DNA from: Periplaneta americana
Taxonomy: Eukaryota; Arthropoda; Insecta; Blattodea; Blattidae
Assembly: GCF_040183065.1 (NCBI RefSeq)
Contig: NC_091117.1
Span: forward strand, 100,443,001-100,507,000
Direction of reading: 5' to 3'
DNA length: 64,000 nucleotides
Shown here: positions 1-64,000 of the stretch, piece by piece
Layout of the letters: every line of letters begins with the position of its first letter
Numbering within the stretch: position 1 is the first letter of the stretch
Notes under the pieces: model-generated
Databases searched by the model: none
What the model saw: only the letters and a program-made list of their open reading frames with translations
What the model was told of the DNA's origin: nothing
Program-made: the position numbers and the translations under genes

Positions 1-2
1 GT

Positions 3-320
3 TCTAGTGAAGATGCAAAAATGATCCTTCAGTCCATTCAGGAAAATGAAAATGGTGACGATGACATCCATGACAGTGATGACGACGATGATGTTGGTGG
101 TGATGTAGAAATTGTCAACAACAGTGATGTTCCACCAATAATGTCATATAGTGAAGCGCTGGATTGTGTTAAGCGGTTAAAGCAGTTCTACAGTGAAAAG
201 GAAGATGAAAACGGATTGAGAATGGTACAAGACTTATTCATACATAATAAGAACATTACTGTGAAACCAAAATGTACCAAACAAACAAGCATTGCAAGTT
301 TTTTTTTTTTAAAGAAGTGA
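3..320 (+). CDS. Tigger-like transposase, C-terminal fragment
   Basis: The open frame continues from the left edge (the first ATG, at 21, is internal). It has an acidic Asp/Glu-rich stretch, then a helical block (SYSEALDCVKRLKQF ... ENGLRMVQDLF) and the ending KQTSIASFFFLKK. This order is that of the C-terminus of Tigger/jerky/CENP-B-related transposases, which cut and paste DNA in the nucleus through an upstream DDE domain. The catalytic domain and the N-terminal helix-turn-helix domains lie outside the window. A run of ten or more T at 300-310 encodes the terminal Phe run. Whether the full gene is intact is unknown. Confidence 0.75.
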   Translation, partial: SSEDAKMILQSIQENENGDDDIHDSDDDDDVGGDVEIVNNSDVPPIMSYSEALDCVKRLKQFYSEKEDENGLRMVQDLFIHNKNITVKPKCTKQTSIASFFFLKK

Positions 321-594
321 ATGTGAAATACTGTATTGTGTTTTAAATGTTATCAGTGTATGTGTCGGTGTGTTTATGTGTTAAATGTATATAGAAGCTG
401 GAATTCCTGTTTTTCATGTGAGTAGGCCTACAATACTAGTGTATAATAATTACTATAAACTTAATAGAGCATGTATTACAATTTTGATTTCAGCATTCAA
501 TTCAACAGTTTTATATGAGTAAATTGATAATTTCCTTACTATAATAGTTTTATATTATGAAAGCTTTTTCTTTAAAAACCTCTCTTATGCGGAC

Positions 595-656
595 ACCTCT
601 CCATAACGGACACTTTTTGCAGTCCCTATGGTGTCCGTTATAGAGAGGTTTCACTG
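595..656. repeat. Tigger terminal repeat with internal hairpin
   Basis: 595-613 and 631-649 are 19-base inverted arms with one mismatch separated by 17 bases, so the terminus can fold back on itself. A further partial repeat of the same motif lies at 579-596. Such iterated motifs near a transposon end are usually transposase-binding sites (inference). Confidence 0.75.
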
Positions 657-1820
657 TACAAATAAATTAGGCGTTCAGAGCTAAAGTGGATTAAGTCCAT
701 GAGCCGTAGTTTTGAGATAATAGGACTTAAAGTTAACCTGCTCTAGTGGATTATATAATTTCACTAGCAATAATTTTATTATTGCTCCAATCTCAAATTC
801 TAGATTCATAAAATATAAACAATTGTGAATTGATGCAACGCTTTGGTGACTTGATCCACTATGGCTCAGAACATCGTGAACAATAATAATCTGAGCCAAA
901 AGTGACTAGTGTCACCTACCGGCGAATGCTTGGAGATTAAGACTTGAACTATTACTGCTCGGACTCTTCGATAGACACTGCTGGTGAAAGGACGTGTTTT
1001 TTAACGCTACTTCTTACGAGCAAGTCGTTGAAGATAACTTAGTGTATTAGAACTATTTTCTTGTTGTGTTATTTAGTGCTACTTTTGTGTGTAATATATA
1101 TACATATAGAATTAAACTAGACTAGACGTCATTTCGGAAGGCGGTTAGCTTCTATATGCGCCGTAGCATTTCTGGTATGTGACGTCACAAGCTTGTACAG
1201 TAGAACCAATCAGAATCAGTCTATAACAAGCACTTCCTGAGTTCGTTTGTTCACGTGCGAGTGTTTCAATACATTGAATAAGTAAAACTAAAATTTACTA
1301 TGTGTATGTAAGGTAAATAAATGGAAGAAGAGACTGTAAAAACACAAGTATTACACAAGCAGGCGCGGAAAATAGTGTATAAGGTGTATAATTATTATAA
1401 AAACGTTAACGAGCAGAACGCTGCCGGCCATCTTGATGCTGGCAGCAACGTTGCCAACGTGCAAGAAACGACTGCAGAAGCATGAGGTGTGGGATTGAGA
1501 AACGTGCAAAGAATATTGTTAGTGAAGGAAAGAGGGTTTGTTTGATGTCATGCTTACAGTAATCAACGGCTAAGGTCATTATTGTCTTTTGATAATTTAA
1601 ATTCTCTCCTGCGCTATTTGTATTTCACGTGCGTGAAGTACGATGTGGCAATGTTGTACGCTGCCTTGCTCTCTCTATCTGTCTCTCTCGACGCAAACGC
1701 TAGCAGACAACCCGCCTTCCGAATTGCCGTGGACTCTAGTGATTATAAAACGTCAAACTTGTGTTGGCAGAATATCAGCACATCACCACAAGTGGAAACC
1801 CGATAGCGGGTTCTCACAAC

Positions 1821-2172
1821 ATGGCCAATTCGACTCAACGTGTCAACATGGAACACGAATCTACTACACAATCATCTGATTCTGTCGACGGCACAGCCTC
1901 TACACCCGCACGAGTCTACAGACGACCAAAGAAAAACTTGAGCATCATTGAAAGTCAACAAGGAGTATTCACTATCGTGACTGCGAATAAAACATTGCCA
2001 ACAACAACAGTAACAAACAGCACCAAAACTGTAAGTACAAATATCACATCAATAGTGACACCAACAGTAAACAATTCTTCAGCTTCCTCTTCAAAGAGAG
2101 AACCTAAAGAAACGGAAACCACAAAGAAACAAAAATTAAACCAAGAGGGAAACGAACACTGGCAGTCAAATG
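1821..2172 (+). pseudogene. L-A ORF1 (gag-like), N-terminal part
   Basis: Starts at the ATG of MANSTQRVN. The block QQGVFTIVTANKTLPTTTV lines up with QPGVFNIVTSNTTTTTTSV in L-B ORF1, followed by a Thr/Ser-rich low-complexity region and a basic KKQKLN block also found in L-B. This is the poorly conserved N-terminal region of Jockey ORF1, an RNA-binding coat-like protein. The frame is broken at 2173 by hAT-A, whose target duplication GTCAAATG (2165-2172) is the last LINE sequence before the break. Confidence 0.75.
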
Positions 2173-2203
2173 CAGTGGCGTGCGGTGACATTCATCGATA
2201 CCC

Positions 2204-2269
<66 letters not shown>

Positions 2270-5262
2270 TTTGACATAATAGTGAATAAGTGCAATATTA
2301 ATCATCTTAAATATATTAATATAAATATTTAAAATACTTACATAATGCAGGTACGTTATGGGATAACCGTACGCCAGGAATGAAAGTGCTGTTTTGTTAC
2401 TTAATGGTGAACTCCATTCTCCTGTCCTGCACAGCAAAGAAACCTACAGTCCTTTCGAAAAATGTGTCCTTTCGCCTGATTTCTTCAAGAAGATCTGCTT
2501 CAATTGACAGTAACGCCAGATTTGATAGTCTTTTTTCGCCAGTCCTGTTTCTTGAATATGTTTTAATTCGTTTTAATGCTGAGAAAGACCTCTCGACTGA
2601 AGCTGTAGATACTGGTATTGTACATATTAGTGAAATTAACTTTGAAAGCTGTGGAAAACATGTCGAAATGGATTTGTCTGACATTATATGTAATAACTCA
2701 AATGAGTTTTTTTCTTTAAAATCATCAGCAGCATAGAACAGAGCTCATTTCGCAACCTGACTTCCTCAAAATGGTTACCATAGGCACTAAGTAAGTTAGA
2801 GAATTCAATCTGTGGGAACTGCTTTTGATAAATGTCATATTTTCCATTCTCACTTGATATTAGTCCTAAAAATCCTAAGCTACCATAGTCTCGGAATCGA
2901 CTTTCTAGATGGCTGTCAACATTGTCAAATATTTCATAATATATTTGTTTGTAATTCACATTTCTTTTGCATGGTTCTCCGACTTCATCTGCTGTTTCTG
3001 CAAAAACAGTTTCAAATTCATTTCTCATGGCTGATATGTTTCTGCGAGTTTCATCTACTTTCTTCCTACAGAAGGCAATGTCAAAAGATTTGCTTTGAAG
3101 AATGCTATATAGAACACTAGTAAATGCAAATATTTTGTCAAAAGTTCTCAGCAGAAAACAGAAAGTGAAGTCTCTCAAATTTAGAAGGTAACCCTTTACA
3201 GGTGCCAAAATATCTTTCTCAATTTCACTTGAATTGTTTAGCACTGCATCAAACACCTTATATAAGTCATTTCTATGGACATAGACTGTATTTACCAATC
3301 TCTTTGTATAATTCCATCGAGTTGGTGCAACACTAGGTAGCCTCCTCTGTAGAAACGCATCTAGGAACTTGGTTCTCTTGGGTGACTGGGAGAAGAAGGC
3401 AGCAATGCCACTCAGAGTACTAAAAAAATTTTTGCATTCTTTTATGTTATTGACTGTGTTTGATAGTACCAAATTTAGACAGTGCGCATAACAATGTACA
3501 AATAACGCCTGTGAATGTGTCTGTTTAATAAGTGCTTGTACCCCGTTTATACGACCTGCCATTGAGGCCGCTCCATCATAAGACTGTGCGATTAGTTTAT
3601 CATTGCTTTCAAATTCCGTCAAGTATTGTCTTATTAGCTCAGCAATCTCTGGATCTGTTCGATTTTCACTTATATCTTGAAAGCCAATAAACCTTTCTTT
3701 TGTTTGGCCATTATGTACGTATCGGAGTACAATGGAAAATTGTGCAGTATTAGAGACATCTGTTGTTTCGTCAACTAAAACTGCAACATAATTGGCTAAT
3801 TTTATTTCTTCTAATAAAGATTTGGCTACTGCTTCTATTAGATCATTTTGTATTCTATTAGACACGCCTTTGAATACTGTAGAGGTTTCTAAGTGTGCTT
3901 TCAAGAGGGGATCGTATTCTGCAGTATATTTCAGAAGTTCAACATAGTTACCCCTGTTAATGGAAGTACTGGATTCATCATGGCCTCTGAATGCAAGTTC
4001 TTGCTTGCTTAGAAAACACACAGCATGAATAAATCTCTTAAGGAGTTCCCTGTTTTGCTCAACTTTCTTCTTATGAAAAGTTATTTCATTTTTAAGCTGG
4101 TCACTTAGTTGCATGTCAACCCGAACTCTTCCAAAAGAGGCAATTAAATAGGATGCTTTAATGTGCCCAACAGATTGCTCATGAGAAACTGCTGCTTTTG
4201 TGAAGCTCCCTAAGTTAATGTAACCTGATTTTGTCCAGCTGGTATTTCTATCTTGGCCAAATAACAGACAATTCCAACAAAATAGAGAGTTATATTTTCT
4301 GCTTCCAGCTAGCCATAAATATTTCTCATAAGAAGAAACTGTAAAATGTCTGGTACCATTTTTAGATTTATGTACCAAATCTGGCAACTCAGGGGTTGGC
4401 CTACCTTCCTGTATAATGCTCTTCTTTTCTTGAAAAGGCCTCGTTGAAAACGGTCGCTCATGTAGCTTCTCAATTATGCACTCCAATATACTCATTTTTC
4501 ATATAAATTACAAATGTTCTTAATAAAATTAATATAACAACTAGAATATTTCAATGACAATGCCACAAAGCGAACTGCATTAAATACCTTTAACTACTTC
4601 GCGACATGTGTAAATTCTAAGCGTAAACACAATTCAAATTGTAGTTGGCCACGCTTACCAAGTTAACAAACTGAATGCAATAAAAGTCAGTCCAGAAATA
4701 ACTACATTATAAAACATATTAAATAAATTAACTATGTAGGCCTACTGTTTATTAACAAGTTTACATTCCAGCTAAAAGGTAACTTCCAACTTGATACGAG
4801 TAAAATATGTTCAATAATATTATCATCAGTATTTTTAAAACCTTCCGGCTACACTATTGGCTATCCTGATCTGATCAATTCACCATTTATACCTCTATGG
4901 CTCCACGCCAACGAGCTAGAGAAACTCTAGCTCGTTGCTCCACGCGCTAAGAACAGTGAGCTCTCACTGGCTAAGAATTCTGACGTCACCTAACGCCAGC
5001 TTGCAGGATTTCTTACATTATACACGACTAACCCCCTCTCACTCTCTTGCCCGCAAATATAGAGAGCGCATGCGCTAACTCAGTAAATTCAGTATTGCTG
5101 GGTCTGGCGAGCTCTCATCTGACAGCATATCATAGTGGATTCGCGCGTGGGAAATTCAAACTAGATTTATGCAACAATGAATATAGTATAGTAAAACAAC
5201 GGTGTATAGAAATTACTTACCCAAGCAGTGCTGGGGTTGCTGGGGTTGACTGCACGCCACTG
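2173..5262 (-). mobile_element. hAT transposon 'hAT-A'
   Basis: The ends are CAGTGGCGTGC (2173) and GCACGCCACTG (to 5262), flanked by a perfect 8-bp duplication GTCAAATG (2165-2172, 5263-5270), the hAT signature. It carries a nearly full transposase on the minus strand and inserted into ORF1 of L-A. Just inside the left end is an A-run of more than 50 (about 2209-2265). Repeats of CCCCAGCA occur near both ends. Confidence 0.93.
2397..4495 (-). pseudogene. hAT transposase (ZMYM1/TTF-domain type), one frameshift
   Basis: Minus-strand reading begins MSILECIIEKLHERPF at 4495 and stays open for 603 codons to about 2684; the last 95 codons (2684-2397) are in another frame. In order: a TTF/ZMYM-type zinc-binding block (SLFCWNCLLF, about residues 70-80), the first catalytic Asp in AVLVDETTDVSN, the second Asp in QSYDGAASMAG, a YAHCLNLVLS helix, then the C-terminal dimerisation block PVSTASVERSFSALKRIKT. 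The frameshift lies in an A-rich run near 2708-2720 and looks like a simple slip. Apart from that the protein is near full length, so this copy decayed recently. It could not make an active enzyme as written. Confidence 0.87.
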
Positions 5263-6440
5263 GTCAAATGTACACCCATGTATACCATAGAGTAATTCAT
5301 TTTCTCCTCTCGAACAAGAAATGGACCAAGAACATATTTATGAACCCATGGATGACAACAATAAGCAATCCACTAATCCAGATAATACGACTAAAAGAAT
5401 TAGAATGCCTCCAATAGTTGTAAAAAAAATTACCAGATGGAAATTTCTTTGAACAAAACAGGACAATACAAAGTAGGCTGAGTCAACCCATAAAAATTAG
5501 TTACACATCTGACGGCATAAAATACTACACTTCATGCAGAGCTGACTATGACAAACTCTATAATATCTTACAAAATGAAAAACTTCAATTCTATTCCCAT
5601 GAACCACGAGAAAACAAACTCATACAAGTAGTACTAAAACGACTCCCCGCATCTGTTGAATCAGCTATTGTAAAGGAAGAATTAGAAAAACTAGGCTACG
5701 CAATAGAACATGTGCGACAAATGACGATGCCATATCATACACCAGACGGATCCACTCAGCGACACCCAATTCCAATCTGGGTTATAACACTTCCAAACAC
5801 AGAATTTTCTAGAACCATTTATCAATTACACGACATAAACAACCACTTAGTAACTATTGAAGCCTACCGACCAACTCCTCACGTAACACAATGTCACAAA
5901 TGTCAGGGGTTTGGACACACATCAAAACGTTGCAACTCATTGCGTAAAATGTGGAAACGATCATTTATTTGTAGACTGCCCCTCGAAAGAATCCAATACC
6001 CAGCTAAATGCGCCAACTGCCAAGGAACACATACTGCCGGTTACGGACAGTGCCCAATTCAACAAGAACAACGAGACTTGCTTCGACAGAAACTGAGAAA
6101 CAAGCAAACCATAAACTCCACAGCAAACAGACATCTACCAATACCAACACAAGACGACTTTCCTACATTGCGACAACCAAGATCGAGAAATTGATCAGCT
6201 TTCGAAAACACTTTCGGCTCATCTTCAGCATATTCACAATCTGTTTCTGAATCTCTTGCCGATTCATTAAAAGATATTATTGCTCTTCTCCGAGGAATAA
6301 ACATAAAGGGAATTATTCGTACAATTAATATAATAATACAACGCCTCAAAACGACACCAGACCCTTTGTCTAAAATAATGGTTCTACTAGACGGATTTAC
6401 TCTATTCACAAATATGAACTCCACTGTCGATGGACCTTAA
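5263..6440 (+). pseudogene. L-A ORF1, C-terminal part with zinc knuckles
   Basis: Continues ORF1 after hAT-A. It includes the conserved MPPIVV and LPDGNFF region (frameshift in an A-run near 5423-5432), then an open stretch 5712-6194 with IPIWVITLPNTEFSRTIYQL and the zinc-knuckle array CHKCQGFGHTSKRC, a shifted second knuckle near 5950-5995, and CANCQGTHTAGYGQC. This arrangement is the PRE_C2HC plus CCHC region of Jockey-type ORF1. The C-terminal tail reaches a TAA at 6438-6440 and overlaps the ORF2 ATG (6430) by 11 bases. At least two frameshifts are present. Confidence 0.78.
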
Positions 6441-6987
6441 ACCAATGGTAGGACACAAAAATCTGCTATTACTTAATTTTAATGCAAATGGAGTCAAAAA
6501 CCAAACCTACGAAGTACAACTACTAAACAAATATGACATAGATATAGCATGCATCACTGAAACACACTTACAACCAAATACGAAATTTAAAATCTGCAAC
6601 TATAAAATCCATCGTACAGACAGACTTCAGAGAAATGGTGGAGGAACCGCTATAATTATAAAATCCAATATACCTCATAGACGAGCAATATTACCACAAT
6701 TCAACATATTAGAAGCCACTGGAGTTTACATTAATTTCGATAATACTGAATTATTAGTGACATCTGTTTACCATCCACCGTATGTGCAAATGAACGAACC
6801 TGATATGACCTCATTAGTTTCTGTCCATAACAATTTCGTCTGCTGTGGTGATTTCAACGCAAAGAATACAGCCTGGAATTCCCGTATCACTACGCCAAAA
6901 AGTCAATTTCTATTGGACCATTCTATAAAACATTATTATGCGATTGCAGGCCCATTAATGCCAACCCGATATCCTTGATCACAAATA
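6430..6987 (+). pseudogene. L-A ORF2, endonuclease half
   Basis: Begins MDLKPMVGHKNLLLLNFNANG. Motifs of the apurinic-like endonuclease of Jockey LINEs, which nicks the target DNA, follow in order: NFNANG, CITETHLQPN, GGGTAIIIK, SVYHPP and GDFNAKNTAWNS. The frame reaches a TGA at 6976-6978 where L-B has Trp, so that stop is a point mutation. The reading frame is then cut at 6988 by the TA-flanked element and resumes at 11228 in the same frame. Confidence 0.82.
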
Positions 6988-7628
6988 CAGGGACATCATT
7001 TTATTTTTACTAGCATTTTTAATATTAACCTGGCTATACCTTAGGTTCAACACCGTTTGCTACTCCCTTCCACGACCGGAGTTCGATGATACTGGCGTAA
7101 TATACAAACAAATCACTTTGCTAGGTATAGGAGGGAAGAAAAGTAGTTCATCCGTTTACGTAAACTAGGAAATATCGCGATTTTGAGTTTGATCATTTTC
7201 ATTAGGTTTTTGTTTAATCAAAATACAGTACAGTATTAACAATGAGTGTTTGTACTCACGAACTGAGCTGTCCATGTGGACGTATTCATTATGCAGTGTA
7301 TATTATACTGTCTACAGCATATTAGCGTACAACAGTGGCGTGCGCAACCTATTGCATTAGGGTAGGCTCTTCATGTTTGCATGCTACATAAGTATACAAC
7401 TTACAATATCTCGAACATATTGATAATTTGATATAATTTTAGTGAGTTCTGACATCAAACCAGAGCAGCAGCCAGAAGGAGGGTAAGAAAACAGAAACTT
7501 CCGGAAACTAATGATAAAATAAATTGGTAATTAAATAAATCATACCTTATTTACTTAAAGGTGAACTCCATTCTGCGTTCCTTTTTAGAAAACTCCTCAA
7601 TGACATCGCTGTGGAATGTAGGGGATTT

Positions 7629-9963
7629 TCAGATTTCTTTCAGCTTTTTCTTCTCAATGGACATCAAGGCTAAACTGCTTAATCTTTCTTGCCCTTGAGT
7701 TGATCTTTGAAGTGAATTAATCTGCTTAAGGGCAAAAAATGACCTCTCAGCAGATGCAGATGTGCTTGGTATGGTCAAAACCAGTAGGGTCAATTTGTAC
7801 AATTCGACAAATTCTGAGTGGAGTTGTTTTGATTTTAAATGTGTCACCAGTTCATGAGGGTATTTTCCACGAAAATCTTCCATTGAATACAGGACTGTCA
7901 ATTCATTTTTTAGACGAACTATATCAAACACTGCACTGTGCTTTACATTCAGCGCATCCAGGGCGGAATTAGGAAAATTTAATTTATAAGACTGAAATTT
8001 GTTTGGATCAAGCAATGAAATAAATTCCAACTGAGGGAGATTTCCAAACCTATCTGTAATATGTTTTGTCATATTGTCTATTTTTTCAAAAAATATTCTC
8101 CTGTATTTTATGACATCATTTTCCAGGCATTTTCTTTTTCGCGGCACTTCTTCACATTCGACTTCATTACAAACATCACTCCATAATGCATCAAATCTGT
8201 ATCTCTCATGTAGAACAATACGTTTTGTTTCATTAACCTTTTCTACACAATACAGAATATCCAAATGCTTCGTTTGAAGACTGTTGTACAGAATGTCAAT
8301 GTATGCATAGATCTTTGATAACACATTTAGAAGAAATTTGGTCTCAAACTCTGAAAGGAAAGACAAATATCCACGCGCAAGAGCAACAGTTTCACTTTCC
8401 CATTCTGATGAGTTGTTGAGTATATTTTTAAAAACGACTACCAGCAATTCACGGTTCTCCTTTACAACATTGACTATTCTGGAAGAGAAATTCCATCTTG
8501 TGGGTGCATTTCTTGGAATTATTCTGTTGGAATATTCAGTAAGAGCATGCCTGCGTTTTGTAGACTTGGAGAAGAAGCTACTTAGTCCATTCAATGTTTG
8601 AAAAAAGATCCGGCACTCCTTAATACTCATAGCTGACTGAGATAGGACTAGATTTAGGACATGACTGAAACAATGAAAAAAAAATAGAGCTCTAGGATAA
8701 ATGTCTTGACCTGTGGTTTTAAGTCCATTTATTTCTCCAGCCATCTCTGTCGCACCGTCATATGTTTGACCAACTAATTTGTCTCTAATATCATAAGATC
8801 CCACTATGTCCATTACATGATTAAATAAACCATTAGCAGATCTATCTGCACTCACATCAACGAAGGAAATAAACGTTTTTTGAACCTGTGCTGTCTGGTC
8901 ATGGACATACCTGAGAGTGGTGGATAGTTGTGATTTGTTGGTTACATCGGATGTTTCATCTAAAATAACTGCAACATGCTGGGCCATGGAAATGTCATTC
9001 TTAATAGATTCCATCAACACGCCACTGATAGCAGCTATCAGGTCATTTTGAATTCTGTTGATGTGCCCTTAAATGTTGTAGACGACTCTACATGTTCTCG
9101 AAGAGTAGTGTCGTAGCTGCTCAACAAATGTAAACATTCTATATAGTTGCCTTTGTTAGGTGAATCTTCACTTTCGCCATGCCCTCTGAACAGCAGTACT
9201 TGCATGGCTAAGAAGCACGTTGTGTCGATTAGGCTTTTCATTATTTCTCTGTTCTTCTTCACCATTTCATTGTGACGCGCCACATCCGATTTCAATTGTT
9301 GATCAAGTTGGGTGTCAATACGAACACTTCCAAAACAAGAAAGCTGAACAACCGAACGCAAATGACATTGCGATCGTTCGTGTTTGACAATGGCATTGCT
9401 GAGATTATTTAAATTATTATAACCCTCTTTGTTCCACACACTTTGTTCGTTACAAATTAACGGTTAGCACGTCTAGCCGCGAAACCAGGTGGCTCGGGTT
9501 CGATTCCCGGTCGGGGCAAGTTACCTGGTTGAGGTTTTTTCCGGGGTTTTCCCTCAACCCAATATGAGCAAATGCTGGGTAACTTTCGGTGTTGGACCCC
9601 GGACTCATTTCACCGGCATTATCACCTTCATCTCATTCAGACGCTAAATAACCTAAGCTGTTGATAAAGCGTCGTAAAATAGCCTACTAAAAAAATCGTT
9701 ACAAATTAATAAGCATGGCCAGCAAAATAATGACTGCATCCTGTTAGCTAATTAGTTTTCACATATTGGTTCACATTGAAATAACGTAAATATTCTCTAC
9801 TCTTTTCTTTATGTAAAAACTTAAAGTTCGGAAGCGCCGGCACTGGTCTTCCCCCCACAGTTACAATTTCAACTTTTTCGTTCAATGATCTACAACCGAA
9901 AGTCCTTTTAAAAATCTGTTCAATTATACAGTGATCTTCTGCCATATTACAACAATATCGCAC
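7629..9963 (-). pseudogene. hAT-B1 transposase (ZMYM/TTF type), broken
   Basis: Reading right to left: the N-terminal piece MRYCCNMAEDHCIIEQIFKR (9963-9748, ending near the GRPVPALP motif), the zinc-block region disrupted by the SINE, then 9439-9038 (MWNKEGYNNLNNLSNAIVKH ... LLFRGHGES), then a frameshift to 9020-7629. Catalytic-region motifs in the last segment are AVILDETSDVTN, QTYDGATEMAG and HCFSHVLNLVLS; the C-terminal dimerisation block is PSTSASAERSFFALKQINS. The protein is very close to that of hAT-B2 and in places the two complement each other. It is inactive because of the frameshift and SINE. Confidence 0.85.
9461..9695 (+). mobile_element. tRNA-derived SINE (family 1) inside hAT-B1
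   Basis: A 14-bp perfect duplication TCGTTACAAATTAA brackets it (9447-9460 and 9696-9709). It carries a pol III B-box GGTTCGATTCC at about 9508-9519 and the family body (caagttacctggttgagg ... acccaatatgagc) ending in a short A-run. The 5' tRNA-like region is incomplete. The sister element hAT-B2 has the unoccupied site at about 19500-19515. The same family occurs at 52036-52281 and 52492-52746. Confidence 0.92.
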
Positions 9964-11227
9964 TAGTTTTACCTCACTTTGTTTAAATAAACTCTATAAC
10001 ATACTCACTTTACCAATAGAAGTTCAAACAAACACTATAATACAGTAATTTCATCACCAAAAGCGCTTTCATTAGCGCCTACCAGCCTAACGTACTACGG
10101 CAATGTGCAAGACACGTAAATCAGGGCGCATGCGCAAGCTGTTCTAATGTACTGATTATGAAGGGAAACACTACGCTCACTGCAGGGCCAGGGAGGCTCA
10201 GCAAGCCGAGCTCCCCAACTCTCCAGTGACGAAAGATGACGCGAGAGCGAGCAAACAGCGGACAATAATTGAAATGCGACGTACAGTACCAACCAAAAGG
10301 AAATGAAAATAGGATGCCAAGCCAAAATTTGCTGAAATTAGTTAAGGACTCTGCAGACTTTCTTAAATTAACAGTATTACTTTTAAATACAAATTTAATA
10401 AATTTCTTCCTGTCTGTCTGGGTAGGCGCAGCAGACCTAGCCTACCCAGAATGCACGCCACTGGCGTACAATATAGAGAATGAAGTTAAATTGAAAAATA
10501 ATCATAACATGGATATTTAAATACATTTTTGAAAATGGTGGCAGTTTATTTCGATACAGGCTTCAGTTCTAATGTGCATATTATTGCACTATAGACTATT
10601 GCACCTAATTCAAATTACCAGTTTCGTCTTTGTAACTAGTAACTCATGTTGAAATAATTCTGTACCTATTCTATAAAAGAGTAACTTACGCACTGTAAGT
10701 TCAATCTTCACTTTTGCCCGACCCGAAAAGATAAAATTACTCAGACATACTATCTACTGTCCGTCCAAATGGTTATGTCGTAGGGTCATAGAAAGGGAGG
10801 ATGTCACGTGACAGTTAATTACTTAACGATGCCCTTTTATTTAAGTTGTTTTAAACAGTTGTATAATATTACGTAGACGTCCACTTCCTAACAGAAATTA
10901 ATGTTCTCACAAAAGAGCTAAGACGACAGCCCAGCCACTAGCTGGCGAAGAAAAGCAGGTGGTAAACCGGGATACGACGTAGGCAAATGGACGTCAGTAC
11001 CTGTGCGAAAATGATTCAATATTGAAAGCTCTTTCGTCACTGGAAAACGCGAACATATTTTTGGAAAGTAGTGTTTACTTGACCGTAAGGCTACTATGAC
11101 TGTATATGCGGTCTTGGATCTGTGTGGAGGACGGTTGGACTTCATTAGTAGAAGGGGTGGGAGTGAAGTACATTCAAAAACTCAGGTACAATAAAAATTT
11201 AAGTAAAAATAAAATGATATCCCTGTA

Positions 11228-13298
11228 CTTAAACCAGATGTTCTAGATATCTGTTTATATAAAACCAATACTATCCCAACCAATCAGCAATGTCTCACAG
11301 CGTTGGATTCCGATCATATTCCAATCCTAATTACAATAAATAAACCGATCACAAGATATGAAATGAGAAATGTAATAGCAAAGACGACAAATTGGGACGA
11401 ATATACAAAACAACTCCACGAGTCAATACCAGTAAATCTCCGTATTTTTGAACCATCGGATATAGATACAGCACTACAATTATTTACGGACACGATTATT
11501 GCAACCTACAACTCTGTCACTACTACATCACCAATACCTCCATCACTCAACGAATTTCCAGACCTGAAACCACTCCTTACAGCCAAAGCTAAAGCAAGGA
11601 AAAGAAGGCAGGAATTCCGGGATCCACAAGCCAAGAGAACATTTTACAGATACCAAAGGGCCGTACGAAGAAAACATCAAACATACAAAATAAACGCCTT
11701 CGCCACAAAAATAGAAAATTCTCCACCAACTAGAAAAGATTTCTGGAAATTAACAACAAGACTATTAGGTAAAACAAATACCTCACATAACACACCTATA
11801 CAAAATACCAATCACCAAATGAGATATGATCCTCGAAAACAAGCTGAAATTCTTGCAGATTCGTTCCAACATCGTTTTGAACCACATGAAGAGCCATACC
11901 AACCTAAATTCACAGAGGAAGTCACGCAAATTGTGAAGAACACACTACAACAGCCTCCAAGACATACTATACCAGTCACCACCCCACGAGAAGTACATAA
12001 CATAATCCGCAAAATCCCACTTCAGAAAACAGCTGGTCCGGACAACATTCCTCCACAAGCATTGAAGAAATTGCCCCGACGCTCCATAATACACCTAACG
12101 AAGATCTACAATGCCTGTTTCAAATTCATTTACTTCCCACAAGCATGGAAAACAGCCATAATTATTGCAATCCACAAGCCAAGAAAGGACCCCACACTTC
12201 CTACAAGCTACAGACCTATCAGTTTAGTTGACTTTCTAGGAAAGATATTGGAAAAACTTCTGCTATCACGACTACGTCCAATCTTAACTGCTCCAGGTGT
12301 TATTCAAAACGAACAATTTGGATTCAAATCTGAACATAGCACTCGGGAACCATTGGTCAGGCTAACGCACTTCATACAGACAGGATTCTTATCTCAACAA
12401 CATACCGTTGCTACATTTTGAGATATAGAGCAGGCATTCGATACTATCTGGCATGATGGACTTCTGTATGAGTTACAAAAACTCTCAATCCCTGGTGTAT
12501 ACATTCACCTAATAGCAAAATTTCTGGAAGGAAGAACATTTCAAGTCCATTATCACAAACAAACTTCCCCTTTCCAAACCAATTCATGCAGGAGTACCTC
12601 AAGGTTCCATATTAAGTCCAATTCTATATTCAGCTTACGTTCAAGATATCCTTTCGCACTCAAAATGCCAACATGCTCTCTATGCAGATGATACAGTCAT
12701 ATATACGAAGCACTTCAATATACAGTATGCCCGCAAACATATGCAAGAAGCTCTAGATAAAATAACGCAATGGTCAACGAGATGGCGGCTTAAAATAAAT
12801 AACACCAAATCAGAGGTAGTCATATTCACAAGACGTTTCTCCCGTATAAATGTGCCACTTCATATTCAAAATCAAGCCATCCCCTTTAGTCCATCAGCAA
12901 AATATCTTGGAGTCCTCCTTGACAAGAGACTAACGTTCAGACACCATATTCATTCCGTGAGAAATAGAGCTCTTCAACGATTCACGTTCCTATATCCCAT
13001 CTTCAAGAGCTCAATACCAATAAAAACCAAATTACAACTGTACAAATCCGTCATCAGATCACTCATGATGTATGCATGTGAAGCATGGTCTCACGCCCAC
13101 CCCCGCCATCTTCGAAGACTCGGCGGTATTCAACGTGCAGTATGCAGAACCATCACTGGAGCAGATTATACCACATCCGAAATACCCAATTGTACAGAGA
13201 CCTCAACATCAGTTTATTTAGTGGCTACAATCGAACGTTACGGAAAAATTATCTGGAAAAGCTACATTGTCACATCAACCCTCTCATGCACGAATTAA
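11228..13298 (+). pseudogene. L-A ORF2, reverse transcriptase half
   Basis: Resumes in the endonuclease frame (ALDSDHIPILIT, the last endonuclease motif) and runs through the reverse transcriptase: AGPDNIPPQALKKLP, SYRPISLVDFLGKILEKLL, EQFGFKSEHSTRE. A TGA at about 12420 interrupts the catalytic ATF-DIEQAFDTIW block, and a frameshift follows near 12545-12600. The active-site equivalent HALYADDTVIYTKHF is still readable (about 12672-12716). The frame 12741-13298 gives the thumb region (TQWSTRWRLKINNTKSE, KYLGVLLDKRLTF). The enzyme would copy LINE RNA at a nicked target; this copy cannot. Confidence 0.83.
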
Positions 13299-13899
13299 CT
13301 CAGTGATCACCCTCCACATGCTACACAGCTCACCAATCTCCATCACTGATGAAGATAAAAGAAAGATGAAAACGTCAATGTAACATAATAATATTTCTCC
13401 ATACGACTGCGAAAGGCAAGGGTCCATAAGAGACCTGGAACTTATTGTAACAGGCATATAAAGTGCCACCAATTAAAAAAAAAGTAAAAAAAAAAGTACT
13501 GCTCGGAAAAGATCCAACTTCAGACAATCAGAAAATGAATTAAACTCAATCCATGAAACTTTGCGACTTAATCCACTTTAGCTCTGAACGCCTCAAATAT
13601 TGATGTTTCAAATAAGCGATTACAATGTGTTAAGGCTTGTGATAACATTGATGGCACATAAATTTTTTTTAAGATTAACACTTAATAGCATTATGCAAAT
13701 TTGTTCGTAATTTTCTACATTAAATTCTAGACTGTGTATGGGAATATGGGAGAGCAAGTGAGTTGATGGGTTTATTGAATGAAAAAACTCAGCATTAGTT
13801 AACAACATTAAATTTTATATGTTATTGAACATATTTAATAAGCTGCACTGATTAAAGATTCATCCCAACCTATATCTAGCTTCTACAAATTAATTTACT

Positions 13900-14600
13900 T
13901 CCTTTATGGTATGATTTGTCCTTTATGGTATGATTTGTAGGAAGTCGTTAAAAATGTACACTGATATGCATTCGCTCTTAATTTGGAGTACTAATTATAT
14001 TTATTTAGAGATTTACTTTCGCATAATTAGAAATAAGGATGGTAGAATAAGCCAGATAACTCTTCCTGCAATGATATTCAGTACAGTAATCGGGCATTGC
14101 TGCTCAAAATAATGTGATGTTCTAGTAACAAATGAAGTTGTGAAAGAGGTTAATAGCTGATGAGGGAATCTTTTAATTTCTCTGATGTTGATAATGAGAT
14201 CGTGAATGAAAACGCATTATAATAATATGTTGCTGGTTATATTGCTAAGAAGACATGTGATGCTAAACAGTGTGTTAATTGTCGTGCAGCTCTTGCAGAC
14301 AATGAAAAATGCAAGAGGGCATAACATTTAACTTCAAGGAATATGAAAAAGTAACCGAAAATCCTCAGTTGCCATTTATTTATACATCCGCCTGTCATAA
14401 CAGGTAACCATATAAATCAGGAAAACAATTAAAAAATGCATTTATTAGAATGCGTAACATTGATGACCAAAATGTTTCATAATGCTTAGAAAATCTGCTG
14501 TCACATAATGATGTAAGAAAGCAATTTAATGAGCTTGATTCATAATAGTGTTAATTTTGATTTTCTTTCATACTGTAAGTATGACTGCAAAAATTATTTT
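13900..14600 (+). pseudogene. P-element/THAP9-like transposase, decayed C-terminal half
   Basis: Degraded plus-strand reading. The frame 13930-14112 contains YLEIYFRIIRNKDGR, which resembles the LExFFxxIRxxGG motif of P-type transposases. Beyond stops, 14218-14330 encodes YVAGYIAKKTCDAKQCVNCR, the C-terminal AGY plus Cys-x2-Cys block of the family. 14555-14590 reads NFDFLSYCKYDCKN, similar to CFDFLASTCNSDCKR in the minus-strand piece next door. Multiple stops and shifts make it a fossil. It is convergent with the neighbouring piece, so the pair is either two copies or one gene rearranged by inversion. Confidence 0.6.
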
Positions 14601-14759
14601 TTTTCTCAGTATAATGTTAAATCAATGCAAGATTCAGAAAACTGAATGAAGATATGTCCTCTCATGTAAAAAAAAAGAAAAGAAAAACCATCTGCACCAA
14701 TAAACTGCTAACATAAAAGCATAAATATAATATGAAATTATATTATATAAGACTCAAGT

Positions 14760-15990
14760 TTATTGATGCAGAACTTCTTTCATTTTCTTTTCTTCCTTTT
14801 TGCTGTCACCACTTGACAGTTTTTCATTCATTCTCCGTAATCTTGCATGAATCAGCACTCTTGTGAACAATGAAACCAAATATCTTTTACAATCAGAATT
14901 ACAAGTAGATGCAAGGAAATCAAAACAAACTTCATCCTGAATGAGGCTAATAAATCTCTGTACTACATCAGGCTTAGAAATCAGGTTTTCAAAGTTATTA
15001 TCAAACTTATGTGTCATATCTTCAACACATTCAAGTAAATTCGCAGAATACTTTTTGAACATGTTTCGTGTACTTTTAATCAAGTGTGGAGTGTCAAAAA
15101 ATGCCACAATTTTCCTGTCATTTACTGTAAAGGAGGGGTGATCTGTAGTAACTCCCAATAAATGATACGCTTTTTGATTGTTAGAACCCAGATCAAAAAC
15201 AGTAGCTACTACATTTAAACCAATGCTACTCAGCTTCTCTATTGCTTTGCCAATGAGTTCAACTAATATATTGCCAGGGGTGCTTGAATGTGCTAAGAAA
15301 TAGTCCAGAACTTGTTTGCAATTACTGCAAATACCTCTAACTATAAACACAAGACCTTGGTTGGCAGTTTTAGCTGATGAATAATTGCTACAATATCTCT
15401 CGAAGCCATCTACGATGTTTTCATTACTATTGTAGCACAAGTTTGCTATTAAAGACATTTCATCCCACATAAGGCAACACAGTTTGTCAGTCTCAGTCAT
15501 CTTACTACAGGCATTCCTTAGTATGTCAAATAGTTTATCACTAAAACCAACATCAGTGATATACTTTTGCAATATTCTAAGCAATGTAGACTTTGAAAGG
15601 TAACTTAATAACGTCCTAATCATCCTATAGGAACTTGGGCTCTGCAAATAAATGTTAAGAGCCTTTGTTTTCATTTCCGGTGATCACTGATTTCCTCTGT
15701 ATACACCGTGCATCTGAAGAGATGCATTTTCTTACCAGTTGATATAATGGCCCAGGAACCTTACTCTTTATACATGCAAGGGCAGTGTGTATCTTCGGTT
15801 CTTTCTGCGAAGTCTTGAGAACTCTTCCTCTCAGACGATGCAATTGTACTCAAAGACTTTGAATCTTTCTCCTCTTCGGTGTTACTATCAGTCTCCTCAT
15901 GGTCTCCGGAGCTCGCAGTGGATTGAGCAGCGTCTTCCCACTCCATGTAACTTGGCCCTGAAGAATCTGTATAAAACAAAACAACAGAAA
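14760..15990 (-). pseudogene. P-element/THAP9-like transposase, N-terminal and core region
   Basis: The longest open frame, 15674-14760, is 304 codons: it begins MKTKALNIYLQSPSSYRMIR, then CCLMWDEMSLIANLCYN (an early acidic catalytic-region motif), GLNVVATVFDLGSNNQKAY, and FFDTPHLIKSTRNMFKKY, all hallmarks of the RNase-H-like core of P/THAP9 transposases. After RNMF the sequence jumps to a C-terminal-like tail, so an internal deletion is likely. Upstream, 15843-15655 is in another frame (VPGPLYQLVRKCISSDA). An acidic piece starts at about 15979 after a plausible splice acceptor (TTTTATACAG, about 15979-15988 read on the minus strand). The THAP exon itself was not found here. Confidence 0.68.
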
Positions 15991-16327
15991 ATAGATACAA
16001 ATCAAGATTTCAGGTAGGCCTATAACTCCCTATAAAGTTGATTTGAATAATTTCGAGGGAAAAATTGTTCCGAGGCCGTGAATCGAACCCGCGACCTTTG
16101 GTTTAACGTACCAACGCTCTACCCAGTGGCATGCGGATCTTATTGCATTAGGGTAGGCTCTTCATGTTTGCATGCTACATAGGTATACAACTTACAATAT
16201 CTCGAACACACTGATTATTTGATATTTGATATAATTTTAGTTGAGTTCTGACATCAAACCAGAGGAGCAGCCAGGAGGAGGGCGAGAAAACAGAAATCTT
16301 CGGAAACTAATGATAAAATAAATTAGT

Positions 16328-17565
16328 TTTTTTTTTAAATTTATTTGACAATTTTTGTACATTAGTACTATCAATTGTGCTTAAATAATTAACGTTACAA
16401 TAATATGAGACTTGTGGAGAGGGTGACGTCCATTAACGTTCCTCAAAGCATCAACAAATCAGTGTGCCTTTTCCTCTTGAGGCGACGATCAGGCCGTGCA
16501 GGGGGTAGGTTCCAAGGAATCTGGTTGATTAAGCTGTTAGAATGTGTTGACATTGTTGCAAATAAGCGTGTGTAGGAAGAATGAATTACAGTCTCTATTT
16601 TGACTAGGTCTAGATCTGAATGAAGTGTTTCATTTCTGATGTACCATGGTGCTCCAGTGATTATCCTTAGTGCCCGATTTTGGAATGTTTGAATACGCTT
16701 GATTTGGCTTATGGAAGCCGATCCCCATAATGAACATCCATAGAGCCAAATAGGTTTGAGAAGCATTACATATATTAACCTTTTGTTGGAAATGGAAAGA
16801 CAAGAGCTGGAAAGTATTGCTTTCAATCGATGAAGTCTGTATCTTAATCTCTGGAGGGTGTAAGTGAGATGTTTATGCCAGGTCAAGCGACTGTCTAGGA
16901 TGAGTCCAAGATATCGTACTTCTTCATGCTGTGGTACTGGTGAACAGTTGAGGTATAATGGAAGTACTTTTTCTTTTTTGAGGTATGTGAATGTTACTGT
17001 GGATGACTTATTTGTGTTCATGACTGTTCTCCATCTTTTGTTCCACATTTCAATTTCTTGAAGAAAGTTTTGTAGAATGGTTGTCACTCCTTCACCAGTA
17101 TCTCCTTTGCTAAGGACAGCAATGTCATCAGCGAACTGAGCTACAGTTAGAGAATCTGATTTAGACGTTGGTATATCATGAGTGTAAATTGAATAGAGAA
17201 AAGGGGCTAGAATGCTCCCTTGAGGTACACCTGCAGAAATATATCTAATCTGAGACTGTACACCTTCGTATATTACTGAATAAGTTCGTCTTCTAAGAAA
17301 TGATTGAATTAAACGGTAGTATGTGTCAGGAAGATGGTTTTTTAGTTTGAATAAGAGGCCATTATGCCACACTTTATCGAACGCCTTTTCTGTATCAAGG
17401 AAAAGGCCTAAACAGATTTGTTTCTTTTCATAGGTGTCAAGAATTATGTCAATAATCCTGTGTAATTGTTGCGGACAGGAATGCATTTTTCTGAATCCAA
17501 ATTGAGTATTTGGTAACAATGATTCGAGATGCGTTAATAGTCTTGGTAATAAAAGACGCTCGAAT
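16328..17565 (-). mobile_element. 5'-truncated Jockey-type LINE inside hAT-B2
   Basis: A 15-bp perfect duplication ATAAAATAAATTAGT flanks it (16313-16327 and 17566-17580). The minus-strand 3' end is the T-run starting at 16327. hAT-B1 shows the empty-site equivalent at about 7518-7535. Only the C-terminal part of ORF2 and the 3'UTR are present, the usual result of incomplete target-primed reverse transcription. Confidence 0.93.
16443..17519 (-). CDS. Jockey-type reverse transcriptase, C-terminal 358 residues
   Basis: A single uninterrupted frame begins MLPNTQFGFRKMHSC, then LFLDTEKAFDKVWHNGLLFK (palm motif A), SAGVPQGSILAPFLYSIYTH (motif B), VAQFADDIAVLSKG (catalytic YADD equivalent, here FADD), and thumb motifs RYLGLILDSRLTWHKHL and LYGCSLWGSAS. 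The start codon is only the first Met after truncation; the endonuclease and N-terminal RT are missing. It is a different Jockey lineage from L-A and L-B. The intact frame suggests recent insertion, but without its 5' half it is non-functional. Confidence 0.85.
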   Translation of the reverse strand: MLPNTQFGFRKMHSCPQQLHRIIDIILDTYEKKQICLGLFLDTEKAFDKVWHNGLLFKLKNHLPDTYYRLIQSFLRRRTYSVIYEGVQSQIRYISAGVPQGSILAPFLYSIYTHDIPTSKSDSLTVAQFADDIAVLSKGDTGEGVTTILQNFLQEIEMWNKRWRTVMNTNKSSTVTFTYLKKEKVLPLYLNCSPVPQHEEVRYLGLILDSRLTWHKHLTYTLQRLRYRLHRLKAILSSSCLSISNKRLIYVMLLKPIWLYGCSLWGSASISQIKRIQTFQNRALRIITGAPWYIRNETLHSDLDLVKIETVIHSSYTRLFATMSTHSNSLINQIPWNLPPARPDRRLKRKRHTDLLML

Positions 17566-17639
17566 ATAAAATAAATTAGTAATAATTAAATAAATCATAC
17601 CTTATTTACTTGAAGGTGAACTCCATTCTGCGTTCCTTT

Positions 17640-19778
17640 TTAGAAAACTCCTCAATGACATCGCTGTGGAATGTAGGGAATTTTCGGATTTCTTTCAGCT
17701 TTTTCTTCTCAATGGACATCAAGGCTGGACTGCTCAATCTTTCTTAACCCTTGAGTTTATCTTTGAAATGATTTAATCTGCTTAAGGACAGAAAATGACC
17801 CGTCAGCAGATGCAGATGTGCTTGGTATGGTCAAAACCAGTAGGGTCAATTTGTACAATTCGACAAATGCTGTGTGGAGTTGTTTTGATTTTAAATGTGT
17901 TGCCAGTTCATGAGGATATTTTCCACGAAACTCCTCCATTGAATATAGGACTGTCAATTCATTTTTAGACGGACCATATCAAACTTTGCACTATGCTTTA
18001 CATTCAGCACATCCAGGGCGGAATTAGGAAAATTTAATTGATAAGACTGAAATTTGGTTGGATCAAGCAATGAAATAAATTCCAACTACGGAAGACTTCC
18101 AAACCTATCTGTAATATGGTGTGTCACATTGTCTATTATTTCAAAAAATATTCTCCTGTATTTTATGACATCATTTTCCAGGCATTTTCTTTTTCGAGGC
18201 ACTTCTTCACATTTGACTTCATTATAAACATCATTCCATAATGCATCAAATCTGTATCTCTCATGTAGAACAATACGTTTTGTTTCATTAACCTTTTCTA
18301 CACAATACAGAATATCCAAATGCTTCGTCTGAAGAATGTTGTACAGAATGTCAGTGTATGCACAGATCTTTGATAACACATTTAGAAGAAATTTGGTCTC
18401 AAACTCTGAAAGGAAAGACAAATATCCACGCGCAAGAGCAACAGTTTCACTTTCCCATTCTGATGAGTTGTTGAGTATATTTTTAAAAACGACTACCAGC
18501 AATTCACGGTTCTCCTTTACAACATTGACTATTCTGGAAGAGAAATTCCATCTTGTGGGTGCATTTCTTGGAATTATTCTGTTGGAATATTCAGTAAGAG
18601 CATGCCTGCGTTTTGTAGACTTGGAGAAGAAGCTACTTAGTCCATTCAATGTTTGAAAAAAGATCCGGCACTCCTTAATACTCATAGCTGACTGAGATAG
18701 GACTAGATTTAGGACATGACTGAAACAATGAAAAAAAATAGAGCTCTAGGATAAATGTCTTGAACTTTGGTTTTAAGTCCATTTATTTCTCCAGCCATCA
18801 CTGCCGCACAGTCGTATGTTTGACCAACTAATTTGTTTCTGATATAATAAGATGCCACTATGTCCATTACATGATTAAATAAACCATTAGCAGATCTATC
18901 TGCATTCACATCAACGAAGGAAATAAAGGTTTCTTGAATCTGTGCTGTCTGGTCGTGGAAATATCTGAGAGTGGTGGACAGTTGTGATTTGTTGGTTACA
19001 TCGGGTGTTTCATCTAAAATAATTGCAACATGCTGGGCCATGGAAATGTCATTCTTAATAGATTCCATCAACACGCCACTGATAGCAGTTATCAGGTCAT
19101 TTCGAATTCTGTTCGATATGCCCTTAAATGTTGTAGACGACTCTACATGATCTCGAAAAGTAGTGTCGTAGCTGCTCAACAAATCTAAAAGTTATATATA
19201 GTTGTCTTTGTTAAGTGAATCTTCACTTTCGCCATGCCCTCTGAACGGCAGTTCTTGCATGGCTAAGAAGGACTTGCGTCGATTAGGAGTTTCAATATTT
19301 CTCTGTTCTTCTTCACCATTTCATTGTGACGCGCCACATCCGATTTCAATTGTTGATCAAGTTGGGTGTCAATACGAACACTTCCAAAACAAGAAAGCTG
19401 AACAACCGAACGCAAATGACATTGCGATCGTTCGTGTTTGACAATGGCATTGCTGAGATTATTTAAATTATTATAACTCTCTTTGTTCCACACACTTTGT
19501 TCGTTACAAAATAATAAGCATGGCCAGAAAAAATAATTTATTAAGATGACTGCATCCGGTTAGCCAATTAGTTTTCACATATTGGTTCACATTGAAATAA
19601 CGTAAATATTCTCTACTCTTTTCTTATGTAAAAACTTTAAATTCGGAAGCGCCGGCACTGGTCTTCTCCCCACAGTTACAATTTCAACTTTTTGGTTAAA
19701 TGATCTGCAACCGAAAGGCTTTTTAAAAATCTGTTCAATTATACGGTGATCTTCTACCATATTACAACAATTTCGCAC
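17640..19778 (-). pseudogene. hAT-B2 transposase, broken
   Basis: Pieces from the N-terminus: 19778-19587 (MRNCCNMVEDHRIIEQIFKK, with GRRPVPALPN), 19493-19263 (MWNKESYNNLNNLSNAIVKH), 19182-18709 (VAIILDETPDVTN, QTYDCAAVMAG), 18685-18086 (MSIKECRIFFQTLNGLSSFF), and 17957-17757 (PSTSASADGSFSVLKQIKS). It differs from hAT-B1 by several shifts and by substitutions in conserved places: DGA is DCA, and the dimerisation AERSF is ADGSF. The copy is therefore more decayed than hAT-B1 at these sites, though it keeps the empty SINE site. Confidence 0.83.
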
Positions 19779-20343
19779 TAGTTATACCTCACTTTGTTTA
19801 AATAAACTCTATAACACACTCACTTTACCAACAGAAGTTCAAATAAACACTACAATAAATTACAGTAATTTTATCACCAAAAGCGCTTTCAATAGCGCCT
19901 ACCAGCCTAACGTATTACGGCAAAGGGCAAGACATGTAAATCAGGGCGCATGCGCTAGCTGTTCTAATGTACTGACTATGACGTGGTTATTTAGTAAGTC
20001 TATGGACTATGAAGGGAAACACTACGCTCACTGCAGGACCGGGTAGGCACCGCAAGCCGACAGCCCAACTCTCCAGCGAGGGCAAGCACACAGCGGACAA
20101 TAATTCAAATGCGACGAACAGTACCATCCAAAAGGAAATGAAAATAGGATGTCGAGCCAAAGTTTGCTGAAATTAGTTCAGGACTCTTCAGACTTTCTTA
20201 AGTTAACAGCATTACTTTTAAATGCAAATTTAATAAATTTCTTCCTTTCTGTCTGGGTAGGCGCAGCAGACCTAGCCTACCCAGAATGCACGCCACTGGC
20301 TCTACCAACTGAGCTACCCGGGAACTCTACCCGGCACCGATCC

Positions 20344-23121
20344 CAGGGGCGTATTTTGCGGACTACCGGGGCTACCGGTGGTAGCCCAAGGAAATTACAA
20401 AAGAAAAAGTTTATAATATAACATAATGTAATAATTTTGTATTATTAGTTTTACCATTGTAATTAAAATTAAAGTAATTGTTAGATTTATATGCGCTCTC
20501 TGCTCTCGAAAACAAAAAAGTTGTCAAGGCGGCATTGCTGGAGAAACCGCTTGCTACGTGAGGTAGCCTGTGACCGTTTCGCTCACGCTGTCCTTCGCAC
20601 AACTGCCCGTCCCCCCTCTCCCTTCTGTTTCCATCGTGCACTTTAGGCGGGCGAGTTGCCGCTCTCGTGATCGGTTTCTTCGCAGGCGCGAAGCAGCAAT
20701 ACGCTTAGTACGCTAGCAATTGAATGTGATTGTGTTCTTGCAGTGCAGTATTTTAAATCTGTGATTTGTTCGAGTGTCTAAGAGTTATATTAATTGTGAA
20801 TTATTAAGTTTTTAATTTCCCAATTAAGTGATATTGTGAAAAATATGGCAGAACAAGTTTCTGGAGAGGTTTGTGTTGAAAATGACTGTGCAATAGAAGG
20901 TTTATTAAAAGTGTCTTTTAACCGTCGTACATAACAACGAGAAAGTTGAAATTGTGAAAATGGAAAGACCAACTCCTGAGTTAAATTTGTCCATGGACGT
21001 AAAAGAAAAACAGCGAGAGTACACACGCCATTTCACTTCAACATCATATGGTAAGTGGAATTGGTTGTGTGGTACTTCTAAACTGTCTAAACTATTTTGC
21101 TGGCCATGTTTGTTATTTAGCCGCGAAACTAATGTGTGGTCAAAAGAGGGGTTTTCTAATATGAACTCCCTTCGAACGGCAGTCCTAGAATACGACAAAT
21201 CAAAAGCTCATATTTGTAGTAGCATAAACTTTGCAAACTTTGGGAAGACAAGAATTGATTTACAGCTAGATAAGCAAAAAGCTCTACACATCAACCAACA
21301 CAATGCTCTTGTGAAAAAAAAAATCGGGAGATTTTACTGCATCTTATTAACGCAGTCTGCTTTCTAGGAAAACAAGAATTGGCTTTTCGGGGTCATAACG
21401 AGAGTGTGGAATCAGACAATATAGGAAATTATGTTGAATATTTAAGTTCCTTACGTGAATTTTACCATTTACTGGCCAATCATCTTGACAGTTCAACAGT
21501 ATTTCGTGGTACTTATCTCGCAATTCAGAATGACTTAATATTTGCTATAAGTGGGGTTATGATAAAGAACATAAAACCTTTTGTGGCCATTGTTGTTGAT
21601 GAAACAAGTTACTGCTCTAATCAGAGTCAATTGTCCACTGTTTTAAGATATGTCGACAGTACTGCCAATGTTCAAGAACGGTTTATAGGATTCACAAATG
21701 TCAGTTCGGGCAAAACTGCTGCTGCTTTGTTTCAGCATGTGGAAGGTGTTATAGCAGAATACAATGTCGGCAATAACTTAATTGCACAGACATACGATGG
21801 TGCTTCAGTTATGGCGGGAAATATTAATGGCTTAAAAACAAAAGTTCAAGAAAAGTATCCTCAAGCACTATTTGTTCATTGTTACTGCCATGTTCTCAAT
21901 TTAGTTTTGCAACAAACTACTTCATTCATTCCAGAATGCCGCATTTTTTTCAAAACACTGTCGGGTTTAGCTGCATTTTTCTCATCATCTCCTAAAAGAT
22001 CAGAAAACTCAAGGAATTTATGAACAAGAAACTCCCAAAAGTAGCACCAACTAGATTGAATTTTACATCTCGGCTTGTAAAACACAATAAAGGAATACAG
22101 AGAAAAACGGACTGCTTTCTTTAAAAATATCATTTGTAATGACTCTGAAGAAAACTGGGATGATGCTGTAAATGTGCAGGCTCAAGGATATTTGAATTTT
22201 TTCACACAGTTTCAGAATATATTTCTTCTTGAAGTCTATGCTAGAGTGTTCGCACATACAGATGTGCTCTACAATATTCTTCAGACAAAAAGTCTAGACA
22301 TAGCATACTACTTGCAAGAGGTATCAAAGTTAAAAAAAGATACTATATCCGAGTTCAGACGTAGTGAGTTTCCGTCCATATGGAGTAATATGGAAAATGA
22401 AAATTCTTCAGCCAATACAATGGAACCACCATTAAAGCGAAGAAAAGGAGATGATGAATTGAAATAGAGGCAGCTGTACTACAGCATACTAGATCGTATG
22501 CACATGGAAATTACTGACAGATTTACAGATTATGGAAAGCTTCAGTTCACACATCTTCTAGATTCTCAAAAATTTTCTGCTTATAGAGAAAACTTCCCGA
22601 ATGAGGCACTAAACAAATTATTTCAGTCCTATAACAGTCACTTTGATCAAGTACGTTTGAAAAATGAAATAAGTGTAATATATTCAGCAGAAGTCTTTGA
22701 TTTTTCGAACAGACCTATCCATGAAATATTATCTGCCATATATAAAAACCAGCTGAACCAAGTTATTCCTGAAGTCCTTAAATTGGCAACATTAATTGTG
22801 ACAATACCAGTTACGTCAGCATCGGTAGAAAGAACATTTTCTGCGTTGAAGAGAATAAAATCCTACTGTAGATCAACTCATACACAAGAACGTTTATCCG
22901 GCTTGACACTAATATCCATTGAAAAGTCATTTCTACAGAAACTTTGCAAGTGGCCCAACTGTAATTTCAAGGACGAAGTCATCAACGTATTTTCGTCCCA
23001 ATCAAGACGTCTGGAATTCACATAAATATGTAAGGAATTTTATTATAGGGATTTTAAAATATATTTTGTGTAATAATAGGGTCAGTGGTAGCCCAAACCC
23101 TTTAACCAGTATACACCACTG
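20344..23121 (+). mobile_element. hAT transposon 'hAT-C'
   Basis: The ends are CAGGGGCGTATTTTG (20344) and ...ATACACCACTG (to 23121), with a perfect 8-bp duplication ACCGATCC (20336-20343 and 23122-23129). Subterminal inverted matches include GTGGTAGCCCAA near both ends (about 20379 and 23084). The transposase is on the plus strand, opposite to hAT-B2, whose right end is only 45 bp away in the same SINE region. Confidence 0.92.
20845..23025 (+). pseudogene. hAT-C transposase (ZMYM/TTF type), several frameshifts
   Basis: The likely start is MAEQVSGEVCVENDCAIEGL at 20845; that frame stops at about 20933. The next frame, 20954-21367, contains GRPTPEL-like RPTPELNLSM, the zinc block KLFCWPCLLFSRE, and MNSLRTAVLEYDKSKAH. 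21379-22023 carries AFRGHNES, AIVVDETSYCSN (first catalytic Asp), QTYDGASVMAG and HCYCHVLNLVL. 22174-22467 and 22498-23025 give the remainder, ending with PVTSASVERTFSALKRIKS, the dimerisation domain. At least four disruptions separate the segments. Homologous to hAT-A and hAT-B but a separate subfamily. Confidence 0.85.
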
Positions 23122-24056
23122 ACCGATCCAATTTTTCCCTCTGTATCCACAGACCTCAAAGTGGGCTGACAATCGCCAAGCAACCAACTTCGAGTGCACA
23201 CTAACTCCACAGTCTAATATATACAGTCGCGCAACTCATACGTATAAAATATGCCAACATTTGACAGCTGGCGCGACAGTAGCCCTCTAGCGGCAGGCAA
23301 GTTAAAAGTGTGCACACGACATATGATAACACATCAGAAAACGGGTTTTGCGTAATTTATTTTATATTTTTATGCTATACAGTAAGTGTATATGGTTCTT
23401 ATTAATTTTACTTTAGAATCCTAGAAGAATTTCACACGCAGTTAATCTACAAGTTTCAGAAGCTGGGAATAAACATAATTCTTCCTGCTCCTTACAACTG
23501 AATCATGACCCTGAACACGTATCATGGTTTGAAATAATATAATTGTTTGTACGAGGACGGTTAATTCAATTCATACCTAAATATATTTATGAACCATTGG
23601 AACACTATATTTCTTGTGAGAAGAGTCAAATTTGTAGGGCATATCTCGTAGGGTACATCGCGTAGTGAACTCCTCTACCTACTTCCTGAGAAATTAACTA
23701 TTTTCCATACCGCAAATTGGGGTAAACTCGGCCGCTGAGGTAAACTTAAAAATAAAATAGGGGAAGATTTAAACCTTAATATGACAGACAATGATTTATG
23801 AAGTTCATTATTTTTCCATTTTATTTTTTTATTATTTTGAGTCGCTAATAGTGCTGATATTATGGTTTAAATTTTTATGGAAAGTTTACAGCATTTTACA
23901 TTACATTTCCAGTTTTCACACATAAGCTTAATTTTAACTTATCCTAACTATATAATACGTAATTTACGTGCACTTACTATTATTATGACGTAGGTGAGAA
24001 CAAATGAATACACAATCAACTTCAATTAACTCAGAAAATGTAGGCCTAATTTTATT

Positions 24057-24290
24057 TTCAGAGCAGAAGTGCTGTAAGTCAAAAATGGGTAATGAGGGTT
24101 AAAGTAAACATTCTGTAAAATACATCGCAAAGTAGCAGTTAATATTGAATTTATTTAAACTATTAGTAGTCAGTGAATAGCACGAAGGATATATTAGGCT
24201 AATTGCTACTTTGCGTTGCATTTTACAGAATTTTTACTTTAAACCTCATTACCTAATTTTGACTTATACCACTTCTGCTCTGAACGGCTC
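24057..24290. repeat. Palindromic MITE nested in TIR19 (copy 1)
   Basis: Long imperfect inverted arms start TTCAGAGCAGAAGTGCTGTA on the left and mirror ACCACTTCTGCTCTGAACGG on the right, with inner arms around AAAATRCAWCGCAAAGTAGC. The same unit is at 27991-28219 and 41671-41900, at the same place in each TIR19 copy, so it entered the ancestor before amplification. Confidence 0.75.
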
Positions 24291-26392
24291 AAATAATCAC
24301 TGGTAATGTAAAATCAACACCAATAACAGTCATGCAAATTATTACAGAAAATATTGCTTTTTATATTAAATTTAAAAAGGCTCTTTTATTTCTTGAGAAC
24401 CCAATGCGTCTGCCACATGAATCTACACCAACACATCAGAAATTTATCGACACAATCTGGATTTATTCAAGAAGTGAATATTTTGCAAAAGGATTATAAT
24501 ACGCCATGAATTCTTGAAAAATTAACACCGTAATTCCTACTTGAATGCAATATAACATTCAACTTTTGAAAAATACAAAGAAAAAAACAAGAATACAAAA
24601 ATTATGGAATTATTTGCATTAAAAACTGTAGATACATTATCCAAAATCGGAATGGTTACACATTTATACATGATCTCTGCAAAACAATAATATACTGTAA
24701 CAGGTATTTACTTTGTTTTTATTTAAACTCTCATTCCTGACATACAAATAGGTAACTGATAACTAATAAATGTTTTATAGAACACAATACGTAGGCTACC
24801 TCAAGAGGCCTATATATATTATTAGTCCTCTTGGGCTATCTACAGCGTGAATTATAGGTTATGACTGAGTTATGATTTTCTCTTGGTCTTTAGGGAATCT
24901 GAAGAACGACAAATTCGGAGATTTAAACTTGTTCTTACTCCAATTTTCGTCATTGCACACATTGCCTTTATTCCGACGCATGATTAAAACGTTATTATAA
25001 CATCTCGCATACCTTTAAAGCACGTGCTAGCTGTATCAAACCTATGACTAGTAGTGATGGGTAGTTCGCGAACGATTAGTTCGTATTGAACTAATCGTTC
25101 AAGTGAACTAGATGAACTAGTTCGAAATTTTTATGAAAGTCGTTCGCGAACTAGATGAGTCGTATCTGTGGAAGTCGTTCGCGAACTAGATAGAGAAGAA
25201 GCAATGCAGTGTGGGAAGCCGTTCCCATAACGAGAGGAGTGTTGGGCCGTGTTTCACAACACGCTAATAATGTTACTTCTTTAGACCCATAAAGATACTA
25301 AATTCGGTGTTTCATAAACATTATGCACAACTTACAAAATGCGGACACTAATACTGTATTATAGTTCATTACCCAGCGGATTCTGTTTGAGTTCAAGAGC
25401 ACATGAACCGCCCATGAACGTGAGTGGTTCAGTCTGGTAACGTTGTGTTTGTATCCTTCGTAGCCAATATTAAGAAATGGTTTGAGGTTAAATCTGACAA
25501 GCATTAAGCGATACTGCCCCTTTATAAAATTTTATTACAATATCGAATCTGTTATCTGTTTCACTATTTCACGTTGACCATAATGATCTCCATATTACAT
25601 CCGTAAATACATTATTTACTTGTATTTAATTTATTGAAGTAAATAGTAGGATTCAGAATCTAAGCATTGCAACACACATTCTTAATTTCTACACTCAGCA
25701 TCGCTACCAGTTACGTACATTTTCCTTTAAATGTTAATTGAAATTCTCGTTAAAAGTAAAGTAACTGTAATAGTTTCCGGATTTTTTTAGATCGATACTG
25801 TGTACGAATAATTAGCATGTTCGAACTCTACCACTGCACTGGGGTCCCGAATTCGCAACTCGAAACTTCATGTTGAACACAAGTCAATGAATGGATTTTC
25901 ATGTCCTAAATTTCATTCGATCTATTTTTCGAATGTAATATCTGTTATATAGAGTATCCTCGCTTCATCGGCGCCGTTAGCTATATTATTTTGGGAGGGG
26001 GGATATTAGAAACTAAAGAAAATTGAAATCTTTAAGACTACATAAAGTTTAAGTGCGCTATTTATTTAAATCAGTACTGTTGATTGCGTAATACAACATA
26101 TGTTATTAAACACATGTAAACAGATTAATAATAAAAATTAATATTAATAGTAATAATTATAATAATAAACAATTAGACCAAATATGGCAGGACACGCTCT
26201 CTTTGTGCCCCTATTGATAACGGCGCCCGGCGCATGATAGATGTGATAAAGGAGCATATTTTTAAGATGCTTTTAATGAGACACTCCATCTGTTCCTCTG
26301 CTGACAATAAAATTTTGTTCAATTGTATGTTATTTTTTGTGCGGTCTCCCAAATGTGTGTGTCTGAAGAGAGATTTTTATTTTATTTCCTGC

Positions 26393-26393
<1 letters not shown>

Positions 26394-26448
<55 letters not shown>
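26394..26448. repeat. (TTA)n microsatellite
   Basis: About 18 perfect TTA units within hAT-N. Confidence 0.95.
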
Positions 26449-26449
<1 letters not shown>

Positions 26450-26693
26450 GGAATTTGAGAGTTGGGTTTAGATTATATAGTTTACAGTTCTATAATATTG
26501 CTTTTCTTTCAAGCTTTCATTTTACCGTAGTTTTAATCATACAATCAACGTTTGCAACGTTGATACTGCATTGCTGTTACTTTCTCTCAAAAAATAAATG
26601 TTGTGATAAATAAACACTGACCTACAGTAAGTAATGTAACATCATATTTCCTTAAAATCAGTTATTCTTTAAGAGCAAACAGTTACAGCATAA

Positions 26694-26694
<1 letters not shown>

Positions 26695-26744
<50 letters not shown>
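26695..26744. repeat. (AT)n microsatellite
   Basis: About 25 AT units within hAT-N. Confidence 0.95.
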
Positions 26745-26747
<3 letters not shown>

Positions 26748-27104
26748 CTCAAAGTTAAAATAATACTGATTTTCTGATTATATCTTTGCGTCAGCTTTCC
26801 TCTCCATCTCACGCGAACTAAATGAACTAATCGAACTAAATGATTAACTGCATCAGCTTTACTCAAACGAACTAAATGATTGTATACGTTAGTTTTTCTC
26901 AGACGAACTAAATGAACTAAACGAACTAGATTATTGAACTAATCTCACTATCGAACTAGTTCGCCGCGAACGAATCTGTAAATTGAACTGAATTTCCCAT
27001 CACTAATGACCAGTGCCTTGCCTGCCGCTTGAGCGCTAGTGTCATGAATGTTGGCAAAAAAAAGTGTTGAAGTTGCGCGATTGTATATATTAGCAGTCAC
27101 GCAA

Positions 27105-27106
<2 letters not shown>

Positions 27107-27167
<61 letters not shown>
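27107..27167. repeat. (AT)n microsatellite in a TIR19 end
   Basis: About 30 AT units where copies 1 and 3 have only catacgtataaaatatg. Confidence 0.95.
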
Positions 27168-27172
<5 letters not shown>

Positions 27173-29057
27173 GCCAACATTTGACAGCTGGCGCGACAGT
27201 AGCCCTCTAGCGGCAGGCAAGTTAAAAGTGTGCACACGACATATGATAACACATCAGAAAACGGGTTTTGCGTAATTTATTTTATATTTTTATGCTATAC
27301 AGTAAGTGTATATGGTTCTTACTGATTCTACTTTAGAATCCTACAAGAATTTCACACGCAGTTAATCTACAAGTTTCAGAAGCTGGGAATAAACGTAAAT
27401 CCTTCTGCTTCTTACAACTGAATCATGTCCCTGATCACGTATCATGGTTTGAAATAATATAATTGTTCGTACGTGGACGGTTAATTCAATTCATTCCTAA
27501 ATATATTTATAAACCATTGGAACTCTATATTTCCTGTGAGAAGAGTCAAAATTGTAGGGCATATCTCGTAGGGTACATCGCGTGGTGAACTCCTCTCCCT
27601 ATTTCCTGAGAAATTAACTATTTTCCATACCGCAAATTGGGGTAAACTCGGCCGCTGAGGTAAACTTAAAAATAAAAAAGGGGAAGATTTAAAGCTTAAT
27701 TTGACAGACATTGATTTATGAAGTTCATTATTTTTCAATTTTTTAATTATTATTTTGAGTTGCTAATAGTCCTGATATTATGGTTTAAATTTTTATGGAA
27801 AGTTTATCGCAATTTACATTACATTTCCAGTTTTCATACATAAGCTTTATTTTAACTTACCCTACCTATATAATACGTAATTTACATGCACTTACTGTTA
27901 TTATGACGTAGGTGAGAACAAATGAATACACAACTTTGTTGAAAAAATTGTAACTTGAATTAACTCAGAAAATGTAGGCCTAATTTTATTTTCAGAGCAG
28001 AAGTGCTGTAAGTCAAAAATGGGTAATAAGGGTTAAAGTAAACATTCTGTAAAATACATCGCAAAGTAGCAGTTAATATTGAATTTATTTAAACTATTAG
28101 TAGTCAGTGAATAGCACGAAGGATATATTAATTGCTGCTTTGCGGTGTATTTTACAGAATTTTTGCTTTAAACCTCATTACCTAATTTTGACTTATACCA
28201 CTTCTGCTCTGAACGGCTCAAATAATCACTGGTAATGTAAAATCAACACCAATAACAGTCATGCAAATTATTACAGGAAAGATTGCTTTTTATATTAAAT
28301 TTAAAAAGGCTCTTTTATTTCTTGAGAACTTAATACGTCTGCCACATGAATCTACACCAACACATCAGAAATTTATCGACACAGTCTGGATTTAATCAAG
28401 AAGTGAGTATTTTTCAAAAGGATTATAATATGCCATGAATTTTTGAAAAAAGAACACCATAATCCCTACTTGTATGCAATATAACATTCAACTTTTGAAA
28501 AATATAAAGAAAAAAACACGAATACAAAAATTATGGAATTACTTGCATTAAAAATTGTAGATACATTATCCAAAATCATAATGGTTACACATTTACACAT
28601 GATCTCTGCAAAACAATAATATACTGTAACAGGTATTTACTTTGTTTTTATTTAAACTCTCATTCCTGACAAACAAATAGGTAACTGATAACTAATATCT
28701 TTTATAGAACACAATACGTAGGCTACCTACAGCGTAGGTTATGACTAGACATCCGATTTTTAGGCACTAAAAATTGCAGTTTTAGGCGCCTAAAATAAGC
28801 TCAAAATTTGTAAAATTAGGCTCTATTTTAATGAAAATAGGCATTTTAGGCACATCAAGGTATCATACTTATTTCTTCCACTGAAATTTTTAGTTATACA
28901 CTAAAATACGCACAAAAAGTATGTTTAAAGATTAAAAAAGAATACTATATTATATTTATAAACAGAGCTGCACAAATTTAATATATTGAAACTAATGAAA
29001 TAATGATTATTGATATCAAGATTACTCATTTTAAGTTATTGAAATTCAGATCCATGC

Positions 29058-30425
29058 TCAGACTTTATTATAATTATCTGCACAGTACACCACCAGAATT
29101 TTTTCTAAATTCTCCACAGTTAACCTTTGCCTTTTGTCACTGAGAATCATTTTGAAAGCAGAAAAACTTCTTTCAACCGAAACTGATGTGAGAGGCGCAA
29201 ATTTTAAATTAGGTACAATAGAAACATCAATACTTACTGGAACATTTACACTTTCCCCCGATATCACTCTTGATACTTTTTCCAACATTCTTATTTAATA
29301 CGTTGTCCCACTTATTTTTAACTTTTTTCCCAGTTTCGCCCAAAGCAGAATGTATGTTCACTTGAGCTTCCTTTACTATTGCTATTTGGCTACAAAGAGA
29401 TTGTTTTTCACGTTCTAATTGTTCAATGCTTGCAGGTATGAAAGAAAAGTTTGATGTTATGTAGGCAATATCGTTTTTCACTCGTGAGTCATTCAGACAA
29501 TCTTTCACTGCTTTCACACACGCTGCACTATCAGTTTCAGGTAATTTATCAATAACTGTGACCACTTCTTTAAAATACTTAGAATAATACACCACTGACT
29601 GAATCCAGGTTCCCCATCGTGTAACAACCGGCTGAGGTGGGAGTGGGATATCTGGAAAGTTCTCTCTGAATATTGAAATCCTGGATGGGGCTTTACAAAA
29701 CATTTTTTTGTGTTAGAAATAAACGAATTGACAAGAGGAAATTCATTCCGGATTGTTTCAGAAACCCTGTGAAGGCCATGTGCTAGACAGGTTACATGCG
29801 TGAGGTTAGGATAAAATGTTTTAAGTAGTGGAGCTGCAGCAACCATGTATAAGGCAGCATCAGTACAAAACAACAGAACTTTAGAATCGTCTATAACTTA
29901 TTACCTGAGTATAAAGACTGTAGGCCTTTATTTACAAAATAAGCAATGGCTTGGCTATTCACTTTCGAAAGTTCCTTAACACATACGAGGTATGGAATCG
30001 AAGGTCCATCAGGACTAAGTTTTCCTACTACCATATTTGCTATATACCTATTCATAGAATCTGAGGTTTCATCCACAGAGACCCATATGTAAGAATCACC
30101 TATATCCTCCCGAATGGAAGCTAAAGTTTCATTGTATATTCTGTCTAAGTAATTTTTTCTTAGGGTCGACTCAGATGGGATATTTTGTTTGCAGTATTTT
30201 TGTAAAAACTGTCTTAAAACCGGATTTTCAATTGCATCCCAGGGATGTTAGCAGCAACAAACGCTCTGGTTAAATCAGCATAGAAATTGCTGCTGAGATT
30301 GGATGAAGTAGGCTGTGTTAGTAAAGTTTGTTGCAGTTGATTTTTCTGCTGAGCTTTAGCCTTGTGAGCCGCTCCTTGCACATGCTGCTGAAGGTGGCAC
30401 TTCTTTTCTTGCGAAATCTAAAAAT
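29058..30425 (-). pseudogene. hAT-D transposase, exon 2, frameshifted
   Basis: Begins after a splice acceptor (TTTTTAG, near 30420) with ISQEKKCHLQQHVQGAAH, a His/Cys-containing continuation of a BED-like finger. A shift near 30240 precedes AIENPVLRQFL. 30076-29891 holds WVSVDETSDSMNRYIANM with the first catalytic Asp. 29873-29514 has [14 protein letters not shown] and [13 protein letters not shown]. 29703-29227 has [13 protein letters not shown]. 29288-29058 ends with PLTSVSVERSFSAFKMILSD, the dimerisation block. At least three shifts or stops. This hAT lineage resembles proteins annotated as CGGBP1-like (family knowledge), different from the ZMYM-type hATs nearby. Confidence 0.8.
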
Positions 30426-30663
30426 GTAAAGTAAACTGAATTAAAATAAAATCCTAATTGTTGTATTGCCGTATATCTATCACAAAGTTAGTGGGTTCGA
30501 ACAATCAAAATTTTAATGACCTGCAAATACTTTAACTATCGGAATTTAAAAGGTTAAAGTGTAGTGGTCTTAAAAAGAATTATACCTCAGTCAATGTATA
30601 AATATTATAGGCCTACTCATTAAAATTAATAGAATTTATATATTTCAACTATTGTTACATACC

Positions 30664-30772
30664 TGTTTGCTACAAATCTTGCAGAATATTATTTTTCCAT
30701 CATAAGTGAATTCTGAATATTCTGTTAGCCATTGCCGGATCAATGTAGATTTTGCACTTATATTTTTCGGCA
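30664..30772 (-). CDS. hAT-D transposase exon 1, BED/CGGBP1-like zinc finger
   Basis: ATG at 30772 opens MPKNISAKSTLIRQWLTEYS and ends ...FCKICSKQ just before GTATGT, a good splice donor. The Cys-x2-Cys pair, followed in exon 2 by HLQQHVQGAAH, makes a BED-type (C2H2-like) DNA-binding finger as in CGGBP1. The intron is about 240 bp. The exon is intact, unlike exon 2. The start was chosen because no upstream in-frame coding similarity is seen. Confidence 0.65.
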
Positions 30773-31555
30773 TTATCGCGTTAAACTTCACAGGAAAACG
30801 TCCTACCGCTCAAAACTTCTCAACACAAATAAGGTGAGGGAAAGAGCAACTGTTAACGAGCATTCAAATGAACCGTTGTTATTGAGATTCAATTGAACAA
30901 AAATAAAAAAGTTCCACTTATTGTTGCATTTCCTGGTAGTGTTAACACTAGGAGGGCCATTCTTTTAAATATTTTGTAACGGTTTACCCTACTAATTCGC
31001 AGTTTTACGACTTTTCATAAATATTTCAAAAACATTCTTTCTCCAAAAATTGTGATTTTTATGACACTCTGAAGGGCAGTACAGCTAATCGGTTTCAGAC
31101 CGAAAACAGTCATTTTTATAGTATAGTATATCTCTGAATCAGTAGCAGCACATGTTGTGATTGTTGTCTGCTTCAAACCTAAGGTTGGTTCTTTGTCGGC
31201 ATTTATGCCTCCAAACATGTTAAATTCGGTGAAATCTATTGCGAGTGTCGTGAGATTCAAAACATTTTGTTTCCTTTATCAATGGATTCATGGCCGGTGT
31301 GAAGCAAACTTTCCACTTTTTAAATGCCTTAAATTTCGCAGTGAATGCATTAATTAATTAATTAATTAATTAATTCATTCATTCATTCATTCATTAATTC
31401 ATTTATTTTATTCCATAGATCTTACATGAGCAATGAAGCTTTAAGATGTGGAACATGTCAACATTTTACAAAATTACAATTACAATTTTTACAAATTTTT
31501 ATAGTTTTACAATTTAGTAATTTTCTACAATTTTTTTTACATTTTTTTACATTTT

Positions 31556-31858
31556 GGCGAGATGTAGTGAGATGAGATGAGGTCCGAGGATTCGCCAAAA
31601 TATTACCCGGCATTTGCCTTTTCGGTGGGGGAAACCTCGGAAAAACCCAACCAGGTAATCAAATCAAAGGGGGTAATCAAATCAAAGGGTTGATGCCAAG
31701 GACTCGCCTTAGACCATCCGGCTTCAGTCCCACGGCTGGGGAAAACCTCCGAAGAAACCAAAGTCCAAAGGGGGATCCAACTCAAGCCCGAACGCAGCTC
31801 CGGATCAGCAGCCCAGCGAGTCTGTCGACTGAGCTACATCGATGGCTCTACTAAAAGT
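31556..31858 (-). mobile_element. tRNA-derived SINE in the LINE 3'UTR
   Basis: On the minus strand the head reads GATGTAGCTCAGTCGACAGA (A-box-like), followed by a degenerate B-box region and a body with the motif GGTTTTCCCCAGCCGTGG. The tail reads GGCGAATCCTCGGACCTCAT. Body words (CGAATCCTC, GGTTTTTCC) are shared with SINE family 1. No clear target duplication was found. Confidence 0.7.
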
Positions 31859-32518
31859 ATACAATACATAGCCAATCAGATTATTAAATTTACAAACGCA
31901 AACAATCATTCATAAGTTGAGCTATATTATAATAGAAAACAATTTAATTAAATTTAAGGCATAAACAATTCAACCAGTTGTGATATACAGAAATTGATAA
32001 TACATATCATGCAAACTACTTCAAATTACAAACACAAACAATTTATCAGTAGAGCTATATATATTACTATTCAATTTAAAGCATATACAATTCATCGGCC
32101 AAAACTATACAAATATATACAATACAAAGTAGCATACTTTCATTAAGCTATACAAATTTGTGCAATTAATATCAAGTAGATTAATTCAATTTATAATCAT
32201 AAACAATTCATCAGTTGAGCTATACATATTACCATTCAATTTACATTAGGTCTATATACAATTCATCAGTAGAGCTACACAGACTAGTAATCATTTTAAG
32301 AACATATACAATTCATCAGCCAAACTATACAAACATATACAATCAAATTATTTCAATTTGCAAACTTATTATAAGCTTAAACAATAAGCTTACAGTACAT
32401 ACAATTCATCAGTTATGCTAAACAAAAAATACAATACATAGTAAACAGATTAAGTCAATATAAAAACATATTTTAGTTGAGCTATATAAAATTGTACATG
32501 TCATTTAAGTAGAATAAT

Positions 32519-35451
32519 TCAATTCACAAGCATAAACAATTCATCAATTGTGTAGAAGGTATGAGTATGTAGAAATTTGGTTAATTCTTTTCTGAACCTT
32601 TTCTCGTTGTTCTTCAAATCTTTAAGATAATTAGGCAGTGCATTGAAGACTGTTATACATGAATAGCGAACTCCTTTTTTAAAACAGCTTAGACTAACAG
32701 AGGGTAGATGAAGATCTGATTTATGTCTTGTATTAAAATGATGAATGTTTTGATTAGTACTGAATTTATCTTGGTTCTTAATATACAGCATCATTAGGGA
32801 AAGAATGTATTCACAAGGTAAAGTCAAGATTTCTAAGTTTCGGAAAATATTTTTACATGAGGTCCTTTTATGCACACCGGCCATTATTCTTATAGCTTTC
32901 TTTTGTAAAACAAAAACGTGTTTAGCTTCAGACGAGTTACCCCAGAATATTAATCCATATTTCATTACAGAGTGAAAATATGCAAAGTATGACATTTTAA
33001 GTAAGTTTATATCACCAATAGTAGATAAGGATCTTAATGCATAACAGGCAGAGCTCAATTTACGAGTAATACATTCTATATGCGTTTTCCAGTTCAAGTG
33101 ATTATCCAATTCTAAACCAAGAAACTTCGTGCTTATAGATTCTTTGAGATGAGTTCCATTTGATCGAATACTGTAGGAAACCTGAGCACTATTGTGTGTA
33201 CTAAATTTGACTGCACTGGTTTTATCAACATTAAGTGCTAGTTTATTTGCATGGAACCATTCATTCATTAGATTCAGCACTGTATTAGAAGTGTTTATAA
33301 AATGATCGTATTATTTGCTTGAAATAATTACACTTGTATCATCTGCAAATAAAATTACATGGGATGAATTGTTTATGGTCAAGGCTAAATCATTAATATA
33401 AACTAGAAACAACAATGGACCTAAAATTGACCCCTGCGGAACACCATGTTTAATATTTCTAAATTCTGAATAAGTAACTTTATGACTATTTGGTACATTT
33501 ATTTCTACTTTTTGTTTTCTATTTGATAAGTACGATGTAAACCAACCCAACATCTCATCTTTAATACCATAATACTTCAATTTTTTTACTAATATACTAT
33601 GGTCTACACAATCAAATGCTTTAGCCAAGTCACAAAAAATCCCACCTACATGCAGTTTCGAATTTAATGAATTTAATATTTCATCCACCAAACTAAAAGC
33701 AGCATTCTCTGTCGATTTTTGTTTTCTAAATCCAAACTGTTCTAAAACTAATATATTGTTGGACTCCAGGTAATGATATAATCTATTATACATAACTTTC
33801 TCAAACACTTTTGAAAATGTTGTTAATAATGATATGGGTCTGTAATTAGCAATAGTACATTTATCTCCCTTTTTGTATATTGGTTTTACTATTGAATATT
33901 TGAGTCTTTCTGGAAAAATACCACATTGCATTGACAAATTACATAGATAGCTTAACGGAGGGGATAATATTTCAGAACAAGCTTCAGAACTTTACTTGGA
34001 ATTTCATCATATTCAGAGGAATATTTTGTTTTTAGTTGTTTTATCACATGCATGATTTCTGCTGCGGTAGTGGGAATAAATTTGAGACCTAAAAACTCAG
34101 TGTTAAATGCATCAGTTAGGTAACCAAGTGCAGCATCTTCTGCACAATCTTGAATGTTTAAGTTCTGAATAATATTTATATAGAAGTCGTTAAAATGATT
34201 TGCAATTGATTTTGAGTTATCTATTTTACTATCATTGATTTTAATGCAAGTAATATTTTCACTCTTTGAATATCGATTAGTTTCATTTTTAATAATATCC
34301 CAAATAGTTTTAATCTTATTATCTGAATTTTGTATTTTTTCATTCAGATACATTTTCTTTGCATCTTTTATAACTTTTGTCAAAGTTTTACAGTAATTCT
34401 TGTAGTAATTAAGAACATGAGGATCATCACTATTCCTACTCATTAAATATAGATTCCTTTTTCTAGCACATGATATTTTAATTCCCTGAGTTATCCACAT
34501 GTTTTTACTTTTACATTTTTTCACCACCTTGACTGGAAAACATTCATTGAAATAATTCGTAAATGTAGTGAAAAATGCATTAAATTTAGTATTAATATCA
34601 ATGGTATCGGTACTATATACATTTTCCCAAGATTCAGTTTGTAGACATGTATTTAAATGACGAAGAGATTCAGCATTTATAATCCTTTTTTTTATTTTTA
34701 GATTAACACTTTGGAATTTTTCACTCATATTGAAAACACTTAGAATTTGTGCATCGTGATCAGACAGGCCATTGACTAATGGTACTGTTGAATAGGAATT
34801 CAATCTACTTTTATCTATAAATATATTATCAATGGCAGTACTACTTCCAGCTTGTGTTCTGGTTGGAAAACTTACTGTGTGACTAAGATTATAAGTTTCA
34901 AGAAGTGAGTTTAATTTTCTTTTACGTGAGCTTTCTGATAGATAATCTATGTTTATGTCACCACAGATTACAAATTCGGTATGTGGTTTATAAAGTCTTT
35001 TCAATAATGAATCTAAGTTAGTTGTAAATTTCTTATAATCTCCCATTGGCGCCCTATAAACACATAAGATAATTAAATTTGATATCTCATAACCAATTTG
35101 TATTCCACAGATTTCAATATCTTGTTCAAGGCAAAAATCAGATATATCAATTTTACTAAATAATAGATCCTCTCTGATAAAAATACAGGCACCCCCTTTT
35201 TGGAAGACATGTCTACAGAAATGAGAACCTAATACATATCCATGTAAAGACAGTTGTAGTATTTCCTGTTGCTTCATATGATGTTCAGTTATACATAATA
35301 TCTGAGGTTTATGCTTTTGAGTTGCTAAAGAAGTGATCAATTCATCAGTTTTTTGTTTTAATCCCCTAATATTTTGATGAAAAATAGTGAAGTTACTGTG
35401 TTCATTACTAGAAACATCAGAGCATTTGCAATTTAGTTGAACTTGTTTCAA
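32519..35451 (-). pseudogene. CR1/L2-like LINE ORF2, endonuclease plus reverse transcriptase
   Basis: 35451-33952 is open: MKQVQLNCKCSDVSSNEHSN, then endonuclease motifs FHQNIRGLKQKTDEL, CITEHHMKQ, FVICGDINIDYL and GLSDHDAQIL. A one-base shift near 33945 leads to 33937-33311: GIFPERLKYSIVKPIYKKG, NYRPISLLTTFSKVFEKVM, EQFGFRKQKST, FCDLAKAFDCVDHSIL, GVPQGSILGPLLFLVYINDL and ILFADDTSVIISS (catalytic Asp pair). An in-frame TAA (33311-33313) precedes the thumb part 33280-32519 (KFLGLELDNHLNWKTHI). Only two lesions, so the element is fairly young. Confidence 0.87.
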
Positions 35452-35471
35452 ACACCTTACTGGTGGGAGGT

Positions 35472-36530
35472 TTAACCTAAAAAAGGAGAAGCCCTAGCAT
35501 TAACTAACACAGGAATATTACAACTCTGCTTTTTAACATGGCTGCCTCTGATGCTATTAGTAATAAGAACCGAAAGGTGCTCCTTGCCTCTACCATTCAG
35601 ATGCAGGCCATGTGACGTATATTCATACCTTCTTATAGGGCTTACATCTATCAAACCAATGTGTGATGCCCCAGGTCTCATCAGAGCCCGCTCAAGCCGC
35701 ATATTCACGCTCCGCACCCTCCTGTGAAGATACGGCTTGTCGTACCTGCTGAAAAGACTGAGAAATCCCACATTGGTATGGCTGCTCATCTCAATTATGT
35801 TGTTGACATCTTTCTCAATAGAATAGTTACAATCGTTATCAATACTATTACCTGGCCCACCCACTATAACTACATGATCCCTCTTAGAAAATTCTGAACT
35901 CAATTTCATCATATCCTCAACAACATTCTTGAGAGGAGCATTAGGCTTACATACACTAGATACTTCAAACTCATCGCCCAGTTTCGACTTCAAAAGTGAG
36001 GAAATACCTCTTGCATGGCTGCTTCCTAAAATCAATACTTTACTCCTACAATCATTAACCTTATCTGTTTTCTGACTTACCTTTACTAGTGTCGATACTG
36101 GGTCTGAGTTCTCCTGATCAACATTCATTGCTTGAAGAGCACTGAATTTGTTGGTCAGTTTGATTGATGCAGCATCATCCGCAGAGAAACGTCTACTCCT
36201 AGATTTGGAATTCTTCGGTTTCATCCAAGTGTGAGATCTCTCTTTATTCGAAACACTAATGCTATCCTTCAAAGCTCTCAATTTATTAATTTCACACTTT
36301 GCCTCATCTAATTCCAATTCTAGGGCTCTGATTCTCTCCAGTTGATCGCGCATCTTTCTATCATATATACAATCACTACATTCCCAACTACCTTTGTCAA
36401 CAAAATTATCAGGATCTATATCTATACATTTCCAATGAAAACAGAAATTACAATTATTACATACCAATCCTTTCACTACAATCCTTCTACAACTACGACA
36501 GTTTCCAGACAGAGCAGCCATAGCACACAT
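35472..36530 (-). CDS. CR1/L2-like LINE ORF1 with zinc finger and SGNH-hydrolase domain
   Basis: An intact 352-codon frame. Residues about 11-55 form a PHD/RING-like Cys-rich finger (CRSC, CNNCNFCFHWKC, CSDC). About 65-90 is a heptad-like coiled coil (LERIRALELELDEAKCEI). From about 165 an SGNH/GDSL-type domain: nucleophile block KVLILGSSHARG, GGPGNSID, and the His block HGLHLNGRGK. ORF1 proteins of this kind bind RNA and self-associate; the esterase fold is known in CR1-group ORF1s but its role is uncertain. The block before GLHLN has SH where relatives often have an acidic residue, so the triad may be imperfect. ORF2 starts 20 bp downstream. Confidence 0.85.
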   Translation of the reverse strand: MCAMAALSGNCRSCRRIVVKGLVCNNCNFCFHWKCIDIDPDNFVDKGSWECSDCIYDRKMRDQLERIRALELELDEAKCEINKLRALKDSISVSNKERSHTWMKPKNSKSRSRRFSADDAASIKLTNKFSALQAMNVDQENSDPVSTLVKVSQKTDKVNDCRSKVLILGSSHARGISSLLKSKLGDEFEVSSVCKPNAPLKNVVEDMMKLSSEFSKRDHVVIVGGPGNSIDNDCNYSIEKDVNNIIEMSSHTNVGFLSLFSRYDKPYLHRRVRSVNMRLERALMRPGASHIGLIDVSPIRRYEYTSHGLHLNGRGKEHLSVLITNSIRGSHVKKQSCNIPVLVNARASPFLG

Positions 36531-36610
36531 TATGTATATACTGTACCTTATTTACAAATTCAATTTCACTCACTTTTCAATTTAATGTACTTACGTATAT
36601 TAGTTTTAGG

Positions 36611-36930
36611 TTATTTCTATCCTTTAGTATCACCACACTACAATATTTCAATAGGCCAACACTACACTTTATCACTTCACTATACCACACTTTTCGACGT
36701 TGAAACTACACGACACGTCACTGCACTTATATTTCTTTCTAGATGAAACTTCACTATTTATGTTTTAAATTATTTCTACTTTGAAATATCACCACACTAC
36801 AATATTTCAATGGACCAACACTACACTTTATCACTTCACTATCCGGTACAACACTTGTCGACGTTAATCTACACGATACGTCACTTCACTGCACTTATAT
36901 TTCAGACTTGATGCAACTTCACTATTTATG
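36611..36930 (-). promoter_or_regulatory. Tandem repeats in the LINE 5'UTR (2 units, about 160 bp)
   Basis: 36611-36769 and 36770-36930 are about 85-90% alike; shared blocks include caccacactacaatatttca, acactacactttatcacttc and cttcactatttatg. The second unit has a short extra cacttcactg. Monomeric 5'UTR repeats carry promoters in some LINEs (for example mouse L1), so a promoter role is plausible but unproved. Confidence 0.75.
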
Positions 36931-37335
36931 TTATTTAACACACGCAATTTCTTAACCAACAATAGTATTTATATTGAAATGTGCTATTAATAATTTAACC
37001 TAGTCCTTGTTAAAATATGTAAACACGTTCTATATTAGGTGTTACAATTAAGCCTACTTATGTATCAATTAAATATTTCAACTTTACAAATAACAAAGAG
37101 CCTTAAAATTAGTCAACTTATGAGTTAAGAATTACTCAAGTTAAAAGAAGAAAAGGTCGGGAATAGTGACCAAAGTGTTGATTTGAGGTTAACTGTTTAC
37201 AATATGGCGATTTATGTTGTGTATGAAATGCGAAGTATATTATTACAAAATTGCGTGGAAAATGGATATTACGAATTTATGATTTATATATCAAATGATT
37301 AGTGAGTATTTTAAGTATCTTTAAATATGATGCTA

Positions 37336-37338
<3 letters not shown>

Positions 37339-37410
<72 letters not shown>
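37339..37410. repeat. (AT)n microsatellite
   Basis: About 36 AT units between the LINE 5' region and the right end of hAT-D. Confidence 0.95.
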
Positions 37411-37414
<4 letters not shown>

Positions 37415-38039
37415 ATTGTGTTAAATATGAGTATGAAAACACAGAGCTGCTTTATGGCAATCTTATCTCCTCAGTCACTACTACCAATGTATAAATTATA
37501 AAAAGTAAGAGTAAAATGCGAAACTTTACAGTGAGTTAGGCATTTTTAGGCGAATATTAACAAATTAGGCTCTAATAACCGTTTTAGGGCATTTTAGGGC
37601 ACTATAAAACTCTTTGAATACCCTTCAATTTCCATCAAACACAAATATTAATAATTATTTTTACTTTTCTCCTAAAGAAACAAAATAGGCATTTGCCCTA
37701 GAATCCGATGTCTGGTTATGACTGAGTTATGATTTTCTCTTGGTCTTTAGGGAATCTGAAGAACGACAAATTCGGAAATTTAAACTTGTTGTTACTGCAA
37801 TTTTCGTCATTGCACACATTGTCTTTATTCCGACGCATGATTAAAAGGCTATTATAACATCTCGCATACCTTTAAAGCACGTGCTGGCTGTATCAACCCC
37901 GTGACCAGTGCCTTGCCTGAAGCTTGAGCGCTAGTGTCGTGAATGTTGGCAAAAAAAAGTGTTGAAGTTACGCGACTGTATATATTAGACTGTGACTTAA
38001 ATTGTGGTTTTCTGTTAACGAACAGTGACGTGTATTGTG

Positions 38040-38144
38040 CAAATCAAGATTTCAGGTATAACTCCCTGTAAAGTTGATTTGAATAATTTCGAGGGAAAAA
38101 TTGTTCCGGGACCGGGCATCGAACCCGGGAGCTTTGGTTTAACG
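38040..38144 (-). mobile_element. SINE family 2 fragment
   Basis: caaatcaagatttcag ... gaggg aaaaattgttccgg followed by an inverted B-box (catcgaacccggg). It matches 15998-16113 closely; the tRNA-like head is missing after aacgt. Confidence 0.8.
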
Positions 38145-38226
38145 TTAAACATTCAACATTCCTGAAAATTTGGACTTTGTTTTAGAAGTAAGCCTATGAT
38201 ACCTAAAAAGTATTATATTAAATAAT

Positions 38227-38402
38227 TTACTTTGACTTGATGGAGATAGCCTGAACTTTGCAAGGTATGACTTCTCTATTCAGATGTGTCCGGAGGGTAC
38301 TTGTGAAATACTTATCTTCAAAATGGTCCGCACACACCCGAAAGTTTTCGTACAATTTCTTGGGCACATAATCTGCCAAATGGTTCTAGCCATGCCTTGC
38401 AT
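38227..38402 (-). pseudogene. THAP-domain exon (C-terminal half of the finger)
   Basis: After a good acceptor (TTTTATTTCAG), the minus strand encodes LADYVPKKLYENFRVCADHF (about 38383-38324), then EDKYFTSTLRTHLNREVIPC and a stop at 38227-38229. The Cys-x2-His pair and the following L-x5-IP match the second half of a THAP zinc finger, a DNA-binding fold shared by host THAP proteins and P-element transposases. An in-frame TAG lies just after the acceptor where Trp would fit, so the exon looks damaged. The upstream partner may be 39094-39198. Confidence 0.55.
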
Positions 38403-38908
38403 CTGAAATAAAAAAGGGAAGAAAATATAAATATAAATGATGAGCACTGCGACACCATTTCGTGGTACTTTGTAAAATCACTCGGATAAGCTAGAAAATG
38501 AAAAGAAACTGCTCCAATGACAAATGTAAAATATTATTACTCCATTTGTAACGCATTTTTGGAGAAAAACACTCATAATTTACGATAATATTTTAATAGC
38601 AAAGCGGAAAAACTTACAAACTCCAAATTATAATTTAGAGGAACAGAAATAATGTCGTTAGCAACGTTTTCCCGCTTAGCTATTCATTTGTAAAAATACG
38701 ATGTGAATTAAACAAAATTTTAAATGTAGGCTTAATAAAAAAATTAATATTGTTAGCCCTTTCATATGCCGAAAATTTATAGTAAAACGGTGTACTACCG
38801 TGGCTTACTGCATCTGTTCATCGGGTAAGTTATTGTTAATTTAGACGAATACATATTACATAAATTAAATATATATAATAAATTTAAGTAATAAAGTGGA
38901 AATTGTAA

Positions 38909-38910
<2 letters not shown>

Positions 38911-38972
<62 letters not shown>
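38911..38972. repeat. (AT)n microsatellite
   Basis: About 31 AT units in the gap between the two THAP-like exons. Confidence 0.95.
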
Positions 38973-38974
<2 letters not shown>

Positions 38975-39093
38975 CTTAAACATTAGTATCCGGCAATTCA
39001 TGCAATTCATCATGATGCACGTCGCTAGGAAAATCTACAATACATCAAATTAGTTTAAATGATAATATTAATACATTGTAAATGAAACCTCAC

Positions 39094-39198
39094 TTTTCAC
39101 TATCTCCCGGTATTTTGAAGAAAAGTTGGCAATTTCATCGGGTAGCTGTCCGTCCGATTCTTGCACTCGAAATATTCGCATTTAAAATGTGATGGCAT
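39094..39198 (-). pseudogene. THAP-like first exon candidate
   Basis: The minus strand opens MPSHFKCEYFECKNRTDSYP at 39198 with the Cys-x4-Cys pattern and start expected of a THAP finger N-terminus. The frame meets TAG at 39100-39102 before a possible donor (GTGAGG, 39093). With the exon at 38227-38402 it would give a two-exon THAP domain, but the stop and the 690-bp gap make this a damaged gene or a P-element relic. The 350 bp upstream of it show no other coding sequence. Confidence 0.45.
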
Positions 39199-40640
39199 TT
39201 TGAGTAATAGCCAACGAGTTAGATACTATAGAGAGGCCACAACGCCTTCTAGTTGAAGACAATTGAACATTAGTCCACCATGTTTTGCTTAGTGAAAATA
39301 AAGGGGCGTGGCTCGGATGTTGTAGGAAATGACTGTGATGAAGTTAGTATTATTGTGAATTGAGTTACATATTAAGCCTATGTTAATAAGTAAAAAGTAA
39401 AATACACACAAAACTTCACGTTTTATAACAGCTGTAGGCCTATGTTTTATTAGTTTCACTACATATAACCCAGATATTAAACGACAAGCTACACTCTATG
39501 CAATCAAAGCAAAGCACCCAAAGACATGTATTCGGCAGAAGAAAATAAATAATTTTTTGGCTTCGTCACAAATTTAATTACCTTACAGCTAATCTAACCT
39601 AATATGAAATCATGTAATTCAGTGCTCACCAGGTGATTTCAAGAGAGACGACGTATGTAAATATTAGGAGTAAAATATAGGACAAGTAGTGGCGAAAATT
39701 AAAAAAAAAAAAATTCAAGAAATATTTAGAAAAATTCATTTGAAATTGGAACTAACACAGAGAACTTCTGAAAACTGTAATTATTAGAACTACAAATAAC
39801 ATCTTAGCATGCAACATAATAATTAGAGAATGACACTGATAGAAAGTTACTCATGATCATAAGTCACCACATTTTATTGAAACAATAAGATACTTACGAT
39901 TAACACTGTTATCAGAAACAACAGGAGCCACAGCTAGGCACACTTCTTTTTGCGTGATAGACACATCGTGTCATAATTTGAAACAAATATTGATCTCACA
40001 CGTGTCTCGCAACTGGGCAGAGGCTTTGGTGAATAAAACTGTTCTTATATTTGACGCAATGACAAATTGTGTGTGATGCAAGTGCTGACATTCCTCTTTG
40101 TCAACAAAAAGAGCCCTACACATTAATAAAAAGAAAATTGGAGTAGGCCCTATAAACGCAATAAATACTAAACTCTTGATAGCACAAACTTATTAATACA
40201 GATATTTCGTTTATGCTCAGTCCGTCTTAACTTATAATTCTCTGGGGCAATGGTACCTGTATTGAGAGGGTTTAATTATCCAGAAACGAATATTACGATT
40301 TACGGTACATTTCATTTAAATCCGAGGGAATGAGACAATTTTGGAAATTTTAAAGTCTTAATTATTATTTTTCCATTTATAAATTAGCTTTTTTACAAAA
40401 ACAATAACGAAAGTTTAAATTAAATATTGATGTATCTGAAAAATATAATAATAATTTATTTTATTTTACCTGGCAGAGTTAATGCCTGCTCTAAAGGACT
40501 ATTTGTTTTCATATTTATTCTCTAATTAAATATACTGACATGTTCATCTGTACATTGTATGGCAGCTGACAAAAATAAATGATATGCTATAACGGTACCA
40601 GTACACAAACACAAATGAAAAAAAAAATCATTACGTTTAT
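39199..40640. other. No gene recognised
   Basis: AT-rich sequence without convincing coding potential. It could be unique host DNA. At about 40446-40487, tttattttattttacctggcagag resembles the inverted tail of a LINE like the one at 53.2 kb. Confidence 0.5.
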
Positions 40641-40784
40641 CAAAATAATAGAGGCAGCTGAGAGGCAGTATACCTTTGATAAGCACCCCTTGCGGAGGCA
40701 GGCGGTACTATAGACCGCCATGTTTTGCAGGGAACGATCCATAGTACTGTCAGCCTCCGCAGGGAGCGCTTATCAGAGGTATAC

Positions 40785-42705
40785 CACAGTCTAATAGATA
40801 CAGTCACGCAACTCATACGTATAAAATATGCCAACATTTGACAGCTGGCGCGACAGTAGCCCTCTAGCGGCAGGCAAGTTAAAAGTGTGCACACGACATA
40901 CGATAATACATCAGAAAACGGATTTTGCGTAATTTATTTTATATTTTTATGCTATACAACAAGTGTATATGGTTCTTATTAATTCTACTTTAGAATCCTG
41001 GCAGAATTTCACACGCAGTTAATCTAAAAGTTTCAGAAGCTGGGAATAAACGTAATTCTTTCTGCTCCTTACAACTGAATCATGGCCCTGATCACGTATC
41101 ATGGTTTGAAATAATATAATTGTTTGTACGTGGTCGGTTAATTCAATTCATTCCTAAATATATTTATGAATCACTGGAACTTTGTATTTCCTGTGAGAAG
41201 AGTAAAAATTACGTAGCAGCTTCAAAATTGTAGGGAATATCTCGTAGGGTACATCGCATGGTGAACTCCTCTCCCTATTTCCTGAGAAATTAACGATTTT
41301 GCATACCGCAAATTGGGGTAAACTCGGCCGCTGAGGTAAACTTGAAAATAAAGAAAAGGGGAGGATTTAAACATTAATATGAAATTCATTATTTTTCCAT
41401 TTCTTAACAACCGATATTTCCTTTATTATTTTGAGTCACAAATAGTGCTGATGTTATGGTTTAAATTTTTATGGCAAGTTTACCGCATTTTACATTACAT
41501 TTCCAGTTTTCACACATAATGCCTAATTTGAACATATCATACCCATAAATACGTAATTTACATGCACTTACTGTTAATATGACGTAGGTGAGAACAAATA
41601 AATGAACACACAATTTTGTTGAAAAAATGGTAACTTCAATTAACTCAGAAAATGTAGGCCTAATTTTATTTTCAGAGCAGAAGTGGTGTAAGTCAAAAAT
41701 GGGTAATGAGGGGTTAAAGTAAACATTCTGTAAAATACAGCGCAAAGCGGCAGTTAATATTGAATGTATTTAAACTATTAATAGTCAGTGAATAGCACGA
41801 AAGATATATTAATTGCTACTTTGCGCTGTATTTTACAGAATTTTTACTTTAAACCTCATTACCTGATTTTGACTTACACCACTTCTGCAGTGAATGGCTC
41901 AAATAATCACTGGGAATGTAAAATCAACACCAATAACAGTCATGCAAATTATTGCAGAAAAGATTGCTTTTTATATGAAATTTAAAAAGGCTCTTTTATT
42001 TCTTGAGAACTTAATACGTCTGCCACATGAATCTACACGAAGACATCAGAAATTTATCGACATAGTTTGGATTTATTCAAGAAGTGAATATTTTGCAAAA
42101 GGATTACTATACTCCATGAATTCTTGCAAAATTAACACCATGATACCTACTTGAATGCTATATAACATTCAACTTTTGAAAAATATAAAGAAAAAAAACA
42201 CGAATACAAAAATTATGGAATTACTTGCATTAAAAACTCTAGATACATTATCCAAAATCGGAATGGTTACACATTTACACATGATCTCTGCAAAACAATA
42301 ATATACTGTAACAGGTATTTACTTTGTTTTTATTTAAACTCTCATTCCTGACATACAAATAGGTAACTGATAACTAATATGTTTTATAGAACACAATACG
42401 TAGGCTACCTACAACGTGGATTATTGGTTTTGACTGAGTTATGGTTTTCTCTTGGTCTTTAGGGAATCTGAAAAACGACAAATTCGGAGATTTAAACTTG
42501 TTGTTACTGCAATTTTCATCATTGCACACATTGCCTTTATTCCGACGCATGATTAAAACGTTATTATAACATATCGCATCCCTTTAAAGCATGTGCTGGC
42601 TGTATCAACCCTATGACCAGTGCCTTGCCTGCCGCTTGGGCGCTAGTGTCGCGAATGTTGGCAAAAAAAGTGTTGAAGTTGCGCGAATGTATCTATTAGA
42701 CTGTG
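40785..42705. mobile_element. TIR19 repeat, copy 3 (complete)
   Basis: 1,921 bp from CACAGTCTAATAGATACAGT to ATCTATTAGACTGTG, flanked by a perfect 7-bp duplication GGTATAC (40778-40784, 42706-42712). The terminal inverted repeat is about 23 bp, with looser matching (GCCAACATT, GCGGCAGGCAAG) to about 100 bp. Carries the MITE at 41671-41900. This intact copy defines the ends for copies 1 and 2. Confidence 0.87.
41894..42154 (+). CDS. Short conserved frame in TIR19, unknown
   Basis: 86 codons: after MAQIITGNVKSTPITVMQII comes FYMKFKKALLFLENLIRLPH and IWIYSRSEYFAKGL-like sequence. The same frame can be read in copy 1 (24307-24500) and copy 2 (28236-28430) with similar protein but a stop before the end. 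I do not recognise the protein. It may be a remnant of the element's transposase or a captured exon, or chance. No start or splice signals were clear. Confidence 0.3.
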   Translation: MAQIITGNVKSTPITVMQIIAEKIAFYMKFKKALLFLENLIRLPHESTRRHQKFIDIVWIYSRSEYFAKGLLYSMNSCKINTMIPT

Positions 42706-42987
42706 GGTATACTGCCTCTCTGAGAGTTCGCATCGAGTGCTGATCGGAGAAGCATCTTATCGAACAGTGCTCCGCCCTGATTTGTGTTTACGTAGTTGCG
42801 AATTTTTTTCAAGTTATATTTAGTGGAATTATATTATTAGCTAACAGTTTAACGACATTGTGTGGTGTTTGTTTAAGTTATAACTTTATTTCTTCATCAT
42901 TTTGTGTTACGTGCGCGAACATAATCGAGTGATTGTGTAGTAATTACTTTAGCTTGGCTCTGGGAGCCAAGCGTGGTGCCTGTTAAA

Positions 42988-44470
42988 ATGACTCAAAATA
43001 CTGAAGACTGGTGTCTAATCGAAAATCAACCTGGTGTATTTAACATAGTGACTTCAAATACGACAACAACCACAACATCTGTAACTAGTAGTAGTACCCC
43101 TACATCTACAATGATTACATTATGTGATCCTACTCGCGTACCCAATTCAACTAGCAAACAAATTAATCCCGCGGAAAACGCAACTTCAAGTAAAAGTAAA
43201 GTAAGAGATCATGTCGTTAAGAAACAGAAACTAAATACGGACAAAGCCAAACCGAATTCTTCAGCTTCCGATACACAAACAACATTATCTCATGAAACAT
43301 TAATTCATCCGGATATCAAACTACAAAATGTTTTTGATCCTCTTGTCCGACATATCACCACAAAACCAAAATAATCCTCAAGTAGGAAACCAAAAAGATA
43401 ACAACAACACAGATTTTCCTAGACCCAAATCAACTCGAATGCCGCCAATTATTGTGAAGAATATCCCAGCCGGAAATTTCTTTGCAAATAATAAAAAACT
43501 GCAGTCACTACTTAGCCAGCCACTGAAAATCACATACCATGCTGAAGGAATGAAATATTTAACTAGTTGCCGCGCTGACTATGACAAGTTATATAATATC
43601 TTGCAAACTGGAAACCTTCAGTTTTATTCTCACGAACCTCGGGAAACTAAATTACTACAAGTAGTACTGAAAGGACTTCCAACGTTTGTAGAATCTGCTA
43701 CTCTCAAAACAGAACTTGAACTCTTAGATTTCCAAATAGAACACATTCGTCAAATTACTGTTCCTTGCTACGACACTGATGGCATACCGACACGACGTCC
43801 CATCCCCATCTGGATACTTACACTTCTAAATAATGAACACTCCCGAACCATATACCAATTGCAAGATATTAACAATCATATCATAAATATTGAGTCATAT
43901 AGACCTCGTCCGCATATTACACAATGTCATAAGTGTCAGGGTTTTGGTCACACTTCACGTCGATGTAATTTGCCTACTCGATGTGTTAAATGCGGAAATA
44001 ATCACTTATTCGCCGATTGTCCTCTGAAAGGCCCTGTACATAACCCTAAATGTGCAAATTGTGACGGTGCTCATACTGCCAGCTACAGGCAGTGCCCAAT
44101 TCAACTAAAGAAGAAAGTGGAACTTCAAGAGAAGATGAGGAACAGGAGAATTCTTTCCGAAGAACGTTCTACACCACCGACATGGAAACACAGTGACTTT
44201 CCTCTACTTGATAATCCTGGCAACACCAAAGCTTTCCAGTCAACATTTAATTCTCAAAGTGCTACATCAACATCATCTGAATCAATATCAGACTCCTTCA
44301 AAGATATTGTTAACATCTTACGCTCACTGAACATTCAACGTACAATTCAGCTTGTCCGCACAACACTTCATAAAATCCAAAATGCAAATGACTCAATATC
44401 CATGGTCATAATATTCATTGAAGGTTTCATTAATCTTTTCAATTTACAACAATCTATAATTGACCCCTAA
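42988..44470 (+). pseudogene. L-B ORF1 (gag-like) with zinc knuckles, one frameshift
   Basis: ATG at 42988 (MTQNTEDWCLIENQPGVFNI) is in the context of the ORF; an earlier GTG at 42973 is upstream in-frame only. A Thr/Ser-rich stretch follows, then KKQKLNTDK. The frame breaks near 43350-43374 and continues in the +1 frame. In the second part, RMPPIIVKNIPAGNFF and ADYDKLYNILQTGNLQFYSH precede three knuckles: CHKCQGFGHTSRRC, CVKCGNNHLFADC and CANCDGAHTASYRQC. It binds element RNA in the family. The TAA at 44468-44470 touches the ORF2 ATG (TAAATG). The shift could be an indel or, less likely, recoding. Confidence 0.85.
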
Positions 44471-47115
44471 ATGCTTTCCAAACACAGAGGACTAAACATC
44501 TTAAATTTCAATGCCAATGGAATAATCCACCAGACTTACGAACTACAAGCCTTGCTCTTTAATTATGATATTGACCTCGCATGTATTAGTGAAACTCATC
44601 TAAAACCCACTATAAAATTTCGTGTACGCAACTATACTGTTATCCGTGCAGATAGAAGCAACCGACCTGGAGGAGGAACTGCTATACTCATTAAAAATTC
44701 CATACCATATCGAACAGCCATTCTACCGATTTTTCAGAATCTTGAAGCACTGGTGTATTCATCCAGCTTGAAGGAACAGAAATACTCATAGCATCTGTTT
44801 ATTACCCGCCATACGCTCAACTCAATGAAAATGACCTGACCCTGCTTATCACACATCACAAACATTTCATTTTCTGTGGTGATCTCAATGCAAAACATAA
44901 ATCATGGAATTCTAGACTGAATACTCCGAAAGGTAAAACTTTGTTATTACATTCCAATAAATTTCATTACTCAATTACAGGACCAAAAGCACCTACAAGA
45001 TTTCCCTGGATAACCACTCATCATCCAGATGTACTTGATATTTGTTTATGTAACACAAAATATTCCCCGGTTCAACAAATCTGCTTAAACGCTCTTGACT
45101 CCGACCATATTCCAGTACTTCTGACTTTCAAGGCCCCTTTCCATATGATATCAGATCAATCTTCTACAGAAAAAGTTACAGATTGGAATGGCTTCACAAA
45201 ACGCTTGCACCAAATCATCCCAGGTACTCTACCGACTTTAAAAACTTCAGAAATAGAAACTGCTATAAAAATATTTTCAGACACTATCATAGACACTTTC
45301 GATGAAATGTCCTCCACATTGACTTTTGAGAAATCAGATAACAACGCTTATGGTAAAAATGAACTAAAATATCTTCTTAAAGCCAAAAACCAAGCTCGAA
45401 AACGGTGGCAACTTTATGCGGATCCTCAAGCAAAAAGAGCTTTTTATCGGTATCAACGTGCTATCCGAAGAAAATATGAACTTTACAAAATCAATAAGTT
45501 TGCCGACACAGTGGAAAACATAAAGCCTACAGGAAAAACCTTTTGGTCGTTTACAAAACGAATGTTAGGAAAATCTATCACAAAAAATTCAACACCTATT
45601 AAAGACTCAAGTGGTACATTTAACTATGATCCCATTGATAGGCTTGAAGCTCTTGCAAACTCCTTTCAAAACCGATTCTCCTCCCATCATCTCTCTTCGC
45701 TACAAGACTTTTCAACAACAATATCGCAACATGTACAGTCCATATTACATCCTCCTGAACCGGGAAATGCACCTCACGTACGACCACAAGAAATCAAGAT
45801 CATAATTCGAAATCTAGCACCGAAGAAGACACCTGGTCCGGATAAAATCACACCAGCCATACTGAAGAAATTACCAAAAAGAGCAATAACACATTTAACG
45901 AAGATACTCAACTCATGTCTACATCATAATTATTTTCCAACAGCATGGAAAACAGCACATATTATACCAATTGTTAAACCGGGAAAAGATCCAACATTAC
46001 CCCAAAGTTATAGACCAATGAGCCTAACCAACTTCCTTGGAAAAATTTTTGAACGTATCATTCTGGCACGACTAAAGCCATATTTAACTGCACCAGATGT
46101 CATCCACCAAGAACAGTTTGGATTTAAACCCCACCATAGTCCCAGAGAAGCACTTCACAGATTAACAACATCCGTTCAAAGAGGATTTCAACTTGGACAA
46201 CATACAGTAGCTACATTTATCGACATTCAGCAAGCTTTTGATACTGTCTGGCACACTGGTTTATTATATAAACTTCACAATCTTAACATTCCTATAAATT
46301 ATATTCAACTTATCGCCAGCTACCTTTCAGATAGAACTTTTCGTGTTCAAAACGGACGCTGTCTCTCAAACGCTCACGTCATAACAGCAGGAGTTCCTCA
46401 AGGATCAGTTTTAAGCCCAACACTGTACTGTGCATATGTCCGTGATATACCAATTCATCCAAAATGTAAACTTACACTATACGCTGATGATACTGTTATT
46501 TATACGAAGCATATAAACATTCATTTTGCTTGTCTACAAATGCAGGAAGCCTTAAACATTATTACCCAATGGTCCACAAAATGGCGTCTTAAGATAAATG
46601 GCTCCAAGTCGCAAGCAGTTGTTTTCAGAAGAAGATTTCCGCTGCAATCACAACCCTTAACCATTCAAAATGAAAATATACCTTTCACAACTACCGTCAA
46701 GTATCTTGGAGTTTTTCTTGATAAGAGACTTAATTTCAAACATCATGTCTTACATATTCGTGAGAAGGCCTTCCAACGATATATGCTTCTTTACTCATTT
46801 TTCAAGAGCTATACATCTTTAAATGTTAAAACCATGTTGTACAAAGTTCTAGTTCGATCCTACATGACATTCTGTTGTGAAATATGGCCTCAAGCAAATC
46901 CGCGACATCTTCAACGACTGGACGGACTTCAACGAGCCATCTGCCGAACCATCACTGGAGCGGACTATCTCATTCGAAATAGCCAACTGTACGACGATCT
47001 TGGCATACTGTACTTCTCAGCTTATATCAAAACTCTTCGTATAAAATTTCTAACATCCCTCCATAAACATCCAAACCCACTAATAAGTAAAAATATACCG
47101 GTTCCTTTTACATGA
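44471..47115 (+). pseudogene. L-B ORF2, endonuclease and reverse transcriptase, one frameshift
   Basis: Endonuclease: LNILNFNANGI, CISETHLKP, GGGTAILIKN (frame 44471-44791). A base is missing near 44752 compared with L-A (GCACTGG versus GCCACTGG), after which the frame continues: SVYYPPYAQLN and CGDLNAKHKSWNS. The open frame to 47115 gives DSDHIPVLLTF, then RT motifs TPGPDKITPAILKKLP, QSYRPMSLTNFLGKIFER, EQFGFKPHHSPRE, TFIDIQQAFDTVWHTGLL, AGVPQGSVLSPTLYCAYV and TLYADDTVIYTKH (catalytic YADD), then the thumb KYLGVFLDKRLNFKHHV. Except for the shift, all motifs are intact, so L-B is the youngest large element here. Confidence 0.92.
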
Positions 47116-47329
47116 CATTATCAACATGCTCACTCTGCTATTGGTAGAGTTACGGTGCCTTGAAATATTTTAATTTCTAACTTGTTATATGATCTCCTAC
47201 ACTTCTTTTAAAAGGAAAGGGTCAATTTCGACCTGGTACTTATGAAAAATCAATGAATGAAAAAAAAAAAAAACTGCCTCTCTATAGTATCTATACTTGT
47301 TTTTTTGAAAGATGGGACATGACAGGAGC

Positions 47330-49900
47330 GTTGCGATCGGAAAAACAACTGAATATCGCCCTAGATCATATATAAAACAGATTGACCAAGCTTATATTAA
47401 ATTTAGACGCAACTGGAAAATAACGGACGCTATGCGTCGCTAGTGTCGAGAAATGAGCTTGCAATAATAAACACTAGATGGCAGAGTACCTGAACAGTAC
47501 ATAGAGTAATACGACTGTGGGATGACTTTTTTACGTCATGCCACCTCCAAATTTCTTTCTCATTGTAATGTGGGGTTATGTTACAATAAGACTTTGATGT
47601 GTCGCTAAATTGTAGTATACAGAAGCTTGTTTTACCCAAATTCATCAACACACATAGATGACATTTTGGTACATGGCTGATATAATGTTGTTTGCGTTCA
47701 ATATATAATCTGTCATCATTTGATGTACGAAATCTAATTGTTTTTAATTTTCAGTATACAATACCTCCTTAGCAACAATTATCACAAAATACTAAAAAGA
47801 TCAGATTTGTCTGCGTTTGTTGAATGCACATCATGATGCTCACGAAAAGGCACTAATTTATATTGTGTGAACAAGATTACAATTTTTGAATATGAAGGAA
47901 AAGCAGGTATCCCTCTTCTGAAATTTATCCGAAAGGGGAAGAATTACAACTCCCTCCACCCAAACTTTTTTCCTCTTTTCTAGGCCTATATGTTTTCATT
48001 TTACAGGTGTATTATATGATGCGATATGGAAGCAGATAAATAATAACTGTACGTTTCTCGTCCACATTAAATTCAACGTGTTCATAACGTAGACCTGATA
48101 TATTGCTTCATGTAGGCTACACAGCTGGCAGTGTTCTTTTTACGAATAAGCGGTCGTACTAATCATTTTCTTTTCATCTGAACTATTGCTAGAATATGCG
48201 TTTGTGTTTTTATTTGCTCTGTATGTTGTTAAATAACTACTGAACATCGTCTTTGGTTAACAAATTGTTCTAGTATTCGTTTTATATCAGTCTTACGGTA
48301 TTGAATTATGTCCATAACGTGGGCGAGATATTATCAGGCTGGAAAATTCGCTCTGAATGCATTTTTTTACACAATTTTCTAATTTTCAGCAGATTTACGA
48401 TACCCTGTGCGGTTTCTATGTCAATGCAGAGTTAATTGCAATATACGGTAATTCTGTTATTTTCCTGACACTTTTATATCCGTTCTCAAACGTACTGATT
48501 TAGATTCTTTACCCTACTGTAGGTATTTTGCTCTCTACAAATCATCGTTAGTCAAATGAAATAGCCTATAATAGTTGTTTGCAACGAATTAGTAAACAAC
48601 CTCAATCCCTCCTGACCGCCTCCCTTACGAATTTCTTTCTCACTTTAATCAAATTTACTTTATACTGGTCCTTAAATTACTGAAACTAGTGCTGAGGTAG
48701 TTGCGGTGATTTCTGAAGTGAAAATCGTTCAATTTATAAGGGTGAAATCAAAAATAACTTTTGTAGCCTTTCCTTGTCCTTAATTGGAAATTTGAGTAAC
48801 TTCATATGACAACAATATTTCTTCCTTCTTCTACAGTTAACATAATCGCAGATGGGCATTTCTAAATGAAGTTTGTTACACAGAAACCTTTGAGACAATA
48901 TTGACACTTGAAGTTCTTTATATAGTTCATCTATGAGAGTTAAATTAGCGCTGAGGTAGTTTCCTTCATACTCAGCTTATTCACCTTACATACTTGAGTC
49001 TGTAACAGGTTAGGTTTGGTTAGTGCTGTCATGGTAATTTTTTTCTTGGCCATACACCCCACCCGTTGTTTTCTCCCTTGAAATATATTTTACTCTCCTC
49101 TCTCTATTTCTCCAATTGTCATTTAATTATTTTTTTTTAATATTAAAGAGGAAGTAAAGAAATTGTTTTGCTTTACAATTTAATTGTACAAGTTTGATTT
49201 AAAGAATACACCATGTAGCACCACCATAGATGCACACTTGTCTCGATGAATCTTGGAGTGTATATTTGCAGCACTTCTTGTTTTTCAACCATTATTTTAT
49301 ATAATTCTGGATTCCAGTGCTGAAGAGGTGGATAATTTTTGTTTATGAACATCAAACAAAATAGGCAGTAGGTACAGTAGGAACAGGAAGAAATGATCTA
49401 AGATCTGTATAGATCTCCACGTACAAAACTTAGGCACCCATATGCCGTATGGCTCCTTACAGACAAAATTTTCATTTCCCCATACGATTAATTAAAAAAA
49501 ATTGTAGGTTCCATACGATGTGTGGCCTCCATGACAGCACTGGGGTCAGTTAGTTTAGGCACTTTTACACCTTGCATATACAATCAAATGCATCTCCACA
49601 AAAAAATTCCTTATAAATTGAACGGTTTTCACTTCAGAAATCACAGGAACCGCTTCACCCAGGTAAGTAGTTAGCAGTTAATCATTTCAAAGCTCTTGTT
49701 ATATTATGAAATAGCATCACACAATGCTGCCAAAATAAATGTTCCCAGTGTTAAAATTACAGAGTGTAAATTTCGCTTAGGACAGTTTTTGCTCTGGAAA
49801 ATTAAAGGAAACAAACAGTATATCAAACCAGCAGCTGAGACACAAAGCACCTGAAATTCGAAAGTGGTTAAAAATTTTTATATTTCGTTCTTTCTTATTT
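47330..49900. other. No gene recognised
   Basis: AT-rich, no coding sequence with recognisable similarity. Short open frames (e.g. 49355-49173 minus) show no motif. Could be unique host DNA or the interior of a decayed element. Confidence 0.5.
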
Positions 49901-49929
49901 ACCAGCAACAGAAGTACCGATATCAGATT

Positions 49930-50291
49930 TTTTGCAGAGCTAATATCAGAGGCCCCTCCTATTAGAGAATGTTTTGAATATTATTATATTCTGGAAAACT
50001 ACATTGACACATCAACCTCTCCTCCCCCCGCCTGAATTATGGGCTGAAGCACGAAAATTTCGAAATGTACAAACTACAGATGCGGCAGAATATTACCACA
50101 ATGGTCTTCAGCAAGAATTTTGTAAGACATATCCAAATATCTTCATGGTCATTATATGTATTAAAATAAAACATATACTACATGTGAAGTACCTACTAAA
50201 AATGAGAGAAATAGAAATGGGAAGGACAATAAAAAAAGTGGAATGGACAAACACTAAGAAACTATTCATCTTGAATCAGTATGAACAATAG
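49930..50291 (+). pseudogene. MULE-like transposase, C-terminal relic
   Basis: Reads PIRECFEYYYILENYIDT (frame 1), then after a one-base shift near 50028 PPPELWAEARKFRNVQTTDA with AEYYHNGLQQEFCKTYPNIF. The order 'enY, PPxxW, T-x-AE-x-xH, N/Q-x-x-F, HPxI-like YPNI' is that of the C-terminal part of MULE-type transposases in insects (recalled from the family). The catalytic DDE region was not found upstream. A lysine-rich tail ends at 50291. Confidence 0.5.
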
Positions 50292-50427
50292 GACACTTTT
50301 TTTTTGGTGTTAGTGGTATAGAATATGAAATTAAGTTGCATCAATAAGTTTTCGAGTTTAGCATTACTTTAAGTATTTATTGTCCCCCTGTTGGAAAGAT
50401 GGAATTACTTTGTTTGAAACTTGATGA

Positions 50428-50472
50428 AATTTTATTGTACCTTAACTCAATTTATTAAGGTACAATAAAATT
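50428..50472. repeat. Perfect 18-bp hairpin
   Basis: aattttattgtaccttaa (50428-50445) and its exact complement (50455-50472) with a 9-base loop. No element end or gene lies beside it; function unknown. Confidence 0.8.
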
Positions 50473-50479
50473 CAAAATA

Positions 50480-51630
50480 ATAACTGCAGGCCATTTTAAA
50501 ATAAATCTGTTGGATATAAATTATTTCTTAATTTATTAGGACCATAAAGGTATTGTTACAAGCGATAGATTGAATCATTTTTATCTTAATAATTTAATGT
50601 AGGATGATTATTTCGGGAATTGTTATGCTCTAAATTGTGAGGATATTTTAATACTTTTTTAAAATATAAATTTGGAATATGTTTCCAGTTAGTAAAGAGT
50701 AATTCAGAGAGACAGAGGTCTCAAGCATATTTATTGACACATGCCAGAATTATTAAATATGAAAAAAAGAATTCTTGCACTAACATACTGTTTATAAAGT
50801 AATCAAATCTTAAGAAATACAGTATATGTACTGGTATTCTATATAAAGGCATAGGAGTGAATATAAATCTGTTTTAAGGAATTCCTATTTAATATTCCTG
50901 CTATAGGAACATGACAAAATAAATACAACGCAGCATGGAAGCTAATTCAACTCTTATCGAGTATTGTTGATGAGATGTGTTATGAAGGTAGACCGAATCA
51001 TTCAATATAAATGTATAAATAGGACGAATAATAATAGATTAATTTCAGTGTGTGTAGTATCAAAACTGAAAGCGGTAACTAGTCTATGAATGATGTCTTA
51101 ACAAGTATAAATAAAATGGACTCTTGACAAGAGGGACACATTTGGCTTCAGTAATAACTAGGACTTCAAGGAATTTATGGTAGCTCACCTGTCAGGCAAA
51201 ACTCTGAATAGTCAGCATTGTCGAACTACAGAAGCACGATTAAAAAGTATTTTTTTCCCCACCCATTACATATGATTGCTTTTTCAAGTCCCGGTAATAA
51301 CATTATTAAATTAATTATCCCACATATTTGGGTGGTGCCTTTCTTTGTTTCTGACATAATTTATGAGAGTTTCTCTTTTACACTTCAATAGAGAAATACA
51401 ACTTTCAGTGGACAATGAACGTGTAACTCTAATGGAACTCTAAGAACCACAGCATTAATGTTTTCTTCTTTTCTTTCATGCCCTTTAGTTTTTGTTGCAG
51501 ATAATATCATGCTATTGGATAATTATACATGCACCTTTCTAATAAAATTGGCATATATTTCACTGGTCTCAGAAGTAAAATTAAATGTATAATAGCTTCT
51601 CGGTGCAAAATATTTACTGAAAATTATTGT
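50480..51630. other. No gene recognised
   Basis: AT-rich sequence without clear open frames or repeats; the right part may be upstream remnants of the RT relic that follows. Confidence 0.45.
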
Positions 51631-51639
51631 AGGATTTGA

Positions 51640-52035
51640 CTAGAAATGTCACTTCTCAGGCAAGGTTATTCGTGGATGACTGTATAATATACAGAAAAAA
51701 TTAGTGATAAATCTTATATCACCGCCTTGCAAAACTAGCTTGACGTTATTGAAAACTGGACTACAAATAAAATTAAAATCAATGTGAGCAAAAGTAAATC
51801 AATATGTATCCTTCTGTAAAACACAAAATTAAATTCGTCTCATATACCAATTAAATGGATCACCAGTGTCACAAGTAAACACTTAGGTACTGTATATATT
51901 TTAGTAACAAACTGGTTGAAATAAGTCACTAATATTACAAGGATAGCCTGGAAAACACTACATTTCTTTATGCGTATTCTTAAGAAAGCTAATCGAAAGT
52001 CAAAAGAATTAATGTACATAACCCATGTTCGGTCC
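51640..52035 (+). pseudogene. Non-LTR reverse transcriptase relic
   Basis: 51658-51702 encodes QARLFVDDCIIYRK, the catalytic motif C (FVDD). After a one-base shift come SYITALQN, then LDVIENWTTNKIKINVSKSK, the conserved helix and N-x-x-K-S motif after the active site. 51990-52035 gives ELMYITHVRSTAVE, the LVRP-like thumb motif. The closest clade could be CR1 or Jockey. The SINE at 52036 lies at its 3' edge. Confidence 0.6.
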
Positions 52036-52281
52036 ACTGCTGTGGAGTAATGGTAGGCACATCTGACCGTGAAATGAGTGGGCCCGGGTTCAAATCCTGA
52101 TTGGGGCAAGTTACCTGGTTGAGGTTTTTCCGAGGTTTTCCCCAATTGTAAGGCGAATGTCATGTAATCTATGGCGAATCCTCAACCTCATCTCGCCAAA
52201 TATCATTTCACTATCATCAATTCCATCGAGGCTAAATAACCTAGTAGTTGATACAACATCGTTAAATAATCAATTAAAAAA
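52036..52281 (+). mobile_element. tRNA-derived SINE, family 1
   Basis: The head gtggagtaatggtaggcac (A-box region) and B-box GGGTTCAAATCC precede the body caagttacctggttgagg and the end gataca...cgttaaataatc with an A-run. The second SINE (52492-52746) lies inverted 210 bp away. No clear target duplication. Confidence 0.83.
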
Positions 52282-52491
52282 AAGACGTCAGATAAGCAGA
52301 GGAAGTTACAAAAGCTTGTAGTGGCGAAGATTTTAAAGCGTCTGTGTTGTTAAAAAAAGGGAAGTACTACAAATGGCAGAAAAAGTGGATAGTGGATGTA
52401 TTTGTTACGTGACATTACACAGGAGATATCACCACATATAGTTGTAAACAACCGTGGATATTTTAAATCTGAAAGTGTACGTTAGTGTAAT

Positions 52492-52746
52492 TTTTTTTAT
52501 TGGGTTATTTTACGACGTTCTATCAACATCTAAATTATTTAGCGTCTGAATGATATGAAGGTGATAATGCCGGTGAAATGAGTCCGGGGTCCAGCACCGA
52601 AAGTTACCCAGCATTTGCTCGTATTGGGTTGAGGGAAAACCCCGGAAAAACCTCAACCAGGTAACTTGCCCCGACCGGGATTCGAACCCGGGCCACCTGG
52701 TTTCGCAGTCAGACGCGCTGACCGTTACTCCACAGGTGTGGACACT
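52492..52746 (-). mobile_element. tRNA-derived SINE, family 1
   Basis: Flanked by 10-bp duplications TTAGTGTAAT (52482-52491, 52747-52756). Minus-strand B-box GGGTTCGAATCCC near 52680-52692; A-box region AACGGTCAGCGCGTCTGAC. The T-run at the left is the poly-A tail. It is the best full-length copy of the family in the window. Confidence 0.92.
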
Positions 52747-53191
52747 TTAGTGTAATCAAGTGTTGCTTTGTATAATAAGAACTGTAGACACAGTGTATAC
52801 GGTAAATCTCTATATGCATTTGAAAAGATTAGTAATCAACTTGACAGAAATGTTCGTGTGTCACAATATAATTTGTAATATTTTATTTGTTAATGGCACT
52901 GTTATTTTTATTAAAGTATGCGATTTAGCAGTTACATGTACTTCACAAATGTCATAATTGTTTCAAAAACAATTAAATGCATTTATGACATTCGGCACAA
53001 TAATATGAACATTTTCCATTTTGGTAATAAATTAAGTGGCAAGAAAATGTTCATGTGTCACACCATATAATATTTAATATTTTTTACATTATTAATTATT
53101 CCTTTTCATTATGATTTTCTGTTTATATTTTGGAATGCTTACGTTAAAAAACAATGATGTGTCTTTCCTGAACTCCTAAGTATTTGATTAA

Positions 53192-53275
53192 GTATCCCCT
53201 GGTAGAGGGGCAGAGAAGGCCTGACGGCCTTATCTCTACCAGGTTAAATAAATAAATCTAATCTAAATCTAATCT
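53192..53275 (+). mobile_element. LINE 3' tail with conserved hairpin
   Basis: CTGGTAGAG (53200-53208) pairs with CTCTACCAG (53234-53242), with an inner AGGCC/GGCCT pair, followed by TTAAATAAATAAATC and a TCTAATCTAAA microsatellite. Hairpin plus short tail resembles the 3' end of arthropod LINEs (recalled, clade uncertain). A short inverted relative lies at 40446-40487. Confidence 0.5.
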
Positions 53276-53279
53276 ATCC

Positions 53280-55150
53280 TGTGAAGATCATAGTTACTTC
53301 GAAAATGTTACGTTGTGACTATGGAATGACCCATCAGTATTGTCAGTATTGTTACAAATTATAAAACCTGAAACTGTTAGAATGGGATCAGGAGTAGTGA
53401 CAAAAAATGTAATGTTGTAGGCCTACATCAACATGACTATTTTAATCCAGTTTCTAATAGTTTTTAGGGTTTGAAGGCCTTTTGAGGTAAACAGTATTGA
53501 ACATGTGAGGGAAGGGCTATTTCTTGGTAATGGATTAGGCCTGTATATTTTATAATATTATTAACTATATATTGTTAAAGTACCTAGTAAATATCGTAAT
53601 ATGTATATTATATAATACCGTAAACGAGACAATATCACAGGCTGCAAACTAGATAATTCTTGTTTTTGTATAATTATACGAACATGTCTGAAATAAACAA
53701 GACTACCATTGGTTAGGTTAGGATAGGATTACTTATATATTGTAATCAGGCTATATGCACAAATTTTCCAATATACTACTATCATAACTAAATAGGTAAT
53801 GTTAACATTAATTTTCATAAGTTTTTGTGGTGCAAATTAAAATAATTCAAAGTAAAGTATAACAAAACTCCGACAACATAATTATGAACGTCAAATTCTC
53901 TTATTTTATTTATTTTTCAGTGTTTAGTCCCTTATTTCCCATTGTTCTTTGGATTTATCATTAGTGAAATATCAATTGACGGATAAATTATGTTATACAC
54001 TCACTTGATAATATAAATAATATTCACGACAAATATATAAAAACAGAAGAGATAACGAATCATAATTTAGCCCACCGATAACTTTATAACATGGTCTAAA
54101 AATTCTAGGTAGATTGGCTTTGCGCGAGACTCTGCATTGTATTCTATTCAATACAAAGGCGTACTTTATCTTATCTCTCCGCTTCGCCCACGTGACAACT
54201 ATAATTAGAACTCCCTCGTTCCGAACTTGCCTAGGTCATATAGGCCAATAATATTTATCCATGGTCATCAATTGTCGACAGTACATACCGTTGCTTACGA
54301 GAATATCTCGTAAGCAAGAAATAATCGATTTAGACCGACCAGACCGGTTCAGAGTTCGTGTCTCGTGATGGTGTTGGTCATTGTGCCATCTGTTGATTAT
54401 TGAACTACATCAAGCCGGCCTCGACTGCAAACCCTAAAGCCTATATAAAAGAGCTATCTGTTAGTATATATGATCTAGGATATCACATAGCGTGGTAGGC
54501 CTGTTGGTATGGTAACAACGGTTGAGTTGCCAAACTTACAGGTCCCACATGCCGAGTGTTTAATAGCTCTCTTGGAAACATTTATTGTGCACACAATGTT
54601 AGCATTGGTACGTTTCGTCTTTGATTCTCTGTCGATTTTTGTATTGTTTTCTTACCTTCGCGTCAATTGTCAATGAATGTTTTAACGTCAGTCATCTTAA
54701 CGACAATTGCTAGCTTCTATCAGCTGGCAGCTGGTAGTCCATGTTGGCAACATAGCACTGTAGTTCCAAGCTCGACCACTTAACTGTCATGTCCCATCTT
54801 TAAAAAAAACAAGTATAACTCGTTGGTAACAGCACAACACATCAAACGAATTCAAAATGTCTTCCCTCTTCGCCTTGCTTGTCGGGAATGAGAACTTAAA
54901 CCAAAAGCACTCATGCTCATTTTCCATTTTTGGAGTCTGAATTCAGTGGCGGAATGTTGGTAAGAAACGATGGTAGTGCTCATAGTGTTGGGTAAAAGAG
55001 TAGCAGCGGTTAACAGGGAAAAGGATAGGGATGAACCCCTCTGTTATATTTCTAAGCCCTCTTGGAGTCCGTGGATGTACCAGAGTAGCGCAATCACCGA
55101 GTCGGCCGCCATTGTTATTCCTTTTCAACACGCTAGGGATAGGAATATTT
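53280..55150. other. No gene recognised
   Basis: AT-rich; several short frames but none with motifs. 54.05-54.9 kb is relatively GC-richer with palindromic words (tctcgtaagcaa/ttgcttacgaga near 54294-54320). Part may belong to the possible 47.3-54.8 kb element. Confidence 0.45.
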
Positions 55151-55336
55151 AAAGTAAAACCAAAGAGTTTGTAATATATAACTAGAGACACCAACGGCGC
55201 TAGTTTCGCGTACAAAGTTGAACCGCTGTTCGGCCGCCATTAAAGGGAGTTGATGCTTCGCCGGGAGTGCGAGCAGTTCATGCTTATTGAGGAGTACGAA
55301 TAAATATAAGTACACTTGAAGGGAAATAATAAGAAA

Positions 55337-55555
55337 ATGGTGAAATACTGCGCCGCAAATAATTGCTCATACATAGCTACTATTGTAAGATGCTCAGGAA
55401 AGCATGCATATATTAATATTTGGAAGAATGTTCCTAATGCAGTTACACCTTTGAATGTGTTTACAGAATGCCGGAATATTTCTTGGATAAAGTTTTTCCA
55501 GAAACACATTAATCGGGTTTATAAGGTTGGTTTCAACAATGTATGTATGGGTTAG
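55337..55555 (+). CDS. THAP-like N-terminus within the P-like element
   Basis: ATG at 55337 gives MVKYCAANNCSYIATIVRC, with the C-x4-C start typical of THAP fingers (the in-frame ATG at 55316 adds seven residues). The later part (INIWKNVPNAVTPLNVF) shows no recognisable THAP second half; the expected Cys-x2-His was not seen, so an exon junction or decay is likely. THAP domains bind DNA in P-element transposases and host proteins. The first exon is plausible; the frame ends at 55555. Confidence 0.45.
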   Translation: MVKYCAANNCSYIATIVRCSGKHAYINIWKNVPNAVTPLNVFTECRNISWIKFFQKHINRVYKVGFNNVCMG

Positions 55556-55744
55556 GTGCCATCACATTACAGTGGATTATAATAGGAGAGTGCATACGCA
55601 AATCCTCAGACTATATCTGTCTAAAACTGTTTTGTTTCACAATAAATGAATTAATAATGTAATTTCCGTATTTTACAGTATGTACTTCTGGTTTTTGGTT
55701 GTATTAAATGCAAAGAAATTAGTGAAAATATAGCTGATGGCCTA

Positions 55745-56452
55745 GCTAGACCTATTATTACCACTACTACTAGGTCTTAATACCACTACTGCTAACTAGG
55801 TCTCATTACTACTACTAGGCCTACTAATACCACCAAAACTAGGCCTACTATTACCACTACTACTACGCCTACTAATACTACCAAAACTAGGCCTCCTATT
55901 ACCATTACTACTAGGCCTATTACCACTACTACTACTCCTACTATTCCCACTACTACTACTCCTACTATTACCAATATTACTAGGTCTACTATTACCACTA
56001 CTACTAGATCTACTATTACCACTACTACTAGGCCTACTATTGCCACAAAAACTAGACCTACTACTACCACTACTACTACACCTACTACTAGGCCTACTAT
56101 TACCACTAGGCCTACTATTACCACCACTACTAGGCCTACTATTACCAACACTACTAGGCCTACTATTACCACCACTACTAGGCCTACTATTACCACCACT
56201 ACTAGGCCTACTATTACCACCACTTCTAGGCATACTATTACAACTACTGCTAGTCCTATTATTACCAATACTACTAGGCCTACTAATACTACAAAAACTA
56301 GGCCTCGTATTACCATTACTACTACGTCTATTACCACTACTACTAGGTCTACTATTACCACTACTACTAGGCCTACTATTACCACTACTACTAGGATTAC
56401 TATTACCACTACTCCTAGGCCTACTATTACCGCTACTAATTATCTGTACTGA
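55745..56452. repeat. Minisatellite, about 24-bp units
   Basis: Roughly 29 variants of ctactattaccactactact + aggc over about 700 bp. 24 is divisible by 3, so frames stay open in both strands (Leu/Pro/Gly-rich and Ser/Asn/Gly-rich), which gives false proteins. Contains many AGGCCT palindromes. Confidence 0.93.
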
Positions 56453-57040
56453 TCTCTAACTTGGTGGTCATCAACTACACAATGAATAAATTGTTTTATG
56501 ATAAAATTTATTCTCATTATATTTTAAATCAGTTTCCAGAATTTTTATGATCTCATATTTCAGCACTAAATATTTTCTAAGCACCATATACCTTCCTCTT
56601 CCTTTGCATGAAAGAACTGAAATATAGATAATTTTAAATATTACAGTAAATATCCATTATTTTGTCCTTAAAACTATACTAGTAATATTGAAAATTAATG
56701 TTGACATTGCCATTATTCAATATTTCACATACTTATTCCGAGTGTATATGGGTGATGTAATTTATTTTTTAGAATATCGCCAAAGATATAATACTTTAAT
56801 AAATATAGCGCTCCTCTGCCATTCATGTTTATTTCATCACGACTCATTCTTTGTAAAAGATTTTTAAAACAGTGTCTATCACCAGGCTACATCAATGTAT
56901 TGTGGTACTGTTTTCGAATTTCGCGCCGCAAACACTCCCTTTAATGGCGGATGCTAGCCAGTTCAATTTGTGACATTTTTCTTGCCTGCCACTCACGGGT
57001 ATGTGTCTCTAGTAAGTATTACAAACTCTTTGAGTGAAAC

Positions 57041-57455
57041 TAAGATGGTGTTTGGATAAGCTTCAGGGCTTCTACCGCGTTGTCTTGGTGTTATTGGCTG
57101 ACGTTTCGACCGCTGTGTTGTGGCCATCTTCAGAGCAGTTGTTGGATAAGGAAATAGTCTGCCAGTATAGTAGTCTCGATGGGGGGAGTACTTACTGTGA
57201 TAGGTCGTAGGTTCTCCTTATGGCATCTGATTGGTCCTACGTGGTCCAATCCGGTTGAGGTCTGTATGAAGGGGAGTATTCATATTAAATACTGGCCCTC
57301 ATAAGGTCCGAAAGAATGACCGTGATACCGTGCCCGTTGTCCGGATGAAGGGGAGGGCGCCGCGTACATGTGGAGACCTGGTTTCTCGTTCCTAAGTTTA
57401 GGTTGTAGGTTCTTCTGGTATCTGCTTTGTCTACGTGGTCCAACGTTTTTAATTT
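57041..57455 (-). mobile_element. Penelope-like terminal segment (solo)
   Basis: Starts at the right duplication of the P-like element. It contains the sequence ctgaagatggccacaacaca...ggtcgaaacgtc (minus strand), recalled as conserved in Penelope-like retroelement terminal repeats, followed by duplicated tccgg/ggtcctacgtggtccaa words (57228-57248, 57435-57445). No reverse transcriptase or GIY-YIG coding was seen, so it is a terminal fragment. Boundaries are approximate. Confidence 0.5.
57097..57136 (-). ncRNA. Hammerhead-ribozyme-like core
   Basis: Minus-strand order: GCU (57136-57134), CUGAAGA (57133-57127, fits CUGANGA), stem II UGGCC (57126-57122) with GGUC (57111-57108), GAAAC (57107-57103), GUC (57102-57100), AGC (57099-57097). 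Stem II makes four pairs; stem I at least three (GCU/AGC). Stem III is the tiny palindrome ACGU, as reported for Penelope-like hammerheads that act as dimers. Cleavage would follow the C of GUC. Confidence 0.6.
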
Positions 57456-57459
57456 GAAG

Positions 57460-59500
57460 GGCAGAAACTTCTAAAGGATCTTATTGCATTATGGAATATG
57501 ATTGTCAGTCTACATACTAATGTATAAAAATTTTATTTATTAATTATTACAGCATAAATATACATTTAGTGTTCAATACACTCCTTCATAAACGTCACAG
57601 ATATAGGCATTACAGCAACAAGAACTTAATAAATTACAGGTAACAAATGGAAACAACAAAGCTGCAAATAAAATAACAATAAATCTAAACATTTCCAACT
57701 GCATTCCTCGTGCAAACTCTCCGGCTTCCACATATAAGGGGACACTATACTGAAATTTCTCGAAGTTCATTAGTTTTAAGAGTTCACAATAATGAAATCA
57801 ATAACTACCATACTTACGAAGCTAGATTCACCAAATATTGATCACTGGTATATCTGCTTAATAGTGACAAGTGTACAAAATTGCATCCGCCTATGATACG
57901 TGGTTAGGATTTCATTAATTATTTTATTAAAATATTGAACCGTTTTATATAAAAAGTCGCTTGCACTACAATTGGCATTATTCTTAAGTGATTTTCACTT
58001 ATATGGATTCTTACATACATGGAATCAAAGCCTACTATAGGGGTTTATTGTAAAATTAATCAGTAAATTACTAGAATTTTTATTATAAAAAATAAAAAAA
58101 AATAATATTCATAAAATTTCCTAGAAATTTTCCCATTCGCTATGCAGAACATTCCAATAATAATGTTTGTTCCAATGTATATAAAGAATCATATAAGTGA
58201 ATATCAATTAAAAATAATGTAAATTGTGACGCAAGGGACTTTTTGTATAAAGCAATACAATATTATTATTTTAAAGTTATTAATGACATGCAAACCACTT
58301 ATCATAGAGAGAAGAAATTTTGTACATTAACCAGATATACTAGTGATAAACATTTTGTGAATATAGCTTTAAAAATATGGAAGTTAGTAATTTCAGTACA
58401 ATGTCCCCAAGGATACACTGATGTGAGATTGTGTCATTTTTGGTCGAAAAATCGTTTCATTTTTATCTTTAAAAATTCATTTTTGGTCTAAAAAGCGCTG
58501 TGCCAATTTTCATGACCATACGACCGGTCTATCAGCTGTTTAGGGTCACATTTTTAAAAGGCTGCGGGCTCCACTCTGAATTCTGCGACCATTTTGGAAA
58601 TTACGCTATATTTCATACATTATTTATTATATTAGATTTCCGATTGAGCCAGTGTAGCTATTCGACTTTGAGAAATATTTCTTCATAGAATCCAACAGGT
58701 GTTAGGGCTACTTTAAAGGCTGCTTTCCTTTAAAAGATATTCAGTTACAAAGGAGAGCACAACTCTTGTCTAAAGGAAAATTCCACTTGTTGCTAGTAGC
58801 CATAAAAACGTGTTTTCCATGCTTGGTTTTTGTTTGTGGTACAAGAAATATTTGCAAGTTTCTAAAAGTTTTATTGTTAGTGTTATAATAGTGTGTACAG
58901 TCTATAGTGATTTGTAAATAATATTTATATATTATAGTGTTTTCTTAAGTTTACATAGTTTTTTTTAGTCATCTTTATTTACTAGTGTAGGTTAGGTGTG
59001 CACAGCGTGGTAGTGTGTATAAGGGTAAGTTCTGTATATAATATGCTAGGTCTATATGTTTCAAAATGCCCAGAAAATAAAAAAGACAGAGACCTGGTTC
59101 ATTATCATCATCCTAAACTTTGAAGTCAATTTTTTCCACTTTAATTTTCTGTAAATTTTGCATTGCTGAAAATTCTACTCTTTCTACAGATTGTGTACTA
59201 CATGCATAATATTTTGTAGAGGCTTTTGAATTTGTTCTTAACAAAACTTACTATCAGGGTTATACCTAACACTCACATTTTTGTTGTTGTTTAGTCAACT
59301 GTCCGAAGACAGGTTTGAACCTCATAAGTACCACCAATATGGCATCACTCATGAAACAACTAGGCAGTAGATAATGTGATAGGGTGACCAGTTCCTTTCC
59401 CCCTCCATGCATACTTTACCAATTAACTACATATTCCACTAATCAGATTTCAGATGCATACGAACAATTGTTCTTCCTCTGACACATATCGTCAAGTGAG
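57460..59500. other. No gene recognised
   Basis: AT-rich. Short frames at 57770-57573 (minus, with a hydrophobic FIVILFAALLFPFVTCNLL segment) and 58243-58491 (plus) have no known relatives in my reading. No repeat proof. Could hold unique host DNA. Confidence 0.5.
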
Positions 59501-59512
59501 GTGTACTGCCTG

Positions 59513-59513
<1 letters not shown>

Positions 59514-59583
<70 letters not shown>
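59514..59583. repeat. (AT)n microsatellite
   Basis: About 35 AT units upstream of the RTE-like LINE. Confidence 0.95.
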
Positions 59584-59586
<3 letters not shown>

Positions 59587-59697
59587 TATCAGCCAGAATA
59601 TCAATAAGAGGTATTTTTTAATATTAATTTGTTTTTACGCTCGAGTTGATTTTTTTTCTGTTTTTACACTTTTAGTGCATTAAATATTTTTAATTCC

Positions 59698-62600
59698 ATG
59701 TATTGTGGGTCCCTATCACCACGGCATGGCACGTCTCAGGTTGCGGATAGAGGAGACGGCCTCCAGATATGGAAGGTAGCTGCGAATATATTGAATAAGC
59801 AATCGTGGACAGCCGATAAGGGGTGGTTCTCCAGCTTGGGGGTTGGGCGAAGGGTTAACAACCCATACCGTAAAAAACAGCTTGTTACGAAACTTAACAG
59901 TAATCCTCGGAATGGGACTGATTCTCCGGCACGACCACAGCAAAGAAAAAAGGTTATAAGATTTGGTACATGGAACGTAACTAGTCTTTATAGAATAGGT
60001 GGGGTAACATTAGTAGCAAAGGAACTAGCTAGATATAGAATAGACTTCGTGGGAGTACAAGAGGTTAGGCTAGATGGGAATGGCATATCACAAATAGGCG
60101 ATTACTGTACTATGGGGAAGGAAACGATAATCACCAATTAGGAACAGGATTCTTTGTACATAAACGAATAAAATAAGCAGTAAAAAAAAGTCGAATTTAT
60201 CAGTGACAGGTTATCGTATTTAGTACTTAAGGGTGGATGGTGCGATATCGTAGTTATAAATGCTCACGCCCCTACAGAAGAGAAAGACAACCATATAAAG
60301 GATAGCTTCTATGAGGAATTGGAACACACTTTTGATCAGTTACCTACTGTAGATATCACATGAAAGTTTTATTGGGGGATTTCAATGTTAAAGTAGGACG
60401 GGAGGATATTTTTAAACCAAAAATTGGAAAAGAGAGCCTACACATAATTAGTAATGACAATGGATTTAGGTTAGTCAACTTTGACACATCAAAAAATTTA
60501 ATTGTCCAGAGTACAACATTCCCCCATAAGGATATACATAAATATACGTGGACTTCTCCAGACGGAATGACACATAACCAATAGATCACATCTTGGTAGA
60601 TAAAAGAAGGTACACTAGTATAGTAGACATTCCAACTTTCAGGGGGGCAGACTGTAATTCTGACCATTATTTGGTAATTGGAGAATTAAGAGAAAGACTA
60701 TCAGTAGCCAAGCGAGTAGAGCAACAAGCTAATATTAGTAGATTCAATATTTTGAAATTAAAGGACGAGGAAACTAAGCAACGTTATCAGGTTGAAATTT
60801 CAAATAGATTTGCTGCTTTAGCAACTGCTGACGAAGCTGAGGAAGAGTTAGATGTTAATAGCGTGTGGGACAATATCCGAGATAATATCAAAATTGCAGC
60901 TGAGCAGAGCATAGGTTATCATGAAACTAAGAAAAAGAAACCATGGTTTGATGAAGATTGTTCCATTGTAGTAGATAGAAGGAAACAGGCAAAATTGAAA
61001 TTCTTACAGGATCCAATTGAGGAGAATAGAGATAATTATTTCAATGAAAGACGGGAAGCAAGTAGTACACTTAGGAATAAAAAGAGAGATTACTTGAAGG
61101 AAAAACTGAATGAGGTAGATACAAATAGTAAGAATAAAAACATTCGAGATTTATATGAGTATAAAGGAATTTAAAAACGGATATCAGGCAAGGGTAAACG
61201 TGATCAAGGATGAGAATGGTGACTTACTTGTAGACTCTCATTCAATCCTGAACAGATGGAAAAACTATTTTGGGCAACTACTAAATATATATAGGCCATA
61301 TAGAAATGACCGGGACGAAATTAAAATACAAACTGCTGAGCCATTCATACCGGAACCGACACTTTCTGAAGTCGAAATTGCGATAGAAAATCTGAAAAAG
61401 TACAAGTCTCCACGTATTGATCAAATTCCAGCAGAATTAATACAAGAGGGTGGAAGGGCATTATCTAGCGAAATCTATAAACTTGTACTTGCAATTTGGG
61501 AAAAGGAAATTGTACCAGAACAATGGAAGGAGTCCATAATCGTACCTATTTTTAAGAAGAGGGATAAGACTAACTGTAGGAACTTTCGAGGAATATCACT
61601 TTTGTTGACGTCGTACAAAATTTTGTCGAATATCCTTTTGAGAAGATTAACTCCATATGTAGATGAAATTATTGGGGATCATCAGTGTGGTTTTAGGCGT
61701 AATAGATCGACTATTGATCAGATTTTTGTATTCGACAGATATTGGAGAAAAAATGGGCGTATAAGGGTACAGTACATCAGTTATTCATAGATTTCAAAAA
61801 GGCATATGACTCGGTTAAGAAAGAAGTTTTATATAATATTCATATTGAATTTGGTATTCCCAAGAAACTAGTACGATTAATTAAAATGTGTCTTAGTGAA
61901 ACTTACAGCAGAGTCCGTATAGGCCAGTTTCTATCTGATGGTTTTCCAATTCACTGCGGGCTAAAGCAGGGAGATGCACTATCACCTTTACTTTTTAACT
62001 TCGCTCTAGAATATGCCATTAGGAAAGTTCAGGATAATAGACAGGGTTTGGAGTTAAATGGGTTACATCAGCTTCTTGTCTATGCGGATGACGTGAATAT
62101 GCTAGGGGAAAATCCACAAACGATTAGGGAAAACGCAGAAATTCTAGTTGAAGCAAGTAAAGCGATAGGGTTGGAAGTAAATCTCGAAAAGACTAAGTAT
62201 ATGATTATGTCTCGTGACCAGAATATTGTACGAAATGAACTATGAAAATTGGAGATTTATCGTTCGAAGAGGTGGAAAAATTCAAATATCTTGGAGCAAC
62301 AGTAACAAATATAAATTACACTTGGGAGGAAATTAAACGCAGAATAAATATGGGTTGACAAGCTTTTGTCATATAGTCTTCTGTCAAAAAATCTGAAAGT
62401 TAGAATTTATATAACAGTTAAATTACCGGTTGTCTGTATAGTTGTGAAACTTGGACTCTCACTTTGAGAAAGGAACAGAGATTAAGGGTGTTTGAGAATA
62501 AGGTTCTTAGGAAAATATTTGGGGCTAAGAGGGATGAAGTTACAGGAGAATGGAGAAAGTTACACAACGCAGAGCTGCACGCATTGTATTCTTCACCTGA

Positions 62601-62865
62601 CATAATTAGGAACATAAAATCCAGACGTTTGAGATGGGCAGGACATGTAGCACGTATGGGCGAATCCAGAAATGTATATAGAGTGTTAGTTGGGAGGCCG
62701 GAGGGAAAAAGACCTTTGGGGAGGCCGAGACGTAGGTGGGAAGATAATATTAAAATGGATTTGAGGGAGGTGGGATATGATGGTAGAGACTGGATTAATC
62801 TTGCTCAGGATAGGGACCAATGGCGGGTTTATGTGAAGGCGGCAATGAACCTCCGGGTTCCTTAA
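59698..62865 (+). pseudogene. RTE-like endonuclease and reverse transcriptase, frameshifted
   Basis: Pieces: 59698-60141 (RFGTWNVTSLYRIG, FVGVQEVRLDG; a leading low-complexity piece precedes), 60360-60584 (VLLGDFNVKVGRE, HKYTWTSPDGMTHN), 60593-61174 (DCNSDHYLVIGELRERL), 61155-61790 ([50 protein letters not shown]), 61742-62245 ([51 protein letters not shown] with the catalytic YADD), 62464-62865 (LRKIFGAKRDEVTGEWRK, RRLRWAGHVARMGES, GRPRRRWEDNIKMDL). Several single-base shifts and at least one stop (after YCTMGKET, 60139) break it. It cannot be active. Confidence 0.82.
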
Positions 62866-62890
62866 AAGCCAGTAAGTAAGTAATATTTTT
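59698..62890 (+). mobile_element. RTE-like LINE, nearly full length, decayed
   Basis: Contains endonuclease and RT coding over 3.1 kb with several shifts, ending in AAGCCAGTAAGTAAGTAATA, a tetranucleotide tail. No clear target duplication. The left limit is where coding similarity starts. The clade is inferred from memory of similar insect proteins (RTE; sometimes annotated as craniofacial development protein 2-like). Confidence 0.72.
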
Positions 62891-63351
62891 AATAACTTTT
62901 TTAGTAAAATAAAGAGGAAAATTGTATAGTAAGTTTTATTTCTGAAGGTCTAACAAGTATGTAGACAAAAATTCTGGCCAAAATAGTAGCAATTTTTGAA
63001 AACCTAAATTTACACAATTTAAAATTACAAATTAAAAGTACAAAATTTCAGAGATCTACCTAGAATAGTTTAAAAAATTGAAATTTCACATTAGTTTAAC
63101 GTTAATAGGGTTTCTAGTTTCTGCGGTCTCTGTATTTTCCAATCGAGCCAAACAATACAATCTTGCCTCAGGAATGAATTCAGAACTTTCACAAATTATG
63201 TCATTCTTCCAAATAACAATTAGGATTATATTCAGAAATGCTTGGTTTGAAAGGGAGAAGATGGTAAAAATTTGACACTGATACTAATTGGTACGTGATT
63301 TTCAATTGTTTTACGTAGAAATATCATTGATGAAACAACTTAAATTCTAGG

Positions 63352-63352
<1 letters not shown>
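62891..63352. other. No gene recognised
   Basis: AT-rich spacer between the two RTE-like copies. Confidence 0.5.
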
Positions 63353-63386
<34 letters not shown>

Positions 63387-63895
63387 TTGGCTTTTAAGGA
63401 CCCCAGAGGTTCATTTCCGCCCTCACATAAGCCCGCCATTGATCCCTATCCTGAGTAAGATTGATCCAGTCTCTACCATCATATCCCACCTCCCTCAAAT
63501 CCATTTTAATATTATCTTCCCATCTACGTCTCGGCCTCCCCAAAGGTCTTTTTCCCGCCGGCCTCCCAACTAACACTCTATATGCATTTCTGGATTCGCC
63601 CATACGTGCTACATGCCCTGCCCATCTCAAGCGTCTGGATTTAATGTTCCTAATTATGTCAGGTGAAGAATACAATGCGTGTAGCTCTGCGTTGTGTAAC
63701 TTTCTCCATTCTCCTGTAACTTCATCCCTCTTAGCCCCAAATATTTTCCTAAGAACCTTATTCTCAGACACCCTTAATCTCTGTTCCTCTCTCAAAGTGA
63801 GAGTCCAAGCTTCACAACCATATAGAACAACCGGTAATATAACTGCTTTATAAATTTTAACTTTCAGAATTTTTGACAGCAGACTACTGTCTTCG
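63353..63895 (-). mobile_element. RTE-like LINE, 5'-truncated, inverted
   Basis: Minus-strand 3' end is a (TAAG)n tail of about 8 units at 63353-63386. The homologous sequence runs to about 63890, matching 62375-62870 of the first copy at high identity. Beyond it the sequence becomes GC-rich and unrelated. Confidence 0.85.
63394..63795 (-). pseudogene. RTE-like ORF2 C-terminus
   Basis: 133 codons from MREEQRLRVSENKVLRKIFG to MNLWGP, containing RRLRWAGHVARMGESRNAYR and GRPAGKRPLGRPRRRWED. It is the C-terminal thumb/tail region of the RTE-like ORF; the frame is open but upstream coding is missing by truncation. Nearly the same protein as 62464-62865. Confidence 0.85.
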
Positions 63896-64000
63896 CGCTA
63901 CGAGTTGGCGCGGGGAGTAGATAGGCGGGACGGGGGAACTTTACGCTACACTCTGACCTGAAAACTTCGTCCAGTTACTTGGCTACAAGGGAACGGAGTC
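63896..64000. other. GC-rich window edge
   Basis: About 105 bp of relatively GC-rich sequence (gcgcggggagtagataggcg...) without a recognised feature; continues outside the window. Confidence 0.4.

Follow-up and report, generated by a model that had tools for sequence, protein, structure and literature searches.

In the genome of Periplaneta americana, we found what is very probably a minimal type I hammerhead motif of the kind known from Penelope-like elements (PLEs), located on the minus strand at positions 57136–57097 in a solitary, 5'-truncated copy of a PLE pseudo-LTR. Positions refer to the window, i.e., the whole analysed stretch of 64,000 nucleotides (64 kb; contig NC_091117.1). Many sister copies of this segment form head-to-head pairs that combine, in 48 of the 49 pairs classified, one short and one long 3' end. 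The association of hammerheads with PLEs is itself already known.

The hammerhead core and its element copy

Read 5' to 3', the minus strand at 57136–57097 is GCT CTGAAGA T GGCC ACAACACAGC GGTC GAAACGTC AGC and contains all hammerhead boxes in type I order, with the CUGANGA box, GAAA and the NUH cleavage triplet following one another. Stem I, of 3 bp, is formed by GCU (GCT in DNA; 57134–57136) and AGC (57097–57099), and stem II, of 4 bp including one G·U pair, by GGCC (57122–57125) and GGUC (GGTC; 57108–57111). The catalytic box CUGAAGA (57127–57133) is invariant in an alignment of 20 sequences described below and is followed, before stem II, by an extra U (T in DNA; 57126), which creates an ATG with its neighbours. 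The GAAACGTC block (57100–57107) holds ACGU and the GUC triplet (57100–57102), after which hammerhead chemistry predicts a cut between 57100 and 57099. Thus, the preliminary description of this DNA, which listed CUGAAGA, a 4-bp stem II, GAAAC, GUC and a GCU/AGC stem I in the right order on the minus strand, can be read directly from the sequence. Its further proposal, ACGU as a tiny palindromic stem III, stands in part: the palindrome is present (57101–57104, minus strand), replacing helix III by a few bases (GAA-ACGU-C), but it is loopless and cannot form a hairpin, so that pairing would be possible only with another copy. ACGU is identical in 20/20 aligned rows, an invariance that gives no covariation evidence because the rows were retrieved by a pattern that includes it.

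The architecture agrees, as had been claimed, with that described for PLEs: minimal type I hammerheads without helix III are reported for these elements in the accessible parts of PMC6155905 and PMC7761336. The likeness comprises the core, the open stem I, the lack of helix III, the place in a pseudo-LTR and the thousands of copies; in a comparison made through portions of reviews, no basic difference was seen, stems and loops being family-specific.

Covariance-model searches for a hammerhead, which had been suggested as a check, gave a divided result. None of the 4,227 Rfam models yielded a hammerhead at gathering score anywhere in the window, and at E-values up to 10 the four matches in 56500–57700 all belonged to non-hammerhead families. 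In contrast, a model trained on nine sequences, all from families other than that of the window copy (family A), found this site as its sole match in the 64 kb (57141–57092, minus strand; 34.3 bits, E = 2.7e-6, the E-values being rough). We suppose that the standard Rfam models miss the minimal PLE form. The match of our model does not test the stems alone, since the shared core, itself used as the search pattern, presumably supplies much of the score.

The motif is part of a family-A pseudo-LTR copy of ~397 bp with a short 3' end (57047–57443, minus strand), delimited by homology to 19 other copies that spans 57443 down to about 57047. The 5' boundary is the point where matches begin; the reading of 57443 as a fixed 5' end was dropped, since this is simply where the query copy ends, other copies reaching further. 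Inside the pseudo-LTR, a direct repeat occurs at 57399–57416 and 57201–57218 (minus strand) with a spacing of ~195 bp.

Does this segment belong to a PLE? In the L018 locus, the same pseudo-LTR segment (93.4% identity over 365 positions) starts within the final 100 bp of an open frame of 290 codons, which lies on the same strand and whose 3' part matches the C-terminal part of PLE proteins. In the L063 locus, a head-to-head insertion carries a GIY-YIG sequence (GIYMIPCSCGSKYIGQTGRT, recognised by eye) and then the same pseudo-LTR, with the hammerhead following after a ~820-bp interruption. At both loci, the GIY-YIG C-terminal sequence shares the strand of the pseudo-LTR and runs up to it. Pfam searches gave no match for these two C-termini or for a GIY-YIG-like stretch in L034, and the GIY-YIG assignment of L018 and L063 relies on tblastn matches (E from 6e-8 to 2e-11) to PLE open reading frames (ORFs) found in this genome. 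Such ORFs, of 549–811 aa, are present in the genome: Pfam detected RVT_1 in L059 and L060 and GIY-YIG in L060, which belongs to another family and holds both domains, while the L061 ORF contained neither domain by Pfam, yet is 61% identical to L059 by tblastn. The assignment to a Penelope-like terminal segment is supported by L018 and L063, which place the hammerhead in a PLE pseudo-LTR. Among the copies examined, we found no complete family-A element or ORF. The window copy consists of the pseudo-LTR only, no coding region being left beyond the tail, and is most likely a dead by-product without a function of its own.

On the minus strand, an open frame (57127–57047) begins at the ATG of CTGAAGATG and continues across the tail (MATTQRSKRQPITPRQRGRSPEAYPNT), and its translation is presumed to be the N-terminus of a PLE ORF. 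The best-scoring 150 of the 2,745 first-look candidates all match this frame and contain no internal stop codon. The hammerhead presumably overlaps the ORF start, by analogy with PAc, a Poseidon PLE of Anolis carolinensis, whose ORF begins at stem II, with cleavage 26 bp beyond the start codon (PMC11167929); here, 28 nt separate the A of the ATG from the predicted cut. In Pen2a of Adineta vaga, the pseudo-LTR and tail contain the first 22 codons, according to the part of PMC3846280 available to us.

Other features of the window surround this copy. A palindromic MITE-like element with long imperfect inverted arms, 71–87% complementary, lies at 57738–58408, 295 bp from the PLE copy; a minisatellite with 12/24-bp units (ACTACTAGGCCT...) at 55792–56459 has four reading frames that stay open for more than 210 codons; and long ORFs at 44746–47115 and 33311–35493 resemble, by eye, endonuclease/reverse transcriptase proteins of non-LTR retrotransposons. 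A bacterial promoter scan, ill-suited to a eukaryote, gave as many sites as in shuffles.

Genome-wide copies and covarying stems

The pattern CTGANGAN{4,30}GAAACGTC has one match in the window and was absent from all 100 shuffles. Across the whole genome (3.23 Gb, 91 contigs), the narrower pattern CTGANGAN{4,24}GAAACGTC was found 4,536 times (2,292 + 2,244), compared with 252 occurrences (115 + 137) of a reversed-pattern control. The first 100 pattern sites of contig 1, assigned by eye from their loops, comprise 43 of family A, 40 of family B, 9 of family D and 8 of none of these. Hammerhead-like cores in which GAAAACGTT replaces GAAACGTC and stem II pairs, a form missed by the genome-count pattern, were also seen at L059:3470 (+) and L061:3166 (+), on the strand opposite the nearby PLE ORF.

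The stems I and II of the families differ by compensatory changes. Stem I is GCU/AGC in family A, CCA/UGG in family B and ACC/GGU in family D, while stem II is GGCC or GACC/GGUC in family A, GUCUGC/GCAGAC and GUCUAC/GUAGAC in family B, and GAGGA/UCCUC in family D. Covariation was assessed in an alignment of 20 of the 23 distinct sequences, an omission that favours the structure: L047 and L017, with stems that fail to pair, were excluded as likely chance matches to the pattern, and L050 on account of an insertion. In these 20 rows, 91.1% of the stem cells pair (96.7% in stem I and 88.3% in stem II), and the covariation score is 0.540, compared with 0.200 in shuffles and at most 0.116 for slid partners. 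Cells with changes on both sides number 40, versus 18.0 in shuffles. Such changes affect five of the nine pairs; this count of pairs is not above that in shuffles (5 vs 4.9; 398/500), nor is the number of further pair types (12 vs 10.7; 93/500), and the pair 21–31 is unpaired in 10 of the 20 rows. Covariance among genomic copies, the absence of which the preliminary description had counted as evidence against a ribozyme, is thus observed.

These data allow several other readings of the motif to be weighed. Chance resemblance, which could draw on the shortness of the motif (3 bp in stem I) and on the lack of an Rfam match, is refuted by the genome-wide count of 4,536 versus 252 and is opposed by the existence of families with covarying stems; its probability is practically negligible. 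Might the core be conserved merely as N-terminal coding sequence of the PLE ORF and not as a ribozyme? The motif does read as an open frame from the ATG, and the monomer has no stable fold: the 50-nt RNA folds no better than its shuffles (z 0.04), and, at -4.9, the active monomer fold falls short of the predicted minimum of -8.2. However, the peptides of the families differ, yet the hammerhead box, GAAACGUC and the pairing stems are kept, and the 5' strand of stem I, which lies upstream of the ATG, still covaries, contrary to what a peptide constraint predicts. Since the fixed box and GAAACGUC belong to the search pattern, only the stems count here, and they make a purely coding explanation quite improbable.

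Slightly less probable still is a metazoan retrozyme, i.e., a small non-autonomous element with tandem type I hammerheads and a circular RNA. The small size, the many copies and the type I hammerhead in small repeated elements are shared with retrozymes, PLEs are suspected as their movers in the accessible part of PMC7229834, and one 56-bp tandem array exists elsewhere in the genome (L085). Retrozymes are recognised by tandem repeats of 150–450 bp, each with a type I hammerhead, but the window holds one motif without tandem hammerhead repeats, close neighbours are mostly inverted, head to head, and PLE copies that carry GIY-YIG sequence end, on their 3' side, in the same segment. We therefore retain the reading as a hammerhead of a PLE pseudo-LTR.

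Whether such a motif would act as a monomer or as a dimer was considered by means of folding energies. For the window sequence, the double hammerhead (-10.3) is not clearly preferred by this simple calculation to two active monomers (-9.8), and the best dimer fold reaches -27.5. The covariance model finds a single hammerhead motif in the window, so a dimer would need a second RNA; close neighbours elsewhere in the genome are mainly inverted rather than tandem. According to the parts of two reviews available to us (PMC6466107, PMC7761336), PLE motifs are able to cleave as dimers. L085 (G000:C1:72051250-72051850) offers a naturally occurring tandem that could allow dimers in cis: four head-to-tail 56-bp units at about 243–466, each with a complete family-B2 hammerhead, sit in one arm of a head-to-head pair.

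Head-to-head pairs and their two ends

In a set of 100 consecutive sites, neighbours no more than 1.5 kb apart are arranged as -/+ in 24 cases, +/- in 2 and +/+ in 3; the last two classes and three of the -/+ pairs fall in two local arrays. In 29/29 close neighbour pairs, both members belong to one family. The dominant -/+ orientation means that close copies lie head to head, with their 3' ends outward. Longer PLE copies, too, seem to insert in this way: among the 108 GIY-YIG matches listed, all nine neighbour pairs within 5 kb are -/+ and 0.7–4.2 kb apart, as in the pair G000:C12:28904562 (-) / 28906153 (+). Between the two arms of one family-A pair, a 919-aa non-LTR reverse transcriptase-like ORF was observed (L064:1445-4201, minus strand); it is probably a later nested insertion, and part of its sequence recurs in L014.

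Family-A arms end either at ...TATCCACACACC (short end, ~81 nt after the A of the ATG) or ~32 nt further on at ...CTACGCGAACA (long end, ~113 nt after it), and families B1, B2 and D share this two-end design with different sequences. Pairs of one short and one long end make up 36/37 in family A, 6/6 in B1, 4/4 in B2 and 2/2 in D; no pair is short + short or long + long, and the sole exception, L082, is short + intermediate. The left arm carries the long end in 19 pairs, the right arm in 29. The census covered 69 loci, some without such an element, after removal of nine loci overlapping an earlier one; the loci were picked by similarity, position or known pairing and never by end type, although one similarity query contained the window copy's own short end. 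In the consecutive 100-site set, 21 of the 24 -/+ pairs are short + long. The other three form the L086 array and stand outside the 49 pairs, their minus arms ending at neither site and their plus arms being unmatched by the tail search. In this array (G000:C1:23047400-23048450), inverted hammerhead pairs recur with a 317-bp period, and the arms end at sites other than the short and the long one. Sixteen arms are solitary, seven of them short, five long and four other (including three L086 arms).

Exact repeats of at least 8 bases flank 37 of the 43 pairs with a recognisable hammerhead in both arms, versus 1.3% of 1,806 mismatched flank pairings, and the median repeat length is 12 in pairs and 4 in mismatched pairings. 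Pseudo-LTR, tail, inverted arrangement and short target duplication are thus all found in sister copies. For the short-ended window copy itself, neither a partner arm nor, by eye, a target duplication was detected in the flanks; both have perhaps been lost since.

Compared with its partner, the short-ended arm is longer in 23 pairs, shorter in 12 and within 5 nt in 13 (n = 48), these lengths being limited by the references used. Within-pair arm identity exceeds the between-pair median in 15 of 31 family-A pairs, with means of 0.965 and 0.956, respectively. The fold z-scores of the long tails are -1.13, -0.38, 1.10 and 1.48 in the four families; the family-A long tail folds to a 4-bp hairpin with an 8-nt loop near its end, and no hairpin common to the long tails of the four families was demonstrated.

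Integration and the role of the ribozyme

How could each insertion acquire one end of each kind? We give about even weight to the idea that two coupled cDNA starts, one per DNA strand, take place in every insertion. The near-strict pairing of short and long ends implies that the two starts are not independent; neither an independent choice of start sites nor a simple fold-back would explain it. In transcripts of source elements, the motif would cut after GUC, either alone, as an ACGU dimer, or aided by the PLE protein as reported for PAc, and copies containing the hammerhead would stem from RNA templates left uncut at the motif. The PLE protein would start cDNA synthesis on each DNA strand, using the short template site for one and the long site for the other, and both strands of the staggered target would be extended, as for PAc in vitro (PMC11167929). 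The coupled starts would use two fixed, different RNA sites ~32–37 nt apart, just downstream of the hammerhead, and the rule could be explained by asymmetric binding of a protein dimer to a single RNA structure or by a reaction in two ordered steps. The hammerhead, for its part, may free the 5' end of the unit within longer transcripts.

Alternatively, head-to-head pairs could be produced by fold-back self-priming of one cDNA instead of two priming events. Head-to-head junctions are common here, and fold-back has been proposed for rotifer Penelope elements from junction palindromes, as stated in the accessible part of PMC3846280. By our reasoning, however, it is expected to leave the two arms with identical ends and very similar sequences, while the ends differ in 48/49 pairs and within-pair identity beats the between-pair median in just 15/31, a comparison that later mutation could blur. 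We thus regard fold-back as unlikely and favour two priming events.

Since most copies were retrieved via the motif, our sampling would overlook any that begin at the cut. In the tail search, 3 of 98 arms start downstream of the beginning of GAAACGTC, at tail positions 7 (L049), 40 (L028) and 62 (L025). The long-tailed plus arm of L049, near 1628, begins within two bases of the predicted cut; it may have been copied from cut RNA, or its position may be fortuitous.

The closest parallel is PAc, for which two RNA-internal starts of reverse transcription, an optional tail and the cutting and extension of both DNA strands have been described; the main start is at 111–118, and the tail is the stretch between the two start sites (PMC11167929). 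The long end at ~113 nt in our copies is near this main start, and the hammerhead lies over the ORF start in PAc and presumably also here. Unlike PAc, which showed no strand difference in start site in vitro, the insertions studied here have one end of each kind in 48/49 cases, although the strand bearing each end varies. The Penelope elements of A. vaga, as far as the accessible text of PMC3846280 goes, are similar in their pseudo-LTRs that include the first ORF codons, their inverted pseudo-LTRs, most commonly head to head, a ~31-bp tail on one inverted pseudo-LTR, and short target duplications. There, the tail is called optional and the set of copies is small, whereas here 49 pairs from four families follow the short + long rule almost without exception; the words "hammerhead" and "ribozyme" are absent from that text. 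A literature search combining hammerhead with cockroach or Periplaneta returned no paper on cockroach PLE hammerheads, and in the part of the ribozyme paper PMC7936874 available to us a cockroach is named only as a genome without type III motifs. The short + long rule may nevertheless be known already, as most subscription papers, including a survey cited for tails, lie outside this search.

As regards the ribozyme itself, P. americana is a further host genome for an association that is already well described. However, the copy number in this genome is sufficient for the integration reaction to be read from the insertions. The combination of short and long ends with ~12-bp duplications bears on the way in which PLEs make use of the two DNA strands and of a start site inside the RNA. 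Moreover, the many copies running through an intact hammerhead suggest that uncut RNA is a usual template, in agreement with the PAc results in vitro.
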